Shown here in pieces: positions 1-64,000 of a stretch of DNA of 64,000 nt. The DNA comes from Gorillibacterium timonense (lineage in GTDB: Bacteria; Bacillota; Bacilli; Paenibacillales; NBRC-103111): the NCBI RefSeq assembly GCF_001457415.1, contig NZ_LN881724.1:1302001-1366000 (forward strand). The letters are read 5' to 3'. Both the position numbers and the translations under genes were made by a program. The number at the start of each line of letters is the position of its first letter. Positions within the stretch are counted from its first letter, which is position 1. Under the pieces are notes generated by a model. The model did no database searches. It was given only the letters and a program-made list of their open reading frames with translations, and was not told the origin of the DNA.

Positions 1-881
1 GGCTTCGCCGAATACAAGGCATCTACGAACGCATCGACGCCGGATTGGTTCGTCAAAGGGATCAGCTTCTCGATGCCGTTGTTCCAGCTGTCAAAAGGCA
101 GATAGTCCGCGGAAGCCACCCGGCCTTTCACTTGCAGCAGATCGAACAGGTCAGCTCCGGACGAAATCACCCGGTCATTCAGATTCTCATACAGCTCCGC
201 ATAGACTTGACCGTCCAGCATCTGATAACCCATCAGCCGGAAGCCGGGATCATAGCCCTTGACGGTGTAGATGTCCGTCTCGCCGATCGTCGCTGCGAAC
301 TCGGTCGCGTAGTCCTCCTGCTTGCTCCATTCGTCGATGCCGCCTTTGGTTCGGCCAAGCTTCTCCCCGCGAAGCGTTTCTGCCAGCTCGGGGGCGATTT
401 TCGTACCCGCTTGGGTATAAATGTGCCCTTTGTAGACGAATAGGCCGATCATGTCCATCAAGACCCCGCTGTTTTCGGGAAGCTTGATCTTGGGCAGGGT
501 GACAGCTCCCGATACCGGAGCCGTTTGGGAGCTGTCTAGACTATTTGCAGGTGTGGATGCTCCCGGCCCTATGGTGCCTACAGCGGAGGGAGAAACAGCC
601 GCAACTGGCGGATTCCCTTCGGCACTCTTCTTCGAATCCCAGGCGGAGAAGCCGATGCCGACGGCTGCAACGAGCACAATGCCGGCAGCCGCTGCGGCGA
701 AGGGAGCACGGCTTTTGCCCTCAAGCGGTGCGCGGCCCTTAGGTGGGCTGACCCTAGTTTGTGAACGATCTCCCTGCAGCGTGCCGTCTGCCACATTCAT
801 CACGGAGCGTTCGATTCGAGCTTTCAAATCTACAGATGGTTGAATGCCGGTTATGGAGTGTTTCAAGTCTTCTTTTTTCAT
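1..881 (-). CDS. Anti-sigma factor-like membrane protein (partial, 3' end outside window)
   Basis: This reading frame starts at ATG 881 and stays open to the left edge, so the C-terminus is missing. It begins MKKEDLKHSITGIQPS, has a cytoplasmic N-terminal part of about 55 residues, one hydrophobic segment at about residues 57-79 (APFAAAAAGIVLVAAVGIGF) and then an extracytoplasmic Ser/Pro/Ala-rich linker and a folded domain. The start overlaps the stop of the upstream ECF sigma gene (ATGA), so the two are translationally coupled. A one-TM protein cotranscribed with an ECF sigma factor is the usual arrangement for an anti-sigma factor that holds the sigma factor at the membrane. No zinc-binding HxxxCxxC motif is visible, so it is not a classical ZAS protein. 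The role is inferred from context. Confidence 0.75.
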   Translation of the reverse strand, partial: MKKEDLKHSITGIQPSVDLKARIERSVMNVADGTLQGDRSQTRVSPPKGRAPLEGKSRAPFAAAAAGIVLVAAVGIGFSAWDSKKSAEGNPPVAAVSPSAVGTIGPGASTPANSLDSSQTAPVSGAVTLPKIKLPENSGVLMDMIGLFVYKGHIYTQAGTKIAPELAETLRGEKLGRTKGGIDEWSKQEDYATEFAATIGETDIYTVKGYDPGFRLMGYQMLDGQVYAELYENLNDRVISSGADLFDLLQVKGRVASADYLPFDSWNNGIEKLIPLTNQSGVDAFVDALYSAK

Positions 882-1366
882 AGGTCTTCCTCCTCCAGTT
901 CGAGCCGGAGCAGCTCTCTTCCGCGCTTAAGCCGCATTTTGACAGCGGAGACTCCGATCTTCAGCATATCGGCGATCTCCTTTACCGGATAATCCTCGTA
1001 GTAATGCAGATAGACGACCGTTTTATAACGAAACGGCAGCTGCATCACCTGCTCCAGCACCTGCCGGTCGGCAGCGCTGCCTTCGTAATGGTCAAGGTTC
1101 TCCCGTTTGTCTACGCGGCGGCTCCACAGGCTGCTCCGCAAGGTTTTACAGTGGTTCGTGATGACGCGAATCAACCAGGCCTTCTCGTGACCGGGATCGT
1201 GAAAGGCGGGAGCTTTGTACAGCAGCTTCAGGAACGTGTCCTGCACCGCTTCCTCCGCATCGGCCCGATTCCCCAGATAGACCATGGCGATCCTGAAGAG
1301 CATGGTGCCGTAAGCTTCATATTTCTCGGAAAAGCGCTCGTCCGGCCGGGACGTCTCAACATGCAT
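878..1366 (-). CDS. ECF-family RNA polymerase sigma factor
   Basis: This 162-residue protein has the two-domain layout of extracytoplasmic-function sigma factors. Sigma region 2 lies at about residues 15-85 (MLFRIAMVYLGNRADAEEAV, then DTFLKLL) and region 4 at about 105-155 (VVYLHYYEDYPVKEIADML). It would direct RNA polymerase to stress or cell-envelope promoters when released from its anti-sigma factor. The ATG at 1366 follows AAGGAGG with about 8 nt spacing. The stop overlaps the start of the downstream membrane protein by 4 nt, which marks that protein as its likely anti-sigma partner. The specific ECF group and the inducing signal cannot be read from the sequence. Confidence 0.9.
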   Translation of the reverse strand: MHVETSRPDERFSEKYEAYGTMLFRIAMVYLGNRADAEEAVQDTFLKLLYKAPAFHDPGHEKAWLIRVITNHCKTLRSSLWSRRVDKRENLDHYEGSAADRQVLEQVMQLPFRYKTVVYLHYYEDYPVKEIADMLKIGVSAVKMRLKRGRELLRLELEEEDL

Positions 1367-1695
1367 CGCGCGTTGCCCTCCTTTACAACCTGAACACGAA
1401 CGGGAGGCTCATTTGGTCACATTTTACCATAAGAAAAATTATCACATGAAAAAGGCCAACCGGAAACCGGCTGACCCGTCATGCAAACATACCTAGTGCG
1501 AAACACCAGTTAGAGGGACTCGTTTGAACTTCCCACAACTTAGCGTTATGTCTTGGCTGTTGGTGTTGATGGTGGAATGTGTGGATTGATTCGTTTGAAC
1601 TTCACTCAAAGCTCGTCCCCAGCCGATTCAGTCCTTAATCGGATTATAGAAGGAAGACAAGCTCCCTTTACTCTTATGAACCCGGGCTTCCTATC
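1367..1695. other. Intergenic region with terminator hairpin and short direct repeat
   Basis: This 329-nt stretch separates two minus-strand genes. It holds a minus-strand terminator near 1450-1476, a 13-nt direct repeat (TCGTTTGAACTTC at 1520-1532 and 1591-1603) and a small CCGATT/AATCGG hairpin at 1623-1642. The minus-strand promoter for the sigma gene should lie in 1380-1440; TGTGAC followed 17 nt later by CGTG is a possible but weak ECF-type promoter there. No coding sequence was recognised. Confidence 0.5.
1450..1476 (-). terminator. Rho-independent terminator
   Basis: On the minus strand CAGCCGG-TTT-CCGGTTG forms a 7-bp stem with one G-U pair and is followed by GCCTTTTT. It lies about 220 nt beyond the stop of the copper-amine-oxidase-N-type gene and would end that transcript before the sigma gene. 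Confidence 0.6.
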
Positions 1696-3546
1696 TCAAT
1701 CCACATCTGTAAGCTTATAGACGACTAACCCACGGTCGTTGGTTGACGCCCAGTAGACGCTACCGTCCCGGTATGTAACCGAATCGCCCATGTTGAGCCG
1801 CGCTCCGCGAATTTCCTTGGCGGGACTAATCACCGATCCGTCCGAGGAGACGATCATGTAAAAGGTCGTGAGATAGGTCAAGAGTTCGGGGTTCGCTTTG
1901 GTCGCCCCCATCTTCTCCCAGAGGATCAAGAAGCGGTCTCCGCCCAGAGCGGTCACTTTCGGATGCGCCGCATTTTCGAACGCCTTCTCTTTGTAATCAG
2001 TCAGCCAAACAACGCCCTTGTTCGAAGCCGTATAGTCCCATCCGTGAACGGACACATGGAACTCCTGAGTGTCTCCCTTGGATAGAACCGGCTCGCTGCC
2101 GTTCTCGAATTGCTTGGAGACGAGCTGCAGGAACAGGTTCCGCGATTCGTTGTGATGGCTGCCCGCCTTGCTGGCACTCATCGTCTTTTCCGAAGAGCCT
2201 ACGAGCACGTAACCGTTGCTCGCCGAAGCGATTCCTCCGAGCTCGGAGAAGGTCAACTGATAAGCGGCGGTTCCATTCTTGAAGGAAAAGGGAGTGACGC
2301 TGTCCAGCTTGTTCAGGAGCCGATTGACCTTGGTCAGGGTGAATCCCCGGTCGTACACATCGCCGCGTTCTGCAAAAATCAGGTTGTCTCCGTCGAACAG
2401 AATATCCTGATCGAACGAATGACTGGAATAGGGAATCGGCAGGGTGACCTCCTGCATCGTTGCTGCGTTCACATATAAGGCCGTAGAGGATTGATGGTTC
2501 AATCCATCTCCAGACTGGAACATCACGCGACCGAAAAAGGCGACGACCAGTCCGTTCTGGCAGCGAAGCTTGGCATTCGCGAAGTTGAACGGTTCTTTGG
2601 TTCCCTTGGCGCTTTGCTTGCCCGCCTCAAAAGCGGTCTCCCCAAGCTTGGTCCCCTCTGGTGAATATTTGCTGATCTTCACGCTCGGCAGGGCGGATTC
2701 GTTTTCCTCCATCCTTTTGCCACAGAGGACATAGACATTCCCCTGCTCATCCAGCGTGAAGGAGCCGAAGAGCGGCATTTCCATCGCCAGGCTGAAGGAG
2801 GACAGTTTCCGCAAAGTGGAGTCGTAGGTATCAAGATGAAGCCGAGGCAGCTTGTCGCTATCCACCCATGCGACATGAACGGCTCCCGCAGCATCCACAA
2901 CTGAAGCGACGGATGGCGTCAGGTTGCTGTAGGAGGAGAGAAAGTCTGATCCTCTGTCAATGGTGCTCAACAGGGAAGCGGGAGCTGCCATCCGAACGGT
3001 TTGGACATGCGCGATCGGATTGTACAGATAGACCGTGGAGTTCGCCGCATCCCATTCCAGCTCTACCCCAAGCAGCCCCGCCATCGCCCGCATTGGCAAA
3101 TAAGTCGTACCGTTCGTGAGAATGGCAGGTAGCGAGGAAGCGGCCAGCTTGCCATCAATTTGGACCGACAGAGGGAGGAAGGAGACCGACAATTTCTTGG
3201 TTTCCCGATAATAGTAATCATACCAATCGTCTGACTCCGATAACGTCTTGTTCCCCGAGAGCGACAAGGTGGAGGTTTTGGCATCCCATGCAACGTTCTT
3301 GCCAAATGCTTCCGCTATCGAACGGACAGGCAGATAGGTGGTTCCTTGGTAGACAAAAGGAAGGCGGGCTGAATCGCTCAGCTTCAAAGCCTTCCCGTCA
3401 ATCTGGATCGCAATGCCACCCTGCGTAACCGTAATTTCGGTGTTTGTGTAGGCGGCGGCACCGTACGAATAGGGTGCGGGAACGAGGAGCGTGATGGCGA
3501 GCAGCGCAAGCAGCAGGGGTTTCTTCTTGCTTTTATTCCTCGGCAC
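1696..3546 (-). CDS. Secreted protein with two copper-amine-oxidase N-terminal (stalk) repeats
   Basis: This 616-residue protein starts with GTG at 3546 and has a signal peptide (lysine-rich start, hydrophobic LLLALLAITLLVPAP, then SYGAAA). Two copper amine oxidase N1-type repeats follow, recognisable by YLPVRSIAEAFGKNVAWDA at about residues 72-90 and YLPMRAMAGLLGVELEWDA at about 150-170. These stalk-like domains are common in surface proteins of Paenibacillus and related Firmicutes. The remaining roughly 400 residues have short alternating strand-like stretches, possibly a propeller, with no catalytic motif I recognise. The GTG overlaps the end of the upstream DinB-like gene by 14 nt, so the two are probably cotranscribed. 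A wall-associated role is inferred; no enzymatic function is proposed. Confidence 0.8.
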   Translation of the reverse strand: MPRNKSKKKPLLLALLAITLLVPAPYSYGAAAYTNTEITVTQGGIAIQIDGKALKLSDSARLPFVYQGTTYLPVRSIAEAFGKNVAWDAKTSTLSLSGNKTLSESDDWYDYYYRETKKLSVSFLPLSVQIDGKLAASSLPAILTNGTTYLPMRAMAGLLGVELEWDAANSTVYLYNPIAHVQTVRMAAPASLLSTIDRGSDFLSSYSNLTPSVASVVDAAGAVHVAWVDSDKLPRLHLDTYDSTLRKLSSFSLAMEMPLFGSFTLDEQGNVYVLCGKRMEENESALPSVKISKYSPEGTKLGETAFEAGKQSAKGTKEPFNFANAKLRCQNGLVVAFFGRVMFQSGDGLNHQSSTALYVNAATMQEVTLPIPYSSHSFDQDILFDGDNLIFAERGDVYDRGFTLTKVNRLLNKLDSVTPFSFKNGTAAYQLTFSELGGIASASNGYVLVGSSEKTMSASKAGSHHNESRNLFLQLVSKQFENGSEPVLSKGDTQEFHVSVHGWDYTASNKGVVWLTDYKEKAFENAAHPKVTALGGDRFLILWEKMGATKANPELLTYLTTFYMIVSSDGSVISPAKEIRGARLNMGDSVTYRDGSVYWASTNDRGLVVYKLTDVD

Positions 3547-4018
3547 GGTTCAGACTCGCCTCTATTTGGCTCATGTGGTGGTGGTCATGCGAAGCAAAAT
3601 CCACGATGTATTCTTCGATATCAAAGCGGTGTCCAGCTTCGTCCAAGTACCCTTGCTCCGGCAGGAACAGCTCGTCCGGCAGGCGGTCGAGAAGGGTGAG
3701 AATACCCTCGCGGGCAGCGATCGCTTCCTCCAGCAGCTTTCGCGGCTCGGTTGTCGTGCCGTATGCAGCGGCTTTCTGGTTGAAATCGTTAAAGTCGGTG
3801 TTTTCCAGCGTGATGAGACCTTGCTCTACCGCCGGACGAACTGCCCGTTCCAGGAAATATTCGTCCCATTTTAAGAGATGAGCCACCGCTTCGGCAGCGG
3901 ACCATTTGCCGGGTTCCAGGGGTTTTCTCCACTTGTCCTCGCTAACCTGCTTCCATTCTTCAGCTCGTCGGGGCCATACGTTCATCGTTTCAATCAATTC
4001 TTGTTTGGATTTATTCAT
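3533..4018 (-). CDS. DinB-like four-helix-bundle protein
   Basis: The 161-residue product fits the DinB/YfiT-like superfamily, whose members are helical bundles that often bind a divalent metal through three histidines. Candidate ligands are the His in AVAHLLKWDEYF and the cluster DHHHMSQIEASL near the C-terminus. The N-terminal half contains the typical WSAAEAVAHLLKWDEYFLE helix. Some relatives are thiol-dependent transferases, but most are uncharacterised, so no substrate is assigned. The ATG at 4018 follows GGGAGG at a rather long spacing of about 13 nt. The end overlaps the next gene by 14 nt. Confidence 0.75.
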   Translation of the reverse strand: MNKSKQELIETMNVWPRRAEEWKQVSEDKWRKPLEPGKWSAAEAVAHLLKWDEYFLERAVRPAVEQGLITLENTDFNDFNQKAAAYGTTTEPRKLLEEAIAAREGILTLLDRLPDELFLPEQGYLDEAGHRFDIEEYIVDFASHDHHHMSQIEASLNRAEE

Positions 4019-4417
4019 TGATTATGCTGATCCTCCCATAGTTGATGTCGATTTGCTTCTTGGAACTATTCGCGCCGTCAACCAGAAATTCCTTGTTGTG
4101 AGGGGATGGAAATCGATCTGCCGGTTGCGGTAAGATAAGAGAACTGACTTTTTCACGAAAATTGAAAAAATGCGAGAGTGGAAGAGAAAGGGACAAACAG
4201 GAGCCGCTTCTGACGGTTTTTGCCGGAAAAATGATTCCTTGCCCACTCGTAACACAAAATGTTGTGAGGTATAATGGATTTTGTCACTACATCTGGAGGG
4301 GACCAACCGTTCGCTAGTTAGGATATCCTGTTTCGGAGCAAGTGGCGTTTTTTTGTGGAAGAAAAAGGCTGCCTCTGTCCATGGACAAGCAGCGCATGTA
4401 TAGGAGGAGATTGTCGA
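4019..4417. other. Divergent intergenic region and long nrdJ leader
   Basis: This 399-nt stretch lies between the minus-strand DinB-like gene and nrdJ. It carries a candidate NrdR box overlapping a TATAAT -10 element (4252-4275), then an untranslated leader of about 140 nt. The leader ends in a hairpin at 4368-4393 (GCTGC/GCAGC outer stem, GTCC/GGAC inner stem) just before the ribosome binding site at 4402. No cobalamin riboswitch core was recognised. The long minus-strand frame covering this region is treated as spurious. Confidence 0.5.
4252..4275 (+). promoter_or_regulatory. Candidate NrdR box and -10 element of nrdJ
   Basis: ACACAAAATGTTGTGA (4252-4267) is palindromic at its core (CACAA/TTGTG) and matches the published NrdR-box pattern at about 13 of 16 positions. 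It is followed after 2 nt by TATAAT (4270-4275), so a bound repressor would cover the promoter. NrdR repressing ribonucleotide reductase genes is established knowledge. A second box at the usual spacing was not found, which lowers confidence. Confidence 0.5.
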
Positions 4418-7090
4418 ATGAGCACGCTCACGCCAAATCGTTTGGAAGGACTCAGCGAGAAGATTTTTCTGGACCGTTACGCCCGCAAGGATGCGGACAC
4501 GAATCATACGAAGCCCGGAGATGTCGTCCTGGTACTCACCAAGGATGATCCGAAATTTCCGGCAAAAGAAGTAGGCGAAGTCATCGAACGGACAGGCCGC
4601 GAGGTGAAAGTGCGCCTGCGGAATGGAGATGTCGTTCATTCGGATATCGATAAATTGACGCTCACCCTGGAGAAATCCCCCGAGGAGCTGTGGGATCGAC
4701 TTGCTGCCGCGATGGCTTCCGTTGAAACCCCTGAGAAGCGAAAGGAATGGACCGAGAAGTTTCGCTACATCCTCGATGACTGGAAGCTTGTACCCGGTGG
4801 TCGGATCGCTGCGGGCGCAGGCGCCAGCGACGAGCTTACCCTGTTCAACTGCTACGTCATTCCGTCTCCCGCCGACAGCCGCGGTGGCATCATGGCAACC
4901 TTGAGTGAAATGACGGAGATTATGTCTCGCGGCGGCGGCGTGGGCATCAACCTGTCCTCGCTTCGTCCTCGTCGGGCAATCGTCAAGGGTGTGAACGGTT
5001 CATCCTCCGGCGCGGTATCCTGGGGCGGCCTGTTCAGCTATACGACCGGACTCATTGAGCAGGGCGGCAGCCGTCGAGGCGCGCTCATGCTGATGCTGAA
5101 CGACTGGCATCCGGATCTGCTCGATTTCATCACGGTCAAGCAGACGATGGGTCAGGTGACGAACGCCAATCTGTCCGTATGCGTGAGCAACGGATTCATG
5201 AAAGCCGTGAAAGAGGACCTGGATTGGGATCTCGTCTTCCCGGACACTTCGGTCGAGGATTACAACGCGACCTGGGACGGCGACCTGGACAAGTGGCGCA
5301 AAGCCGGCAAGCCGGTCAAAGTCTACCGCACGGTCAAAGCGCGTGAGGTATGGCACACGATCATCGAATCGGCTTGGAAATCCGCCGAGCCCGGCGTCGT
5401 GTTCATGGAATACTACAACCAGATGTCGAACAGCTGGTACTTCAATCCGATCATCTGCACCAATCCATGCGGCGAGCAGGGGCTTCCGGCTTGGGGCGTC
5501 TGCAACCTGTCGGCGGTGAACCTGTCGAAGTTCTATGACGCCGATACGAAGGATGTCGCTTGGGACGAGCTCGGCAAGGTTGTTCGCTGGTCCACCCGAT
5601 TCCTGGATAACGTCATTGACACAACTCCGTATCACTTTGAGGAAAACCGCATCAACCAGCAGGGCGAACGCCGCGTCGGTCTCGGCACGATGGGACTCGC
5701 CGAGCTGATGATCAAGCTGGAGATCCGCTATGGCAGCCCGGAATCCCTGGAATTCCTCGACAAGCTGTACGGCTTCATGGCGAAGGAAGCCTATCTGTCC
5801 TCTTCTGAAATCGCAGGGGAGAAGGGCTCGTTCAAGCATTTCGATACGGAGCTCTATCTGCAAAGCGGCTTCATGAAGAACCTGATCGAAGTTTACCCGG
5901 AAGTGGCGGAAGCGATCCGCGAGCAAGGCATGCGGAACGTGACGGTCATCACCCAGGCTCCAACCGGAAGCACGGGCACGATGGTCGGCACCTCGACCGG
6001 AATCGAACCGTATTTCGCCTTCGAATACTATCGTCAGAGCCGCCTCGGCTTCGACAAGCAATACGTTCCGATCGCTCAGGAATGGCTAGAGAAGCATCCC
6101 GGCAAAGAGCTACCAGAGCATTTCGTAACGGCCATGACGCTGTCCGCTGAGGATCACATCCGCGCTCAAGCGGCGATCCAGCGCTGGGTAGACAGCTCGA
6201 TATCGAAGACGGCGAACGCTCCGAACGACTTCACAGTCGAAGACACGAAGAAGCTGTACGAGCTGGCCTTCGATCTCGGCTGCAAAGGCGTCACGATCTA
6301 CCGCGACGGCAGCCGCAATGAGCAGGTCTTGTCCACCGAGAAGAAGGAGGACAAGAAGGAAGAAGCTGCGAAACCCGAAGCAGTGGAAGAGGCACATCCT
6401 GCTGCGCCTGTGAATGAAGCTGCTGCAGCCATCACCGATACCGCGATCACGGCGCTTGCTGCGTCTTCAAATTCAAACGGCGGGACCAAGGTCATCGACA
6501 AGGAATACAAGCGCCGCCCGCAAATTCTGAAGGGTGCGACGTATAAGATCAACACACCGTTCGGCATGGCTTACATCACGATCAACGACCTGAACGGTGC
6601 GCCGAGCGAAATCTTCCTGAACGTCGGCAAGGCCGGCTCTGACGTCTTCGCCATGGCGGAAGCGCTCGGCCGCGTGTGCTCGCTGTTCCTACGCTACGGC
6701 GACCATGGCAACAAAGTGAGCCTTTTGATCAAGCACCTGAAGGGCATCGGCGGCTCCGGCGCGATCGGCTTCGGCGCGAACCGCGTGGAGTCCATCGCCG
6801 ACGCGGTCGCGAAGGCGCTGGAAATCCACATCAGCGATTCCGATTTGGCGGCTCCTGCTGCAGTGCATTTGTCGCACGGCTACGCCGTCAGCGCTGCACC
6901 TGCTGAGCCAGCTCCTGCAGCTGAACCCGCGGATTCGGCATCGGAGGAGGATGCGCATGCCGGACATGCACACGCAGGCACCTACGACGATGGCAACAAG
7001 GATATCTGCCCCGCCTGCGGTTCGATCTCGCTGATCAACACCGAGGGCTGCAAATCCTGCGTCAACTGCGGTTATAGCAAGTGCGGTTGA
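4418..7090 (+). CDS. nrdJ: Adenosylcobalamin-dependent (class II) ribonucleotide reductase
   Basis: This 890-residue enzyme reduces ribonucleotides to deoxyribonucleotides using a B12-generated thiyl radical. The three expected cysteines are visible: C145 in LFNCYVIPS and C362 in VCNLSAVNLS as the redox pair, and C351 in NPCGEQ as the radical cysteine. The 11-residue gap between C351 and C362 is typical of class II enzymes. After a low-complexity Glu/Ala/Pro linker at about residues 640-680 come a TSCPD-type domain (about 700-810) and a C-terminal zinc-ribbon-like tail (CPACG ... CKSCVNCGYSKCG), which probably re-reduces the active site. A frame 21 codons longer exists, but AGGAGGAG at 4402 supports ATG 4418. 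The gene is monocistronic and ends in a strong terminator. Confidence 0.96.
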   Translation: MSTLTPNRLEGLSEKIFLDRYARKDADTNHTKPGDVVLVLTKDDPKFPAKEVGEVIERTGREVKVRLRNGDVVHSDIDKLTLTLEKSPEELWDRLAAAMASVETPEKRKEWTEKFRYILDDWKLVPGGRIAAGAGASDELTLFNCYVIPSPADSRGGIMATLSEMTEIMSRGGGVGINLSSLRPRRAIVKGVNGSSSGAVSWGGLFSYTTGLIEQGGSRRGALMLMLNDWHPDLLDFITVKQTMGQVTNANLSVCVSNGFMKAVKEDLDWDLVFPDTSVEDYNATWDGDLDKWRKAGKPVKVYRTVKAREVWHTIIESAWKSAEPGVVFMEYYNQMSNSWYFNPIICTNPCGEQGLPAWGVCNLSAVNLSKFYDADTKDVAWDELGKVVRWSTRFLDNVIDTTPYHFEENRINQQGERRVGLGTMGLAELMIKLEIRYGSPESLEFLDKLYGFMAKEAYLSSSEIAGEKGSFKHFDTELYLQSGFMKNLIEVYPEVAEAIREQGMRNVTVITQAPTGSTGTMVGTSTGIEPYFAFEYYRQSRLGFDKQYVPIAQEWLEKHPGKELPEHFVTAMTLSAEDHIRAQAAIQRWVDSSISKTANAPNDFTVEDTKKLYELAFDLGCKGVTIYRDGSRNEQVLSTEKKEDKKEEAAKPEAVEEAHPAAPVNEAAAAITDTAITALAASSNSNGGTKVIDKEYKRRPQILKGATYKINTPFGMAYITINDLNGAPSEIFLNVGKAGSDVFAMAEALGRVCSLFLRYGDHGNKVSLLIKHLKGIGGSGAIGFGANRVESIADAVAKALEIHISDSDLAAPAAVHLSHGYAVSAAPAEPAPAAEPADSASEEDAHAGHAHAGTYDDGNKDICPACGSISLINTEGCKSCVNCGYSKCG

Positions 7091-7254
7091 GGCAGCATTG
7101 TTGAATGCAGACGGAATGTGTTCATGGATATAAGGTGAGAATTGTTGCGCACAATGTGTGAAAAATTCGTCATCAATAATGAGAAAAACGATCGCATGCA
7201 AGAATATGTATAAATATTTACAAATGCATTTCGGCGCATAAATAATGCAAACAA

Positions 7255-7297
7255 AAAACAGCTTGAAGCGGCAACCATTGCCGCTTCAAGCTGTTTT
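7255..7297 (+). terminator. Bidirectional rho-independent terminator after nrdJ
   Basis: AAAACAGCTTGAAGCGGCAA pairs perfectly over 20 bp with 7278-7297 around a 3-nt loop, with A-run and T-run ends, so it can work on both strands. It lies 165 nt past the nrdJ stop. Confidence 0.9.
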
Positions 7298-7360
7298 TAA
7301 TAGATGAAAAAGAGTAACGAATAGAATGCCGTCAGGTGGCAATTGATCTGGTGGCGGGTA

Positions 7361-7746
7361 TCACTCAACTCTGCTTGTGTATTTGAAATTCGGGATATTC
7401 AATTCTGCAAACTCGATTAGAGCCTCGGCAAAAGGCTCTCTACCCATCAAATAGAAGCTTTGAATGATGTGCGTCATATTCGGGTCAAAGGTTCGGAGTT
7501 CAGTTATACATTCGATAAAAGCATAAGCGAGCGAGTGGTCCAGTCTGAATCACTTAAAATTCGGGACTTCAAAAAAGTTCGGTCCGCTTCGGAAATCTCC
7601 CCAGAATGATCGGTAATCTCCTTTAAAACCTCCAGCAAGGTAATAAAAACTTTCTTTTCAGAGTCAGACAGCCCCTTGTGATTTCGTGCTATATGCTCCA
7701 GTTGTGCGAGCTCAGCAATTTTGTTGTCATAAAAGAGTTGATACAT
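7361..7746 (-). pseudogene. Small unidentified protein gene, interrupted by a frameshift
   Basis: The frame begins at ATG 7746 after TCTGGAGGGG and encodes MYQLFYDNKIAELAQLEH and onward for 80 residues, then stops at 7504. Just before that stop, a second frame continues as coding-like sequence (LAYAFIECITELRTFDP ... FAELNIPNFKYTSRVE) to a TGA at 7361. Joining the two gives about 128 helical, charged residues. The start-to-final-stop distance is 386 nt, one base short of a whole number of codons. The join falls beside a CTCGCTCG microrepeat, where loss of one 4-nt unit would give the shift. No family recognised. The gene is divergent from, and only 34 nt from, a transporter gene that is also frameshifted. 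Confidence 0.55.
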
Positions 7747-7780
7747 TTGCCCCTCCAGAAGCGATAAAAGGAGAATGACC

Positions 7781-9045
7781 ATGCACGTTTACTTTTCGAA
7801 CAGACCCTTTCGGCAAATCGCGACGGCAACCATTTTCTCAACGATCGGGGACAAAATGTATGATCTGGCCATGCTGACTTTTGTCAGTACACTTCTTAAC
7901 GCGCAGTTAGCAATTGGCCTCGTGACAGCATCTGAATTAATTCCGCAGCTATTCTCCTCGTACACGGGGGATCGCGCAGACCAAACGCACAAGGTAGCTA
8001 GAAATCTAATTTGGGCTGATCTCATCCGAGTCATCTTGTATTTCATCGTCGGCTTGTTATTTTGTTCAACCCTTGAGAAATGGATGGTGTTACTAGGCAT
8101 CGTCCTATTGAATTTCCTCTCCGATTTCACAGGATCGTACGCATGTGGCTTGTGGCTGCCGCTTATCGTGAAAGTTACTGGACAAGAGGATTATCCTCAA
8201 GCCAGCGGCTTCAATCAGGGCATTTCCCAAATCGTCGGAATGATTTCCCAAATCGTAACCGCCTCCTTGCTGCTCGTTGTGTCCTACTCCTTTTTAGCCT
8301 GGACGAATGCTGCCAACTTTCTATTTTCTTGCTTGATTATGCTGAGTTTTTTAGAAGAAGCCCACAGTTCACAACAAAGGCTGTAACCGAAGTGCAGCAA
8401 GGGCATAAAGGAGACGGCTATTTCAAAAACCTGAAGGCGAGCTTTACAGTCTTAACAAAGGAAACCAAGCTTTTCGGCGTAATTCTTGCCATTATCGTGC
8501 TTAATGCCATGCTTTCGTCGCTCACACCCCTCATTCAAATGATCATTGTGTCGGCTAAAAAGGAGATGGTGATTTATTTCTATCCCTTCACAATAGCTGT
8601 ACTTAGCACGGTAATTTCACTTTCACTGGCTGCTGGCGGACTGCTCGGAACGAAACTACTCAAGCACATGCATTTGCAGCAAGTAGTAATGATCTGCTTA
8701 GGGTTTACTACAATCTTTTACCCTGCGCTACTTCTAAAAAAGATACTGATCATTCTGCCGATGCTGGTGCCTGTTTGTTTCCTGGTCGGAGCGATCATAC
8801 CCAAGCTATCCGGCTGGATCGTGTCCGTTGTAGAAGGGAACAGGCTGGCAACGACGATTGGTATCATAAATACACTTTTGGTAGGCCTCGCACCGCTAAC
8901 CACCTTTTTATTCGTGACGCTATCCGCTGCGGTCTCTCCAAATTTGACCATAGCGATTTTATTCGTCAGCTCCCTGGCCTTGATGACCTATCAAATCAAG
9001 AGCAGGCGAGTCGATAAAAGCGAGCAGTATGTGAATCTCCGGTAG
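7781..9045 (+). pseudogene. MFS transporter, split by a -1 frameshift at a T tract
   Basis: The first frame (ATG 7781, RBS AAGGAG 8 nt upstream) encodes about 200 residues of a major facilitator protein, with several hydrophobic segments and the loop GDRADQTHKVARN after TM2, typical of MFS drug/lipid exporters. It stops at 8386. The remainder continues in the -1 frame from about 8346 (FFRRSPQFTTK onward) through six more hydrophobic segments to TAG at 9045, giving about 420 residues in all, the normal MFS size. The switch point is T TTT TTA, a six-T run in the right phase for -1 slippage. It may be a true pseudogene, a sequencing error or programmed frameshifting. Substrate unknown. A terminator follows at 9096. 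Confidence 0.75.
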
Positions 9046-9095
9046 TGTGAGGATTACTGACGAATGGTAAGGGTGGCATTATAAAGAAAGGCGGA

Positions 9096-9132
9096 AAAGA
9101 ACCTGCTTCGAATGCTCAAGCGCAGGTTCTTT
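9096..9132 (+). terminator. Terminator after the MFS gene
   Basis: AAAGAACCTGC (9096-9106) pairs with GCAGGTTCTTT (9122-9132). The T run is short, so this is a moderate-strength candidate. Confidence 0.6.
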
Positions 9133-9284
9133 CGTATGCAATCCATTTATTTATGAGAAATTGACTCGGGTTGATGATTCCCGCTAGGACGATGGCGGAT
9201 ACGAGGAATCCGGCATGGTAACCACTAAACTATTAGCAATTGTCGGATGCGACCCTTGTTTGACCATTGGTTAACGGTTTGCAG

Positions 9285-10121
9285 TCAGTCTACGGGAATC
9301 CATTTAATCGTATCCTGTCCATTCGTCTCATGCGCCAAATTATACAGTACGGTTCCATCACTAGCGTAGGCCGTGCCTCGTAATTCCGAATCTTTAATCA
9401 TCCCGTTCCAAGTGCCGGTACCATCCCATTTTCCTGTCTCATCCCAGAAGAAAACCGATATTGGAGAATCAACATTCTGCCGCTGCATCTTGCCCTCTTT
9501 ACCAAGCTCCATATAAGCTACACGCGCGTCATTAACCGCTACAGCAAATAGGATGTATAACGATTTATTAATTGAATTGGCATAGCCCCCTCTTGTAATC
9601 AACTGTACCCCTGAGTTTGGGTCCGCGATAGTTCGGTTTGGCCATTTATAACTATACGTCCAGAAAGGGAAATGATAAATCACATCAATATCGCGGTACA
9701 GCCCATCATCATCATAGATATATAATATGCGTTCCTTGCCCATAGGTACTGTGGCCAGCAATCGCGCATTCTTATCAATGACATTGCCGGCATGCGCAGC
9801 GCTTATAGGGTCAAAACGGTTACCATCCGCATACATCAGGGATACAGAAATCATGCAGCCAAGGAGAAGTCCGATACAAAGCCTCCAATACCATTTTGCT
9901 CTGCGAATCCTTTTGGCAAGAGAGAGATAACCGCCTGCGTTATCTGATTTAGGTGGAGACTTGAATTGGATATCGGTAGCTTTCTTCACTTCGTCATAAT
10001 AGCGGCAGCATTCGTCACATTCATTCAAATGTTCGTCAACAATCTTTGAACTATAATCACTGGTTGCTTTGTCATGGTATAACGGCAATAAATCTTTAAT
10101 CAGATCGCAATCATATTTCAT
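9285..10121 (-). CDS. Zinc-finger anti-sigma factor
   Basis: This protein of about 278 residues starts at ATG 10121, 7 nt after GGAGGAG and overlapping the upstream sigma gene by 11 nt. The N-terminus carries the zinc-associated anti-sigma pattern (CDLIKDLLPLYHDK ... DEHLNECDECCRYY, i.e. HxxxCxxC). One TM segment, WRLCIGLLLGCMISVSLMY, lies at about residues 80-98, followed by a roughly 180-residue extracytoplasmic domain with no recognised family. In such proteins the cytoplasmic zinc domain sequesters the sigma factor and the outer domain senses the signal. An alternative ATG two codons earlier is too close to the RBS. Confidence 0.88.
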   Translation of the reverse strand: MKYDCDLIKDLLPLYHDKATSDYSSKIVDEHLNECDECCRYYDEVKKATDIQFKSPPKSDNAGGYLSLAKRIRRAKWYWRLCIGLLLGCMISVSLMYADGNRFDPISAAHAGNVIDKNARLLATVPMGKERILYIYDDDGLYRDIDVIYHFPFWTYSYKWPNRTIADPNSGVQLITRGGYANSINKSLYILFAVAVNDARVAYMELGKEGKMQRQNVDSPISVFFWDETGKWDGTGTWNGMIKDSELRGTAYASDGTVLYNLAHETNGQDTIKWIPVD

Positions 10122-10623
10122 ATCCATACTCCTCCCGAAGCTTATTCTGCAACTTACACTTGCCACGCATGAAAATAACTTTTGCTGAGCTTTCGTTTAT
10201 TTTAAGCAGGGCACTTATTTGTGCATAGGTGAGTTCTGAAAATATGCGGTAAATCAAAACATCCCTCGTTGTGTCATCGAGCTGTATAATCACTTTTATT
10301 GCGTGGTCAATCAATTCTTTTGTTTCATAATCAGTAGCAACGGAATCGAAAGCAAGCGCCGCGTGATCAACATATTCTTCATGAGAAACCAGTCTAACTT
10401 TCTTATCTTTACGAATTGTATTGAAATAGATATTTTTAGCTATTTGACACAGCCAGGTTTTTATCTGACATTCTCCTCTATACCTGTGAAAAGATATCAT
10501 AGCTTGATAGAAAGTTTCTTGCATCATTTCCTCAGCAAGCTGCCGCTGATATCCCGTAAGCCGAAAAAGGAAGCGGAAAACGTCTTGCCTATATTCGTCA
10601 TATAAACATTCAAATTGGCTCAT
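10111..10623 (-). CDS. ECF-family RNA polymerase sigma factor
   Basis: This 170-residue sigma factor begins MSQFECLYDEYRQDVFRFL at ATG 10623 behind AAGGAGG; the longer frame upstream lacks such a site. Region 2 contains QLAEEMMQETFYQAM and the promoter-recognition part KTWLCQIAKNIYFNTIRKDK. Region 4 carries ELTYAQISALLKINESSAK. It is coupled by an 11-nt overlap to the zinc anti-sigma gene downstream, so the two should act as one switch. It is clearly different in sequence from the ECF factor at 878-1366. Target promoters are unknown. Confidence 0.9.
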   Translation of the reverse strand: MSQFECLYDEYRQDVFRFLFRLTGYQRQLAEEMMQETFYQAMISFHRYRGECQIKTWLCQIAKNIYFNTIRKDKKVRLVSHEEYVDHAALAFDSVATDYETKELIDHAIKVIIQLDDTTRDVLIYRIFSELTYAQISALLKINESSAKVIFMRGKCKLQNKLREEYGYEI

Positions 10624-11097
10624 ACGTTTCCTCCTTTTCCTGCACTTGCCAATAATCAAAGATGTTCCGATGGTTCTAACGTGTTAACGTATATGTATGA
10701 GACATGTCTTGTTCTCTCCTGCATAGGGTCGTTGGTGGTACTTTTTTTTTCGCGGAGATCAAATGGGTCTCTTTTTTACATTTCATGGAACCTGTTTTGA
10801 GCAAATACAACTTTTATTGTTCTATATACTGAGTAACAAAAATCCTACTAAAGTTACAACCCCACATAAATCATTAGTATCCTAAAACCATAATACTTGA
10901 TAATTCAACTTTCGCAGCAAGAAATCGGCAGACATGCCTTGATCGAGCTGGGCAAAGCCGAGTTGAGCTTCACAATTGGTTATGGTTGTGAAGTGGGAAA
11001 TTTATTCTTATTTGGACATTGGACACAAACGAGCATTCTATGACAGGATAAATAGAAGCCTTCATGCTACCCTAACTCTCAGGAGGGTGTGGAACCT
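10624..11097. other. A/T-rich intergenic region
   Basis: This 474-nt stretch separates the minus-strand sigma operon from the plus-strand AraC-type gene and must contain both promoters, though no clear -35/-10 pair stands out. It holds a hairpin CTTCACAA/TTGTGAAG (10968-10993), and GAGATC-AAATG-GGTCTC followed by six T (10755-10777), which could terminate plus-strand transcription, although no gene on that strand precedes it. No convincing coding sequence was seen. Confidence 0.4.
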
Positions 11098-12537
11098 ATG
11101 GATTGGATCCAGAGCATTCAACATGCATTGAACTATATCGAGAATCACTTATTAGACGAAGAATTAGACAACAACAGCGTCGCAAAACATTCCTACTCGT
11201 CAAACGCAAATTTTCAACGCACATTCAGCATCGTTACAGGGGTGACGATTGCGGATTACATCCGTTGCCGCAGATTGACGCTGGCAGGCGAAGAATTAGC
11301 GAAAACTGATTCAAAGGTCATAGATGCTGCGTTGAAATACCGGTATGATTCACCGGAAAGTTTCTCCAAAGCATTTGCTCGGTTCCACGGCATTACACCG
11401 TCTGAAGCAAAACGCAGTTCGAACAATCTGAAATGCTTTGCCCCCATCTTTCTAAGAATCGAAGTACGAGGAGGCCTTAATATGAACACAAAAATGATTC
11501 CGCACATTCCCCGAGTTTTTTTCAATAGGGGCGGGGAGAACTACCATTTCAACAGTGCGGCACGGTATGTCATGGATTGCATTGGCGAAATGAAATTTGC
11601 GGATTATTCGCTGATTGCCGGTATAACGGGTGACAGTTTCGTTCAATTCTATTCCCTAAAGAGCTTTAAAGGTGACAGCGCATCCGATTATTATTTAGGA
11701 TTACGTAAACTCCCAAGTGTTTTTGATAAGTTAGGTTACACCGCCGAATCCATATCCATTCGTGAACTTCAATCAGAGAAAGAAAAATGTATAAAAAGGA
11801 TTACGGCAAGCATCGACAAGGGGGTGCCTGTTATCTTATATCACGGTGGCCCTCCAGGAGTTATTGTTGGTTATGAAGGTGATGGCGCTACACTCCTGTA
11901 TTTGCGCGAAAACATGACAGAGCCGAAACAGTTGGTTCTTGATGACAAATGTTTTGAAAATGAAGATTATGACACAAAGGGATGGGTAGTGACAGGCAAT
12001 AAAAACCGCGAGGTGCCGCTAAAACAAATCTACCGTGAAGCTGTCATCCAGTTGCCCAAATTGCTAACCCTGAGAACGGATGATTATGTATTCGGCGCAG
12101 AAGCGTTTCGTATGTGGGCAAATGACATTGAAGATGGTAAATTTGACAAAGTAAACGTGGATTTTTTCACCTATGAAGTCTATGTTTTGAATTTGGCGAC
12201 CAACAGCGGAGGGAGTCAAGAGTTTCTTGATAAAGCCCAAGAACTGAACCCGGATTTCACATTCTTGGAGGACGTGCGTAAGCAGTATCGAATGATGAAC
12301 TATTTGTGGAATGGCGGTCATTGGATAAAGGATGTTCACTCGCCCGAAGAACGCGAAGAAATGAAACAAGTATATGGTGATGATAATCTTGAAGCGCTTG
12401 GTGGTGCTTTTGGTTGTAAAAATGAAACCTTACAAGATAAAGAAAAACGCGACCTCATCGTCAAACAAATACGCAGATTTGCAGATTGCATGGGTGAAGT
12501 TGTGCGGATTTTAAATGACAATTTGAAGGAACATTAA
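11098..12537 (+). CDS. AraC-type HTH protein fused to a BtrH/papain-like domain
   Basis: The 479-residue product starts at ATG 11098 (AGGAGG at 11081). Residues about 1-115 form an AraC/XylS DNA-binding domain: MDWIQSIQHALNYIENHL, the first HTH, a linker, then AALKYRYDSPESFSKAFARF and HGITPSEAKR. Instead of the GyrI-like effector domain common after such an N-terminal HTH, the remaining roughly 350 residues resemble the BtrH-N/peptidase-C39-like fold: YVMDCIGEMKFADYSLIAGI and, further on, IDKGVPVILYHGGPPGVIVG. The last 100 residues are helical. Whether the second domain is catalytic or only binds a ligand is not shown. A shared terminator follows. Confidence 0.75.
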   Translation: MDWIQSIQHALNYIENHLLDEELDNNSVAKHSYSSNANFQRTFSIVTGVTIADYIRCRRLTLAGEELAKTDSKVIDAALKYRYDSPESFSKAFARFHGITPSEAKRSSNNLKCFAPIFLRIEVRGGLNMNTKMIPHIPRVFFNRGGENYHFNSAARYVMDCIGEMKFADYSLIAGITGDSFVQFYSLKSFKGDSASDYYLGLRKLPSVFDKLGYTAESISIRELQSEKEKCIKRITASIDKGVPVILYHGGPPGVIVGYEGDGATLLYLRENMTEPKQLVLDDKCFENEDYDTKGWVVTGNKNREVPLKQIYREAVIQLPKLLTLRTDDYVFGAEAFRMWANDIEDGKFDKVNVDFFTYEVYVLNLATNSGGSQEFLDKAQELNPDFTFLEDVRKQYRMMNYLWNGGHWIKDVHSPEEREEMKQVYGDDNLEALGGAFGCKNETLQDKEKRDLIVKQIRRFADCMGEVVRILNDNLKEH

Positions 12538-12541
12538 AAAC

Positions 12542-12578
12542 CAAGGAGCCAAGCGGTCTATCTTCGCTTGACTCCTTG
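12542..12578. terminator. Bidirectional terminator between convergent genes
   Basis: CAAGGAGCCAAGCG (12542-12555) pairs with CGCTTGACTCCTTG (12565-12578) with one mismatch. It sits between the stops of the AraC-type gene and the solute-binding-protein gene. Confidence 0.75.
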
Positions 12579-12600
12579 ATTTCTCTCGTTCTTTGGTTGA

Positions 12601-14331
12601 CTATTTACTGCTCCACAACGATACACGATCCTTGACATACTTGGTGAAGCCTTGCTCCATTTTCTTTACTCCGGCTTTATCCAATTCAGCCATGTACGCA
12701 TCCCAGATCTTATCGAAATCAGCTGGTTTTGCCAAAATCGCTTCAGGAATGCGTTTCCAAGTAATGTCCTTCATCTTGTTCCCCAAAATCATGACTTCAT
12801 CCTCGCCAGGAATGGTAATGTTCCATGCGGCGCCATAGGCTTTTTCCGAGAATTCCTCTTCCTTCGGGAACAGGTCTTTCCAGGTGGTGGATTTGTATGC
12901 CGTCAAGGTTTCTTTTTCAGCATCGCTGTATCCGAGCACCAGTTGCTCCGGGAAATTCTTGGTATAGTAATTACCCGTAGAATCCTTCGCACCGTCGCCG
13001 TAGTGAACCATCACATTCCAATAGAAGCCGATCCCGGATTCTTTGGTAAATGCGGTGTTGTCGTTATTGATTCGTTCCTGCACTTCCGCGGGAACAACGC
13101 GTTTGCCGTTCTCCACTACATAGTGTTTGCCTTCGACTCCCCAGTTGTTCAAAATTTGTCCTTCGTCGGAAGCGAGGAAATCAAGGAACTTGATCGTCCG
13201 GATAGGATCGGGATTCTTGGACGAGATTGAAATACCATATCCACCCATAAAGCCAGTCGGCCAAAAACTCGTTTCTTTAAAATCCTTCGATAAGGTTACC
13301 GGATAGTGACCATACGTTTGATCGAATTTTCCCGCTGTTTTCAAAGCTTGCTGAGCATCATTATAATCCCAGTCCTGATCGATAAGCCCAAGCACACGTC
13401 CCGTGGCGACTTTCGCTTTATACTGATCGTACTTTTGCACGAAGCTCTCTTTATCCAAGAGGCCAATATCATTCATGTGGTTCAACCAGCGGAAATACTC
13501 TTTCTCTTCCGGACGGCGGAAATGATAAATCGCTTCATGCGTCTTCTGATCAATGTAATATTCCCCGTCATCCGATCCGCCCGTTGTGGCAACAGCTGGA
13601 TTGGTGACAGAAATATACATGTGCCAATCATCCGCATTAAGGGAAAGCCCGATGTTTTTATTGCCATTCTCATCGGTAGGATGCTTTTCCAAGTAAGCTT
13701 TGATTGCGTTTTCATAATCTGTCAGCGTACGAATTTCCGGATAGCCCGCTTCTTTGACTACACGATGCTGCAGTTCAAATCCACCGCCAGCGACAAATTT
13801 CTTCTCATCGACTGCCGACCATGTTGGGATCGCATAGATGGACTGGTCTTCATTGGTATATTTAGCACGAGCAAGATTATCGCCGAGCACTCGTTTTATG
13901 TTGGGGGCATACTTGTCGATCAAGTCAGTCAGATCAATTACCGCTCCGGCATCCACCAGTTTTCCAATATCCCCTTTTGCCGAGATGATGTCCGGGTAAT
14001 CCCCGCCAGCAGCGATAAGGGCAATTTTTTGCTGTGGATCGCCGACAGCGAATTCGGCATCAAGCGTAACACCCGTCTTCTCCGTAATGACTTTGCTGAT
14101 ATCATCCTGCATGTTGTTCCAGTTCGGATTCGGATCTTCCGCAAAGAAGGTAAGCTTCAGCGGACTTAGATCTTCGGATTTCGTAGCTGCCGTGGTCGGC
14201 TTTGGGCTATCGGTGTTGGATCCTGTGTTGTCTGCTGTGCTCTTGGAGCTTCCTGAGCAGCCTGCCAGCATACTGATCAGCAGCGTCATGGCCATTACCA
14301 TCGCATACGAGTTGGTTTTCTTTCTCGACAT
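12601..14331 (-). CDS. Sugar ABC transporter solute-binding lipoprotein (Lpl/YtcQ type)
   Basis: This 576-residue extracellular binding protein has a lipoprotein signal (MSRKKTNSYAMVMAMTLLIS, then MLAGC), so it would be anchored by a diacylglyceryl cysteine. The body is a family 1 solute-binding fold (LKLTFFAEDPNPNWNN, GGDYPDII, DLTDLIDKYAPN), and the length of over 550 residues is typical of the Lpl/YtcQ group that handles complex oligosaccharides. It is the last gene of a permease-permease-SBP operon (16277 to 12601) with no ATPase, so a shared MsmX-like ATPase elsewhere is expected. The substrate is likely a xylo- or arabino-oligosaccharide from the neighbouring GH43; this is inference. 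Confidence 0.9.
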   Translation of the reverse strand: MSRKKTNSYAMVMAMTLLISMLAGCSGSSKSTADNTGSNTDSPKPTTAATKSEDLSPLKLTFFAEDPNPNWNNMQDDISKVITEKTGVTLDAEFAVGDPQQKIALIAAGGDYPDIISAKGDIGKLVDAGAVIDLTDLIDKYAPNIKRVLGDNLARAKYTNEDQSIYAIPTWSAVDEKKFVAGGGFELQHRVVKEAGYPEIRTLTDYENAIKAYLEKHPTDENGNKNIGLSLNADDWHMYISVTNPAVATTGGSDDGEYYIDQKTHEAIYHFRRPEEKEYFRWLNHMNDIGLLDKESFVQKYDQYKAKVATGRVLGLIDQDWDYNDAQQALKTAGKFDQTYGHYPVTLSKDFKETSFWPTGFMGGYGISISSKNPDPIRTIKFLDFLASDEGQILNNWGVEGKHYVVENGKRVVPAEVQERINNDNTAFTKESGIGFYWNVMVHYGDGAKDSTGNYYTKNFPEQLVLGYSDAEKETLTAYKSTTWKDLFPKEEEFSEKAYGAAWNITIPGEDEVMILGNKMKDITWKRIPEAILAKPADFDKIWDAYMAELDKAGVKKMEQGFTKYVKDRVSLWSSK

Positions 14332-14405
14332 GGATAAAATTCCTCCCTTTTATGATGAAAGCGATATTGTACAAACAGGCAGAGCCTGAACGTACCAAAG
14401 GTGGA

Positions 14406-15308
14406 CTAGCTTTTCACGGAACCGAGTGTCATGCCCTTGACGAAGTAGCGCTGTAAAAAGGGGTAGACGACCAAGATAGGAACCGTGACGACGATGGTGA
14501 TTGCCATTTTGATTGATTCCGGGGAAATTTGAGCCATAACCTCCGTCATGTTGCGTCCGCGGAAATTATCCGCGTTGGTCGTTGTGCTTTGAATAACCTT
14601 CATTAGCTCAAACTGCAAGGTGGTCAAGTGTTGCTTGGATCCGTTATAGAGATAGGTATCGATCCAAGAGTTCCACTGACCGACAGCCAAGAACAAGGCG
14701 ATGGTTGCAAGCGCGGGTTTTGTCAACGGGAGGATGACTCTCCAGAAAATCGTAAAGTCATTGGCCCCATCCAGTTTGGCGGATTCTTGTAGCGCATAAG
14801 GGAGACCATCGATAAAAGAGCGGATAACGAATACATTGAATGCACTTACGAGAGAAGGGAGGACGTATACAGAGAATGTTCCGATCATGTTTAAATTTTT
14901 GACTAGAATGTAGAAGGGAATCAAACCTCCCGAGACGTACATCGTCAAGGCGAGAAAGGTAGAGATGAACTTGCGTGCTTGATAATCAGTTCGACTCAAG
15001 GTGAAGGCCAGCATGGATGCGCTGATCAACCCGAGCAGGGTGCCGATCAAAGTACGCAGGACAGATATTTTAAAGCCCGTCAGCAGCCCGGAGTATGCAA
15101 ATATGGTTTCATAGTTTTTCAGCGTGAACATACGAGGGAATACGGTTATCCCGCCTTTTATGCTGTCCGTGGAGTCGTTGAAAGAGATCGCGAGTACGTT
15201 GAGGAAGGGATACAGGGTGGCAATCGTCACGACGGTAATTACCAGATAGACAGCCAAATCGAAGATGCGGTCTGACCAGCTCGTGGCGGCCAGTCTTTTC
15301 ATTTTCAT
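14406..15308 (-). CDS. Sugar ABC transporter permease (LplC/YtcP type)
   Basis: This 300-residue inner-membrane subunit has about six hydrophobic segments. Its EAA-type ATPase-contact loop is visible at about residues 185-205 (ALQESAKLDGANDFTIFWRV). The C-terminus YFVKGMTLGSVKS is the hallmark ending of CUT1 MalG/LplC-like permeases. ATG 15308 follows AGGAGG by 8 nt. It lies 12 nt after the partner permease and 74 nt before the binding-protein gene. Confidence 0.92.
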   Translation of the reverse strand: MKMKRLAATSWSDRIFDLAVYLVITVVTIATLYPFLNVLAISFNDSTDSIKGGITVFPRMFTLKNYETIFAYSGLLTGFKISVLRTLIGTLLGLISASMLAFTLSRTDYQARKFISTFLALTMYVSGGLIPFYILVKNLNMIGTFSVYVLPSLVSAFNVFVIRSFIDGLPYALQESAKLDGANDFTIFWRVILPLTKPALATIALFLAVGQWNSWIDTYLYNGSKQHLTTLQFELMKVIQSTTTNADNFRGRNMTEVMAQISPESIKMAITIVVTVPILVVYPFLQRYFVKGMTLGSVKS

Positions 15309-15320
15309 AAAAGAGGCCTC

Positions 15321-16277
15321 CTAAATAATACTTTCCTTCGTGATTTTTTTGAAAATACCATTGGTTAAAAAGAGCAAGATAACACTAACCACAGAATTGA
15401 AGATATTGATAGCTGTCCCGAACGAGAACCGTCCCATACCCAAACCGTAATTAAGGGCATATAGATCCAGGGTTTGGGAGTAATCACGCACCAGGTTGTT
15501 CCCAAGAAGAAACTGCTTTTCAAATCCGATGCTGATTAAATGCCCCATGGACATAATAAGCAGAATAATAATCGTCGTTCGAATACCTGGTAAAGTGATA
15601 TGCCACACTTGCTTCAATCGGCTGGCTCCATCCACTTTTGCCGCTTCATACAGCTCTGGACCGATACCCGCTATCGCTGCAAGGTAAATAATCGCATTCC
15701 AGCCTGTCTCCTTCCATACATCGGAAGCTGTGACAATACCCCAGAACAAGTGGCCTTTCGCCATGAATTGAATGGGTTCATGGATGAGATGAAGAGAGAG
15801 CAGGAGATCATTAACTGCTCCGTTGTCGGTAGAAAGCATTTTTGTAATAATGCCAGCGGCAACAACCCAGGACACGAAGTGAGGAAGATAAGAAACCGTC
15901 TGCACAAACCGTTTTAACACCTGGATCCGCAGCTCATTCAAAAGAACGGCGAAGATGATGGGAATGGTAAATCCGGCGATCAAACCCATGAAGCTCATAG
16001 CCAACGTGTTCCGTAGTGCTTGATAGAATTGCTCATCATGAAATAGCTCTCTGAAATACTGCAGCCCTACCCAGGTCTGATCAAAAAAGGGTTTGCCCGC
16101 CTTATATTTTTGAAATGCCATGGTCCATCCCCAAAGGGGCAAATAGTTGAACACAAAAGCCCAGAGAACAAATGGAATGGACATCATGTAAAGGTATTTC
16201 TGCTGTAGGAATTTGGCCCAAAAGTGGGATTGCGGTTTCTTAAGCTCCGCTTGTTTTATGTCGGTAATCGCTTTCAT
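15321..16277 (-). CDS. Sugar ABC transporter permease (LplB/YteP type)
   Basis: This is the first gene of the transporter operon. The 318-residue protein has six predicted membrane segments and an EAA loop (LYEAAKVDGASRLKQVWHI). The N-terminal YLYMMSIPFVLWAFVFNYLP followed by W-G-W and FQKYK is typical of the LplB/YteP branch. The start at ATG 16277 is supported by AAGGGGG; a longer frame to 16340 has no such site. A cre-like site lies 100 nt upstream, suggesting catabolite control, and the adjacent two-component pair is the probable specific activator. Confidence 0.92.
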   Translation of the reverse strand: MKAITDIKQAELKKPQSHFWAKFLQQKYLYMMSIPFVLWAFVFNYLPLWGWTMAFQKYKAGKPFFDQTWVGLQYFRELFHDEQFYQALRNTLAMSFMGLIAGFTIPIIFAVLLNELRIQVLKRFVQTVSYLPHFVSWVVAAGIITKMLSTDNGAVNDLLLSLHLIHEPIQFMAKGHLFWGIVTASDVWKETGWNAIIYLAAIAGIGPELYEAAKVDGASRLKQVWHITLPGIRTTIIILLIMSMGHLISIGFEKQFLLGNNLVRDYSQTLDLYALNYGLGMGRFSFGTAINIFNSVVSVILLFLTNGIFKKITKESII

Positions 16278-16375
16278 TTTGATTCCCCCTTCGATAGTAA
16301 TAATCATAGTATCCGTAGAGAGCAGGAAACACCTGAACATTTTCGAAGGAAAACAGGGAAAAACCTGTCATTTTT

Positions 16376-16389
16376 CGTAAGCGCTTTCT
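16376..16389 (-). promoter_or_regulatory. Candidate cre (CcpA) site upstream of the permease operon
   Basis: On the minus strand AGAAAGCGCTTACG contains the core of the cre consensus (TGWNANCGNTNWCA) with mismatches only at the outer positions. It sits between the response-regulator stop and the permease start, where the operon promoter should be. Confidence 0.5.
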
Positions 16390-16402
16390 GAAAAAACGAT
16401 AT

Positions 16403-17965
16403 CTATTCATCTCGATTTTTTCTACGGTAATCGGAGGGAGAAATACCTTCAAACTTCTTGAATTTATCACGGAAATAATCGACGTCACTGAAACCGACTT
16501 CATTGGCGGCTTGATGAATCTTGTATCCCTGATCAAGCAACTCCTTAGCTTTTTCAATGCGAACTCTATCCAAATAGCTGTTGAAGGAGTGACCCATGTT
16601 GTTCTTGAAAAGCTTGCCTAGATAGGCGCTGCTGTAGGCAAACACATCCGCAAGCGTTTCGAGTTTCAAATTTTCGCTATAACGACGATGAATAAGATCC
16701 ACCATCCGTTTCATTAGAACATCCATATTGTCACGAACAATGACGCTGCTGTATTGCTCCAGTAGAGATACCATATAACGCTGAAGGCTTAATAGAGAGG
16801 TGTGTCTGTAGATATGCTGGATTTGTTCATCCATACGGGTATGAAAGAACTCAGTCTCTCTGTAATGAGGGGAAAGCTTGTTGAGGAGGAATGTAACGAT
16901 ACGCACAAATCGTGATTTCACGGCCATCTCGGAATAACGAGCGCCGATCATCAGTTCGCCGGCTTCTTGGATCAATCGTTGGATGACACCCTTGCTTCCG
17001 GTATCCATAGCAAAATACAATCGTTCCACGACAGAATCAAGCTTTCTCTCCAATTCTTCTATTCCAACTTGATTCTCCAGCTTAAGTCTAACGGAATCGG
17101 GTCCAATCATGCCGGTGTCGTCATAGAAGAAATGATCTCTCATTCGTGTCAAAGCTGTTTGATGCGATAGTGGAATTTCCTCCAAGGTTTCGACCATATC
17201 ACCTGCAGTGATCATACAGGCCAGGCCGTGAGCGGTAACCGTTTCACGTATTGATTGCACCAGCGCTTTTCGTTCCAGCTCTTTCTGAAATGAGAACTGA
17301 ATCAGAACTCCTACATAGGAGTCAATTGAGAAAACGATACCCCATTCATGTTCTTCGAAGCTCGTTGCAAGCTCTGTCTTCACGGCTGTGGAAGGCCCAT
17401 TATCCGTTTGGTCCTGAAGAAGCAGTCGAATCAATATGATTTGGTAGGTATCTCCCCTTATCCCCGCCTCTACGAATAACCTTTGCGCAACGGGCATAGC
17501 TGCCCGGTCATTCTCCAACAGCAGCGATTGAACCAACATTTCACGACTCCAGCCTTTGACGGCGGCATGCTTTTGGCGATCTAATGTTCTTGCGTCCAAC
17601 CTGGCACATATATTAACTAAGCATTGATGCAATTCGCCTTCATCTACGGGTTTAAGCAGGTAGTTATGAATCCCATATGCCATAGCGGATTTGGCATAGC
17701 TAAAGTCGGCGTAGCCACTGAGGATAATGATAGACAGCTGTGAGTCCAATTCTCGCAGTTCCCGAATTAACTCAAGTCCGCTTTGTCCAGGCATCCGGAT
17801 GTCAATGATCATCAAGTCAGGGGAATAGAGTTTATATTTATAGTGAGCTTCTATAGCATTGGCTGCCGTCTCTGGAACCCGAAATCCAAGGGAGGCCCAA
17901 TCAAGTAAAGTGGTCAGCCCTTCGCGGATCCCTAGTTCATCATCAACAATCAATACACTGTACAT
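16403..17965 (-). CDS. YesN-type response regulator with AraC output domain
   Basis: The 520-residue regulator has a CheY-like receiver at residues 1-120 with the acidic pair D8/D9, phospho-acceptor D55 (MIIDIRMPG) and the conserved lysine in YLLKPVD. A long middle region of about 290 residues precedes a C-terminal AraC-type double HTH (LETLADVFAYSSAYLGKLFK and AANEVGFSDVDYFRDKFKKF). It is the partner of the histidine kinase immediately upstream (1-nt gap) and presumably activates the permease/SBP operon that follows, a recurring arrangement in Paenibacillus and Bacillus sugar loci. Confidence 0.93.
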   Translation of the reverse strand: MYSVLIVDDELGIREGLTTLLDWASLGFRVPETAANAIEAHYKYKLYSPDLMIIDIRMPGQSGLELIRELRELDSQLSIIILSGYADFSYAKSAMAYGIHNYLLKPVDEGELHQCLVNICARLDARTLDRQKHAAVKGWSREMLVQSLLLENDRAAMPVAQRLFVEAGIRGDTYQIILIRLLLQDQTDNGPSTAVKTELATSFEEHEWGIVFSIDSYVGVLIQFSFQKELERKALVQSIRETVTAHGLACMITAGDMVETLEEIPLSHQTALTRMRDHFFYDDTGMIGPDSVRLKLENQVGIEELERKLDSVVERLYFAMDTGSKGVIQRLIQEAGELMIGARYSEMAVKSRFVRIVTFLLNKLSPHYRETEFFHTRMDEQIQHIYRHTSLLSLQRYMVSLLEQYSSVIVRDNMDVLMKRMVDLIHRRYSENLKLETLADVFAYSSAYLGKLFKNNMGHSFNSYLDRVRIEKAKELLDQGYKIHQAANEVGFSDVDYFRDKFKKFEGISPSDYRRKNRDE

Positions 17966-17966
17966 A

Positions 17967-19751
17967 TCAATCTCCCCTTATTGGAATCTCGAAGCTGACT
18001 TGAGTTCCGTACCCGTATTGACTTGCAATGGTCAGCCCATATTCTGGACCATACGTTAGCTGGAGTCGCATATGAATGTTCCTCAGACCGATATGAGGGG
18101 ATTCATCATCATCCTTATTCGCCAATAGTTGTTGGATTTCGTCCATTCGCGTTTTTTTGATGCCGACTCCGTTATCGTATACCTGCACAAAAAGCAGCTT
18201 ATGCTCGATGCGGATGTCTACCCGGACCACTCCCCCATCAATCTGGTTCTCCAGCCCATGAATGACGCAGTTTTCAATAAGCGGCTGAATGATGAGAGGA
18301 GGAACGAGAATTGGATTAGCCAGCGGGTCAACCTGCAACTCATAAGCAAGCCTATCGTCATACCGGAATTTTTGAATCATGAGATAGCATTCAACCGTCT
18401 CCAGCTCGCTTTGCAGGCTGATCAAACTGTTTCCGACCTCCAGGTTTTTGCGCATCATTTTTCCAAGCAGGCGGACGACTTGCGATATATCGGACTGGCC
18501 CCGCACATGAGCTTTCATTCGGATGGCTTCTAAGGCGTTAAACAAGAAATGGGGGTTTATCTGGTTCGCCATCATTTTAAATTTGATTTCGTTTTGCTTC
18601 GCCTCAATCGCATTTTTTTGCCGGTTGGTTTCCTGTACCTCGCTCATCAGGCTGTTAATGTTCCGCACCATGTTGTTGAATTGTCTGGCAAGGTGGCCGA
18701 TTTCATCTTTTCCGTCAATCACGATCGTTGCCGCTAAATTACCGGAGGCGACTTTGGTGAAATGCTTGCTTAATAAGAGAATTCGTCCGGTAAGCAGCCG
18801 CGAAAAAAAGGTGATGAGCAGAATAGCCAAAATGAAAGCGGACAGGATGACAGTGAAGGCCATGAACATGATCCGGTTAGGTTCTTGGACAGTACTAGCA
18901 ACTGAAAAGATGGAAATAATGCGAAGACTGTTAAGACTTCCGCCGGGATACCAGTTGTCAATCATCATTTTAAAAGGCTTACCATCAATGGTTACATTGA
19001 AAAGACCTTGTTTGGAAGCGATCGTATCTGGCTTCCAATTAATCTCATTCAGTGATTTTCCCAGAATATTGCTAAAGTTCGAGGCGACAATATGATCACT
19101 CTCGTCCACAATGATGGTCTCAAAGGTCTCCTGGTTCAGAATCGTGTTAAGCTTATTCGTATTTAAATTGATAACAAGTACACCGGTTGTTCTCTGTTTT
19201 GCAAAATCTACTCTGCGGATCAGGCTTAGATAGTAGCGATCGTTGCGGCTATCCTGTAGGTATTTCCAGGCAACCTGATTCTTTTGAGCCATAGCGGTTT
19301 GATACCACGGCTCTTGTGTGAGCTGCTCATCGATCTGAATAAATTCCCAATTGTTTATAATTGTTGGATTGTTTATATACAATCGGATACTTGAGATCTC
19401 TTTGTTGTAAAGAGATACAAACTCTCGAAAATCGGGATAATCCCAGTATCCCTTCACAACATCGTAGACAGATTCATATTGGTGATTGGCAGCTTCCTCA
19501 AGACGGCTGTCGTTGGATAGACGGTATGCAATGTCTAGAGGAATGTTTAGCATTTCACCCGTTCGCTTCTTAACACGGTCAACATTGGCTGTAATTTGCT
19601 TCAATGTGTTGTCCATAGCCATCTCATGAAGTTCCCTTGTCAGAAACATTCCAACAAGTAGAACAGGGATCAAGGCTGCGCAGGCAAATGAAACAAAAAG
19701 CTTTGTTCGAAGCTTTAAATTGTTAATCCAGTTGATGATACGAGACCACAT
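17967..19751 (-). CDS. YesM-type sensor histidine kinase
   Basis: The protein of about 594 residues has a TM helix near the N-terminus (LFVSFACAALIPVLLVGMFL), a roughly 250-residue extracytoplasmic sensor, a second TM at about residue 290 (FTVILSAFILAILLITFF), a HAMP linker and a His_kinase/HATPase module. The phosphorylated histidine is in QINPHFLFNALEAIRM, and the ATP-binding N box is in IIQPLIENCVIHGLE. ATG 19751 follows GGAGG at 11 nt; the longer frame to 19784 is less likely. It is coupled to the response regulator and should sense a sugar, or a sugar-loaded binding protein, outside the cell. Confidence 0.93.
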   Translation of the reverse strand: MWSRIINWINNLKLRTKLFVSFACAALIPVLLVGMFLTRELHEMAMDNTLKQITANVDRVKKRTGEMLNIPLDIAYRLSNDSRLEEAANHQYESVYDVVKGYWDYPDFREFVSLYNKEISSIRLYINNPTIINNWEFIQIDEQLTQEPWYQTAMAQKNQVAWKYLQDSRNDRYYLSLIRRVDFAKQRTTGVLVINLNTNKLNTILNQETFETIIVDESDHIVASNFSNILGKSLNEINWKPDTIASKQGLFNVTIDGKPFKMMIDNWYPGGSLNSLRIISIFSVASTVQEPNRIMFMAFTVILSAFILAILLITFFSRLLTGRILLLSKHFTKVASGNLAATIVIDGKDEIGHLARQFNNMVRNINSLMSEVQETNRQKNAIEAKQNEIKFKMMANQINPHFLFNALEAIRMKAHVRGQSDISQVVRLLGKMMRKNLEVGNSLISLQSELETVECYLMIQKFRYDDRLAYELQVDPLANPILVPPLIIQPLIENCVIHGLENQIDGGVVRVDIRIEHKLLFVQVYDNGVGIKKTRMDEIQQLLANKDDDESPHIGLRNIHMRLQLTYGPEYGLTIASQYGYGTQVSFEIPIRGD

Positions 19752-19868
19752 AGAAATGACAACCTCCATCATCGGATACAACATTAATAAATCACGGTTA
19801 TGTGAAACGAAATCCGCAGCTCAAGCTTTTCAATAGGATTGGTCGAATCAATGGGGGGTCTTGTTGAA

Positions 19869-19909
19869 GTGTTGTCTGACTGCAGCATTAAGGAACAGGC
19901 AGACAACAC
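19869..19909. repeat. Inverted repeat between kinase and GH43 genes
   Basis: GTGTTGTCTG (19869-19878) and CAGACAACAC (19900-19909) are perfect 10-bp complements around a 21-nt loop, without a T run. It lies between the GH43 stop at 19974 and the kinase start at 19751, both on the minus strand. It may be an imperfect terminator or mRNA-stabilising hairpin after GH43. Confidence 0.45.
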
Positions 19910-19973
19910 GGTATATCTGAGAAGGATGGAACGGAGGACGTAATGATGAAGTCATATGAATGTGTTAAGAATC

Positions 19974-21464
19974 TTATAGGTATTCCAAATTGAATTTTGT
20001 GAACTCTGCTAAAGAGTCTTTTCCATATGCGTATAACCCAATGATAACGCCTGTAAAACCTCCTGCGACTTCAGAAGAAAGGTATTTTGTCTGTGCTGTT
20101 CCCAAGAGAATTTCTTTGTCATTTGTGTGAGCGAGGAACGTATAGCGTTCATTGCTGGACCGAATAATAAGTGTTGCATGATTGCTTCCTTCCAGGGCAA
20201 TTTCATTCATAATGGTTTTTACATCCCCAATATTTATACGCTCGATGAGCTTATAGACGCCTCCGTCATAGCGGATAGCTAGATCATAATGATGATGTTC
20301 ATCCATATAGATCGTGATACCCGACTCTCCAATTGTTAGATTAACGTTGCAAGATATCGAAACATTGAAATCCTTTTGGCGGATACCGATGAAGGTTGGG
20401 GAGTCGGCTTGATCAAGGCTGATTTCGGTTCCTTTTAGCGTGATTTGGTTTTGCTCGAGACTGTAATTTTGCTTATGTGGCAGACGAAGGAAGCACCAAT
20501 CTTTGTCCCAATTGGTATTCTCAAATGTATATCTTTGCTTATCTTGTTGTACAACAGCAGTTGGAATGCGATCGGTTTCAAAAAACGTTCTCGTAACACC
20601 GTTATCTCCTGCGGTAAACCACCCATCATCACCAAAAGTAACTGGCGTAAGGAATACCTCTCGGCCAAGGTGATGGTAGGGAAGCCATTGACCGCTTTGT
20701 CGGAACCCCAAATGGAGCATCCACCAATGACCATTATTATCTTCAATAAGATCGCCATGGCCAACAGCCTGTATGTGATAACCGCCCATGTTCCGGTTTG
20801 TTAATACCGGATTATGAGGGTAAGATTTGAAAGGCCCATGGATAGAATCGCCGCATGCATAGGTGACCATATGGCCAAATTCAGTACCGCCTTCAGCCGC
20901 TACAAGATAATACTTGTTGTTAATCTTGTACATATGGGGAGCTTCAAGAAAACGTCCGCCTGTTCCAGTCCAAATCGTGCGACTTGGCGTTATCTTTCGT
21001 CCCGTTCTAATGTCAATTTCACACTGAACGATGCCATCAATATTAAAATCATCTTTTCCATTACTCATAAAGAAGGTTTTTCCATTTTCGAAATACAAAT
21101 CCGGGTCGATGCCTTGTTGATCGACAAAAATAGGTTCAGACCACTCGCCGTATATATCATCGGTCCAAACATAAAAATTTTGACGAGTAGTGTCATTGGT
21201 CGTGGTCATATAAAATCGACCGTTATCATGTCGGATTGTAGGAGCAAATACACCGCCCGAGCTGTTCACCTGATCAAGTTGGATCTGACTAGCTCTTGTT
21301 AAGCAATGACCGATTTGCTTCCAATTGATTAAATCTTTGCTTTCAAAAAGAGGAACACCCGGGAAATACTGCATTGAACTACACACGAGATAATAAGTGT
21401 CTTCTACTTTGCATACGCTAGGATCCGGATAAAACCCCTTGATGACCGGATTGGAATATCTCAT
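19974..21464 (-). CDS. Glycoside hydrolase family 43 (beta-xylosidase/arabinofuranosidase type)
   Basis: This 496-residue protein has no signal peptide and so is cytoplasmic. The five-bladed propeller of GH43 is indicated by the base D14 in FYPDPSV, the pKa-modulating Asp in GIDPDLYF at about residue 127 and the general acid Glu in RFLEAPHMY at about residue 180. A C-terminal beta-sandwich (from about residue 310: ENTNWDKDWCFLRLPHKQNYS) is like the beta-xylosidase C-terminal concanavalin-like domain. It would trim imported xylo- or arabino-oligosaccharides from the non-reducing end. Which sugar is preferred cannot be decided from the sequence. A cre-like site and a divergent regulator lie upstream. 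Confidence 0.92.
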   Translation of the reverse strand: MRYSNPVIKGFYPDPSVCKVEDTYYLVCSSMQYFPGVPLFESKDLINWKQIGHCLTRASQIQLDQVNSSGGVFAPTIRHDNGRFYMTTTNDTTRQNFYVWTDDIYGEWSEPIFVDQQGIDPDLYFENGKTFFMSNGKDDFNIDGIVQCEIDIRTGRKITPSRTIWTGTGGRFLEAPHMYKINNKYYLVAAEGGTEFGHMVTYACGDSIHGPFKSYPHNPVLTNRNMGGYHIQAVGHGDLIEDNNGHWWMLHLGFRQSGQWLPYHHLGREVFLTPVTFGDDGWFTAGDNGVTRTFFETDRIPTAVVQQDKQRYTFENTNWDKDWCFLRLPHKQNYSLEQNQITLKGTEISLDQADSPTFIGIRQKDFNVSISCNVNLTIGESGITIYMDEHHHYDLAIRYDGGVYKLIERINIGDVKTIMNEIALEGSNHATLIIRSSNERYTFLAHTNDKEILLGTAQTKYLSSEVAGGFTGVIIGLYAYGKDSLAEFTKFNLEYL

Positions 21465-21555
21465 TTCATCACCTCATCATAAAATCACATGAATATGAAT
21501 CACGCTGCTAAAAAAATTAAACAACATCATTCGGTAACTTACAATGTAGTTAGAT

Positions 21556-21569
21556 TGAAAGCGCTTGTT
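21556..21569. promoter_or_regulatory. Candidate cre (CcpA) site between GH43 and its divergent regulator
   Basis: TGAAAGCGCTTGTT matches the cre consensus at about 12 of 14 positions. It lies 91 nt from the GH43 start and 59 nt from the regulator start, so it could affect either promoter. Confidence 0.5.
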
Positions 21570-21627
21570 AAATCTATTAAAATAATAAAAATGTGAATTT
21601 AGTCTTGTTGGTTAGGAGATCATAAGC

Positions 21628-22533
21628 ATGATAAAGGCGAATGGAGAAGCCAAGTATTTGCCCTTGTATGAGGCGCTTGCTAGCGAAGTGAGATGGAAGA
21701 TCATGAAATTGATTGCTGACAAAGAAATGAACGTGAAAGATATAGCTGTCGCGTTAGAGCTGAGCCCGTCCATTGTTACGATGCACATTCGAAAACTTGA
21801 ACGAGCCGGTTTAATCGAAAGTCGCAGAGTGAGACTTAATGGAGGAACGCACAAGCTGTGTACACTCAAACTACAAACAGTTGAAGTTGAGTTGCCATTA
21901 GCCAAAAAGGAGGAGAAGTTCAAAGAACAGACCATATCCGTCGGCCATTATACCGCATTTGAAATCTATCCGACGTGTGGTCTAGGCACGCTCGAAAAGG
22001 AAATCGGGGTTTGGGATGATCCGCGCTATTTTATGGATCCTGAAAGGGTGAATGCAGCCATTCTGTGGTTTGGCAGGGGTTATGTGGAATACAAAACACC
22101 TAACTATCTGCTTCCCGATCAAACTGCCGATTTTCTTGAAATATCAATGGAATTGGCTTCGGAAGCACCTGGCTTGAGGGATCATTGGCCATCTGATATA
22201 AGATTCATATTTAATGGAGTTTCTCTTGGAACGTGGACAAGTCCTGCTGATTTTGGAAGAGCGGCTCGTGGGAGATATACGCCGAAGTGGTGGCATCGAA
22301 ATGTAAATCAATATGGGCTATTGAAGACGATCCGTGTCGACGCCTTAGGTACTTTTATAGATGGGGAATGGATGTCGGATGTGACCGTGGGAGATATCAA
22401 GCTGGAGGAACCCTTTTGGACACTTCGTTTCACAGTAGACGAACAAGCGGTTCACATAGGTGGTTTGACACTCTATGGAGCAGGGTTTGGTAATCATGAT
22501 CAGGACATTGTGATTCGGGTGCACCTGTCATGA
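21628..22533 (+). CDS. ArsR-like winged-helix regulator with C-terminal effector-like domain
   Basis: The first 80 or so residues are an ArsR/MarR-like winged helix (LYEALASEVRWKIMKLIADK, MNVKDIAVALELSPSIVTMH, RKLERAGLIESRRV). They lack the metal-binding cysteine pattern of classical ArsR. The remaining 200 residues form a separate domain rich in aromatic residues and beta-prone segments (YTAFEIYPTCGLGTLEKEIG, WPSDIRFIFNGVSLGTW) that I cannot assign to a family; it may bind a sugar ligand. The gene is divergent from GH43, the typical position of its regulator. RBS AGGAG precedes ATG 21628. Confidence 0.75.
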   Translation: MIKANGEAKYLPLYEALASEVRWKIMKLIADKEMNVKDIAVALELSPSIVTMHIRKLERAGLIESRRVRLNGGTHKLCTLKLQTVEVELPLAKKEEKFKEQTISVGHYTAFEIYPTCGLGTLEKEIGVWDDPRYFMDPERVNAAILWFGRGYVEYKTPNYLLPDQTADFLEISMELASEAPGLRDHWPSDIRFIFNGVSLGTWTSPADFGRAARGRYTPKWWHRNVNQYGLLKTIRVDALGTFIDGEWMSDVTVGDIKLEEPFWTLRFTVDEQAVHIGGLTLYGAGFGNHDQDIVIRVHLS

Positions 22534-22742
22534 CCTTCAATATCCTTCAAGTTTATGGTGGCTTCTCATTGCCCATATAGCTAGGATTTATCGTGTATTG
22601 ATCGTTGAAGTAATGCCTACTTCCTTAAAAACATGTTGTCACGCTTGCCTCTGATTGGCGATAGGACCAGTAATGAGCGAGTACCTTTTAACACCCTTTA
22701 AAGGCTACTAATCAACCCCGCCGTTACATAATAAAATGAAAG

Positions 22743-22772
22743 AGGCCCAAGCAATGACGCTTGGGCCTTTTT
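22743..22772. terminator. Bidirectional terminator
   Basis: AGGCCCAAGC-AATGAC-GCTTGGGCCT is followed by TTTT. It separates the convergent HTH regulator and the oligopeptide/OsmC operon. Confidence 0.88.
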
Positions 22773-22802
22773 GACGTGGACAGGGGTCTGCCGTGTTGCA
22801 GC

Positions 22803-23189
22803 TCAGACTTCCGTCAATTGAATCTCCGGACTGATGCGAAGCGTGTTGCTGATCGTGCACAACAGCTCCACCTTTTTGAGCAGCTTTTCCTTAACTTCCG
22901 GGCTGATTGACTTCGGTAGAGAGACCTCCAGATTGAAATCGGAGAAGCGGCTGTTGACCCCGCTTCTCTTTGACGCGGCTACTTTCACCACAATCTCCGA
23001 CGGGTCGGCCTGGATTCCGTTCAGCTCCAGCTGCTTTTGCAGGGTTATGGAGATGCACAGCCCTAAAGACGCCTCCAGCAATTCCTTGGGATTGAGTCCT
23101 TCCAAGTTGGGAGCTGTCGTTCCGATCAGCTGAAAGCCTTGTTCGTTGTAAATTTCATTTTGGCCGTCGTTATAGCGAATAGTCGTCAT
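22803..23189 (-). CDS. OsmC-family peroxiredoxin-like protein
   Basis: The 128-residue protein fits the OsmC/Ohr fold. Both conserved cysteines are present: one in ASLGLCISITLQ on the central helix and one in VELLCTISNTLR, the pair that reduces organic hydroperoxides. ATG 23189 (AAGGA 9 nt upstream) is preferred to the longer frame. It lies 22 nt after the last ABC-transporter gene, so it is probably the last cistron of that operon, an unusual partner for a peptide importer. Thiol-dependent peroxide or organic-disulfide detoxification is the family role; the substrate here is unknown. Confidence 0.85.
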   Translation of the reverse strand: MTTIRYNDGQNEIYNEQGFQLIGTTAPNLEGLNPKELLEASLGLCISITLQKQLELNGIQADPSEIVVKVAASKRSGVNSRFSDFNLEVSLPKSISPEVKEKLLKKVELLCTISNTLRISPEIQLTEV

Positions 23190-23211
23190 GCGAATCATTC
23201 CTTTCCAAGGT

Positions 23212-24228
23212 TTAAATCAACAGGCAGGCTGCTTTATGGCCGGGTCGGATTTCTCTCAATTCCGGAGTCTCTCGCTTGCATCGTTCGGTAGCGAGCGGGC
23301 AACGCGTATGGAAGGCGCAGCCGGAAGGAGGAGAGAGAGGAGAGGGGATTTCGCCCTTCAGGACGATCCGTTCTCTTCGGCCAACACGCGCGGCATCCGG
23401 TACCGCCGAGAACAGAGCGCGAGTATACGGATGGAGCTGATCACGGAATAATGCATCGGTGGGGGCTTCTTCCACGATTCGCCCGAGGTACATAATACCG
23501 ATCCGGTCCGAGATGTACCGGACTACGCTGATGTCATGGGTGATAAACAGCATGGTCAGCTTTCGTTCCCGCTGCAGCTGTCTCAGCCTATTAAGCATCT
23601 GCGATTGGATCGACACATCGAGGGCCGATACCGGCTCATCCAGCACCAGAATTTTCGGGTTGAGGATCAGCGCCCTCGCGAGCCCGAGGCGCTGCCGCTG
23701 TCCACCAGAGAACTCATGCGGATAACGGAAATAGTGCTCGGGTTGAAGGCCAACCGCTTCGAGGATCTCGAATGCCATCTCTTGACGTTCCCGCTTGCTG
23801 CCGATCCCGTGAATGATCAGCGGTTCTTCTAAGATAGAGCCAATTCGCTTGCGCGGATTGAGAGAAGAGAAGGGGTCCTGGAAGACGAGCTGGAGCTCTT
23901 TCCGCATCTGCTGAAGCTCTCGGTTCGACAGCTTGGTCAGATCGCGCTCCTCATACCAAACCTCGCCCGAGGTTGCGGAAGTCAGACCAAGCAAGGTGCG
24001 CCCGGTTGTGCTTTTGCCTGAGCCGGATTCTCCTACGAGACCATAGGTCTCGCCTTCATAGAGCTGGAAGGACACATCCGCAACCGCCTGGACGCTCTTG
24101 CGCGGGCCCAATAGCTTGCCGAACGGGCTATGGACCGGATAGTGCTTGCTCAATTGGCTCACATTCAACAGAGGGGCTGGCTTCGACATGACTTCCTTTA
24201 CGGTTCCCCTATCATGGACGGTCGTCAT
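23212..24228 (-). CDS. Oligopeptide-type ABC transporter ATP-binding protein (OppF/DppF-like)
   Basis: This 338-residue ATPase has the Walker A motif GESGSGKST, the signature LSGGQRQRLGLARAL, Walker B ILVLDEP and the H-loop FITHD, followed by the oligopeptide-type C-terminal extension with a CAFHTRCPLATERC cysteine cluster. It would pair with the OppD-like subunit upstream, whose gene it overlaps by 4 nt (ATGA). A second start 13 codons in (MSKPAPLLNV, after AAAGGAAG) is possible. Confidence 0.93.
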   Translation of the reverse strand: MTTVHDRGTVKEVMSKPAPLLNVSQLSKHYPVHSPFGKLLGPRKSVQAVADVSFQLYEGETYGLVGESGSGKSTTGRTLLGLTSATSGEVWYEERDLTKLSNRELQQMRKELQLVFQDPFSSLNPRKRIGSILEEPLIIHGIGSKRERQEMAFEILEAVGLQPEHYFRYPHEFSGGQRQRLGLARALILNPKILVLDEPVSALDVSIQSQMLNRLRQLQRERKLTMLFITHDISVVRYISDRIGIMYLGRIVEEAPTDALFRDQLHPYTRALFSAVPDAARVGRRERIVLKGEIPSPLSPPSGCAFHTRCPLATERCKRETPELREIRPGHKAACLLI

Positions 24229-25232
24229 GGGCTAACACCTTCTCCCTCCTGCTGAAGATTCGCATAATGCCAGCATTTCACCTTGTGATTCTCTGTAGCA
24301 TTCTCGAGAGGCGGCTCCTCCTGCCGGCATTTGTCATCGGCAAAGGGACAGCGTGTGGAGAAGCGGCATCCCTTCGGGATATGGTGCAGGGACGGAACCG
24401 TACCGGTAATGACGCTCAGCGGCTCGTCTCGGTTGGTGTCCAGGCGCGGAAGCGATTGAAGGAGGCCTTGCGTGTACGGGTGAAGCGGTGAACGGAAGAG
24501 TTCACGGACGGGTGCATCCTCGATGATCTGGCCCAAATACATGACCTTCACGGTAGTGCAAATCTCCGAAACGACACCGAGGTCATGGGTGATAAAGACG
24601 ACGCCCATGTGCAGCTGTTCATTCAAGCTGAGGATGAGGTCGAGGATCTGGGCTTGGATGGTTACATCGAGCGCTGTGGTCGGCTCATCTGCAATCAGCA
24701 GCTTGGGCTGACAGGCAAGGGCTATCGCGATCATCGCCCGCTGCTGCATGCCTCCGGACAGCTCATGAGGGTAGCTGTCCACCCGAGTCTCCGGAGATGA
24801 AATGCCCGTCAACCGTAGAATCTCGATGCTTCTCTTCCGGGCTTCCTTGCGGGACAAGCCTTGATGCTGGATTAATCCTTCCGCAATCTGATTGCCGATG
24901 GTGTAGACCGGGTTCAGTGAGGTTAACGGGTCTTGAAAGATCATCGACAGCTCATTGCCGCGGATTTCTCGCATGCGAGAGAGCGGAAGCTCCAACAGAT
25001 TCCGTCCTTGAAAGCGAACCTCGCCCTCATACTCGATGGCATCGGTATGATCCAAGAGCCGCATCAGCGACTGGGCCATCACGCTTTTCCCCGAACCCGA
25101 TTCACCCACTACCCCGACAATTTCTCCGGGATGGACGGTGAAGCTGACTCCGTCGACGGCAGTGACTCTTCCGCGATCCGTATAAAAATGAGTACGTAAA
25201 TCCTTGATTTCCAACAGGGGTTCTATCGGCAT
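24225..25232 (-). CDS. Oligopeptide-type ABC transporter ATP-binding protein (OppD/DppD-like)
   Basis: This 335-residue ATPase shows Walker [10 protein letters not shown], signature [15 protein letters not shown], Walker B LLIADEP, the switch histidine FITHD and the C-terminal [14 protein letters not shown] extension. ATG 25232 follows GGAGGAAG by a few bases; the longer frame to 25385 overlaps the permease gene and has no RBS. It is coupled to the OppF-like gene. Confidence 0.93.
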
Positions 25233-25287
25233 GGAACTTCCTCCAGTATCTAGCAAACTAGCGATTTGGTCGAGGGGCAGGCGAGCT

Positions 25288-26214
25288 TCAACCTTTCTTG
25301 CGCAAGCTCCATTTCCTAGGGCGCTGCGGCTTGATGTGGGGATCCCAATAATCCCGGAGGCCATCCCCCAGAAGGTTGAGTGCAAGCACGGACAGAATCA
25401 GCGCTGTGCCGGGAAAGACGACCATCCACCAAGCCTTGTAGATGACCAGCTTGCCAGCCTGGAGGATATTGCCCCAGCTTGCGGCAGGGGCGGGAATGCC
25501 GACTCCGAGAAAGCTGAGTGCGGCTTCCGAGATAATCGCTTCCGCAAAGACGAAGGTGGCCTGGACGAGCAGGATGGACAAGGTGTTGGGGGCGATATGC
25601 CCCCAGATGATCCGGCTTGCTCCCGCTCCTTGGGACTTGATCGCTTCGATATAGGTTTGCTCCCGGACGACGAGCGCTCGAGAGCGAACGACCCTGGCAA
25701 TGTTGGGGGTGAATACCACCGTCAGAGCGATGATGACGTTCAGGGCCGATGCTCCCAGCGCAGACATTAAGGCGATAGCCAGCAGAATGGCCGGAATGGC
25801 GACCAGGCCGTCACAAATGCGCATCAGGATGTGATCGAGTGCGCGATAGTAGCTGGCATACAAGCCGATAATCAAGCCGAGCGTAGAGGAGATCAGCGCA
25901 ACCGCCAAGCCGACGCTCATCGAGACCTGGGCGCCGTAGACAAGCCGAGTCAGCAGATCGCGCCCAAACTCATCCGTCCCGAGCAGATGCTCCGCTCCTG
26001 GAGGCTTCAGTCGCTCGACGATCTTCATTTCGTTTGGTGAATAGGAGGTGAGAAAAGGTCCGAGAAGCGCGAGTGCCAGCAGGAGAATGAGCAACCCGGC
26101 TCCGATCACCAGAGCATAGTTGGTTCGAAGCTTCTGATTCCGCAGCCCTCGCTGTTCCTTCACTAATTTTTTGCGCATTTCCGCAATGTCCTCATGCGAA
26201 TGGAGAGTGCTCAT
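25288..26214 (-). CDS. Oligopeptide-type ABC transporter permease (OppC/DppC-like)
   Basis: The 308-residue membrane subunit has a cytoplasmic N-terminus, a first TM (YALVIGAGLLILLLALALLG), the OppC-type periplasmic start (HLLGTDEFGRDLLTRLVYGA) and five further membrane segments. The ATPase-contact loop is near GAGASRIIWGHIAPN. Start ATG 26214 is chosen because AAAGGA is 9 nt upstream, whereas the ATG three codons earlier abuts it. It is 15 nt after the OppB-like gene. Confidence 0.93.
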   Translation of the reverse strand: MSTLHSHEDIAEMRKKLVKEQRGLRNQKLRTNYALVIGAGLLILLLALALLGPFLTSYSPNEMKIVERLKPPGAEHLLGTDEFGRDLLTRLVYGAQVSMSVGLAVALISSTLGLIIGLYASYYRALDHILMRICDGLVAIPAILLAIALMSALGASALNVIIALTVVFTPNIARVVRSRALVVREQTYIEAIKSQGAGASRIIWGHIAPNTLSILLVQATFVFAEAIISEAALSFLGVGIPAPAASWGNILQAGKLVIYKAWWMVVFPGTALILSVLALNLLGDGLRDYWDPHIKPQRPRKWSLRKKG

Positions 26215-26229
26215 GGCATGCATTCCTTT

Positions 26230-27180
26230 CTATTTCCGGTCCAGCCGAACGCGCGGGTCAACCGCCCCATATAACAGATCGATGATCAGATTGATGCCGA
26301 TGACGATCAGCGTTACGACCAGAACAACCCCCTGAATGACGGCGAAATCCCGGCGAACGATGGAATTCAGGATGAGCTGGCCTAGCCCGGGAATCGTAAA
26401 GATCGATTCCACCACGACCGCTCCGGTAACCAGAGAACCGAAGGTCTGACCAACGATGGTGAGGATGGGGAGGAAGGCATTGCGGAAGGCATGCTTGAGC
26501 AGTACCTTTTGCTCCTTAAGCCCTTTGGCTCTAGCTGTTTTGATGAAATTTAGGTTCAAGACCTCCAGCATGGAGGAGCGAGTCATTCGGGTGATAAGCG
26601 CAGCTTGAATGATTCCAAGCGACAATGCCGGCAGGATCAAATAGTGCAGATGAATCCAGAACCCTGCAGATAGGGGCTCATAACCGGCAACGGGGAGCCA
26701 TTCCAGCCTCACTCCGATCACCAGCATAAAAAAAAGTGCCAGCAAAAAGCTGGGGATGGCCGTTCCGACCAGCGATAGGCCCATCAGAGTCACATCTGTG
26801 AAAGTGCCTCGCTTGTAGGCGGCAATGATGCCAAAGGGGATGGACAGAATCAGCGCGAACAGCTGAGCCAATACGGCAAGTGAGAAGGTAGGACCTATAT
26901 GCTCTCGGATCGCTTGCAAGACAGGCTGCTTCATGAAGATCGAATCACCTAAGTCTCCTCTTACCACATTGGAGATCCAGTGTACATACTGCTCCTGAAT
27001 GGGCCGGTCCAGCCCCAATTCATGGCTGAGCTGGCGAATCTCCTCTGGTGAAGCTTCGAGTCCGAGAATGGTCGCGGCCGGATCGCCTGGGGTGATGTGA
27101 ATGATCAAAAATATCACCAGCGTCACAACAAACAAGACAGGTATCAACGACAGGAGCCGTTTTGCCACATAAGCGAGCAT
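26230..27180 (-). CDS. Oligopeptide-type ABC transporter permease (OppB/DppB-like)
   Basis: The 316-residue protein opens with the family-typical MLAYVAKRLLSLIPVLFVVT and the HITPGDPA motif. It has six membrane segments, and its contact loop includes ARAKGLKEQKVLLKHAFRNA. Together with the OppC-like protein it forms the membrane channel. It is separated from the binding-protein gene by 81 nt containing a strong hairpin, which probably adjusts expression below that of the binding protein. Confidence 0.93.
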   Translation of the reverse strand: MLAYVAKRLLSLIPVLFVVTLVIFLIIHITPGDPAATILGLEASPEEIRQLSHELGLDRPIQEQYVHWISNVVRGDLGDSIFMKQPVLQAIREHIGPTFSLAVLAQLFALILSIPFGIIAAYKRGTFTDVTLMGLSLVGTAIPSFLLALFFMLVIGVRLEWLPVAGYEPLSAGFWIHLHYLILPALSLGIIQAALITRMTRSSMLEVLNLNFIKTARAKGLKEQKVLLKHAFRNAFLPILTIVGQTFGSLVTGAVVVESIFTIPGLGQLILNSIVRRDFAVIQGVVLVVTLIVIGINLIIDLLYGAVDPRVRLDRK

Positions 27181-27213
27181 GGGAATCCCTCATTCATCTA
27201 AGTTCTGGAAACA

Positions 27214-27253
27214 ATCAGGGTGTTTCCTTGTCATTCGCAAGGAACACCCTGAT
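27214..27253 (-). terminator. Intercistronic hairpin downstream of the binding-protein gene
   Basis: ATCAGGGTGTTTCCTTG (27214-27230) pairs with CAAGGAACACCCTGAT (27238-27253) with one bulged base. It lacks a long T run, so partial termination or mRNA stabilisation is more likely than a full stop; the downstream genes depend on read-through. Confidence 0.65.
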
Positions 27254-27261
27254 GTGCTGGA

Positions 27262-28866
27262 TTATTCAGGTACTTTGGCATTCCAGACGATCAGGCTGTC
27301 TTGAATCTGGAACCCTTCAATCGATTTCACTGTAGCGATTACGCCGTTGTAGTGGCTCAGTACCGTTGCGGCGCCGTATTCGTAAAGGGTTTTCTGAACG
27401 TTCTCCCACTGCTTCTTGGCATCCTCAGGAGTAGCTGCCTCACGAATGGCGACGACCGAATTCTTCACCGTTTCATTGTTGAGACCTGCCCAGTCCGGAT
27501 TGACAGCGAGAATTTGCGGAGGAGTCAATTGGTAACCGGTGCTGGCGACGAACAAGTCCCACTTGCTGCGATCGCCCTTCGTCTCCAGGAAGGTTGGGAA
27601 GTCATAATTGTCCACCTTGACCTTCATGCCGATCTTGGTTAATTGCTCTTGAATGACAAGGGTGGCCGTGTACATCTCCGCATAGTCCTTGGTGGTGAGC
27701 AGGGTGATTTCCTGCCCGTTGTAGCCGGCTTCCTTAAGAAGCTGCTTCGCCTTATCTGTGTTCGCCTGGTTGTACAATTCACCGCCTGCGTCGGTCGACC
27801 ATTGCGCTTGTTTCGGGTTCATGAAGCCCGGCGCCAATGAATACAGCTCCGGTTTCACATAGCTTGCGAGCGATATTTCTTCGTCGTTCAGAGCCGCCAG
27901 AATCGCTTGACGGTATTTGTCGTTCGAGGCGAGGAGACCGTTGCTGGTATTGAGAAACGCGGTTAGCGCACCGCCAGGATACGTATGCAGCTCAATTTTG
28001 GTATTCGCGGCCAATTCGTCATAGCTTTCGCTCGGTATGCTGGCCGCTACATCGTATTTGCCCGTCTTGATTCCAGCGATTCGAGTTGACGCATCGGAGA
28101 CGAAGTGAAAGGTTAAGGTCTTGGTCGGCGCTTCCTTGGCCCCTGAATAGCCGCTTGCTTCGGCTGTTACGCCTTGATAGTCGTCGAACTTCTCCAGCGA
28201 GATGTACTGGTCCTGTTTCCATTCCTTGAATTTGTAAGGACCCGTTCCGATGTATTCCTTAATTCCGTCTGCTGTGGCGGATTCTACTGCCTCCTTGGGC
28301 ATGATCGACGGGAACTGTGCGTGAGATGAGAGCAAGAGCAGCACATCGGAGGTTGCCTTTTCCACTGTCAGTTTGACAGAGTATGGATCAACTTGCTCGA
28401 ACTTGGCGTTCGGGAGCAGCAGCTTTGCCCGGGAGTTGGTCGTCAACCAGCGATTCATGGAGGCGACGACATCTTCGGCGGTCATTTCTTTGCCATTATG
28501 GAACTTCACTCCATGACGAAGGGCGAACGTATAGGTTAAACCGTCGGTACTCGTCTCAACCGATTCGGCAAGCTGCGGTACCGGCTCATAGTTTGCGTTC
28601 AGCGTATACAGCTGCTCGAAGATGTTGCCGGAGATATCGAATGTGATCGCCGATACGGTTATGGCCGTGTCCAGCGTGGGAGGCTGAGCGGTGACCGCAA
28701 TATTCAATTCATTTTTGAAGGTTTGCGATTGTGTAGCTTCTGATGGTGCGGTGCTGTTGCCAGCCGGAGAGTTGGTGGCGGCGTCCTTACCGCCGGAGCT
28801 GCAAGCGCTAAGAGCTGTTGCCAGTGCCAGCACGGCAGCCCATAATCCCATTTTCTTGAATTTCAT
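27262..28866 (-). CDS. Family 5 solute-binding lipoprotein (OppA/DppA-like)
   Basis: This 534-residue lipoprotein (MKFKKMGLWAAVLALATALS, then ACSS lipobox) has the family 5 fold: TLDTAITVSAITFDISGNIF, then the conserved TFALRHGVKFHNGKEMTAED segment. Family members bind di- or oligopeptides, but also nickel, heme or sugars, so the substrate is open. It heads the operon SBP-permease-permease-ATPase-ATPase-OsmC. A TTGACA-N18-TATCAT promoter lies directly upstream. Confidence 0.93.
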   Translation of the reverse strand: MKFKKMGLWAAVLALATALSACSSGGKDAATNSPAGNSTAPSEATQSQTFKNELNIAVTAQPPTLDTAITVSAITFDISGNIFEQLYTLNANYEPVPQLAESVETSTDGLTYTFALRHGVKFHNGKEMTAEDVVASMNRWLTTNSRAKLLLPNAKFEQVDPYSVKLTVEKATSDVLLLLSSHAQFPSIMPKEAVESATADGIKEYIGTGPYKFKEWKQDQYISLEKFDDYQGVTAEASGYSGAKEAPTKTLTFHFVSDASTRIAGIKTGKYDVAASIPSESYDELAANTKIELHTYPGGALTAFLNTSNGLLASNDKYRQAILAALNDEEISLASYVKPELYSLAPGFMNPKQAQWSTDAGGELYNQANTDKAKQLLKEAGYNGQEITLLTTKDYAEMYTATLVIQEQLTKIGMKVKVDNYDFPTFLETKGDRSKWDLFVASTGYQLTPPQILAVNPDWAGLNNETVKNSVVAIREAATPEDAKKQWENVQKTLYEYGAATVLSHYNGVIATVKSIEGFQIQDSLIVWNAKVPE

Positions 28867-28921
28867 GACAGAACCCCCTGATCTCGATTAATTCATAGTT
28901 TTCTTATATGAATTATTAACG

Positions 28922-28951
28922 ATGATAGTCGATAGAGTCGGAATATGTCAA
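28922..28951 (-). promoter_or_regulatory. Vegetative-type promoter of the oligopeptide operon
   Basis: On the minus strand TTGACA (28951-28946) and TATCAT (28927-28922) are separated by 18 nt. The -35 is a perfect consensus, and the -10 differs at one position. It is placed about 55 nt ahead of the binding-protein ATG. Confidence 0.6.
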
Positions 28952-28975
28952 TAAAAAGCCACATAAAAATTTAAA

Positions 28976-29012
28976 AAGAGTCTATCTGCGTGATTCTTAT
29001 CGCTGATAGACC
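28976..29012 (-). terminator. Minus-strand terminator of a decayed gene
   Basis: GTCTATCAGCG and CGCAGATAGAC form an 11-bp stem with one mismatch, followed by TCTTTTT on the minus strand. It starts about 10 nt after the stop of the minus-strand remnant at 29022 and upstream of the operon promoter, so it insulates that promoter. Confidence 0.7.
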
Positions 29013-29021
29013 CAAATGTTC

Positions 29022-29278
29022 TCAATTGGTTTCCCGCTTGATCTTGATTACTGATAAGATCGCCGGGTTTTTAAGTTGATGACGTACCCCAATAATCATG
29101 TAATGGGCGGCTTCAATATGTCGAATCAAAAGGGTTACGAATTGTAGTGGTATGGCATGTGAATGCTATCCATATTCGCTGAATAACTTCCCGGGATCTC
29201 GCTAACGATAGGTGAAGGGCTAATTGCTTCAAAACCATCCACAAGCATCATGCTGTGCCCCGAAGTGTTCACCGCAAT
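29022..29278 (-). pseudogene. 3' remnant of an unidentified minus-strand gene
   Basis: Two overlapping minus-strand frames look coding. One reads MMLVDGFEAISPSPIVSEIP and on to a TAA near 29135. The other reads PLQFVTLLIRHIEAAHYMII and ends KIKRETN at TGA 29022, directly ahead of a terminator. The pattern suits the end of an old gene that has taken a frameshift and lost its 5' part. I do not recognise the family, and the stretch could still be chance; the matching terminator is the main support. Confidence 0.4.
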
Positions 29279-29447
29279 TCAAGTCAGGAACTCGGAAATA
29301 ACTTTAATTTAGTAAGTTGCTTGACTAAAATTATCAAATTACATATAATTATCACAAGGCATCATTAAGAAATCAAAAATAAGGGTGATTTTCATGGGTT
29401 GGTTGAACACATTATTCGGCGGAAAAACCGCCAAGGAGGAAACGACG

Positions 29448-29984
29448 ATGACGAAATTGAACATTGGTATTATTTTGGGAAGCACACGGGAAGGTCGGGT
29501 AAGCCCGCAAGTGGGAGCATGGGTGAAGAGCATTGCCGATAAGCGCGGGGATGCGAACTATGAGATCGTGGATATCGCGGACTACAAGCTTCCGCTGCTA
29601 GGAGAAGCTGATGCTCCTCAAGCTGGAGCCTGGAATGAGAAGCTGGCGAGCCTGGACGGCTTTGTCTTCATCGTACAGGAGTATAACCACAGCATTTCCG
29701 CCTCTTTGAAGAATGCTCTCGATTATGCTCGCGAAGCCTGGAATAACAAGTCTGCCGGCATCGTCAGCTATGGCTCGGTCGGCGGCGCTCGCGCAGCCGA
29801 ACATCTGCGCGGCATTCTCGGCGAACTATCGGTTGCAGACGTTCGCGTTCATCCGGCACTGTCGCTCTTTACGGACTTTGACAACGGAACGTTCAAGCCT
29901 GCGGATCTGCATCTGACGAACGTAAACGGCATGCTGGATCAGGTGCTCGCTTGGGGCGGCGCTTTGAAGACGATTCGCCAATGA
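29448..29984 (+). CDS. NAD(P)H-dependent FMN reductase-like flavoprotein
   Basis: The 178-residue protein has the flavodoxin-like fold of the NADPH-dependent FMN reductase family. It starts LNIGIILGSTREGRVSPQVG (phosphate-binding loop GSTREGR) and has FIVQEYNHSISASLKNALDY, the helix that packs on the isoalloxazine ring. It would use NAD(P)H to reduce FMN or quinones. ATG 29448 is chosen because AAGGAGG lies 8 nt upstream. An in-frame ATG at 29394 with a weaker GGGTG site would add MGWLNTLFGGKTAKEE; both may be used. It is monocistronic, with a terminator at 30012. Confidence 0.85.
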   Translation: MTKLNIGIILGSTREGRVSPQVGAWVKSIADKRGDANYEIVDIADYKLPLLGEADAPQAGAWNEKLASLDGFVFIVQEYNHSISASLKNALDYAREAWNNKSAGIVSYGSVGGARAAEHLRGILGELSVADVRVHPALSLFTDFDNGTFKPADLHLTNVNGMLDQVLAWGGALKTIRQ

Positions 29985-30011
29985 TCCTCGATCCTCAATG
30001 ATCGGCAACCG

Positions 30012-30060
30012 CCGATCCGGCTCAGGTCTCGAACCTGAGCCGGATCGGTTTCTTTATTTT
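30012..30060 (+). terminator. Rho-independent terminator after the FMN reductase
   Basis: CCGATCCGGCTCAGGT (30012-30027) pairs perfectly with 30033-30048 around CTCGA, followed by the T-rich run TTTCTTTATTTT. Confidence 0.9.
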
Positions 30061-30107
30061 GATCATTATTTTCCCATATAAAGAAGCCGAACTCATTCGA
30101 TTCCCTG

Positions 30108-30473
30108 ATGGGACCAAAGGTTGATCTTGAGTTTGTGGCGGGAAGTTCTCAAATCATACTCATGGATGGCGGAACGTTCACCAAATACGTCGAATTCGGA
30201 CTGTTGAAGCCGCTTGATGATGCCGTCCTTCAGAATCAGATCGACCTGGGTCCGAACCCATCGGTCAAGGTTCAAATCGAGGATTCCAACGGGGCTCATA
30301 TTTATGCCATACCGCTGAAAACAATTTCCATGTTCAGAAATATGGATTCCCCGCGGATGATTATGATTCCGACATCCGAAAGCCAGCCGACGAGAAAACA
30401 TCTCCCAAAAACGCGAATGCTCATGCCATTCTGAATGAACTCCTCGCAACCCCGCAATCCTAATGATAGGACA
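30108..30473 (+). pseudogene. Remnant of a family 1 solute-binding protein
   Basis: A 108-codon frame contains FTKYVEFGLLKPLDDAV and QIEDSNGAHIYAIPLK, which match the region of family 1 sugar-binding proteins where the ligand lobe meets the IYAIP strand. There is no signal peptide and no RBS. After about 30315 the coding-like sequence moves to another frame (FHVQKYGFPADDYDSDIRKP ... ILNELLATPQS) ending at TAA 30473. I read it as a heavily deleted, frameshifted gene fragment. No permease genes accompany it. Confidence 0.5.
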
Positions 30474-30625
30474 AATCCTAACAAGCGAGAGAGCGTGCCA
30501 GCCGGAATCCGGAGGCACGCTTTTCCTTTGCTGCCCTTCTTGAAATTTCCTCTTTAGAGAAGTAGGAATTATGACGATAATCATTATAAACATTCACAAT
30601 AACCCTCACATCTAGGAGATGCCGC

Positions 30626-31447
30626 ATGGACAAATTGACCGCGTTGATATTGGCTGCACCCCTGTTTAAACAGATTCATTCCCAGGATATTATGATTGGC
30701 ATTACGGACAAAGAGGTCTTTCATTATTATGAGCCTAGCAAAATCTTGAACTTCGGGCTTACGAAGGGGAGCCCCATTCCTTCAGAAGATCCCACACTGG
30801 CGAATGCCCTCGCGGGAAACGCCACGACAAATCGTCTATCCCCAGAGCTATACGGAACCTCCGTGATCTCCTCTGCGGTTCCGATTTTCGGTGAGGAGGG
30901 AGAGGTCATCGGCGCTTTTGCGCTCGCCTATACTCTGGAGAACGAAGATAAAATGGAGCAGCTAACGGATAGCATTAACCACATCAGCGGTCAACTGGTC
31001 GACATGGTTCAAAACGTAGCAGCCCAGTCCGAAGAGCTTTCGGCTACGACAGCCCAAATCCTGGAGAATTCGCGCAAGACGGTGGAAGAATCGAAGCAGG
31101 TGAACAAGGTGGCCGGTTTTATCCGGGAAATCTCGGACCAGACGAACCTGCTTGGCCTCAATGCCGCAATTGAAGCGGCCCGCGTTGGAGAGCAGGGCGC
31201 CGGCTTCGGTGTAGTGGCGGCCGAAGTACGCAAGCTGTCGGTCAATACGAAGGAAGCGACGAAGACAATCGATGAATCGCTGAGCTTGGTTCAGCGCTCC
31301 ATTCGGCAGATGGAGCAGGAAATCGAAGCCATAGCCGCCTCATCCTACGCGCAGGCCGAGCTTGTCACTGAATTCAGCAATGTCATCGAGCGCTTGAACG
31401 AGACGAGCAGCGAGATGGCGCGGTTCATTTCCTCTGTTCTGCACTAG
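30626..31447 (+). CDS. Soluble chemoreceptor-like protein (cache-type sensor plus short MCP signalling domain)
   Basis: The 273-residue protein has no TM segment. Residues about 10-115 form a PAS/cache-like sensor of the kind found in cytoplasmic receptors ([20 protein letters not shown]). Residues about 120-270 form a short methyl-accepting domain with the conserved hairpin tip [20 protein letters not shown] and [18 protein letters not shown]. The hairpin binds CheA/CheW in family members. The domain is much shorter than in full chemoreceptors. ATG 30626 has AGGAG 7 nt upstream. The ligand is unknown. Confidence 0.88.
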
Positions 31448-31473
31448 AATCGGCTAGAAGTACTCGAATAAAC

Positions 31474-31503
31474 AAGCGGCCGCCCTGCGACGGCCGCTTT
31501 GTT
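31474..31503 (+). terminator. Terminator after the chemoreceptor-like gene
   Basis: AAGCGGCCG (31474-31482) pairs with CGGCCGCTT (31491-31499), followed by a short T-rich stretch. Confidence 0.7.
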
Positions 31504-31549
31504 GTGTCTGATTACCCAAAAATCATGCTTCATTCCCTATGCCGATGGC

Positions 31550-31753
31550 TTAGGCTGTTCGCGCTTCGTCCGTATAGTACTGCGCCTGGGCATCGAAGCT
31601 GCGGTCTTCGCTCCAGGCAAAGAAGAAGCTCTCCGCTGAGGAATAGGAGGAAACAGCGGCTGAGATGCCGGCACGATCCGACCACAATGCGGTCATGGCA
31701 GCGAGCAGCTCCACTTGCGCCGGTTCGTCGTCACAGATGGCAACACGAATCAT
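31550..31753 (-). pseudogene. Truncated LytTR/AgrA-type response regulator
   Basis: The 67-residue frame begins MIRVAICDDEPAQVELLAAM, the start of a LytTR-family receiver with its acidic triad (CDDE), behind AAGGAG. It stops before the strand that should carry the phospho-acceptor aspartate, and no LytTR DNA-binding domain follows. It cannot be phosphorylated in the usual way. Most likely it is a 5' fragment left after a deletion. No kinase partner is present nearby. Confidence 0.6.
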
Positions 31754-31925
31754 GGGATATCGTTCTCCTTGAGGATGGATGAGGAATCGTCAGCAGTCTG
31801 TCGTACTCCATAAATCTACTGCTTATGATAACAGGAATGCGAATCGTACAGAACTATCTTTTTCCAAGAGGAGTGAAAGGGTCGGTTTGATGAGGATTGG
31901 GCACATTTCTCTTGAAAATGAAAGA

Positions 31926-31962
31926 AATCCCTCCCACGGACCGGCGCTCCGCAGGAGGGATT
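31926..31962 (-). terminator. Terminator after the GH94-GH16 operon
   Basis: AATCCCTCC (31926-31934) pairs with GGAGGGATT (31954-31962); on the minus strand it is followed by TCTTTCATTTT. It lies 19 nt past the GH16 stop. Confidence 0.7.
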
Positions 31963-31980
31963 CCTTTCGTTTCTATGTCA

Positions 31981-32685
31981 TCACGATCGCTTATACACCC
32001 GGACATAATCCACCAGCATCTTTGTGGGGAGCTTCGCATTGGCGATGTTCCCGCCCCATTCACCAACCTCAGCGGTCACCTTGAGGTAGGAAGGGGCTTG
32101 TGAAACCCCGCCCGCCGAGGTCCGCCAAGTCTCTTGGCCATCGATCGAGAAGATGTATTCGTTCTCGTTCCATTCCAGCGCGAAGGTGTGAAAGCCTTCG
32201 TAGATTCCGGGCACATGCACGGCTAGTTCCTCCGTGCGGTGATGCTCGCCATAGCCGTCCCAGTGGAGGGCGTGGTTGATCCGGCTGTCGCGCAAATAGG
32301 GAGATTCATAAATGTCAATTTCCGTTCCGTCGCGGCCGTCGTCTCCGACCTGAAAGACCGTGTCGGACATGAGCCAGAAGGCGGTCCAGAAGCCCTCCTC
32401 CGATGGAAGCTGGCAGCGGATTTCATAATAGCCGTAAGCCTGCTCGAATTTGCCTTTGGAGCGGATTGCACCGGAATAATAGGTACCATTCCGTTCACTG
32501 ATCTGAATGACCAGATGGCCGTCTCCGTCCACAAAGGAGTCTTGATCCGACCAAAGGCCATCCTTGCGCACCTCTTCCGGGCAGTGGGACCATTTCGATC
32601 CGTCCAGCTCCCGCCCTTCGAAGGTATCCTCGAAGGTGAGCGTCCAACCCGATTTTTCGCTGACCTTCCCCTGTTTCGTCGTCAT
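31981..32685 (-). CDS. Glycoside hydrolase family 16 (endo-beta-glucanase type), cytoplasmic
   Basis: This 234-residue protein is a single GH16 jelly-roll domain. The catalytic motif ExDxxE is present as TEIDIYES at about residues 119-126, with the nucleophile and acid/base glutamates two sites apart. Conserved carbohydrate-cleft strands include GYYEIRCQLPSEEGFWTAFW. GH16 members cut beta-1,3(4)-glucans, galactans or related polymers in an endo manner. There is no signal peptide, so unlike most GH16 enzymes it should act inside the cell, on imported oligosaccharides. It is 17 nt after the GH94 gene and shares its LacI-controlled promoter. Confidence 0.92.
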   Translation of the reverse strand: MTTKQGKVSEKSGWTLTFEDTFEGRELDGSKWSHCPEEVRKDGLWSDQDSFVDGDGHLVIQISERNGTYYSGAIRSKGKFEQAYGYYEIRCQLPSEEGFWTAFWLMSDTVFQVGDDGRDGTEIDIYESPYLRDSRINHALHWDGYGEHHRTEELAVHVPGIYEGFHTFALEWNENEYIFSIDGQETWRTSAGGVSQAPSYLKVTAEVGEWGGNIANAKLPTKMLVDYVRVYKRS

Positions 32686-32702
32686 TTCGAACTTCCTCCT
32701 CT

Positions 32703-35012
32703 TCAGCCGAGCTCGACGGTGATTTGATGAACCCGACCGTCTCCCCGGACTGGAATCGTGGTGCCGGAGACGAGGTCTCCGTCGATCAAAATGCTCTTCA
32801 CACCGGATTGAACGCGATGCGGATTCAGAATGCGCACATCATAGATATCTCCGCGGAAATTTCGCTTGATGCGGCATTCCTCCCAGTGTTCGGGAATGAC
32901 GGGATGAAGCGTGAAGGAGTCATAGCCAGGGTGGAAGCCGAGCATGTATTGGGCGGCGGAGCGGAACATCCAGCCGGCCGTGCCCGTCACCCAGGCGAAC
33001 ATCGTCTGTCCGGCGCGCGGATTATCCGGTCCAAAATACATGTTGGTCAAGGCGTAGGGCTCGCAGCCCGAATGCTCAGATGGGTTCGATTCGCTGTCCG
33101 GCATGATCTTGAGCATCGTTTCATAAGCCGAATTTCCCCGATTTAAGCAGCAATCCGCAACAATTTTGAACGTGCCGCCGTGACAGTAGGGAGTGCCGTT
33201 CTCCCAAATGCCGGGAACGAAGCCGGTCAAGCGTCCGATTTCCGGTTTGTAGCTTGTGTAGGTCGGATACAGGGTGAGCGGACCATAAGGAGAATCAAGC
33301 CTTTCATCGACGGCCTTCAAGCATTTATCTATGCGGTCGCCCTCGACGATTCCCGCCATTAGCGCCCACGTTTGGCTGTTCAGGTAGATGCTTCCTTCCT
33401 GCTCAGCATGGGTACCGACTTTCTCACCCGCATCATTGTAACCGGCCAGATACCACTCTCCATCCCAGCCTGTATCGTTGACTGCCTGCTTGATCCTGGC
33501 CGCTCGTCGTTGAAATTCGTCGCTCATTTCTTGATCTTTGCGAATGCTTCGGGCGATCTCGGCGGCCTGGTTGAGCGCATAGAAGAGAGCGATGGAGGTC
33601 CAGACGCTCTCGCCTTTGCCTCCGATGCCGATGCCATTGAGCGAATCGTTCCAGTCGCCATCATGAGCGAGTACGAGATTCCGTTCACCGATATCCTCTG
33701 AGGAATAGCGCACCGCCGTGACGATATGCTCCCATACGGTACCTACGCCTTCGTCCAGATAAGGAACCAACAGGTTGAGGAAGCCGAAGTCTCCCGTTTC
33801 TTTGAGATACGCATTAATGGTAGGAGCGATCCAGGTCGGCCCATCTGAGTAGATATGCGGGTCCAAAGGAAGCCAACCGCGCACGCAACGGCCGTCCCGA
33901 TACTGATAGCGCAAGGTTTCGACGATTTTCTCTTTGGCAAGCTCCGGATTGAAGGAGGCGATGGCCCATGCGTCTTGAAGCTGATCGCGGAACCCTTTGC
34001 CGGTATCGCGTCCAGCCTCGGCGCACAGCTGAACCTGCTGCTTGATCCAGCTATTGACGAGATGATTGACTTTCTCATCGGGCGTTTCAATCTCGATGGT
34101 TTCGCGCATGATTCTACGGGACTCCAGCAGCTCCGTGTAATCCCGTTCGATACGTCCCGCGGTAAACAGCTTATCGACGATTCCGCAAGCGGTTTCTGGC
34201 GTGTCGGCAGCGCCGATCAGAACGGAGTAACTGTACGTCTCACCAGGCTTAAGAGAGATGGTGTTTTCCAGGACACCCACCATGTCCTCGTTGGAGGCCA
34301 AGCTATTGGAACAAGTTCCGCGAACAACGGTTTCCGGAGCGCTGATCTGGCCGTAGCTGCCGATAAATGCCTTCCTTCCCGTCTCGAAGCCGCTGACCGG
34401 AGCGGAGGAGGCGATAAAGCCGTTGAACCAGGAGTGGGTACGGTCCTGAGTTGTATTGTGGGCGAAGATCATCCGGTGCGAGGGATGGTATTCGCCAAAG
34501 AGGTTGGAATAATAATTGCTGTAGATCTTGTAGCCGATCAATGAAAATTCCGCGAAGGAATAGACGCGGAGCTTGCGCTCCCGGTCGCTGAGATTGGCGA
34601 GGGTGAGCGTCCAGATCTCCGCCGGGTCCTCCTGATTGATGAAGACGCGGGCATCGGTTTCGATCCCGCCGTACGTTCCCGACAGCTTGGTATAGCCGAG
34701 CCCATGGGTACACCGATAGGCATCGAGCTCGCGATTGACCGGATACCAGCCCGGGTTCCAGAACTCTCCGGTTTCTTCGTCGCGGATGTAGAAATACCGG
34801 TTGCCGTTCTTGAGAATAACGGCTCTGCCTTTTCCCTCCGGGTCGATGTATGCGGCCGCCCGGTCGCCGTATGCGCCTGTGCCGCCTCCAAGCTGGTTGA
34901 CACCCGACAGCAGCAGCGGGTTCCACAGGTAATTCATCATCGGGCGCGGAGTGCGGGGTGTGGTGAAGTGAAATTCAGTGCCGTCCTGCGAAAAATGGCC
35001 AAAGCTACTCAT
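32703..35012 (-). CDS. Glycoside hydrolase family 94 phosphorylase
   Basis: The 769-residue protein belongs to GH94 (formerly glycosyltransferase 36), enzymes that split beta-linked disaccharides or oligosaccharides with phosphate to give a sugar 1-phosphate. It shows the N-terminal beta-sandwich (NYLWNPLLLSGVNQLGGGTG), the linker helices and an alpha/alpha barrel carrying the catalytic aspartate in LAHDGDWNDSLNGIG at about residue 450. C-terminal motifs include SEHSGCEPYALTNMY and GTAGWMFRSAAQYMLG. Cellobiose, laminaribiose, chitobiose and beta-1,2-glucan enzymes share this fold, so the substrate is open; the GH16 partner hints at a beta-1,3-type sugar. ATG follows AGGAGG by 8 nt. Confidence 0.92.
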   Translation of the reverse strand: MSSFGHFSQDGTEFHFTTPRTPRPMMNYLWNPLLLSGVNQLGGGTGAYGDRAAAYIDPEGKGRAVILKNGNRYFYIRDEETGEFWNPGWYPVNRELDAYRCTHGLGYTKLSGTYGGIETDARVFINQEDPAEIWTLTLANLSDRERKLRVYSFAEFSLIGYKIYSNYYSNLFGEYHPSHRMIFAHNTTQDRTHSWFNGFIASSAPVSGFETGRKAFIGSYGQISAPETVVRGTCSNSLASNEDMVGVLENTISLKPGETYSYSVLIGAADTPETACGIVDKLFTAGRIERDYTELLESRRIMRETIEIETPDEKVNHLVNSWIKQQVQLCAEAGRDTGKGFRDQLQDAWAIASFNPELAKEKIVETLRYQYRDGRCVRGWLPLDPHIYSDGPTWIAPTINAYLKETGDFGFLNLLVPYLDEGVGTVWEHIVTAVRYSSEDIGERNLVLAHDGDWNDSLNGIGIGGKGESVWTSIALFYALNQAAEIARSIRKDQEMSDEFQRRAARIKQAVNDTGWDGEWYLAGYNDAGEKVGTHAEQEGSIYLNSQTWALMAGIVEGDRIDKCLKAVDERLDSPYGPLTLYPTYTSYKPEIGRLTGFVPGIWENGTPYCHGGTFKIVADCCLNRGNSAYETMLKIMPDSESNPSEHSGCEPYALTNMYFGPDNPRAGQTMFAWVTGTAGWMFRSAAQYMLGFHPGYDSFTLHPVIPEHWEECRIKRNFRGDIYDVRILNPHRVQSGVKSILIDGDLVSGTTIPVRGDGRVHQITVELG

Positions 35013-35034
35013 GTAATCATCCTCCTGTTTTTGG

Positions 35035-35050
35035 TAGGGAACGTTCCCTA
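35035..35050. promoter_or_regulatory. LacI-family operator upstream of the GH94-GH16 operon
   Basis: TAGGGAACGTTCCCTA is a perfect 16-bp palindrome with the central CG typical of LacI-family operators. It lies 22 nt ahead of the GH94 start codon, and a near-identical copy precedes the lacI-type gene next door. Confidence 0.82.
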
Positions 35051-35073
35051 TTTGGGGTAAAAGGAAACGCCTC

Positions 35074-35091
35074 GGCTTCCACGCGGAAGCC
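35074..35091 (-). terminator. Hairpin after the LacI-type gene
   Basis: GGCTTCC-ACGC-GGAAGCC is a perfect 7-bp stem followed on the minus strand by a weak T-containing run. It is a possible terminator of the regulator transcript, located about 120 nt after its stop. Confidence 0.4.
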
Positions 35092-35212
35092 GGACGTCTA
35101 TCGATGCGATAAGCTGCGCGCTATCATGCAGCACGTCGTGATCGTTTGAATGCTACAGGTGCCACAGTGCCACTAGATGAGAATTCAATGCCATTCGTCC
35201 CGGTATGCCTTC

Positions 35213-36250
35213 CTATTCCGGATCGGATGCGCGCTCGGGAGGCAACGTCCGGCAGGTATTGCCTTCCTTCAGCTCCGGCCAGAAGAGACGCACCTTCTCT
35301 TGCGGGGCATTACCCGCAACCAACGCAGCCACCAGGTCGATAGCGGCTGCCGCCACATCGGACAGAGGCTGTGAGAGAGAGGTGAGCTCAAGCGGCCCCG
35401 GCTTGAAGCTTAGCAGACCGACCAGATGGTCGAAGCCAACGACGGACAAGTCTTCGGGAATACGGCATCTGGCCTGGTGGAGAGCATCCATCATTTCATA
35501 AGCAATCAGATCGTTGAAGACAAAGACGGCCGTCGGCCGCTCTTTCATGGCGAGAAGCTGCGCCGCCGCTTTCGTCCCGCAGCCAATTGTGCCTTCCGTT
35601 GACAGGAGTCTTTCCGGTGGAGCCGAGAGGCCGTGTTCTTCCATCGCCTTGACAAAGCCGTCTCTGCGGTCAACCGCGACCTTGTGCAGAAGGTTGCCCG
35701 TTACATGAGCGATGGCGCGGTGTCCACGCTCATAGAGGTAGTCGACCGCTTGAGCCGCTCCCGAGAGATTGTCGATCAGCACATTGGGTATGGAGAGATG
35801 CTCCACGTGATTCTCGATGACGGCACAAGGATAATCCACCGCCGTTACCTGGTCGAGGATGGCTTCGTCGCCCTCGGCACTTCCGAATAGAATGATGCCG
35901 TCTGCCGCGCCTCCCATGAAATAGCGGATATAGCCGCTTTTCGCATCCGGGTCTTCGTTGCAGCTGCAGAACACCAAACGGTAACCGCTCACCATTGCAT
36001 GATGCTCCAGCTGCGTCGCCAGTTCCATGTAGAGCGGGGAACGGAAGGAGTCGTAGACGACTCCGATGACGCCGGACTTGCTCATGACGAGGCTGCGTGC
36101 CGCGATGTTGGGGGTGTAATGCAGGGCTTCTGCCGCCTCCAGCACCCGCTTGCGAGTTTCGGCATGGACTCCGTACTGCCGATTCAGCACCTTGGATACC
36201 GTCGTCTTGGAGACGCCGGCTTTTTTGGCAATATCCAGAATGCTTGCGAT
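35213..36250 (-). CDS. LacI-family transcriptional regulator with apparent ATC start
   Basis: The roughly 345-residue repressor has an N-terminal LacI HTH (ILDIAKKAGVSKTTVSKVLN), the hinge helix region (YTPNIAARSLVMSKSGVIGV) and a periplasmic-binding-like effector domain ending in the GFDHLVG strand. No ATG, GTG or TTG lies where the family normally starts. The codon exactly where Met-Ala-Ser-Ile-Leu should begin is ATC at 36250, 7 nt after a strong AAGGAGG. A longer frame opens at ATG 36337, but it would run through the operator at 36288 and lacks an RBS. It probably represses itself and the GH94-GH16 operon. Confidence 0.88.
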   Translation of the reverse strand: MASILDIAKKAGVSKTTVSKVLNRQYGVHAETRKRVLEAAEALHYTPNIAARSLVMSKSGVIGVVYDSFRSPLYMELATQLEHHAMVSGYRLVFCSCNEDPDAKSGYIRYFMGGAADGIILFGSAEGDEAILDQVTAVDYPCAVIENHVEHLSIPNVLIDNLSGAAQAVDYLYERGHRAIAHVTGNLLHKVAVDRRDGFVKAMEEHGLSAPPERLLSTEGTIGCGTKAAAQLLAMKERPTAVFVFNDLIAYEMMDALHQARCRIPEDLSVVGFDHLVGLLSFKPGPLELTSLSQPLSDVAAAAIDLVAALVAGNAPQEKVRLFWPELKEGNTCRTLPPERASDPE

Positions 36251-36287
36251 GGCGGGTCCTCCTTCCGATATGAGGTGTAAGGCTAGA

Positions 36288-36303
36288 TAGGGAACGTTCC
36301 CCA
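36288..36303. promoter_or_regulatory. LacI-family operator upstream of the regulator gene
   Basis: TAGGGAACGTTCCCCA differs from the operator at 35035 by one base. Its position 38 nt ahead of the start of the LacI-type gene indicates autoregulation. Confidence 0.8.
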
Positions 36304-36403
36304 AGATGATCCTATCCCATTTCCATCTAAAGCACAAGAAAGAAATTCAACGATCCAAAGAGAATAATCGCCACTTGAACAGCGAGAGCTTCTTGATGGC
36401 CAA

Positions 36404-36445
36404 AGAAAGAGAGCTTACCGAGTAAGGACCGGCAAGCTCTCTTCG
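36404..36445 (-). terminator. Terminator after the membrane-protein gene
   Basis: AAGAGAGCTT and AAGCTCTCTT-type arms (36408-36417 and 36433-36443) pair around an inner CCG/CGG stem, with T-rich sequence after the stem on the minus strand. It lies just past the stop at 36453. Confidence 0.65.
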
Positions 36446-36452
36446 AACCGGG

Positions 36453-36947
36453 TCAATGATTCATTCCCGGCATTCCAGCCATATCGCCGACGATTTCGGG
36501 ATTGATCATTCCGAAGATCATGGCGATGTGCGCCACCACCAAAAAACCGCTGACAAGAATAAAATGCAGCTTCATTCTCTCCTCTTCGGAACGCTTTCGC
36601 CCGATGAGGCCGAGATCCAGGAAAGCGAGCGGCAAGAGGAAGAGGACTCCGCTGAGGTAAAAGCCTACGGCAACGACATCAACCCACGTATGCCATTCTC
36701 CATTGATGGTGAGCGGAACGAATGCGGTTGGGAAGAGGTACAGAAAGATTCCCGTGAAGTACAAGCCGGCTGCGATACTGCAAATCCGATTAAACGCTCT
36801 CAATTTGCCATCTAGCTTTTTGCCGAACAGGATGAAAAATTCGGTGACCGTGATCGTTTCGGCGAAGATGACCGGAATAGCCATGAACAGAATGAGATTC
36901 CACGGCTGATTGTCCGCTAGCAGTGACATGTAATGCGTCATGTTCAT
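36453..36947 (-). CDS. Small multi-pass membrane protein with Met/His-rich tail
   Basis: The 164-residue protein starts at ATG 36947 (GGGGGAAG upstream). Four hydrophobic segments are visible (LILFMAIPVIFAETITVTEF, ICSIAAGLYFTGIFLYLFP, VVAVGFYLSGVLFLLPLAFL, LHFILVSGFLVVAHIAMIFG). The C-terminus is MAGMPGMNH, a short Met/His-rich tail of the sort that can bind copper or other soft metals, though nothing else points to metal handling. I do not recognise a characterised family. The next gene is a membrane-bound MerR-type regulator on the same strand, separated by a terminator. Confidence 0.7.
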   Translation of the reverse strand: MNMTHYMSLLADNQPWNLILFMAIPVIFAETITVTEFFILFGKKLDGKLRAFNRICSIAAGLYFTGIFLYLFPTAFVPLTINGEWHTWVDVVAVGFYLSGVLFLLPLAFLDLGLIGRKRSEEERMKLHFILVSGFLVVAHIAMIFGMINPEIVGDMAGMPGMNH

Positions 36948-37112
36948 AGACGAGCTTCCCCCAATAAGTGAAATACAGACATCGATAAGAATACGGGAAA
37001 AATGTGTGGAAAGGATGAAGATGGAACCGGCTTCCGGGGTACTGACTTGTACCAAGGTAGCCGAGGCACTTTCACGAGATCAGCATGGGTAGATGATAGC
37101 CATACGATGTAG

Positions 37113-37160
37113 AAAAAGAGGTTGTTCTTTGTGGGATGCCACTTGGAACAGCCTCTTTGC
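37113..37160 (-). terminator. Terminator after the MerR-type gene
   Basis: AAAGAGGTTGTTC (37115-37127) pairs with GAACAGCCTCTTT with one G-U pair; on the minus strand TTTTT follows. Confidence 0.8.
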
Positions 37161-37189
37161 ATTTACCTGGTTCGATGTTCGCTGCCGCT

Positions 37190-38014
37190 TTATCCGTGCT
37201 TCTGAGAATAGAGGAATTCGCTCACCGCCTGGCTGCGCAGCAGGGTGATGCAGGCGAAGCAGGCATAAACGATTTCCGCTAGCATGACCGCTATGAACCA
37301 GCCTGGCAGCGGAACCGGACTGGAAGCCAACACATAGATGCCTGACAAGGCATTTAGCGCGAGCCCTGCGGCAAACAGGTAGCGAACCCAAACGACGCCC
37401 GCAAACAAAGCGAGAGACAAGGCGATGCTGATCAGCAGCGAAAACAGACGAAAGTGATAAAAGGAGGACAACAGAGCTAGCAGTACATTGATCGCTGCGA
37501 TGGCGATCACCGTCACCTTGCCTCGCAGGAATTGCCTTTCCTGGCGTTTGAGATATTGTCGGTATTCTTCTTCGCGTTCTTCCTTGCTGATGCCGTCCAG
37601 TCGTCCAAAGTCAGGCTCGATATCCCGAGCCGGAAGCGCGAGAGTCTCCGACAAGTCGCGGAGGCTGGCGGCCAGCATGGCCGCATCCGTAAGCTGGTCC
37701 ACCTGGACGGTGTTCAGCCTCTTGAGAATCGCATCCTTAGCCGTCACATCCGCGTCCAATTTCCTTCTGTATGTTTCTATGACTTCTTCAATCCGATCTG
37801 GCGTCTCCCGCATGATTCGGATTTCTTCAATAGTGAAGAACAGCTTACGGAGTTCGGCCACGGTTTCCAGCTCTGCTACATCCTGCTCTGAATAATCGCG
37901 GTATTCCCGGCCGCCCGAGATAGTTGTATGCGGATGAATAAGCCCTTGTTCTCCATAAAAGCGGACCGTCCGTTCCGTTAAACCGGTACGCGCGCACACT
38001 TCCTTTATTTTCAA
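37190..38014 (-). CDS. MerR-family regulator with C-terminal membrane domain
   Basis: The 274-residue protein starts with TTG at 38014, about 6 nt after GGAGGG. Residues 1-70 form a MerR winged helix (KIKEVCARTGLTERTVRFYG, LRKLFFTIEEIRIMRE), followed by a helical dimerisation stretch to about residue 160. From about residue 165 there are four hydrophobic segments (VTVIAIAAINVLLALLSSFY, LFSLLISIALSLALFAGVVW, YLFAAGLALNALSGIYVLAS, WFIAVMLAEIVYACFACITL). Most MerR proteins are soluble, so this one should be tethered to the membrane, perhaps sensing membrane state or a lipophilic ligand. Target genes are not evident. Confidence 0.85.
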   Translation of the reverse strand: MKIKEVCARTGLTERTVRFYGEQGLIHPHTTISGGREYRDYSEQDVAELETVAELRKLFFTIEEIRIMRETPDRIEEVIETYRRKLDADVTAKDAILKRLNTVQVDQLTDAAMLAASLRDLSETLALPARDIEPDFGRLDGISKEEREEEYRQYLKRQERQFLRGKVTVIAIAAINVLLALLSSFYHFRLFSLLISIALSLALFAGVVWVRYLFAAGLALNALSGIYVLASSPVPLPGWFIAVMLAEIVYACFACITLLRSQAVSEFLYSQKHG

Positions 38015-38275
38015 GAAATCCCTCCGTCCTTCCTAGAATATACCATACTCTCGATGGATTCGGCCCTACTATACAATCTTACGTAAGGGAAGTGTCAAGA
38101 AAAACATATGGATTCACCCTAATTCTGCTGTAAACTACCCATTGGCCCGGACAAGAAGCAGGATGAAACTAGAGATGAGTTTCAGGATGAGACGAATAGG
38201 TAACTAATGTGATGTGATGAACGGGTTTGGGAACGTGTAGAGAGAAGCTGCGGAGAGAAAGGTTGCACTTAAAAA

Positions 38276-38303
38276 CGTTATATCGTAATATTACGATATA
38301 ACG
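38276..38303. promoter_or_regulatory. 28-bp perfect palindrome, operator of the ArsR-type gene
   Basis: The stretch is identical to its own reverse complement over all 28 bases, centred on GTAATATTAC. A/T-rich palindromes of this kind are the usual operators of ArsR/SmtB-family repressors. It ends 22 nt before the ArsR-type start codon, so it should control the ArsR/CoA-disulfide-reductase operon. Confidence 0.85.
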
Positions 38304-38325
38304 ATAAAGAAGAGGTGCAAGGCAA

Positions 38326-38628
38326 ATGAATGAACCCGATTTCAAATCCTACACAGCTGCAGCCGAAATGCTGAAAGCTTTGGCCCACCCGGTGCGGCTC
38401 TGCATCGTGCGGGGTCTGCTTCAGAAGAAGCAATGCAACGTCAGCTATATGCAGGAATGCCTGAACCTCCCCCAATCCACCGTGTCCCAGCATCTGCAGA
38501 AGCTGCGAAGCGCAGGAATCGTGGAGACGGAGCGGAGCGGGCTGGAAATCAAATACACCATAGCGGATGAACGCGTGAAGCAGCTGATCGTCTTATTGCT
38601 GCCGAAGGAGGATGCGATCTATGAGTAA
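38326..38628 (+). CDS. ArsR-family repressor (candidate persulfide sensor)
   Basis: The 100-residue winged-helix protein has the ArsR DNA-recognition segment LPQSTVSQHLQKLRSAGIVE. Three cysteines (C26, C37, C45) lie in the N-terminal half. This is not the ELCVCDL metal site of ArsR/CadC. Cysteine pairs of this general type are used by SqrR/BigR-like sensors of reactive sulfur, and the partner gene encodes persulfide-handling domains. The persulfide-sensing role is therefore inferred from context. It overlaps the downstream gene by 8 nt. Confidence 0.85.
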   Translation: MNEPDFKSYTAAAEMLKALAHPVRLCIVRGLLQKKQCNVSYMQECLNLPQSTVSQHLQKLRSAGIVETERSGLEIKYTIADERVKQLIVLLLPKEDAIYE

Positions 38629-41179
38629 AAAGGTTCTGATCGTGGGAGGAGTAGCGGGAGGAGCTTCGGCGGCAGCACGGCTGCGCCGCCTCGATGAAGA
38701 TGCGGAGATCGTCTTGTTCGAGCGGGACGCTTATATTTCATTTGCCAACTGCGGGCTTCCCTACTATATCGGCGATGCCATCAAGGACCGCTCGAAGCTG
38801 CTCGTTCAAACGCCGGAGGCCATGCGCAGCCGGTTTCGTCTCGATGTAAGAACAGAGAGCGAAGTTGTCTCGATCGATCCGGTTGGCAAAACCGTCAAGG
38901 TCCGCAGCAGGGAGAGAGGCGACTACACCGAAAGCTACGACGCTTTGATCCTGTCTCCCGGAGCCAAGCCCGTTCGGCCGAACCTTCCCGGAATCGGTAG
39001 TCCTCTCATCCATTCCCTCCGAAACATTCCCGATACAGACCGCATCAAACAAAAGGTAATGGAGCAGGGGACCCAATCGGCTGTCGTGATCGGTGGAGGC
39101 TTCATCGGAGTAGAGATGGCCGAGAATTTGCGAGAGATCGGCATAAACGTTACCCTCGTGGAAGGCGGATCCCAGATTCTCGCGCCGTTCGATGCCGATA
39201 TGGCTGGCGCTCTCACCAAGGAGCTGGAGGAAAATGGAGTGAAGGTGCTTCTAGCCCAAACGGTGACGGCATTTCAAGAGAACGCGGGCGGACAGATCAC
39301 CGTTCAGCTTGGCAGCGGGCTGTCTTTGGTCAGCGACATCGCGATCCTGGCCATCGGGGTTGCTCCGGATACTTCTTTCCTCAAGGACAGTGGCCTGTTG
39401 CTCGGACCGCGCGGGCATATCCAGGTGGATGACTATTTGATGACGAATCTGGAGGACGTGTATGCGGTCGGGGACGCGGTGGAAATCACCGACTTCGTGA
39501 ACGGGAGCAAGGCGGCTATACCGTTGGCAGGCCCTGCGAACAAGCAGGGGAGAATCGCGGCTGACAACGTATGTGGGCTACGTACGGCTTACAAAGGCTC
39601 TCAAGGAACCTCTATCATCAAAGTGTTCAGCTTGACTGGGGCAGCAACGGGGAACAATGAGAAGACGCTGCAGAGGCTTGGAATTCCTTATCGGGTATCG
39701 ATCGTTCATCCGAGCTCTCATGCGTCCTACTATCCAGGATCTTCTCCCATGACCTTGAAGCTGCTATTCGGGAATGACGGGAAGGCGCTCGGCGCTCAAG
39801 GGATAGGGGTGAAGGGAGTCGACAAACGGATCGACGACTTGGCAACGGTCATTCGCTTTCGAGGCGCGGTCTCTGACCTTACGGAGCTCGAGCTTGCTTA
39901 TGCCCCACCTTTTTCCTCCGCGAAGGATCCGGTCAATATGGCTGGTTATGCGGCTGAAAATATTTTATATGGACGGACATCGGTGTATCTTCCTGTCGAT
40001 TTGAAGGAGCGGGACCCGCAGACGACCCTGCTTGTGGATGTGCGCAGCGAGCTGGAGCATGCGAACGGCCACATCCCGAATTCCATCAACATACCCGTAG
40101 ATGATCTCCGGGGTCGCTTGAACGAGCTCGATTCCACCAAGGAAATCTGGGTCTACTGTCAGGTGGGGCTGAGAGGCTACACCGCTTCTCGTATCCTTCA
40201 GCAAAAGGGCTTCCGCGTTCGCAACCTCACCGGTGGCTATCGGACCTATCAAATGGCCGTTTATCAGCCGGGACAAGGGGATGAGGGCAGCTTGCAGTTG
40301 GGAAGCTCCGTCTTCTCCGCAGGGGCAGAGCGGCAAATCGTGGCGGCGGTGGAATCGGGCTCGAGCAGAGAGACCGCAACGGTCTGCTCGTTGGCTGATG
40401 CCTCCGCTGCGCAAGGACTGACCGGCGAGATTGCCGCCGATTTCGAGCTGGACGCTTGCGGCCTCTGCTGCCCGGGACCACTCGTGCAGGTGAAGCAACG
40501 GATGGAAGAGATGAAGGCGGGGCAGGTGCTGCGCGTGACCGCCTCTGACCCCGGCTTCTATCGGGATATCGAAGCTTGGGCCGGGATGGCCCGGCAGGAG
40601 CTTCTTCGCGTGAGCAAAAATCCGGATGGCGTGATCGAAGCTTACCTTCGCAAGCGGGGATTGGATGCTGCTCCCGCTTCGGCTGTACCGGCCGTAAGCG
40701 AAGCCACTCCGGAAGGAAGCACGATGGTTGTCTTCAGCGGCGATCTGGACAAAGCCATCGCCTCCTTCATCATCGCGAACGGCGCAGCGGCGAGCGGTAA
40801 GAAGGTGACCCTGTTCTTCACCTTCTGGGGGCTCAACATCATCCGCAAGACGGGCAAGGTGCGCGTCTCTAAATCCTTCATCGGCCGCATGTTCGGCCAA
40901 ATGATGCCGAGAGGCAGCCGCAAGCTCGGCCTGTCTCGGATGAACCTGCTGGGAATGGGGCCGAAGATGATCCGCGGGGTCATGAAGAGCAGGAATGTTT
41001 CGTCCTTAGAGGAACTCATCGATACGGCGATCAAGCAAGGCGTGGAGCTCGTTGCCTGTCAAATGTCGATGGACGTCATGGGAATTCAACAGGAAGAACT
41101 GCTCGACGGTGTTCAAGTTGCCGGCGTCGGATATTATCTCGGGAAAGCAGACCGTTCGTCCGTGAACTTGTTTATCTAG
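38621..41179 (+). CDS. Four-domain CoA-disulfide/persulfide reductase-rhodanese-TusA-DsrE fusion
   Basis: This 852-residue protein begins at ATG 38621, 9 nt after AAGGAGG. Residues 1 to about 445 are a flavin-dependent CoA-disulfide/persulfide reductase (GGVAGGASAAARLRR dinucleotide motif; redox cysteine C44 in SFANCGLPYY). Residues about 460-555 are a rhodanese with loop cysteine C513 (VYCQVGLRGYT). Residues about 608-680 are a TusA/SirA sulfur carrier (DACGLCCPGP, C617). Residues about 695-852 are a DsrE-like domain with C813 (ACQMSMDVMG). All key cysteines are retained, so sulfur could pass between domains in one chain. The likely task is detoxifying or using persulfides and polysulfides under the ArsR-type repressor. 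Confidence 0.93.
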   Translation: MSKKVLIVGGVAGGASAAARLRRLDEDAEIVLFERDAYISFANCGLPYYIGDAIKDRSKLLVQTPEAMRSRFRLDVRTESEVVSIDPVGKTVKVRSRERGDYTESYDALILSPGAKPVRPNLPGIGSPLIHSLRNIPDTDRIKQKVMEQGTQSAVVIGGGFIGVEMAENLREIGINVTLVEGGSQILAPFDADMAGALTKELEENGVKVLLAQTVTAFQENAGGQITVQLGSGLSLVSDIAILAIGVAPDTSFLKDSGLLLGPRGHIQVDDYLMTNLEDVYAVGDAVEITDFVNGSKAAIPLAGPANKQGRIAADNVCGLRTAYKGSQGTSIIKVFSLTGAATGNNEKTLQRLGIPYRVSIVHPSSHASYYPGSSPMTLKLLFGNDGKALGAQGIGVKGVDKRIDDLATVIRFRGAVSDLTELELAYAPPFSSAKDPVNMAGYAAENILYGRTSVYLPVDLKERDPQTTLLVDVRSELEHANGHIPNSINIPVDDLRGRLNELDSTKEIWVYCQVGLRGYTASRILQQKGFRVRNLTGGYRTYQMAVYQPGQGDEGSLQLGSSVFSAGAERQIVAAVESGSSRETATVCSLADASAAQGLTGEIAADFELDACGLCCPGPLVQVKQRMEEMKAGQVLRVTASDPGFYRDIEAWAGMARQELLRVSKNPDGVIEAYLRKRGLDAAPASAVPAVSEATPEGSTMVVFSGDLDKAIASFIIANGAAASGKKVTLFFTFWGLNIIRKTGKVRVSKSFIGRMFGQMMPRGSRKLGLSRMNLLGMGPKMIRGVMKSRNVSSLEELIDTAIKQGVELVACQMSMDVMGIQQEELLDGVQVAGVGYYLGKADRSSVNLFI

Positions 41180-41203
41180 TAAGCTGTCAGCAGGTCATGC
41201 AGG

Positions 41204-41246
41204 ATCAACGTCCGGGTTTATGGGTAACGCCATGAGCCCGGTTGAT
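41204..41246 (+). terminator. Hairpin after the persulfide reductase gene
   Basis: ATCAA..CCGGGTTTATGG (from 41204) pairs with CCATGAGCCCGGTTGAT (to 41246) with a 3-nt bulge and G-U pairs. There is no T run, so it is a weak terminator candidate. Confidence 0.4.
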
Positions 41247-41309
41247 TACTGCTCAAATCCGCAATCAGGTGTATAATCATGGAAATCGGACAGATAAGGA
41301 TGAAGTGAA

Positions 41310-42068
41310 ATGAACAAGTCGGACCCGTTTGCGCAATCAGCGGACGCCTATCTGCAATACACCGAGATGCCGTGGGGACGGTTATTTTACCAGACCGCTT
41401 GGCATCAGATCGATCACCATTTTATCCGTAACGGGCAGACCGTACTGGATGTCGGCAGCGGATTCGGATTAACGACGGAGCATTATGCGGCCAAAGGAAA
41501 CGATGTGACCGGAATTGAGCCATCCGCAGCCTTATTGGCGAAGGCCGCCGAACGGAATTCCTCGGTGCATTTCATCTGCCGGAGCTTTGAGGAGATGGAT
41601 GACCTTGAGCGTCCGTTCGATTGGATTTTTTGCCATAACGTCTTGGAATATGTGGAGAGCCCTCAGGCCTTTTTATCCCGACTCGGCCGCTGTCAGAACC
41701 CGGGGGGTTATCTCTCCCTCATCGCCCACAACCCTGCGGGGAAGGTCATGAAGAAAGCGATCATCCTGAAAGACCCGGAGGCTGCGCTTGTTGGCTTGGA
41801 TCAAGACCAGGAGTACAGTGGGATCATTCGGACGGCTATCACCACCTATCCCCGCGAACGCTTGACGGAATGGCTGGAGGGGGAAGGCTATGAGCTTGTC
41901 GAGTACTATGGAATTCATAATCTGTACGGTTATATTGCGGATAACGAAATCAAGCGTGATGAGGCTTGGCACGAAAAGGCGACGGCCATGGAGCTTGCGC
42001 TTGGGGAACGCAGCCCGTTCAGAGACGTTTCGGTATTCACTCACTTGATCGCAAGAAAGCGAGGGTGA
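41310..42068 (+). CDS. SAM-dependent methyltransferase (class I)
   Basis: The 252-residue protein carries the class I SAM-binding motif I VLDVGSGFGLT and the following acidic residue in VTGIEPS, plus FDWIFCHNVLEY as motif IV. The overall pattern (start DPFAQSADAYLQYTEMPWGR, then LIAHNPAGKVMKKAI) resembles the SmtA/CmoM group that methylates 5-carboxymethoxyuridine in tRNA, but this is a resemblance, not proof. The VOC-family gene follows on the same strand after about 50 nt, and the two may be cotranscribed. Confidence 0.82.
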   Translation: MNKSDPFAQSADAYLQYTEMPWGRLFYQTAWHQIDHHFIRNGQTVLDVGSGFGLTTEHYAAKGNDVTGIEPSAALLAKAAERNSSVHFICRSFEEMDDLERPFDWIFCHNVLEYVESPQAFLSRLGRCQNPGGYLSLIAHNPAGKVMKKAIILKDPEAALVGLDQDQEYSGIIRTAITTYPRERLTEWLEGEGYELVEYYGIHNLYGYIADNEIKRDEAWHEKATAMELALGERSPFRDVSVFTHLIARKRG

Positions 42069-42120
42069 TCGGATGGAACAAGCTGATGAAATAAATCCAA
42101 GGATCGAAAGGAAGGATAGC

Positions 42121-42483
42121 ATGAAATTCAACGGGATTTGCTTGATTACCGATGATGTACCCGGGATGGCTGCGTTTTACAAGGACACGCTTCAGGTTGA
42201 AGCGGAGGGGGACGAGACGACAGCCCGTATCCATGTGGAAGGGGCGATCCTTGATCTCTGCTCCCGCTCGGCGATGGAAAGCTTGGCGCCGGGAAGCACC
42301 GAGGGAATCGGCCGAGGCGGGTTTTCGATCGAGCTGGAGGTCGTCGACACGGACGCGGTATATGAACGGCTGAAGGATAAGGCAGTCCTCGTTAAGCCGC
42401 CGCAGACTTATCCTTGGGGCAGGCGTTCGGTCTGGTTCCGCGATCCGGATGGCAATGTCTTGAACTTCTTTTCCAATAGGTAA
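42121..42483 (+). CDS. VOC-superfamily (glyoxalase/dioxygenase-fold) protein
   Basis: The 120-residue protein starts at ATG 42121 behind AAAGGAAGG. It has the paired beta-alpha-beta-beta-beta modules of the VOC fold: FNGICLITDDVPGMAAFYKD at the start and YPWGRRSVWFRDPDGNVLNF at the end, the latter being the family signature. The small size is typical of single-domain glyoxalase/bleomycin-resistance-like proteins. Substrate unknown. Confidence 0.85.
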   Translation: MKFNGICLITDDVPGMAAFYKDTLQVEAEGDETTARIHVEGAILDLCSRSAMESLAPGSTEGIGRGGFSIELEVVDTDAVYERLKDKAVLVKPPQTYPWGRRSVWFRDPDGNVLNFFSNR

Positions 42484-42485
42484 GC

Positions 42486-43163
42486 TTATTCCACTAATCC
42501 GAGCGATACATAATCCTGGAAGCTTACGACACCGTCGATGGGCAGGTCGTTTGCTTTCTCATACAGCTTCATGGCGTATTCCGTCGAAGAGTCAAATTTG
42601 CCGTTGCATACCCCTTTGTAATAGGCTCCTCCGCGCAGACGGTTTTGCAGCAAAAGCACTTCTCCTCCCGAGTCGCCTTTGGCTAGAGGGCGCGGGTTCA
42701 AATGGGGTTCGCCGAGGACATGTCCACGAATCGTTACCTTCGTTCCGATCTCCACCAGCTCATAGAGGGCTTCCACATGCTTGTTGAGCATCCGGATACA
42801 GCCATGGCTCGCATCATGGCCGATGGAATGGGGACGATTGGTTCCATGAATGCCGTAGGTTCCCCAAGGGACATTCAGACCGATCCAGCGCGTTCCAAAA
42901 CCCGATCCCCAATTTTTGTATTTGTTGATCACAACATAATCCCCTGTAGGGGTCGGCGTTTTGGGTGTTCCGAGGGCGATGGGATAGCTTTTCAGAGCGT
43001 TTCCCTGCGCGTCTACAATCAAGAGCTTGTTTTTAAGTGGATCGATCTGAATGGAGATGTAGCCTGGAACGGCTGCCTGGGTATGGGACGGCGCCGCCTC
43101 CGCAGGGGAATGAAGAAAAGCGAGGAATAGGATGAGGGCCATTGCCCGTTTCGCGAAAAGCAT
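42486..43163 (-). CDS. L,D-transpeptidase (YkuD family) with peptidoglycan-binding domain
   Basis: The 225-residue protein has a signal peptide (MLFAKRAMALILFLAFLHSP, then AEAAP), a YkuD catalytic domain with the HGTNRPHSIG and HDASHGCIRM motifs (catalytic Cys in SHGC) and a C-terminal peptidoglycan-binding repeat (GDSGGEVLLLQNRLRGGAYY). It would form or remodel 3-3 crosslinks in the cell wall or the spore cortex. ATG 43163 follows GGAGG by 10 nt. The stop is only 2 nt from the convergent VOC gene, leaving no room for a terminator. Confidence 0.92.
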   Translation of the reverse strand: MLFAKRAMALILFLAFLHSPAEAAPSHTQAAVPGYISIQIDPLKNKLLIVDAQGNALKSYPIALGTPKTPTPTGDYVVINKYKNWGSGFGTRWIGLNVPWGTYGIHGTNRPHSIGHDASHGCIRMLNKHVEALYELVEIGTKVTIRGHVLGEPHLNPRPLAKGDSGGEVLLLQNRLRGGAYYKGVCNGKFDSSTEYAMKLYEKANDLPIDGVVSFQDYVSLGLVE

Positions 43164-43242
43164 GCCAAGAAATCCTCCGTTATCCGCCATTCGCAGGTAA
43201 AGGTAGCTTACCCGCTCAATCCCCGATCAGGTATGTCACAAC

Positions 43243-43283
43243 AAGCCGGACTCCCCTTTCTTTTGGAAGGAGAGTCCGGCTTG
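43243..43283 (-). terminator. Terminator after the DUF1657 gene
   Basis: AAGCCGGACTC and GAGTCCGGCTT arms, extended by CCTTT/AAGG, form a strong stem 17 nt past the DUF1657 stop. Confidence 0.75.
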
Positions 43284-43299
43284 ATTTTGTATAGAGAGC

Positions 43300-43506
43300 T
43301 TAAAACCCTTTATATTGAGGTTCCTCGTTTTCCAGCTGTTGTACGCGGCTTTCCACCTGTTGGACGATTTGCTGCGTTTGTGAAGCAGCATTCGTGAACA
43401 GCGTTTTGGCTTCTTGATTCTGGGTGGACAAAGCGAATTGCTCTAGACTGGCTTGCGCGCTTTTCAGGGAAGAAACGCAGGTTTTCACTTGGGATGCGAC
43501 CGTCAT
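43300..43506 (-). CDS. DUF1657 small protein
   Basis: This 68-residue helical protein belongs to DUF1657, a family found in sporulating Firmicutes next to spoVA and DUF421 genes. It begins MTVASQVKTCVSSLKSAQAS at ATG 43506, 8 nt after AAAGGAGG. Its centre FALSTQNQEAKTLFTNAA closely resembles FGLSTDNPEAKTLYEQSA at the C-terminus of the DUF421 protein encoded divergently next door. A spore-membrane role is likely from context; the molecular function is unknown. Confidence 0.88.
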   Translation of the reverse strand: MTVASQVKTCVSSLKSAQASLEQFALSTQNQEAKTLFTNAASQTQQIVQQVESRVQQLENEEPQYKGF

Positions 43507-43702
43507 CGCAAACACCTCCTTTGAGTAAGTAACGAAGGTTAATGTCCCTCACTTCCTCCGGAATCATTCATGGAAATAAGTTCAATTGCTAGCAAATGAT
43601 TATGGGATTGATGACGGCCATTTGATCAAATAATGGGACTAGTACGCTTACAACCCTAATCGATCGTGCGGTATATCGCGCTTAACGAAGGAGGTTATGA
43701 TT

Positions 43703-44563
43703 GTGCCGTTATGGGTAGAGGTATCTCTGCGAACGCTGGCGGCCATCCTGGTGCTCTTTACCATGACGAAATTGCTCGGCAAGAGACAAGTGTCCCAGCT
43801 CTCCTTTTTCGAGTACATCACCGGGATTACCATCGGCAGCTTGGCCGCCTATGTATCGCTCGACATCCAAATGGACTGGTACCTCGGGCTGATCTCTCTG
43901 GGCGTATGGGTTCTCGTATCGATCGGCATCGAATTTTTGCAGATGAAGAGTAAGAATGCACGGGACTTCATCGACAGCAAACCGACGGTCCTCATCAAGG
44001 ACGGGAAGGTGCTGGATGACAACTTGAAGAAAGAACGCCTCACGACCGACGAGCTGCTCGAGCAACTGCGGGCGAAGGACGTTTTTAAGGTGGCGGATGT
44101 CGAATTTGCGGTGATGGAACCGAATGGAGACATCAATGTGCTGCTCACTCGAGAGAATCAGCCATTAACGCCTAAGCATCTGGGCATCAAGGTCGGGCCG
44201 GAGCAAGAGCCGCAAACGGTCATTATGGACGGCAAAATTCTGAATGAGCCTTTGGCAACCCTCGGTTTGAGCCGGGGATGGTTGAACACCGAGCTCGAAA
44301 AAATGGGCGTAATCCTCGAAAATGTTTTTCTTGGGCAAGTGGATGGATATGGACAGTTTTACGCAGATTTATTCGATGACCAGCTCAAGGTTCCCGAGCC
44401 GCAGATCAAGGCGCAGGTGTATGCTACCTTGAAAAAATGCGAAGCGGATCTGGAGATGTTCGGTTTGTCGACGGACAACCCGGAAGCGAAAACCCTCTAT
44501 GAGCAAAGTGCTGCCGGCATGCGGGAAATTCTCGCCGAGGTTAAGCCGCTCCTGCATCATTAA
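43703..44563 (+). CDS. DUF421 (YetF-like) membrane protein with C-terminal DUF1657 domain
   Basis: The 286-residue protein probably starts with GTG 43703 (VPLWVEVSLRTLAA; AAGGAGG 8 nt upstream) rather than the ATG two codons earlier. Residues about 1-80 hold three membrane helices (MTKLLGKRQVSQLSFFEYIT, IGSLAAYVSLDIQMDWYLGL). The cytoplasmic YetF-like domain follows (SKPTVLIKDGKVLDDNLKKE), then a DUF1657 domain in the last 55 residues. The two-domain protein is the '2Duf' type known from the heat-resistance SpoVA2mob operons of Bacillus. It is followed by spoVAD after 81 nt. Confidence 0.9.
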   Translation: MPLWVEVSLRTLAAILVLFTMTKLLGKRQVSQLSFFEYITGITIGSLAAYVSLDIQMDWYLGLISLGVWVLVSIGIEFLQMKSKNARDFIDSKPTVLIKDGKVLDDNLKKERLTTDELLEQLRAKDVFKVADVEFAVMEPNGDINVLLTRENQPLTPKHLGIKVGPEQEPQTVIMDGKILNEPLATLGLSRGWLNTELEKMGVILENVFLGQVDGYGQFYADLFDDQLKVPEPQIKAQVYATLKKCEADLEMFGLSTDNPEAKTLYEQSAAGMREILAEVKPLLHH

Positions 44564-44644
44564 GAATGAATGCATGCATGTAGAAGGGGACCAAGGGTCC
44601 GACAATTTGACGAGCAGTTTGAATCACATAAGGGGGGCTGAATC

Positions 44645-45664
44645 ATGCTGAAGGGTCATCAAAGCTGGGTATTCGAACATCTTCCCTCCATCATCGGCAC
44701 GGCAACCGTCGTCGGTCCGTTCGAAGGAGATGGACCGCTTTCCGCAGATTTTGACATCGTGCATGGGGATATCCGGCTCGGACAGGACAGCTGGGAGAAG
44801 GCTGAAAAAACGTTCCTGGAGGAAGCGGCCAAGCTTGCGATCGAGAATGCCGGACTCACGAAGGAGCAGATCAATTTCTTCGTCGGCGGTGATTTGATGA
44901 ATCAAATCATCAGCACGAGCTTTGCCGCGCGGAGCTTGATGATCCCTTACCTGGGTGTGTTCGGAGCTTGCTCGACTTCCATGGAAAGCTTGGCGGTGGC
45001 AGCCAATCTGATCAATTCGCGTTCGGCGAAGTTCGCCTTGTCCAGCGCGTGCAGTCATAACGCGACAGCGGAGAAGCAATTCCGCTACCCGACCGAATAC
45101 GGATCGCAAAAGCCTCCTACGGCTCAGTATACGGTGACCGGAGCGGGTGCCAGCGTTGTTGCTCAGGAGGGACAAGGTCCTTATGTCACTTCTGCGACAA
45201 TTGGTCGGGTGATCGACATGGGCATCACCGATCCGTTCAATATGGGCGCTGCGATGGCTCCCGCCGCAGTGGATACCATGCAAGCCCATTTCCGCGATTT
45301 CGAGATCGAGCCCGGCCACTACGACCTGATCGTCACGGGTGACCTTGCCAAGGTGGGGTATGAAATCGCCTGCGAGCTCTTCGATGAGCATAAGGTGCCG
45401 ATTCGGCAAACGGATTTCCGCGATTGCGGCATGATGATCTTCGATTACGAGAAGCAATCGGTGCAGGCCGGGGCAAGCGGCTGCGGCTGCTCCGCGGTTG
45501 TGACCTACGGCCACCTGCTCCGGCGCATGCGTGATCAGGAGTGGAACCGAATTCTGGTCGTGGCTACCGGGGCGCTGCTTTCGCCGCTTTCTTATCAACA
45601 GGGAGAGAGCATCCCTTGCATCGCCCATGCCGTATCCATCGAACGTGAACCGAAGAAAGCGTAA
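44645..45664 (+). CDS. spoVAD: Stage V sporulation protein AD
   Basis: The 339-residue protein has the thiolase-like fold of SpoVAD, the dipicolinic-acid-binding subunit that works with SpoVAC and SpoVAEb in loading Ca-DPA into spores. Recognisable segments are GQDSWEKAEKTFLEEAAKLA, GACSTSMESLAVAANLINS, the HNATAEKQFRYPTEYGSQKP stretch and GMMIFDYEKQSVQAGASGCG. Length and ends are normal. ATG follows AAGGGGGG. Neither spoVAC nor spoVAEb adjoins it here: the downstream neighbour is an arabinofuranosidase gene. It may pair with subunits encoded elsewhere. Confidence 0.95.
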   Translation: MLKGHQSWVFEHLPSIIGTATVVGPFEGDGPLSADFDIVHGDIRLGQDSWEKAEKTFLEEAAKLAIENAGLTKEQINFFVGGDLMNQIISTSFAARSLMIPYLGVFGACSTSMESLAVAANLINSRSAKFALSSACSHNATAEKQFRYPTEYGSQKPPTAQYTVTGAGASVVAQEGQGPYVTSATIGRVIDMGITDPFNMGAAMAPAAVDTMQAHFRDFEIEPGHYDLIVTGDLAKVGYEIACELFDEHKVPIRQTDFRDCGMMIFDYEKQSVQAGASGCGCSAVVTYGHLLRRMRDQEWNRILVVATGALLSPLSYQQGESIPCIAHAVSIEREPKKA

Positions 45665-45774
45665 CTCAACCTAAAACGCAGTCAGCTTAAAACCGTCCTC
45701 TCCGCAGAACTTCCCATACCCATTGACGCCGATTCTTATCCACTCGATTAGAGCTGACGGCGTACTAGAAGCAG

Positions 45775-45820
45775 CTCCTGTTCTTGCTTGTGGCTCAACA
45801 AGCGGAATCAGGAGTTTCTT
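45775..45820 (+). terminator. Terminator after spoVAD
   Basis: CTCCTG...GCTTGT pairs with ACAAGC...CAGGAG around a loop, with a 5-nt internal mismatch, followed by TTTCTTT. Confidence 0.65.
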
Positions 45821-45821
45821 T

Positions 45822-45840
45822 AGGTTGAAAATCTATAAAA
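45822..45840 (+). promoter_or_regulatory. Candidate arabinose-regulon operator ahead of GH51
   Basis: AGGTTGAAAATCTATAAAA is identical at 18 of 19 positions to 48381-48399, just ahead of the AraC-type regulator gene. It ends 17 nt upstream of a weak -35 (45858), the position expected for AraC-type activators. Confidence 0.65.
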
Positions 45841-45857
45841 ACGGACTTAAAAATCGT

Positions 45858-45886
45858 CTGGCACTTTAGGTTCTCCATAGTATGAT
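45858..45886 (+). promoter_or_regulatory. Promoter of the GH51 gene
   Basis: CTGGCA-N17-TATGAT matches the vegetative consensus at 4 of 6 and 5 of 6 positions. The poor -35 suits activator dependence. The GH51 ATG is 60 nt downstream of the -10. Confidence 0.55.
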
Positions 45887-45894
45887 TAGATTAG

Positions 45895-47469
<1,575 letters not shown>

Positions 47470-47474
47470 CAAGC

Positions 47475-48365
47475 CTACCTGTCGCGGGTGAATTTGCTGC
47501 GGAAGGCGGTAGGAGAGATTCCCTCCTTCTTGGAAAAGCATGCTGAATAGTGCGAGACATGACGGAAACCCACCTCTTCCGCAATGCGGACAACCGGCCA
47601 ACCGGTCTGGAGCAGCAGCCGCTTGGACTGCTCCAGCCGGTAATGCTTCAGGTAGGCCATTGGGGTCATTCCATATGCTTTGAGCATGCACTTGGCCAAA
47701 TAATTCGAATGGTAATTCAATTCCTTCTGAAGCAGGGGATTGGTTATATCACCCGCATAATTCTGGCGGATAAACAGCTCGATCTGTTCTGCGATATGGA
47801 TGGCGGTGGCGTCGGAGGGGGATGCGAGATCGCGGTCCAGGTGCTGCAGGAAGAGCTGGAAGGAAGCCTGCCTTTTCCAATTACGCATCGACTGAGGCTC
47901 GTGCTCTTGCTGGAAGAAGAGGTCCAACACCTCTTTGGCGCGGCCGGATATCCTCATGTGCTTGGGGATGAAGATGGAGCAGACATCGGCGTGATTCAGG
48001 TACGCTTTCTGCTTGTGGTTCTCGATCAATTGCGCCTGATTATCCAAGCATTCGTTCATATCGCTGCATTCCTTCCAGGAGCCGAAGGTCTGAAAATGAA
48101 TCCAGATGATTTCTGTGTCTGTTGTACAAGGGGCCGAACCGTAATGATGGCCGTCCGGCCGGAGGATGAGGCTCTCTCCCTCCTTCAATTCCCAGTTCAG
48201 ATGATCCTCACCGATCGGCAACACTCCTTTCTCGACAACGATGAGATCGAATACCCCGATGCAATTGCGGCTGATATGCGTATCTCCGGCGCTGTAAGCG
48301 GCATGCCCGCAATCCACGAAATAGGGAATAGGTGGCGAAATAAAATGCAGAATGGGCGAGGACAT
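47475..48365 (-). CDS. AraC-family regulator of the arabinose-polymer locus
   Basis: The 296-residue protein has an N-terminal cupin-like sugar-binding domain (LIVVEKGVLPIGEDHLNWEL, ESLILRPDGHHYGS) and a C-terminal AraC double HTH (LLQKELNYHSNYLAKCMLKA and IAEEVGFRHVSHYSACFSKK). ATG 48365 follows AGGAGGG; the longer frame to 48425 would cover the operator and has no RBS. It is divergent from the importer operon and convergent with GH51. Direct repeats with 21-nt spacing ahead of it are consistent with an AraC-type dimer site. It probably activates GH51 and the importer and also regulates itself. Confidence 0.9.
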   Translation of the reverse strand: MSSPILHFISPPIPYFVDCGHAAYSAGDTHISRNCIGVFDLIVVEKGVLPIGEDHLNWELKEGESLILRPDGHHYGSAPCTTDTEIIWIHFQTFGSWKECSDMNECLDNQAQLIENHKQKAYLNHADVCSIFIPKHMRISGRAKEVLDLFFQQEHEPQSMRNWKRQASFQLFLQHLDRDLASPSDATAIHIAEQIELFIRQNYAGDITNPLLQKELNYHSNYLAKCMLKAYGMTPMAYLKHYRLEQSKRLLLQTGWPVVRIAEEVGFRHVSHYSACFSKKEGISPTAFRSKFTRDR

Positions 48366-48380
48366 TGAATTCCCTCCTAT

Positions 48381-48414
48381 AGGTTGTAAATCTATAAAAT
48401 CAGGTTGGAATCTC
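48381..48414. promoter_or_regulatory. Candidate AraC-type direct-repeat operator ahead of the regulator gene
   Basis: AGGTTGTAAATCT (48381) and AGGTTGGAATCT (48402) are direct repeats 21 bp apart, i.e. two helical turns, as AraC-family dimers require. The first extends to AGGTTGTAAATCTATAAAA, nearly identical to the GH51 site. It overlaps the 5' region of the regulator transcript, suggesting autorepression. Confidence 0.65.
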
Positions 48415-48468
48415 CCGTTTATCATTCATGATACTCCATGTAATATAATAAATAAAGCGCTTACTTAC

Positions 48469-48486
48469 AAGTTGTAATCCTATAAC
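48469..48486 (+). promoter_or_regulatory. Third, weaker copy of the arabinose-regulon motif
   Basis: AAGTTGTAATCCTATAAC matches the 48381 and 45822 copies at most positions and faces the importer operon. Confidence 0.45.
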
Positions 48487-48509
48487 TCACGATCCGTTTT
48501 TCTTTTAAT

Positions 48510-48523
48510 TGATAACGCTTTCG
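48510..48523 (+). promoter_or_regulatory. Candidate cre (CcpA) site of the importer operon
   Basis: TGATAACGCTTTCG matches the cre consensus at 13 of 14 positions, 70 nt ahead of the binding-protein ATG. A weaker second cre-like sequence, ATAAAGCGCTTACT, lies at 48452-48465. Confidence 0.65.
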
Positions 48524-48592
48524 AAAATCAGTTTCCGGGCTGGCTTATCCCCTTAATCGGGCTAAGTATAAATCATTCAAGGAGGAAGTTGA

Positions 48593-49945
48593 ATGAAAAA
48601 GGCACTGCTTAAGGCCACCGTCTTTACATTAGCAATGGCAATGGGGCTCTCCGGCTGCAGCGGAGGAAAGCAATCTACAGAGAAAACCTCCAACAGCCCA
48701 TCGGCACAAAGCGCAACCGACAACTCCGCAAAAGAAACGGCGAAGGCATCCGGCGAAGCGCAGAAGGTCGTGTTCTGGACGTTTGTGGACGCTCATCAGA
48801 AGTTTTATGAAAGCATGGCGGAGAGCTGGAATCAAAGCCATCCCGACAAGACAATCAAGCTCGATGCGACGACCATTCCTTACGATGACATGCATACCAA
48901 ACTCCTGGTTGCCCTGCAATCGGGAGTCGGAGCTCCGGATTTGGTCGATATCGAGCAGAGCAAATTTCCTAATTTCATGAAGGGAACTCCACAGCTCGTC
49001 TCCTTGAATGACATCGTGGAACCGGAGCTGACTAACATCGTCAAGTCGCGCGTGGACATTTACAGCAAAGATAGCACGTACTACGGCATCGATTATCACG
49101 TCGGCGCGACGGTCATGTATTACAACAAGGAAATGCTCGACAAAGCCGGTTTAAAAGCGGACGACATCAAGACCTGGGCCGATTTCGAAGCAGCCGGCAA
49201 GCAGATGCTGGAGAAGACCGGCAAGCCGATGATCACATTCGAGGGGAACGGCAACTGGTCCTGGTGGCCGGCCATCAGCCAACAGGGTTCCGATCAGGTA
49301 GACAAGGACGGTCATGTAACCGTGGACACTCCGGTCAATGTGAAGACGATGGAGTTCTTCCAGAAGCTCGTCAAGGAAGGCGTAGCGGCGGTTGCTCCCG
49401 GAGCCGGTCATGACACCGAAGAATACTTCGGCTATATGGATTCGCAGAGCGCCGCATCCGTCTTCATGCCCTTCTGGTTCATGAACCGTTTCACGGACCA
49501 TATGCCGGATCTCAAGGGGAAGATCATCATCCGCCCGATGCCAGCTTGGAGCGAAGGTGGCAACCGCTCGGCGGGCATGGGAGGAACGGCGACTTCCATC
49601 ACGAACCAAGCGAAGAATCCGGAGTTAATCAAGGAATTCCTGGCTTATGCGAAGCTGTCCAAGGAAGGCAATATCCAGGTTTGGAAGCAGCTCGGCTTCG
49701 ACCCGATTCGTACGGACGTTTGGACCGATCCGGCCATGAAGGAATCCAACAAATATACCGAGTACTTCGGAACGGACATCTTCGATACGCTGCTCAGCGT
49801 GAAGGATCAGATCGCTCCGGTGAATATTCGCGAGAAGTCGCCGGAAGTATTCGACGCTGTCCGCAACAAGGCGATGCCGGAAATCTTCATTAATATGAAG
49901 GACCCGGCCCAGGTTCTGAAGGATGTCCAAGCAAGTCTGAAATGA
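48593..49945 (+). CDS. Sugar ABC transporter solute-binding lipoprotein (family 1)
   Basis: The 450-residue lipoprotein has an MKKALLKATVFTLAMAMGLS signal, a GCSGG lipobox and the family 1 fold (VVFWTFVDAHQKFYESMAES, LLVALQSGVGAPDLVDIEQS, WKQLGFDPIRTDVW). It heads an SBP-permease-permease-GH127 operon and resembles AraN-type arabino-oligosaccharide binding proteins in size and context. The likely ligand is an L-arabinofuranosyl oligosaccharide, inferred from GH51 and GH127 next to it. RBS AAGGAGG precedes the ATG. Confidence 0.92.
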   Translation: MKKALLKATVFTLAMAMGLSGCSGGKQSTEKTSNSPSAQSATDNSAKETAKASGEAQKVVFWTFVDAHQKFYESMAESWNQSHPDKTIKLDATTIPYDDMHTKLLVALQSGVGAPDLVDIEQSKFPNFMKGTPQLVSLNDIVEPELTNIVKSRVDIYSKDSTYYGIDYHVGATVMYYNKEMLDKAGLKADDIKTWADFEAAGKQMLEKTGKPMITFEGNGNWSWWPAISQQGSDQVDKDGHVTVDTPVNVKTMEFFQKLVKEGVAAVAPGAGHDTEEYFGYMDSQSAASVFMPFWFMNRFTDHMPDLKGKIIIRPMPAWSEGGNRSAGMGGTATSITNQAKNPELIKEFLAYAKLSKEGNIQVWKQLGFDPIRTDVWTDPAMKESNKYTEYFGTDIFDTLLSVKDQIAPVNIREKSPEVFDAVRNKAMPEIFINMKDPAQVLKDVQASLK

Positions 49946-49961
49946 GGTCGTGCTTGTCCTT

Positions 49962-50007
49962 GAACGGAACGGGGAGGGGAGGTGCCTTTCTTCCCCGTCC
50001 TTCGTTC
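49962..50007 (+). terminator. Intercistronic hairpin after the binding-protein gene
   Basis: ACGGGGA (49969-49975) pairs with TCCCCGT (49992-49998), with an outer GAACG/CGTTC stem. As in the oligopeptide operon, it probably limits read-through into the permease genes. Confidence 0.6.
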
Positions 50008-50065
50008 GGGTTCCTTTGTCTAATCGGGAGGAGCCCTTCTACATGACTCGAGTGGAGGCATTAAC

Positions 50066-50989
50066 ATGCAGATAGAAAGAGAGCCTATGCGTCCGAGCAA
50101 GCAGCGAAGGCATTTGGTAAGCTCGCAAAAGATAGCGCCTTACGTGTTCGTTATGCCCTTTCTATTATCGTTTCTCATCTTCTTCGCCTATCCGTTGATC
50201 AGCGCGGGGGTGATGAGCTTTCAACAGATCGTTCCAGGGGAGACCACCTTTGTCGGTTGGGACAATTACAGACACTTGTGGAACGATGACTTTGGATCGG
50301 CGTTGCTCAACAGCAGCCGGTATACCGTTTGGACCTTGCTCTTGTTGATTCCGGTTCCGATGGTGCTCGCTGTCTTCTTAAACTCCAAGAAGATGATCGC
50401 CAGCAATTTCTTCCGCTCCACCTTGTTTATACCCGCCTTGACATCCGTTGTGGTCGCCGGCGTCATCTTCCGTCTGATCTTCGGAGAGCTGGACGGAGCC
50501 TTGATGAACACCGTACTTCATACGTTTGGCATCCCCAGCCAGCGCTGGTTGTACAGCTCCCATCTGTCGATGCTCGCCCTCGTCATCTTGGCCGGATGGC
50601 GGTGGATTGGCATCAATCTGCTCTATTTTCTGTCCGCCCTGCAGAGCATTCCCGTCGAGTTGTACGAGGCTGCCGAAATCGATGGAGCGGGCAGGCTGCG
50701 AAGATTTTGTTCCATCACCGTTCCGATGCTTAAACCGATCACGGTCTATGTCGTGACGATTACCATATACGGCGGCTTCTCCATGTTCACCGAGAGCTAC
50801 ATGCTGTGGGCCGGCAAGCCCTCCCCGCAAAATATCGGCCTTACCTTGGTCGGTTACATCTATCAGCAGGGCTTCCAATACTTTAACCTCGGCTTTGGCT
50901 CCGCAATCGGACTAACCCTTTTGGCCATCACGCTAGTGGTCAGTCTGGTGCAGCTCACATTGACCGGCTTGTTCAAGAGGGAGGACTAG
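50066..50989 (+). CDS. Sugar ABC transporter permease (AraP/MalF type)
   Basis: The 307-residue membrane protein has six hydrophobic segments, the first being VFVMPFLLSFLIFFAYPLIS, and the EAA loop VELYEAAEIDGAGRLRRFCS. Start ATG 50066 follows GGAGG. It ends 3 nt before the partner permease gene. No ATPase gene is in the operon. Confidence 0.92.
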   Translation: MQIEREPMRPSKQRRHLVSSQKIAPYVFVMPFLLSFLIFFAYPLISAGVMSFQQIVPGETTFVGWDNYRHLWNDDFGSALLNSSRYTVWTLLLLIPVPMVLAVFLNSKKMIASNFFRSTLFIPALTSVVVAGVIFRLIFGELDGALMNTVLHTFGIPSQRWLYSSHLSMLALVILAGWRWIGINLLYFLSALQSIPVELYEAAEIDGAGRLRRFCSITVPMLKPITVYVVTITIYGGFSMFTESYMLWAGKPSPQNIGLTLVGYIYQQGFQYFNLGFGSAIGLTLLAITLVVSLVQLTLTGLFKRED

Positions 50990-50992
50990 ACG

Positions 50993-51850
50993 ATGAAGGA
51001 AAAAAAGCCATTCTCATTCACTCCCACATCCATTCTGCTGCTCGTTCTCTTTGTTCTTCTTGGCGCCATCATGCTGTTTCCGCTCTACGCGCTGTTCCTG
51101 GCTTCCTTGAAGCCCGCGACCGAATTGTTCCGCTACGGGCTGAACGTTCGTCTTGATTTTCATTTGATGAGCTTCGAAAATTACAAAATTGTGTTCCTGG
51201 GCAAAGGCGCGGCGAGCCATTATTTTGAATGGTACAAAAACAGCGTCGTCATCACCATGATCTTTACCTTACTCAGCCTGCTGCTGTCCTCGATGGTCGG
51301 CTACGGACTCGGGATGTATCGATTCAAGGGCCGGGATCTGATCTTTACCCTGGTGCTGGTCGTGATGATGATTCCGGTGGAGATCATCCTGCTGCCGCTC
51401 TACAAGCTGATGATCACGTTGAAGTTGATCAATTCGATTTGGGGTGTTATTTTGCCCTTTGCCGTCGCTCCGCTGCCGATCTTTTTCTTCCGTCAGTTTG
51501 CGCTCGGGCTGCCGAAGGATTTCATGGATGCCGGCCGCATCGACGGCTGCACGGAATACGGGATCTTCTTCCGAATCATGGTTCCGCTGATGGCACCGGC
51601 GTTTGGAGCGATCACCATCCTGCAAGCGATGAACAGCTGGAACAACTTCCTCTGGCCGCTCATCGTGCTTCGGACCACCGACCAATTCACTCTGCCGATC
51701 GGGCTCGCTTCGTTTGTGTCCCCGCTCAGCAGCAATTATGAAGCCCTAATCGCAGGCTCGGTACTGGCCATCTTGCCGATTCTGCTCCTGTTCTTGTTCT
51801 TCCAGCGTTATTTTATTGAAGGATTGACAGTCGGGGGAGTCAAGGGGTAA
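50993..51850 (+). CDS. Sugar ABC transporter permease (AraQ/MalG type)
   Basis: The 285-residue partner permease has six membrane segments, an EAA-type loop (LPKDFMDAGRIDGCTEYGIF) and the conserved end RYFIEGLTVGGVKG. The shift from Glu to Met-Asp-Ala in the loop is common in the MalG branch. It is 29 nt ahead of the GH127 gene. Confidence 0.92.
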   Translation: MKEKKPFSFTPTSILLLVLFVLLGAIMLFPLYALFLASLKPATELFRYGLNVRLDFHLMSFENYKIVFLGKGAASHYFEWYKNSVVITMIFTLLSLLLSSMVGYGLGMYRFKGRDLIFTLVLVVMMIPVEIILLPLYKLMITLKLINSIWGVILPFAVAPLPIFFFRQFALGLPKDFMDAGRIDGCTEYGIFFRIMVPLMAPAFGAITILQAMNSWNNFLWPLIVLRTTDQFTLPIGLASFVSPLSSNYEALIAGSVLAILPILLLFLFFQRYFIEGLTVGGVKG

Positions 51851-51879
51851 GACCCAGAGGAGAGAGGAGAGTTTCATCC

Positions 51880-53868
51880 ATGAAAGCAGCACAGACGAGT
51901 CCGACCCACAATATTCAGATCGAGGATCCCTTCTGGTCCGATTACATTCGCTTGGTGCGGGAGGTCATGGTTCCTTATCAATGGGAAGCCTTGAACGATC
52001 GGGTTCAAGACGCCGAGCCAAGTCATGCCATTCGCAACTTCAAGATTGCCGCAGGCCTGGAAGCCGGCGAGTTTCATGGCATGGTGTTTCAGGACAGCGA
52101 CGTGGCAAAATGGCTGGAAGCGGCAGCTTATCTTCTGGAGACTCGCCGAGATTCCGCATTAGAAGAGATCGCTGACGGTGTCATCGATATTGTCGTGGGA
52201 GCGCAGCGAGAAGACGGCTATCTCAATACGTACTTCACGCTCAAGGAACCGGGCAAGGAATGGAGCAACCTCGCGGAATGTCATGAGCTTTACTGCGCCG
52301 GTCATTTCATCGAGGCAGGCACAGCCTACTTCCGGGCGACCGGCAAGCGGAAGCTGCTGGACGCGGTCAGCCGATTTGCGGACTATATCGATTCCGTATT
52401 TGGCCGAGAGCCCGGTAAGCTTCACGGATACGATGGCCACCAGGAGATCGAGCTGGCGCTCGTCAAGCTGTACCGAACAACCGGCAACGAGAAGTATTTG
52501 AACCTAAGCCGCTTTTTCCTGGACCAGCGGGGAACGATGCCGCATTATTTCGAAGAAGAGTGGGAGAAGCGGGGAAGAACCGTCCATTTTCCACAGCTAT
52601 CCATGGTTCACGATCATTCGTACAGCCAGTCGTATCTGCCTGTCCGCGAGCAGATGGATGCGGAAGGGCATGCCGTCCGCCTCGTCTACATGTGCACGGC
52701 GATGGCTGATATCGCTGCCGAGACGGGGGACGCGCAGATGCTCTCCGCCTGCAAGAAGCTGTGGGACAGCATCACCGGCAAACGGATGTACATCACCGGC
52801 AGCATCGGCTCCATGGAGCAAGGGGAATCGTTCAGCGCGGATTACGACCTCCCGGGAGATTTGGCTTATGCGGAGACCTGCGCATCGGTTGGCTTGATGT
52901 TTTTCGCAAGGAGAATGCTCAAGCTGCACCGTAGCAGCCGCTATGCCGATGTGATGGAGCGGGCGCTGTATAATACGGTGATCGGCGGAATGTCGCTCGA
53001 TGGAACCCGGTTTTTCTACGTGAATCCGTTGGAGGTCTATCCCGATGTGATCGGCAAGAACAAGAATTATGATCATATCAAAGCGGAGCGTCAAGGCTGG
53101 TTCAGCTGCGCTTGCTGCCCGCCTAATGTCGCCCGACTCCTGGCGTCGCTCGGTGAATATATCTTCACCTTGCAAGATGATGCCTTATATGTCGAACTCT
53201 ATATCGGCGCTCGTACCCGAGTGGAGCTTGGCGGCCAAATGGTTGATGTAGAGCTTCATTCTGACTATGTGTCAGAGGGCAAAGTGCGCCTCGTGGTTAA
53301 TCCGGAACGGAACGGAGAATTCACGCTGGCGCTGCGTATGCCGGAGTGGACCGACCGTGTGGATATCCTCGCAGGGGGGGAGACGGAGAGTGTGACCTGC
53401 GCAGGAGAGGACGGGTACATCCGCTTGACTCGAAAATGGCACCCGGGAGATACGGTGGAGCTGACATTCTCCATGCCGGTTAGACGGATGAAGAGCCACC
53501 CGCTCGTCAGGCAAACCTATTCCAAAGTGGCGCTTCAGCGCGGTCCGTTCGTGTATTGCCTGGAAGAGGCGGATAATGGGAAGCGGCTTTACCAGCTTCG
53601 CCTCAAGGAAGACGGGGAATATACCCTCGGAGAAGAAGAAGAGTTTCCCAAAGGAGTCAAGACGCTTCAGACGGCCGGCTATCGGGTATCGTCGGAAGGA
53701 AAGTGGACGAACCGTCTATACCAGAGCGATACGGGCTATGTCTGCGAGCCTGTCGATTTGAAGCTCATCCCGTACTTTGCTTGGGCGAATCGGGGGATTG
53801 GAGAAATGTCGGTGTGGATCTTCGAGGATACAAGGCTTGATCCAACCGAGAAAATCCTATCGCCTTGA
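51880..53868 (+). CDS. Beta-L-arabinofuranosidase, GH127
   Basis: The 662-residue protein is a GH127 enzyme (HypBA1-like), which removes beta-L-arabinofuranose, as found on hydroxyproline-rich plant glycoproteins. The zinc/cysteine active site is recognisable: ETCASVGLMFFARRML supplies a Glu and a Cys ligand, and CACCPPNVARLLASLGEYIF (residues about 410-429) supplies the nucleophile and remaining ligands. The catalytic-barrel segment LAECHELYCAGHFIEAGTAY is also typical. There is no signal peptide. As the last gene of the importer operon it should act on the imported disaccharides. RBS AGAGGAGAG is upstream. A shared terminator follows. Confidence 0.93.
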   Translation: MKAAQTSPTHNIQIEDPFWSDYIRLVREVMVPYQWEALNDRVQDAEPSHAIRNFKIAAGLEAGEFHGMVFQDSDVAKWLEAAAYLLETRRDSALEEIADGVIDIVVGAQREDGYLNTYFTLKEPGKEWSNLAECHELYCAGHFIEAGTAYFRATGKRKLLDAVSRFADYIDSVFGREPGKLHGYDGHQEIELALVKLYRTTGNEKYLNLSRFFLDQRGTMPHYFEEEWEKRGRTVHFPQLSMVHDHSYSQSYLPVREQMDAEGHAVRLVYMCTAMADIAAETGDAQMLSACKKLWDSITGKRMYITGSIGSMEQGESFSADYDLPGDLAYAETCASVGLMFFARRMLKLHRSSRYADVMERALYNTVIGGMSLDGTRFFYVNPLEVYPDVIGKNKNYDHIKAERQGWFSCACCPPNVARLLASLGEYIFTLQDDALYVELYIGARTRVELGGQMVDVELHSDYVSEGKVRLVVNPERNGEFTLALRMPEWTDRVDILAGGETESVTCAGEDGYIRLTRKWHPGDTVELTFSMPVRRMKSHPLVRQTYSKVALQRGPFVYCLEEADNGKRLYQLRLKEDGEYTLGEEEEFPKGVKTLQTAGYRVSSEGKWTNRLYQSDTGYVCEPVDLKLIPYFAWANRGIGEMSVWIFEDTRLDPTEKILSP

Positions 53869-53874
53869 TCTTGC

Positions 53875-53922
53875 AAAAGAACCTTCCATCCCGTTGAAGC
53901 CACGGGTTGGAAGGTTCTTTTT
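53875..53922. terminator. Bidirectional terminator between GH127 and GH42
   Basis: AAAGAACCTTCC and GGAAGGTTCTTT arms, with an inner CCCGT/ACGGG stem, end in A and T runs on both sides. Confidence 0.88.
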
Positions 53923-53932
53923 GCTCGAAGGA

Positions 53933-56008
53933 TTATGCTCTCGTTTTCCGCTTAAGGATGCGTACGCCATATCGGGGAAGCGCAAGCGCACCGGTGATGG
54001 CTTCGCCGCTCTCCAGATCGACGTAAGGCTCCGCGTCGAGCGTAATCCCTTCTTCCTGTCCGGAGAAGTTGAGCACAAAGACATAATCGGATTCGCCGTC
54101 GCTGCGGAGCTGGGCGGTTACGCCCTCGGGAAGCTCGGTCTCGAGGGTGCGGCAAATACCGGCATCCCGGATCAACTTGCCGTAAAAGGCACGATAAAAG
54201 GAGGGATCGCTGACGCGCGCCGCCAAGTAATAGGCTTTGCCGTTCCCGTGCCGGTGCTCGGTCAGAGCAGGCTCGCCTCGGTAGAAGTCATCCCCATATA
54301 CGGCGATGACTTCCGCGCCTTCCGAGTGGATACGTTCGCACAGCTCGCGGATTTCGTAGCTGCCCGGGAACCAGGAAGAGTCCTTGCCGTTTCCGAACAT
54401 GATCAGCCGGTTGCTTTCGTCATCGTACAGCCCCTCGATTTCCTCCGCCCAAATGCCGAGTGTGTTTCGCAGCGGGCCGGGGAAGCCGCCGAGATGGCAC
54501 AGGTCGCTGTCTCCGACAATGCCCGACCAATAAGTGGTCACTAGCGTGCCGCCGCCTTGGACGAACCGATCAATGGCGGCTCCGGTTTCTTCACGGAGCA
54601 GATAAGCCATCGGCAGAATGAGTAGCTTGTAGGCGGAGAAGTCGTCCTGAGAGCCGACGATATCGGTTGGAACGCCCATTTCCCAGAGTGCCCGGTACTG
54701 CTGCAGAACGGTCTCTTCATAATGGAGGCCGCTGTTGCGCGGGCCTTGTGCATCCTTGACCGCCCAGCGGTTGTCCCAGTCGCAGAGGATGGCGGTCTCC
54801 ACAACCGGAACGGTTCCGATCAGCTCCGTCAGCCCCTTGAGGGTGGCTCCCAGCCGGGCGACATCGGAGAAGACGCGGGTGTGTTCATGCCCGGCATGAT
54901 CGACGACAGCTCCGTGGAATTTCTCGCTGGAGCCGCGGCTCTTGCGCCACTGGAAGTATTGGACCGTATCCGAGCCGTGAGCGACCGCTTGCAAGGAAGA
55001 CAAGCGGTGCATGCCCGGCTTCTTCAGCTTGCTGATCGGCTGCCAGTTGGTCAGGCTGGGCGTGCTTTCCATGAGCATGAAGGGCTTCTTCTTGAGCGAG
55101 CGGAACAGATCGTGATTGAAGGCGAACCAGGCGGCGATATCGCCCTCTGAGGCGGGTTTGTGCCAAGTGGGATAGGCATCCCACGAGATGACATCGACCG
55201 CTTCCGCGAATCGGCGGTAGTCCAAGCCCTCGAACCAGTCCATGAAATTGGTCGTGCAGGGCAGCTCCGGATTGACGGCCTTCAAAGGCGCGATCTCATG
55301 CTTGTAAAAGTCGATCGTCTGATCCGTGACGAATCTCCGCCAATCGAGATTTTGGCCGTGGACCATGCTTTCTCCGTGCGGAGCGGGGGATTCCACCTGG
55401 GTCCAAGAGGTATAAGTGTGGCTCCAGAAGGCTGCCCACCAGGCCGCATTGAGGTTGTCCAGGCTGCCGTACTTTTGCTTCAGCCAGGCTCGGAACGCTT
55501 CTTGGCAGTAGTCGCAATGGCATTCACCGCCGAATTCATTGGAGATGTGCCAGCCCACGACGGCGGGATGCCGAGAGTAGCGCTCGGCCAGCTTCGCGTT
55601 CAGAATGGCGGTTTTCTCCCGGTAGACCGGCGAGGTGAAGCAATGATTATGCCGCATGCCGTGCAGGTTGCGCCGGCGATTGCTTTCGACGCGCAGAACC
55701 TCCGGATACTTCTCGGACATCCATGCGGGGCGGGCGCCGCTCGGGGTCGCAAGCCAAGCGAAAATGCCGTTATCGGCCAAACGGTCCAGCAAGCGGTCCA
55801 TCCATTCGAAGGTGAAGACGCCTTCCTCGGGCTCCAACGCCGACCAGGCAAAAATACCGATGGAAACCACATTGCAGCCGGCCAACTTCATGAGTCGAAT
55901 GTCTTCCTCTAGGACGGCCGGATCGTGCAGCCATTGGTCCGGGTTATAATCGGCGCCGTGCATGAAGACCGGCAGCTTGAAGCTGATCGGGGGATAGAGA
56001 GTCGTCAT
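53933..56008 (-). CDS. Beta-galactosidase, GH42
   Basis: The 691-residue enzyme has the three-domain GH42 layout. The acid/base Glu is in GWHISNEFGG at about residue 158 and the nucleophile in FMLMESTPS at about residue 314. A zinc-binding-type cluster CHCDYCQEAF follows the first glutamate. The trimerisation (A4-like) domain and the small C-terminal beta domain are present, and the length is normal. ATG 56008 follows AAAGGAG. It lies 85 nt after the solute-binding gene of the second Lpl-type importer, separated by a hairpin, so it is probably the last gene of that operon. The substrate may be beta-1,4- or beta-1,3/6-galactan or arabinogalactan fragments. Confidence 0.94.
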   Translation of the reverse strand: MTTLYPPISFKLPVFMHGADYNPDQWLHDPAVLEEDIRLMKLAGCNVVSIGIFAWSALEPEEGVFTFEWMDRLLDRLADNGIFAWLATPSGARPAWMSEKYPEVLRVESNRRRNLHGMRHNHCFTSPVYREKTAILNAKLAERYSRHPAVVGWHISNEFGGECHCDYCQEAFRAWLKQKYGSLDNLNAAWWAAFWSHTYTSWTQVESPAPHGESMVHGQNLDWRRFVTDQTIDFYKHEIAPLKAVNPELPCTTNFMDWFEGLDYRRFAEAVDVISWDAYPTWHKPASEGDIAAWFAFNHDLFRSLKKKPFMLMESTPSLTNWQPISKLKKPGMHRLSSLQAVAHGSDTVQYFQWRKSRGSSEKFHGAVVDHAGHEHTRVFSDVARLGATLKGLTELIGTVPVVETAILCDWDNRWAVKDAQGPRNSGLHYEETVLQQYRALWEMGVPTDIVGSQDDFSAYKLLILPMAYLLREETGAAIDRFVQGGGTLVTTYWSGIVGDSDLCHLGGFPGPLRNTLGIWAEEIEGLYDDESNRLIMFGNGKDSSWFPGSYEIRELCERIHSEGAEVIAVYGDDFYRGEPALTEHRHGNGKAYYLAARVSDPSFYRAFYGKLIRDAGICRTLETELPEGVTAQLRSDGESDYVFVLNFSGQEEGITLDAEPYVDLESGEAITGALALPRYGVRILKRKTRA

Positions 56009-56052
56009 GAGCCATTCTCCTTTGTTGTAGGGAATAGGGAGCAGCGGTGGAA

Positions 56053-56079
56053 GAGAAAAGGGGAGACAGGTGTCTCCCC
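56053..56079 (-). terminator. Hairpin between the second SBP gene and GH42
   Basis: GGGGAGACA and TGTCTCCCC form a perfect stem with T-rich TTTTCTCTTCC after it on the minus strand. It is likely a partial terminator that lowers GH42 expression relative to the importer genes. Confidence 0.6.
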
Positions 56080-56093
56080 GATACCTGTTGGCG

Positions 56094-57662
56094 TTACTTG
56101 GCCTGCTTCGCCAGGAATTCGTCAACCTGTTTTTGAATTTCGGCGATGATGGCGTCGATTCCTGCGGCCTTCACTTGCTTTTGCAGGTCGGCCAAGCCCT
56201 TATCTACATCCTGAACGGCTCCGTATTCGAGCGGGATGCCATAGCGCAGCATGACGTTGCTGACGTTGGCGACTTGGGTTTTCACCTTGCTGTTGTCGAA
56301 GACGAAGGTTTCAAGCGGGTAATGGTAGATTTCACTGTTCCATTTATCCGTCAAAGCTGTTCCTTCCGCTGGGAATGCCGAATCGTCGCGGTTCAGCGGG
56401 GAGTTGAAGCCCCAGTTGGAGAAGCCGGTATAGTTGGTGCCCTTCTCCAAGGTCTTGTACTTGTCGTCGCCAACGGCTTCGTAGTGGGTTCCGGCAATGC
56501 CATACATGATCAGGTCATGAATTTCCTTGTCGTTCTGCAGGAGGTCGAGGGCCATCAGAGCGCGTTCCCCATTCTTCGAGGTCGCGTGGATGGCGACGCC
56601 GTTTTGGGTGGCGACGGCTTGTGATTTTTTCTTGTCGGGTGTGATATCGGCCAGCGCTACCTCAAACGGAGAGTTGTTCCGTCTCATTTCCGTGACGATG
56701 GAACCGAGCGTACCGAGGTTGTGCGTGATGGAGGCCGTCTTGCCTTCCTTGAAATCCTGCTGATGGTCGTTTTTGTTGTTCAGGACGTTCTTCGACCAAG
56801 CGTTGTTGTCGGCCAAGTCTTTGTAGTAGAGAACGAGCTCCTTGAATTCGGGTGTTTCATAGACATTGAAGATCTTGCCTGTCGGATCGTCAATCTTAAA
56901 GCCGACTGGGAGATCGAAATCAAGCATGTTCCAATTGTTTTTCTGCTTGAGCAGGATACGGTCCAGGTTGTGGAGCTTCCAATCGCCGGTCTCCGGGGTG
57001 AAGGGAGTGACTCCCTTTTCACTCGCTGCAATCGTTTTCAAATAAGTGGCATAAGCTTCCGGGCTGTTGATTTCCGGGAGGTTGTACTTTTTGCGCAGGT
57101 CCTCGCGATACACGATCAGCTTCTCGACCGATTCTCCGCGGTTTTGCGGAACCATGTAGAGCTTGCCGTTGACTTTGGCTTGATCCCAGTTGACCTGCGG
57201 CATGTTCTTCCAGGTTTGCGGCATGTACTTCTGCAGCAGATCATCGGTCAGTTCAAGGAAGCCGCCCTTCAGCGCTTGGTCATTGTAGCTGGCCCAGTTC
57301 GCCGCGTAAATCATATCGAAATTTTCGTTGGCGGCCAGCTTGAGCGGATACTTCTGCGCCCAGTCGGACCAGTCGAGGAATTCGCCATCAATCGTCGTGT
57401 TGATCTTCTCCCGGAGCTTTTTGTTGACTTCGGCAAATACCGTATCGTAGTCAACCGGCTTCGGTCCGACGAACACCATCTTAAGCGACACGGGCTTGGA
57501 GGTATCAATCGCTCCCGTTTCACCCGTTGCAGAGGAAGCTGCCGGCGCTTTGCTCGCTTCAGGAGAGCTTGAGTCAGACGACTTGGAGCTGCTGCAGGCT
57601 CCGAGAACCATGGTTGTGGACAGTACGAACGCGAGCGCTGCCATCCCTTTTCGTTTTAACAT
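56094..57662 (-). CDS. Sugar ABC transporter solute-binding lipoprotein (Lpl type)
   Basis: This 522-residue lipoprotein (MLKRKGMAALAFVLSTTMVL, then GACSSS) has the large family 1 fold of the Lpl/YtcQ group: SLKMVFVGPKPVDYDTVFAE, KKLREKINTTIDGEFLDWSD, KYMPQTWKNMPQVNWDQAKV. It is the third gene of permease-permease-SBP, the mirror of the 12.6-16.3 kb operon but only distantly similar to it. The nearby GH42 suggests galacto- or arabinogalacto-oligosaccharides. Confidence 0.92.
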   Translation of the reverse strand: MLKRKGMAALAFVLSTTMVLGACSSSKSSDSSSPEASKAPAASSATGETGAIDTSKPVSLKMVFVGPKPVDYDTVFAEVNKKLREKINTTIDGEFLDWSDWAQKYPLKLAANENFDMIYAANWASYNDQALKGGFLELTDDLLQKYMPQTWKNMPQVNWDQAKVNGKLYMVPQNRGESVEKLIVYREDLRKKYNLPEINSPEAYATYLKTIAASEKGVTPFTPETGDWKLHNLDRILLKQKNNWNMLDFDLPVGFKIDDPTGKIFNVYETPEFKELVLYYKDLADNNAWSKNVLNNKNDHQQDFKEGKTASITHNLGTLGSIVTEMRRNNSPFEVALADITPDKKKSQAVATQNGVAIHATSKNGERALMALDLLQNDKEIHDLIMYGIAGTHYEAVGDDKYKTLEKGTNYTGFSNWGFNSPLNRDDSAFPAEGTALTDKWNSEIYHYPLETFVFDNSKVKTQVANVSNVMLRYGIPLEYGAVQDVDKGLADLQKQVKAAGIDAIIAEIQKQVDEFLAKQAK

Positions 57663-57723
57663 GTTTCCATTTCCCCCTAGAGAATAATGGTAAGTGGTTC
57701 TATGATAATCCGGCGAACCGGGA

Positions 57724-58656
57724 TCATCCCTTGACAGCGCCGATCGTGAGACCGGTGACGAAGTACTTTTGGACGAACGGATAAGCGAGAAGAATCGGTC
57801 CGCATGCTACGATGGTCATGGCCATCTTCAGCCCTTCAGTCGGCAGGCTTGTCGTAACGACAGCACCTGAACCCATCATGGCCTTGCGCATGCCGTCCAT
57901 GTTGCCGAGCATCTTGTACAGGTAATATTGGAGAGGCATGAGCTTGTCGTTCGAGACGAACAGAAGCGCGTTGTACCAATCATTCCAGTATGCAAGTGCG
58001 AGCAAGAGGCCGATGGTGGCGAGGGCCGGCTTCGCGAGCGGAAGAATCAGCTTGCGGTAGATCAGGAAATCGCCGGCTCCGTCGATCTTGGCGGATTCGG
58101 TGATGGCCTCTGGGATGCCGTTCATGAATGACTTGAGCACGATGATGTAGAAGACGTTCAGGAGCAGCGGCACAATGAGGACGATCATTCGATCCTTCAG
58201 GTGAAGGTAATTCGTCATGAGCAGATACCACGGAACGAGCCCCCCGTTGAACAGGGTTGTGAAGAAGAAGAAGAAGGAGAACTGATTGCGCCATTTAAAG
58301 TCTTTGCGGGACAGGCAATAGGCAGTCATCGAGTTGAGAAACAGGCCGAATAAGGTGCCGATGGCGGTAACCGCGATGGTTACGAGGTAAGCGTTGATGA
58401 TCTGATCCGGGTATTTGAACAGAATCCGATAAGCCTCGGTGGAGAAGACGGAAGGCCAGAACTGGAACCCCTTCAATACGATGACACTCTCTTTGGTGAG
58501 CGATGAAGACAGGATCAGGATGAACGGCAGGACGCATGCGACGGAGAGAAAGATCAACGACACGTAACCGATCGCCGAGAAGAGGGTGCGGTCGAGATGG
58601 CGGATCTTCTTCGGCCGGCCGGTACCCGTTGCAGCTGCTGGAGCATGTGCACTCAT
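57724..58656 (-). CDS. Sugar ABC transporter permease (LplC type)
   Basis: The 310-residue protein has six membrane segments, the EAA-like loop AITESAKIDGAGDFLIYRKL and the end KYFVTGLTIGAVKG. The gene follows the LplB-type permease by 17 nt and precedes the binding-protein gene by 61 nt. Confidence 0.93.
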   Translation of the reverse strand: MSAHAPAAATGTGRPKKIRHLDRTLFSAIGYVSLIFLSVACVLPFILILSSSLTKESVIVLKGFQFWPSVFSTEAYRILFKYPDQIINAYLVTIAVTAIGTLFGLFLNSMTAYCLSRKDFKWRNQFSFFFFFTTLFNGGLVPWYLLMTNYLHLKDRMIVLIVPLLLNVFYIIVLKSFMNGIPEAITESAKIDGAGDFLIYRKLILPLAKPALATIGLLLALAYWNDWYNALLFVSNDKLMPLQYYLYKMLGNMDGMRKAMMGSGAVVTTSLPTEGLKMAMTIVACGPILLAYPFVQKYFVTGLTIGAVKG

Positions 58657-58673
58657 GATGGTGCCCTCCTTTA

Positions 58674-59594
58674 TTAATAGAGTGCCCGGTCTTTGTCATA
58701 GCGGCGAACGGCATAGTTCACCAGGGTGATCGTGACAAAGCCAAGTACAGATTGGTAAAAGCCGGCTGCGGCGGACATGCCCACATCATTCGTGGTCAGA
58801 AGCGAGCGGAAGACATAGGTGTCGATGACGTCGGTGGCGGAGAACAGGACCCCGTTGCTGCCGACCATGTTGTAAAACATCCCGAAGTCTCCGCGGAAGA
58901 TGTTGCCGACTGCAAGCAGGATGAGAATAATCATCGTCGGGTACAAGCAAGGAATCGTGATCTTGCGTACACGTTGAAAAATGTTGGCGCCGTCGATCTC
59001 AGCAGCCTCGTACATCTCGGTGTCGATGCTGGTAATGGCAGCCAGGTACATGATCGTGCCGTACCCGAGCCCCTTCCAGGCGGAGACGATGACGAGAATG
59101 TAAGGCCAGTACTGGGGGCTGTTGTAGATGTCGATTGGCGCAAGGCCGAAGCTTCGCAGCATGGAGTTAATCGTTCCGATATCGAAGTTCAAGAAGTTAT
59201 AGGCAATCGCTCCCACGACAACCCACGAGATGAAGTAGGGCAGGAACATGGCGGATTGGGCAATCTTGCGGAACCATTTGCCTCCAACCTCGAACAGGAA
59301 AATCGCCGTGACGATTTGAAGCGCGTTGTTGATGACGATGAAAACCAGGTTATACAGAGCGGTGTTGCGGGTTACCCGCCACCCGTCTCCCGATTCGAAA
59401 AAGAATCGGAAGTTGTCCCACCCATTCCACGGACTTCCAAAGACGCCTCCCGCGTAATCGTACCGCTTGAACGCCATGACAATCCCCGCCATCGGCAAGT
59501 AGGCGAACAAGAGGTAAAACAGCACTGCCGGCGCGAGCATGAGCAGGATCGTCCGGTATTTCACGACGTCTCGGAAGAAGCCATGCCGTTTCAT
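58674..59594 (-). CDS. Sugar ABC transporter permease (LplB type)
   Basis: First gene of the second Lpl-type operon. The protein of about 306 residues starts at ATG 59594 (AGGAGAG upstream; the longer frame to 59642 has no RBS). It has six membrane segments, begins YRTILLMLAPAVLFYLLFAY and has the loop MYEAAEIDGANIFQRVRKIT. A cre-like site lies about 95 nt upstream. Confidence 0.93.
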   Translation of the reverse strand: MKRHGFFRDVVKYRTILLMLAPAVLFYLLFAYLPMAGIVMAFKRYDYAGGVFGSPWNGWDNFRFFFESGDGWRVTRNTALYNLVFIVINNALQIVTAIFLFEVGGKWFRKIAQSAMFLPYFISWVVVGAIAYNFLNFDIGTINSMLRSFGLAPIDIYNSPQYWPYILVIVSAWKGLGYGTIMYLAAITSIDTEMYEAAEIDGANIFQRVRKITIPCLYPTMIILILLAVGNIFRGDFGMFYNMVGSNGVLFSATDVIDTYVFRSLLTTNDVGMSAAAGFYQSVLGFVTITLVNYAVRRYDKDRALY

Positions 59595-59688
59595 GAACAC
59601 TCTCTCCTCTCGGTGAATCAGAGTCTGTCTATCTGATTTCATTATAGAGAGCGGAGGAAACCGAGAAAATTCAGGGGAACAACGAAAA

Positions 59689-59702
59689 TGGTTACGTTTT
59701 CA
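59689..59702. promoter_or_regulatory. Candidate cre (CcpA) site of the second Lpl-type operon
   Basis: TGGTTACGTTTTCA matches the cre consensus at 12 of 14 positions, between the response-regulator terminator and the first permease gene. Confidence 0.4.
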
Positions 59703-59730
59703 ATGGTCTTTATTAAGCTCAGGTTAAGAA

Positions 59731-59758
59731 AAAAAGCTCGGTCCATTTGACCGGGCTT
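59731..59758 (-). terminator. Terminator after the second YesN-type regulator
   Basis: AAGCTCGGTC and GACCGGGCTT pair with one G-U; on the minus strand a run of seven T follows, just past the stop at 59770. Confidence 0.85.
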
Positions 59759-59769
59759 CCGAAGAGAGA

Positions 59770-61347
59770 TTAGATTCGCTGCTTCTTTCGGTATTCACCT
59801 GGTGTCATGGACAGGGTCTGCTTGAATTGCCGATTGAAGTAGATGATATTCTTATAGCCGACTTGCTCAGCGATTTCATAAATCTTGAGGGAAGGGTCGG
59901 CAAGCAGTTCGCAGGCTCTCTTCATGCGCAGCTCATTGAGATAGTCGCTGAAGAGGATGCCCGTCTCCAGCTTGAAGAGCTGGCCGAGGTAGTTGGGCGT
60001 AAAGCTGAAGTGGGCCGCTACTTCGTTGAGCGTGATCTTGGTATCCAGCCGCTCCTCCACGAAATGGGTGATGTTGTCGATCAGCTTGCGCTTCTGTCGC
60101 TGTTTCTTCAGGTAAAGCAGCTCAGAGAGCTCAAAAAATCTTCTCCTCAGCCAGGAGACAACGTCCTGTACGGTTTCGAATTGAAAGAGCACGGATGATT
60201 GCCGGGCATCCCAATTTAGGATGTCGTACAAATGCTCGTTCATTTGCAGCAAGTCGGCGTGCAGCTTGGAAGTTATGCGGATGATGAGGTCGTAGATATC
60301 GTTCTTGCGGGTCAACGGATTGTCTCCCCCGAACAGCTCGTGAAGGCAGTCGTCGATCGCCACCAGATCATACTCGAGCATGGCTTTCAGCATCTGGTCG
60401 ACCTTGTCCTCCAGATTTGGAGCGATTCGCTCCTTCGGGATCCATTCGGTAGCATCCTCGATCAACCGATTTTTGCCTACGATCCATTTGATGCTGAGCG
60501 CGGCCTGTGCCTGCCGATACGAATCGCGCAGCTTGGACAGCTCGATGGTGGGCATGCCGGTTCCGATGGTGATCGTATAGGGAAACCGTTTGCCGAATTC
60601 TCCGATCAGCTCCTGCAGCGGGATCGAGATCCGCTCCTTGTGTTCGGCGACGAGCAGCACGAAATGAAAATCGTACCCCTTGATGACGGTGCCTAAATGA
60701 TACGTAGCGGAGAAGCTGCGGATAAACTCCGCCATCGAGGCCTTCAGCGATCGTTGTTCATCCTCGGGGAGCTCCTTCATCCGCCAGGTGAGATCGTCGA
60801 TTTCGATCAAGGCCACCGTGAGACCGCCGTTCAGCATCGGCTCGAGGAAGCCGTGAACATGAGCTTCGGCCTGTGCGGGAGTCTCTTCGTTAAGCCAACG
60901 GAAGATCAGCTCCTGGTTAACCAAGGATAAAGTGTCGGAGAGTGCCTTGTCTTGGGCCCGCTCATGAGCGATTCGGGCGATCAGCTCGGCAATCTTGGCA
61001 TTCAGCTCGCCATCGTCCACCGGCTTCAAGAGATACCCATCCGCATTCATTTGGATGGCTTCCTTCGCGTAGGCGAAGTCCTGATGCCCGCTGATGAACA
61101 CAAGATGAATGCGGGGATTGATCTCCTTGGCTTTGCGGGCAAATTCCATCCCCGACATGATCGGCATGCGAATATCGGAGAAAAGTAAGTCGATTTGCTT
61201 CTCCTCCATGATCTTGAGGGCGGCAAAGCCGCTTGATGCAGTTACTACGTTAGCATCGGTTAATTGCGGGTTGCCCGTTACGCGGCGTCTCAGCCATTCC
61301 AAGTCGACGAATTCATCGTCCACAAGCAAGACGGTTAGGTTATGCAT
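59770..61347 (-). CDS. YesN-type response regulator with AraC output domain
   Basis: The 525-residue protein has a receiver with D10/D11, phospho-acceptor D58 (LLFSDIRMPI) and GYLLKPVDDGEL, a long middle region, and a C-terminal AraC HTH (LNEVAAHFSFTPNYLGQLFK; IAEQVGYKNIIYFNRQFKQT). ATG 61347 is 10 nt after GGAG. It lies 50 nt after the kinase gene and ahead of the second importer operon, which it presumably activates. Confidence 0.93.
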   Translation of the reverse strand: MHNLTVLLVDDEFVDLEWLRRRVTGNPQLTDANVVTASSGFAALKIMEEKQIDLLFSDIRMPIMSGMEFARKAKEINPRIHLVFISGHQDFAYAKEAIQMNADGYLLKPVDDGELNAKIAELIARIAHERAQDKALSDTLSLVNQELIFRWLNEETPAQAEAHVHGFLEPMLNGGLTVALIEIDDLTWRMKELPEDEQRSLKASMAEFIRSFSATYHLGTVIKGYDFHFVLLVAEHKERISIPLQELIGEFGKRFPYTITIGTGMPTIELSKLRDSYRQAQAALSIKWIVGKNRLIEDATEWIPKERIAPNLEDKVDQMLKAMLEYDLVAIDDCLHELFGGDNPLTRKNDIYDLIIRITSKLHADLLQMNEHLYDILNWDARQSSVLFQFETVQDVVSWLRRRFFELSELLYLKKQRQKRKLIDNITHFVEERLDTKITLNEVAAHFSFTPNYLGQLFKLETGILFSDYLNELRMKRACELLADPSLKIYEIAEQVGYKNIIYFNRQFKQTLSMTPGEYRKKQRI

Positions 61348-61397
61348 ACACTTCACGCTCCATGTAGGTCATCGGGCAGATCGGTCAATACCGGGTA

Positions 61398-63143
61398 TCA
61401 CGGATCGCTCTCATCGAGGGACAATTGCTGATCCTGAACCGGCAGGAGGATGCGAATGGTCGTTCCCGCCCCATACAAGCTTCGGACTTTGATCCCGTAT
61501 TCGGGTCCGTACCGCAGCTTGATCCGGTCTTCTACGTTTTTGAGGCCGTAGCCGCTGGCCTGCACGGTGCTCTTCAGCAAGCTTTGCAAGGCTTCGGGCT
61601 GCATGCCGATCCCATTGTCGATCACCTTCAGCTCCAGCAGTTCTCCAAGACGCTTGCCCGTGATGCGGATGGCGATCGTCTCTCCAAACCACGCATGCTT
61701 GAACACATTTTCAACGAAGGGCTGTAAAATCAGCTTGATGATCGGCAGCGGCCTGATCTCCGGTTCGATGTCGATCGTAACCGTAAACGCGTCAGCGTAC
61801 TTCACTCGTTGAATTTCCAGATAAGCTTCCACCTGCTCCAATTCCTTCTCCAGTGGAATGACGCTTTGTCCCTCGCTCAAGGTCAACCGGTAAAAACGGG
61901 ATAACGCTTGTACCATCTGCGTCACCTTCTGTACCTCACCGAGATTGGACAAGCTGCCGATGGCAGACAAGGTATTGTACAGAAAATGAGGACTGATTTG
62001 GGCTTGGAGCGCATCGAGCTCCGCCTGCTTCTTCTGCTGGCCCTGTTCGTAGACATCGTGGATCAAGAGCTCGATGCTGGTCGCCATCTGGTTAAAGGAG
62101 TTCGCGATGTGAACGAACTCGTCGTTGCCGGTGAATTCGATGCGCTTCTCCAGGTTGCCGTCCTTGAAGGAGCGAACGAGCTTCAGAATTCGTTTCATCT
62201 TCTTGCCCGATACGCGCGCCACAACGAACCCGATGCCCGCCATCACGACGAAGCTGATTCCGCAAATGGCGACGATGACGCGTTGCAGCCGGCTCGCATC
62301 CTTATTCAGGTACGTGTGAGGCACTTGAGCTTCCATGACGAAGCCGGTGTCCGGCATATCTTCTTCAATGCTCAAATAATCCGATTGATCCTTTGAAGTT
62401 CCTTCAAGAGAATGGCCCTTCTCATACAGGATGCGGCCTTGGTTGTCGAATAAACGGAGACGCATCCCCTGTTCGAATGGAAAGGTATTGTTTGTTGTGC
62501 TGAGCAGATCATCCAAACGGGCAGTTATCTGCACGTAGCCGATAACGGTAGGTCCTGCCCCCGATGTAACCAGCTTGCGGAAGTGCGATAGATTGCCGAG
62601 CTCCTTGTCGGTGCCGAGCTGAATCCACAGATTGTCAGCGTACGCTCCCTGCAAATAGCGGAACCAATCGGTGTCCACGATCCGCGAGAAATTCAAGACG
62701 TAATAATCCCTTCGTTGAATCGGTGCGGCCATATCGTCACCGGGAACTTCAAGGATCTCCTCATTCACGGTATAGAGGGCGAGCCGCAGGTTGTTGCCGT
62801 AGAGGAGCAGAGGTCCCTTCATCTGAGGAACGATGTTGTCCCTAATGTTCAGCATGACATCGCGTTGGTTGCCCGTAAATTGCAGAGCCGTCTGCAGCGA
62901 CAAGCTGCTGAAGAGGGTGTCGGACATGCGCTGAATCTCGTCCATTTGATACGTCATGTTGTTGCGGGTCTGCTTAACGAGCGTGCGGATGTTGGTCTCC
63001 GCCATTTCCGTCCGAGATTCCACGAGCATGGTATAGGAGATGTATCCGATGAGAAGGTCGGTTAGCAGAACGAGAATCAGGTAGGGAATCATGATCTTGT
63101 ACGTAAAGGGAATGAATCTCTTTTTGGTCCAGAAAGGGCGCAT
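61398..63143 (-). CDS. YesM-type sensor histidine kinase
   Basis: The protein of about 581 residues has an N-terminal TM (IMIPYLILVLLTDLLIGYIS), an extracytoplasmic cache-like sensor to about residue 280, a second TM (IVAICGISFVVMAGIGFVVA), a HAMP domain and the kinase module. The phospho-accepting histidine is in QISPHFLYNTLSAIGSL and the ATP-binding part has ILQPFVENVFKHAWFG and the G boxes near the end. ATG 63143 (GAGGGG 9 nt upstream) is favoured over ATG 63149. It works with the response regulator downstream. Confidence 0.93.
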   Translation of the reverse strand: MRPFWTKKRFIPFTYKIMIPYLILVLLTDLLIGYISYTMLVESRTEMAETNIRTLVKQTRNNMTYQMDEIQRMSDTLFSSLSLQTALQFTGNQRDVMLNIRDNIVPQMKGPLLLYGNNLRLALYTVNEEILEVPGDDMAAPIQRRDYYVLNFSRIVDTDWFRYLQGAYADNLWIQLGTDKELGNLSHFRKLVTSGAGPTVIGYVQITARLDDLLSTTNNTFPFEQGMRLRLFDNQGRILYEKGHSLEGTSKDQSDYLSIEEDMPDTGFVMEAQVPHTYLNKDASRLQRVIVAICGISFVVMAGIGFVVARVSGKKMKRILKLVRSFKDGNLEKRIEFTGNDEFVHIANSFNQMATSIELLIHDVYEQGQQKKQAELDALQAQISPHFLYNTLSAIGSLSNLGEVQKVTQMVQALSRFYRLTLSEGQSVIPLEKELEQVEAYLEIQRVKYADAFTVTIDIEPEIRPLPIIKLILQPFVENVFKHAWFGETIAIRITGKRLGELLELKVIDNGIGMQPEALQSLLKSTVQASGYGLKNVEDRIKLRYGPEYGIKVRSLYGAGTTIRILLPVQDQQLSLDESDP

Positions 63144-63373
63144 GTTCATCTTCCCCTCGATTCGACATGAACTTCCTTTACTATATCAGAAAATGCACAG
63201 AAAACGAGCCGGATCGCCTTACCGCAAATTTCCATTCCGAGCCGAAGGATTTTCAGGTAAAATGAGGAAAGTTATTGCCGAACGATTCAGCCTCCGAGTT
63301 CGCTTGATGCTTGGACGTTGCAGATCAGGGACTGCTATCGAAATTTGGCAACCATCTCTGGAGGGCCTACCCT

Positions 63374-63817
63374 ATGAATAAAGTGGTCCAGTTTCTGGAT
63401 AGCAAGGAAGTGCTGTTTGAAATCATCACGCAAGAACGGACCCTCCATTCGGCTCAGGAGGGAGCCGATTATTTCGGTATATCTCTCGGTCAGACCGCGC
63501 CAGCCTTGTTGGTGAAGTCGGAGAAGGGGTATGCTTGCTTGATCCTATCGGGCGACCGCGGGCCGGTGAACTGGGATGAGCTCAAGCTGGTGCTGGGGGT
63601 TGAAGGGGTAAAGCTGGCGAAGCCGAAGGAAGTCGAGCAAGTGACGGGAAGCTCGGTCGGAGATGTCGCTTTGATCCAACCGGAGCTCCCAGTTGTAATC
63701 GACCGGAGGTTATTCCGGTATGACCTGATCTACGGAGGAACGGGCAGTCCGCGGACCACCTTGAAGATTTCGCCCAAGGATGTGGAGCGCCTGCATACGG
63801 TTGTTGGGTATCTCTAA
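63374..63817 (+). CDS. YbaK/ProX-type aminoacyl-tRNA deacylase-like protein
   Basis: The 147-residue protein has the YbaK/EbsC fold: YFGISLGQTAPALLVKSEKG, the conserved lysine in CLILSGDRGPVN and VDLIRP-like segment VGDVALIQPELPVVIDRRL, then the TGSPRTTLKISP loop. Family members hydrolyse mischarged tRNAs (for example Cys-tRNA(Pro)) or related esters. ATG 63374 follows GGAGGG. It is divergent from the kinase gene. Confidence 0.8.
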   Translation: MNKVVQFLDSKEVLFEIITQERTLHSAQEGADYFGISLGQTAPALLVKSEKGYACLILSGDRGPVNWDELKLVLGVEGVKLAKPKEVEQVTGSSVGDVALIQPELPVVIDRRLFRYDLIYGGTGSPRTTLKISPKDVERLHTVVGYL

Positions 63818-63883
63818 CTTGGGTATCCCTAACAAAGGGAATTCACAAAGGGAGTAACATAGGAAATGGGAGGGAGGGCTTTG

Positions 63884-64000
63884 ATGGACCGGATAGCTAT
63901 TCTTTCGGACATCCATGGAAATGTTCCGGCTCTCGAAGCGGTGCTTGAGGATATCCGCATGCGGGACGTTACCCGTATTTATTGCTTGGGGGATTTGGTG
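63884..64000 (+). CDS. Metallophosphoesterase (partial, runs off right edge)
   Basis: The first 39 codons encode [20 protein letters not shown] and, further on, RIYCLGDLV, the DxH and GD metal-binding motifs of the YfcE/calcineurin-like phosphoesterase superfamily. ATG 63884 follows GGGAGGG. The rest of the gene is outside the window, so the subfamily cannot be told. Confidence 0.85.

Follow-up and report, generated by a model that had tools for sequence, protein, structure and literature searches.

A conserved palindrome over the promoter of an arsR and CoA-persulfide reductase fusion operon, with proposed sulfane-sulfur control, in Gorillibacterium timonense and other Bacillota

The window analyzed here (64,000 nucleotides of Gorillibacterium timonense contig NZ_LN881724.1) contains an operon in which the gene for an ArsR-family repressor precedes that for a four-domain fusion related to CoA-persulfide reductases. 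Comparison with relatives supports a palindrome as the operator, overlapping the promoter, with the operon as its target. Comparison also shows conservation of six cysteines (C26 and C45 of ArsR; C44, C513, C617 and C813 of the enzyme). With moderate confidence, we favor an explanation in which ArsR is an autorepressor that sulfane sulfur would induce through C26 and C45, and the four-domain enzyme would free H2S. The features are as follows.

38263..38268, plus strand: arsR promoter, −35 element (TTGCAC), 17 nt before TAATAT; TTG conserved in 77/75/75 of 80 sites
38276-38303, no strand assigned: palindrome, operator by comparison; 28 bp, perfect; conserved block 38273-38306
38286..38291, plus strand: −10 element TAATAT at the palindrome centre; T80 A79 A66 T80 A79 T79 of 80 sites
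38326..38628, plus strand: ArsR-family repressor, 100 aa; C26 (helix 2), C37, C45 (helix 3)
38621..41179, plus strand: CoADR-rhodanese-TusA-DsrE2 fusion, 852 aa (ORF 38612-41179)
38627..39922, plus strand: FAD/NAD(P)H CoA-disulfide/persulfide reductase part, C44; Pfam Pyr_redox_2 and Pyr_redox_dim; structures 3icr, 3nta, 8a56
40019..40252, plus strand: rhodanese domain, PF00581; C513 in 71/71 and 23/23
40445..40654, plus strand: TusA domain, PF01206; C617 (CCPGP) in 71/71 and 23/23
40721..41173, plus strand: DsrE2-like domain, PF13686, structure 3pnx; C813 in 71/71 and 22/23 (one gap)

The first-pass annotation described a palindrome perfect over 28 bases, and 14 of 14 positions are indeed paired in CGTTATATCGTAATATTACGATATAACG (38276-38303). 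Plain arithmetic (64000/4^14, even base use) gives an expectation of ~2e-4 such palindromes per window. It was the one inverted repeat reported between 37600 and 41800 (arms of at least 10 and spacing of up to 60 nt), and it is single-copy in the 5.26-Mb genome with up to 3 mismatches tolerated. The 22-bp core is unique at the same tolerance, so an ArsR regulon of one target is likeliest in this genome. Judged from the aligned sites, a sigma-A-type promoter uses the central TAATAT as its −10 box, and a spacer of 17 nt separates this box from the −35 element with its conserved TTG. A terminator scan lists the palindrome as a minus-strand terminator-like site, which would fit an RNA hairpin or terminator in place of a DNA operator. 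That reading is very improbable, and we rejected it: the central −10 box puts most of the palindrome upstream of, or at, the transcription start, symmetry is imperfect in 76/80 sites although the sequence is kept, and the A-run needed for a T tail is not conserved. Perfect symmetry over 28 bp is nothing special, being seen in 4/80 sites, that of the window included. The palindrome had also been called unusually long for its family; this is not supported, as sites in relatives are just as long, and an "imperfect 12-2-12 inverted repeats model" (26 bp) for ArsR sites is cited in the excerpted text of PMC7965956, whose own motifs did not fit it.

The distribution of the site links it to both genes. 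Upstream regions of related arsR genes contained it in 80 of 81 cases (core match of at least 16/22), compared with 2/800 mononucleotide shuffles and five other places in 954 kb at the same threshold. In 296 genomes of the order, ArsR and the site occurred together in 90, ArsR only in 30, the site only in 14 (no ArsR at the cut-off used) and neither in 162 (odds ratio 35, p 3e-34, kinship making the genomes non-independent); the reversed pattern matched in 9/296. Where arsR is unlinked, 4/4 sampled genomes (one genus) carry a site of 19-21/22 directly upstream of CoADR-rhodanese. At three loci from one genus outside the order (L139-L141), the enzyme gene comes before arsR, and a 20/22 site precedes the enzyme. 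Eight enzyme loci without such an ArsR in the fetched flanks had no site, their best match (14/22) being the same as in shuffles. Because the site recurs at arsR, stands before the enzyme gene at loci with an unlinked or second arsR, and is missing from these eight loci, control of the operon by its ArsR is well supported by comparison. Together with the central −10 box, the same evidence supports the palindrome as an operator laid over the promoter of arsR and the fusion gene, in agreement with the regulatory role first proposed for it. At locus L183, ArsR has Y at position 45 and the site still scores 20/22; CoADR is absent from the 6 kb read.

Among the matches listed, we retrieved 20 sites that do not adjoin arsR. 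Four precede CoADR-rhodanese genes, all in one genus, and the other 16 have flanking genes without an obvious sulfur role, including, as named by reading, azoreductase-like (2), GNAT-like (2), MarR-like and DoxX-like genes. We therefore rejected a wider regulon, as these 16/20 sites resemble chance or the sites of other regulators. One of the five other places in the 954 kb, at locus L051, is an 18/22 site upstream of a rhodanese pair.

By sequence comparison, the pairing of ArsR and enzyme is recurrent across Bacillota. CoADR adjoins the ArsR gene in 23/28 phylum-wide loci read; the other five lack it in the fetched flanks, one of them having a rhodanese and one a DsrE gene. A weaker promoter-site match of at least 13/17 was found at 18/28 of these ArsR loci vs 4% of shuffles, and three of the ten loci below this score have arsR after the enzyme. 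The pairing probably serves to detect and clear reactive sulfur. Plasmid spread was considered and rejected, since only 4/72,556 plasmid records matched, on replicons of 0.5-2.7 Mb that are predicted to be non-mobilizable. A PHROGs search gave one weak match.

The fusion gene shares its first 8 nt with the end of arsR, and its likely start codon is ATG 38621 (MSKKVLIVGG, matching orthologs). Numbered from this codon, cysteines fall at 44, 318, 513, 589, 613, 616, 617 and 813. The numbering agrees with the four key cysteines named at first pass (C44, C513, C617 and C813), and these are the only invariant ones in the enzyme alignments. Pfam matches to Pyr_redox_2, Pyr_redox_dim, Rhodanese, TusA and DrsE_2 all exceed gathering scores, bearing out the proposed fusion of CoA-disulfide reductase, rhodanese, TusA and DsrE domains. 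Among structures, 3icr (E 7e-169) and 3nta (E 7e-162) matched; fusion residues 5-549 span almost all of Bacillus anthracis CoADR-RHD and of Shewanella Npsr, chains that lack the TusA/DsrE tail. The full-length match and the presence of the reductase and rhodanese cysteines place the protein among CoADR-rhodanese/CoA-persulfide reductases, while its score against the CoA-disulfide reductase model TIGR03385 (475.9 bits) is below the curated cut-off of 578.8. The TusA part scores 68.9 bits (cut-off 28.6) and has C617 in CPxP, which we take to be the TusA motif. The DsrE2 part scores 211 bits with PF13686 (cut-off 25), but 82.2 with NF047629 vs a cut-off of 210. The predicted model of the fusion (pLDDT 72, pTM 0.54; linkers, C44 region and TusA-cysteine region below 50) was too weak for interdomain sulfur-transfer distances to be taken from it. 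Sequence matches indicate that the four-domain fusion is common in Bacillota and no oddity of the G. timonense genome.

The repressor belongs to the ArsR/SmtB family (PF01022, 37.7 bits, cut-off 22; NF033788, 88.1 bits, cut-off 55), and its predicted model (AF2, pLDDT 87.7), which was used for secondary structure, has ArsR proteins as its top VIA structure matches. Of the solved structures, PagR of B. anthracis is nearest in sequence (46% identity; rmsd 1.1 across 87 residues) and carries K, L and I where the window's ArsR has C26, C37 and C45. The three cysteines reported at first pass are present in the window, but only two are conserved: C26 and C45 are kept in 28/28 phylum-wide relatives and C37 in 25/28. 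C26 and C45 are also kept in 20/20 ArsR proteins found via the enzyme, after exclusion of six weaker matches (<85 bits) to other paralogs, each lacking at least one of the two cysteines. The first 80 loci had been recovered partly with peptide seeds containing C26 and C37, so a fair test of the cysteines comes from the later sets only. On this conservation, C37 is dispensable and C26 and C45 are near-invariant.

SqrR, BigR and HlyU, persulfide sensors of a cluster whose members form a polysulfide bridge and release DNA in response to persulfides, share the ArsR fold (Z 12.9-15.7) and a helix-2 cysteine with the window's ArsR, and differ in having their second cysteine in helix 5, where the window's protein has the conserved C45 in helix 3 instead. 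C26 aligns three residues ahead of the helix-2 cysteine of BigR (C42) and, because of this offset, may face helix 5 instead of C45. A BigR-like second cysteine, C97, occurs in 29/81 aligned rows and is absent from the window's ArsR; we rejected it as not general. The score of ArsR against the BigR model NF040642 is 62 bits vs a curated cut-off of 155. In the excerpted text of PMC10509353, ArsR sequence-similarity cluster 4 holds persulfide sensors whose two cysteines lie in helix 2 and helix 5, those named being from Proteobacteria with one cysteine geometry, and several SqrR/BigR/HlyU regulons contain sulfur genes. Helix 5 of the window's ArsR (82-91) has no cysteine, so the helix 2/helix 5 pair is missing.

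Two other inducers deserve consideration. A soft metal or metalloid, bound through C26/C45 (and C37), would suit an ArsR protein with three cysteines in the window and a match to an NCBIfam metalloregulator subfamily. The metal sensors of ArsR cluster 1 have a CXC motif in helix 3 (PMC10509353, in part). The 100-aa sequence contains neither this motif, as the claim that the classical metal site is absent had implied, nor a histidine in helix 5; C37 is missing in some relatives, and the usual neighbour (23/28) is a persulfide-type reductase. We regard metal sensing as quite improbable. Disulfide or peroxide stress (e.g., CoA disulfide) might instead form a C26-C45 disulfide, the enzyme then being mainly a CoA-disulfide reductase. 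Two conserved cysteines suit such a switch, the reductase part scores on CoA-disulfide reductase models, though under cut-offs, and the ArsR protein RexT responds to H2O2 in this way, with adjacent cysteines on helix 3 (PMC8960804, in part). No CC pair exists in the window's ArsR, however, and a disulfide reductase would not need the sulfurtransferases (rhodanese, TusA, DsrE) that are present here as partner domains and elsewhere as genes of split operons. This alternative is unlikely, and sulfane-sulfur sensing is the likely function on present comparisons.

For sulfane-sulfur control, we infer the following course. An ArsR dimer on the palindrome would cover the −10 box and block transcription of arsR and the fusion gene. 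Build-up of sulfane sulfur (persulfides, CoA persulfide, polysulfide) would modify or cross-link C26 in helix 2 and C45, predicted to lie at the end of helix 3, just ahead of the DNA-reading helix. Modified ArsR would leave the DNA, and the enzyme would be made. Sulfane sulfur could then be accepted by C513 (rhodanese), C617 (TusA) and C813 (DsrE), and the FAD reductase (C44) would free it as H2S at the expense of NAD(P)H, the swinging arm being bound CoA, which would end the signal.

A thiol-based repressor over a CoA-persulfide reductase is a known theme, and the present conserved variant is apparently undescribed. CstR belongs to the CsoR family, whereas the window's repressor is an ArsR protein. 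Staphylococcus aureus CstA is a member of the CstR regulon. The CstR-CoAPR pair of Enterococcus faecalis resembles the present operon in placing a dithiol repressor that senses RSS over a CoADR-rhodanese; CoAPR forms H2S from CoA persulfide by reduction, for which a swinging pantothenate arm has been proposed (PMC9405070, in part), and its chain (8a56, 571 residues) has no room for the TusA and DsrE domains of the window's fusion. CstA, like the fusion, has RHOD, TusA and DsrE homologs in one polypeptide, and the excerpted text of PMC9918477 mentions no reductase domain in it. SurR-Nsr of Thermococcales is similar in its ArsR-like winged helix, cysteine switch and derepression of a sulfur reductase by S0; SurR differs in being an archaeal, two-wHTH protein with a CxxC switch and another DNA motif (PMC12162507, in part).

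We tentatively suggest, as a possibility somewhat short of an even chance, a new class of ArsR sulfane-sulfur sensors across Bacillota, with a helix 2/3 pair (C26/C45, not 2/5) and an operator on the −10 box, controlling a CoA-persulfide reductase fused stepwise with rhodanese, TusA and DsrE carriers. If C26/C45 sense persulfide, RSS sensing would have evolved more than once in the ArsR fold, and a sulfur regulon, its operator, target and two cysteines defined, could be predicted for many Bacillota. In some relatives, the domains of the fusion are encoded separately close to this site, and comparing them with the fused enzyme amounts to a natural experiment on whether joining the domains makes sulfur transfer faster.

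The 28-bp palindrome that the first-pass annotation called perfect is exact, and it was the sole inverted repeat reported across 37600–41800 at the settings used. Neither it nor its 22-bp core, TATATCGTAATATTACGATATA, has a second copy in the 5.26-Mb genome with up to three mismatches allowed. The start codon of arsR follows the palindrome after 22 nt. With ATG 38621 taken as the enzyme start, the arsR and enzyme genes share 8 nt; GGAGG precedes this ATG, and ortholog starts agree with it (MSKKVLIVGG). The two outermost genes below were named by reading their sequences.

37190–38014, complement: divergent MerR-type gene, left of arsR
38276–38303: 28-bp palindrome, putative operator
38326–38628, forward strand: arsR
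38621–41179, forward strand: gene of the CoADR-rhodanese-TusA-DsrE2 fusion
from 41310: methyltransferase gene, right of the fusion

The window was compared with the 80 highest-ranking of 395 loci retrieved in a search with the ArsR protein (Paenibacillaceae nearly throughout, judged by title). A CoADR gene is present in 76 and absent from four; 71 of the 76 encode all four domains in a single frame, four CoADR-rhodanese only, and one lacks DsrE. The core was matched at 16 or more of its 22 positions in 80 of 81 arsR upstream regions, the sole region below this being L062, a Clostridium locus without CoADR. Such matches occurred in 2 of 800 mononucleotide shuffles of the upstream regions and at five other places in 954 kb. 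The site consensus (∼42 bits over 34 columns), ATC-nn-TATATCGTAATATTACGATATA-nn-GAT, is itself palindromic; four of the 80 keep full symmetry across all 28 bp, against ∼0.7 expected under independent columns. Its best-kept block is TAATAT at the dyad, which is a −10 box: a −35 element is kept 17 nt upstream (TTG in 77, 75, and 75 of 80 sites, most commonly as TTGAC). The window promoter reads TTGCAC-N17-TAATAT, with a poorer −35 than in most relatives. A repressor bound at the dyad would cover the −10. In one genome, two sites 84 nt apart (G100:C2:24040 and 24124) both lie 5′ of one arsR. A related site with TTGAC precedes an azoreductase-like gene at L160 and L161 (the same site also in G245) and perhaps serves another repressor with a similar site.

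Of 296 genomes belonging to the order, 120 have ArsR (E ≤1e-20) and 104 the site (≤3 mismatches), with both in 90, ArsR alone in 30, site alone in 14, and neither in 162; these counts are uncorrected for kinship. The reversed site pattern matched in nine. The site can also accompany the enzyme gene itself. In four genomes sampled from one genus (G008, G016, G021, and G025), arsR is unlinked to CoADR-rhodanese; a 19–21/22 site lies directly 5′ of the CoADR-rhodanese gene (556–585 aa), and the arsR genes are near a weaker one (16–17/22). At L139–L141, from one genus outside the order, the fusion comes first and arsR second; a 20/22 site lies 5′ of the fusion, and no comparable site was found before arsR itself. 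The G026 enzyme locus (L124) has no such ArsR in its fetched flanks, and the site is nonetheless present. One 20/22 site in this genome (L185 1929–5999) separates a CoADR-rhodanese-TusA gene from divergent tusA-, dsrE-, and rhodanese-like genes, named by reading sequence, and the locus is thereby the fusion's split-operon counterpart. At L051, a rhodanese pair has an additional site in front of it; 16 of 20 fetched extra sites, taken from the matches listed, had no clear sulfur link, which counts against a broad regulon.

The enzyme search matched 91 of 299 Bacillota genomes (E ≤1e-150) and the ArsR search 63 of 299. Among 29 enzyme loci (L119–L147), 23 are four-domain in a single frame, five CoADR-rhodanese only, and one without DsrE. 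Such an ArsR lies within ∼1.5 kb of the match in 20 and is missing from the fetched flanks of nine, L124 among them; at L128 (with 119 bases of upstream sequence), L129, L135–L138, L142, and L147, all of the latter kind, the enzyme upstream regions reached at best 11–14/22, which is shuffle level. The 28 best-scoring newly fetched ArsR loci (L186–L213) have CoADR in the flanks of 23, rhodanese in one more, and DsrE in one. A promoter-plus-half-site score of at least 13/17 was obtained upstream of arsR in 18 of them, versus 4% of shuffles; the ten below it include three with arsR after the enzyme. By these counts the four-domain enzyme is common and its pairing with ArsR old.

The repressor had been noted as having three cysteines. 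C26, C37, and C45 occur throughout the first 80 loci; since C26 and C37 were part of the search seeds, later, partly overlapping sets are a fairer test. All three were present in 29/29 order loci of one such set. C26 and C45 were kept in 20/20 loci found via the enzyme, with C37 in 14 (A in five, Y in one), and in 14/15 other order loci; six more ArsR matches, other paralogs scoring below 85 bits and none carrying the two together, were left out of that count. In 28/28 phylum loci C26 and C45 were again kept, with C37 in 25. C26 and C45 are near-invariant, and C37, which some relatives replace, is dispensable. The one exception, Y45 in L183, looks as if the sensor were decaying or retuned. L181 and L183 both carry ArsR copies with sites (22/22 and 20/22), and the 6 kb read at each contains no CoADR.

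In an AF2 model (pLDDT 87.7), C26 lies within helix 22–34 and C45 lies at the end of helix 39–46, ahead of the DNA-reading helix 50–62. The closest relative with a solved structure, PagR, carries K, L, and I at the three cysteine positions. Among known ArsR sensors, metal sensors carry CXC in helix 3 and persulfide sensors cysteines in helices 2 and 5 (PMC10509353), and the H2O2 sensor RexT has adjacent cysteines on helix 3 (PMC8960804). The window ArsR fits none of these three patterns, the ones compared; further metal sites are mentioned in the same sources.

The enzyme cysteines C44, C513, C617, and C813, said to be kept, are invariant across 71 four-domain relatives and 23 phylum ones, save for one gap at each of two positions, C44 (in L078, a copy split by frame) and C813 (in one phylum relative); the other four of its eight (C318, C589, C613, and C616) vary. 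Residues 5–549 match B. anthracis CoADR-RHD (3icr), Npsr (3nta), and E. faecalis CoAPR (8a56), and residues 704–855 match the DsrE structure 3pnx. As described in PMC9405070, CoAPR reduces CoASSH to H2S under control of CstR, a repressor responding to reactive sulfur species; its active cysteines are 26.6 Å apart, and the proposal there is that a swinging CoA, bound to the enzyme, carries sulfur from the rhodanese to the reductase. S. aureus CstA is a fusion of RHOD, TusA, and DsrE homologs (PMC9918477), and the present fusion is in effect CoAPR with a CstA-like tail.

Most likely, autorepression, relief by sulfane sulfur via C26/C45, and a sulfur-reducing enzyme form one loop. ArsR would repress its own gene at the −10 box, sulfane sulfur would modify C26/C45 and relieve repression, and the enzyme would gather and reduce sulfane sulfur, closing the feedback. 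Such a system would work in the manner of CstR-CoAPR and of archaeal SurR-Nsr (PMC12162507), but the present repressor does not show the cysteine pattern that defines SqrR/BigR and is not a CsoR protein. Titles and abstract starts among the literature matches listed do not name the ArsR-CoADR pairing, a weak negative with most subscription journals outside coverage.

Two relatives keep the domain order in pieces: L031 (6309–8776) encodes CoADR-rhodanese and then TusA-DsrE in another frame, and L021 (6292–8805) has an in-frame TAA between CoADR-rhodanese-TusA and DsrE. The breaks lie near domain borders and could be sequencing errors. At L182 (3–3614), CoADR-rhodanese is near DsrE-, CsoR/CstR-, and rhodanese-like genes, named by reading sequence, so that two kinds of sulfur regulator seem to adjoin. 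The same genome as the fusion also encodes a second CoADR/NADH-oxidase-like enzyme (G000:C6:582501-583823, 31% identity), as well as a stand-alone protein of the DsrE2-like kind (G000:C7:2140872-2141357, 38% identity).
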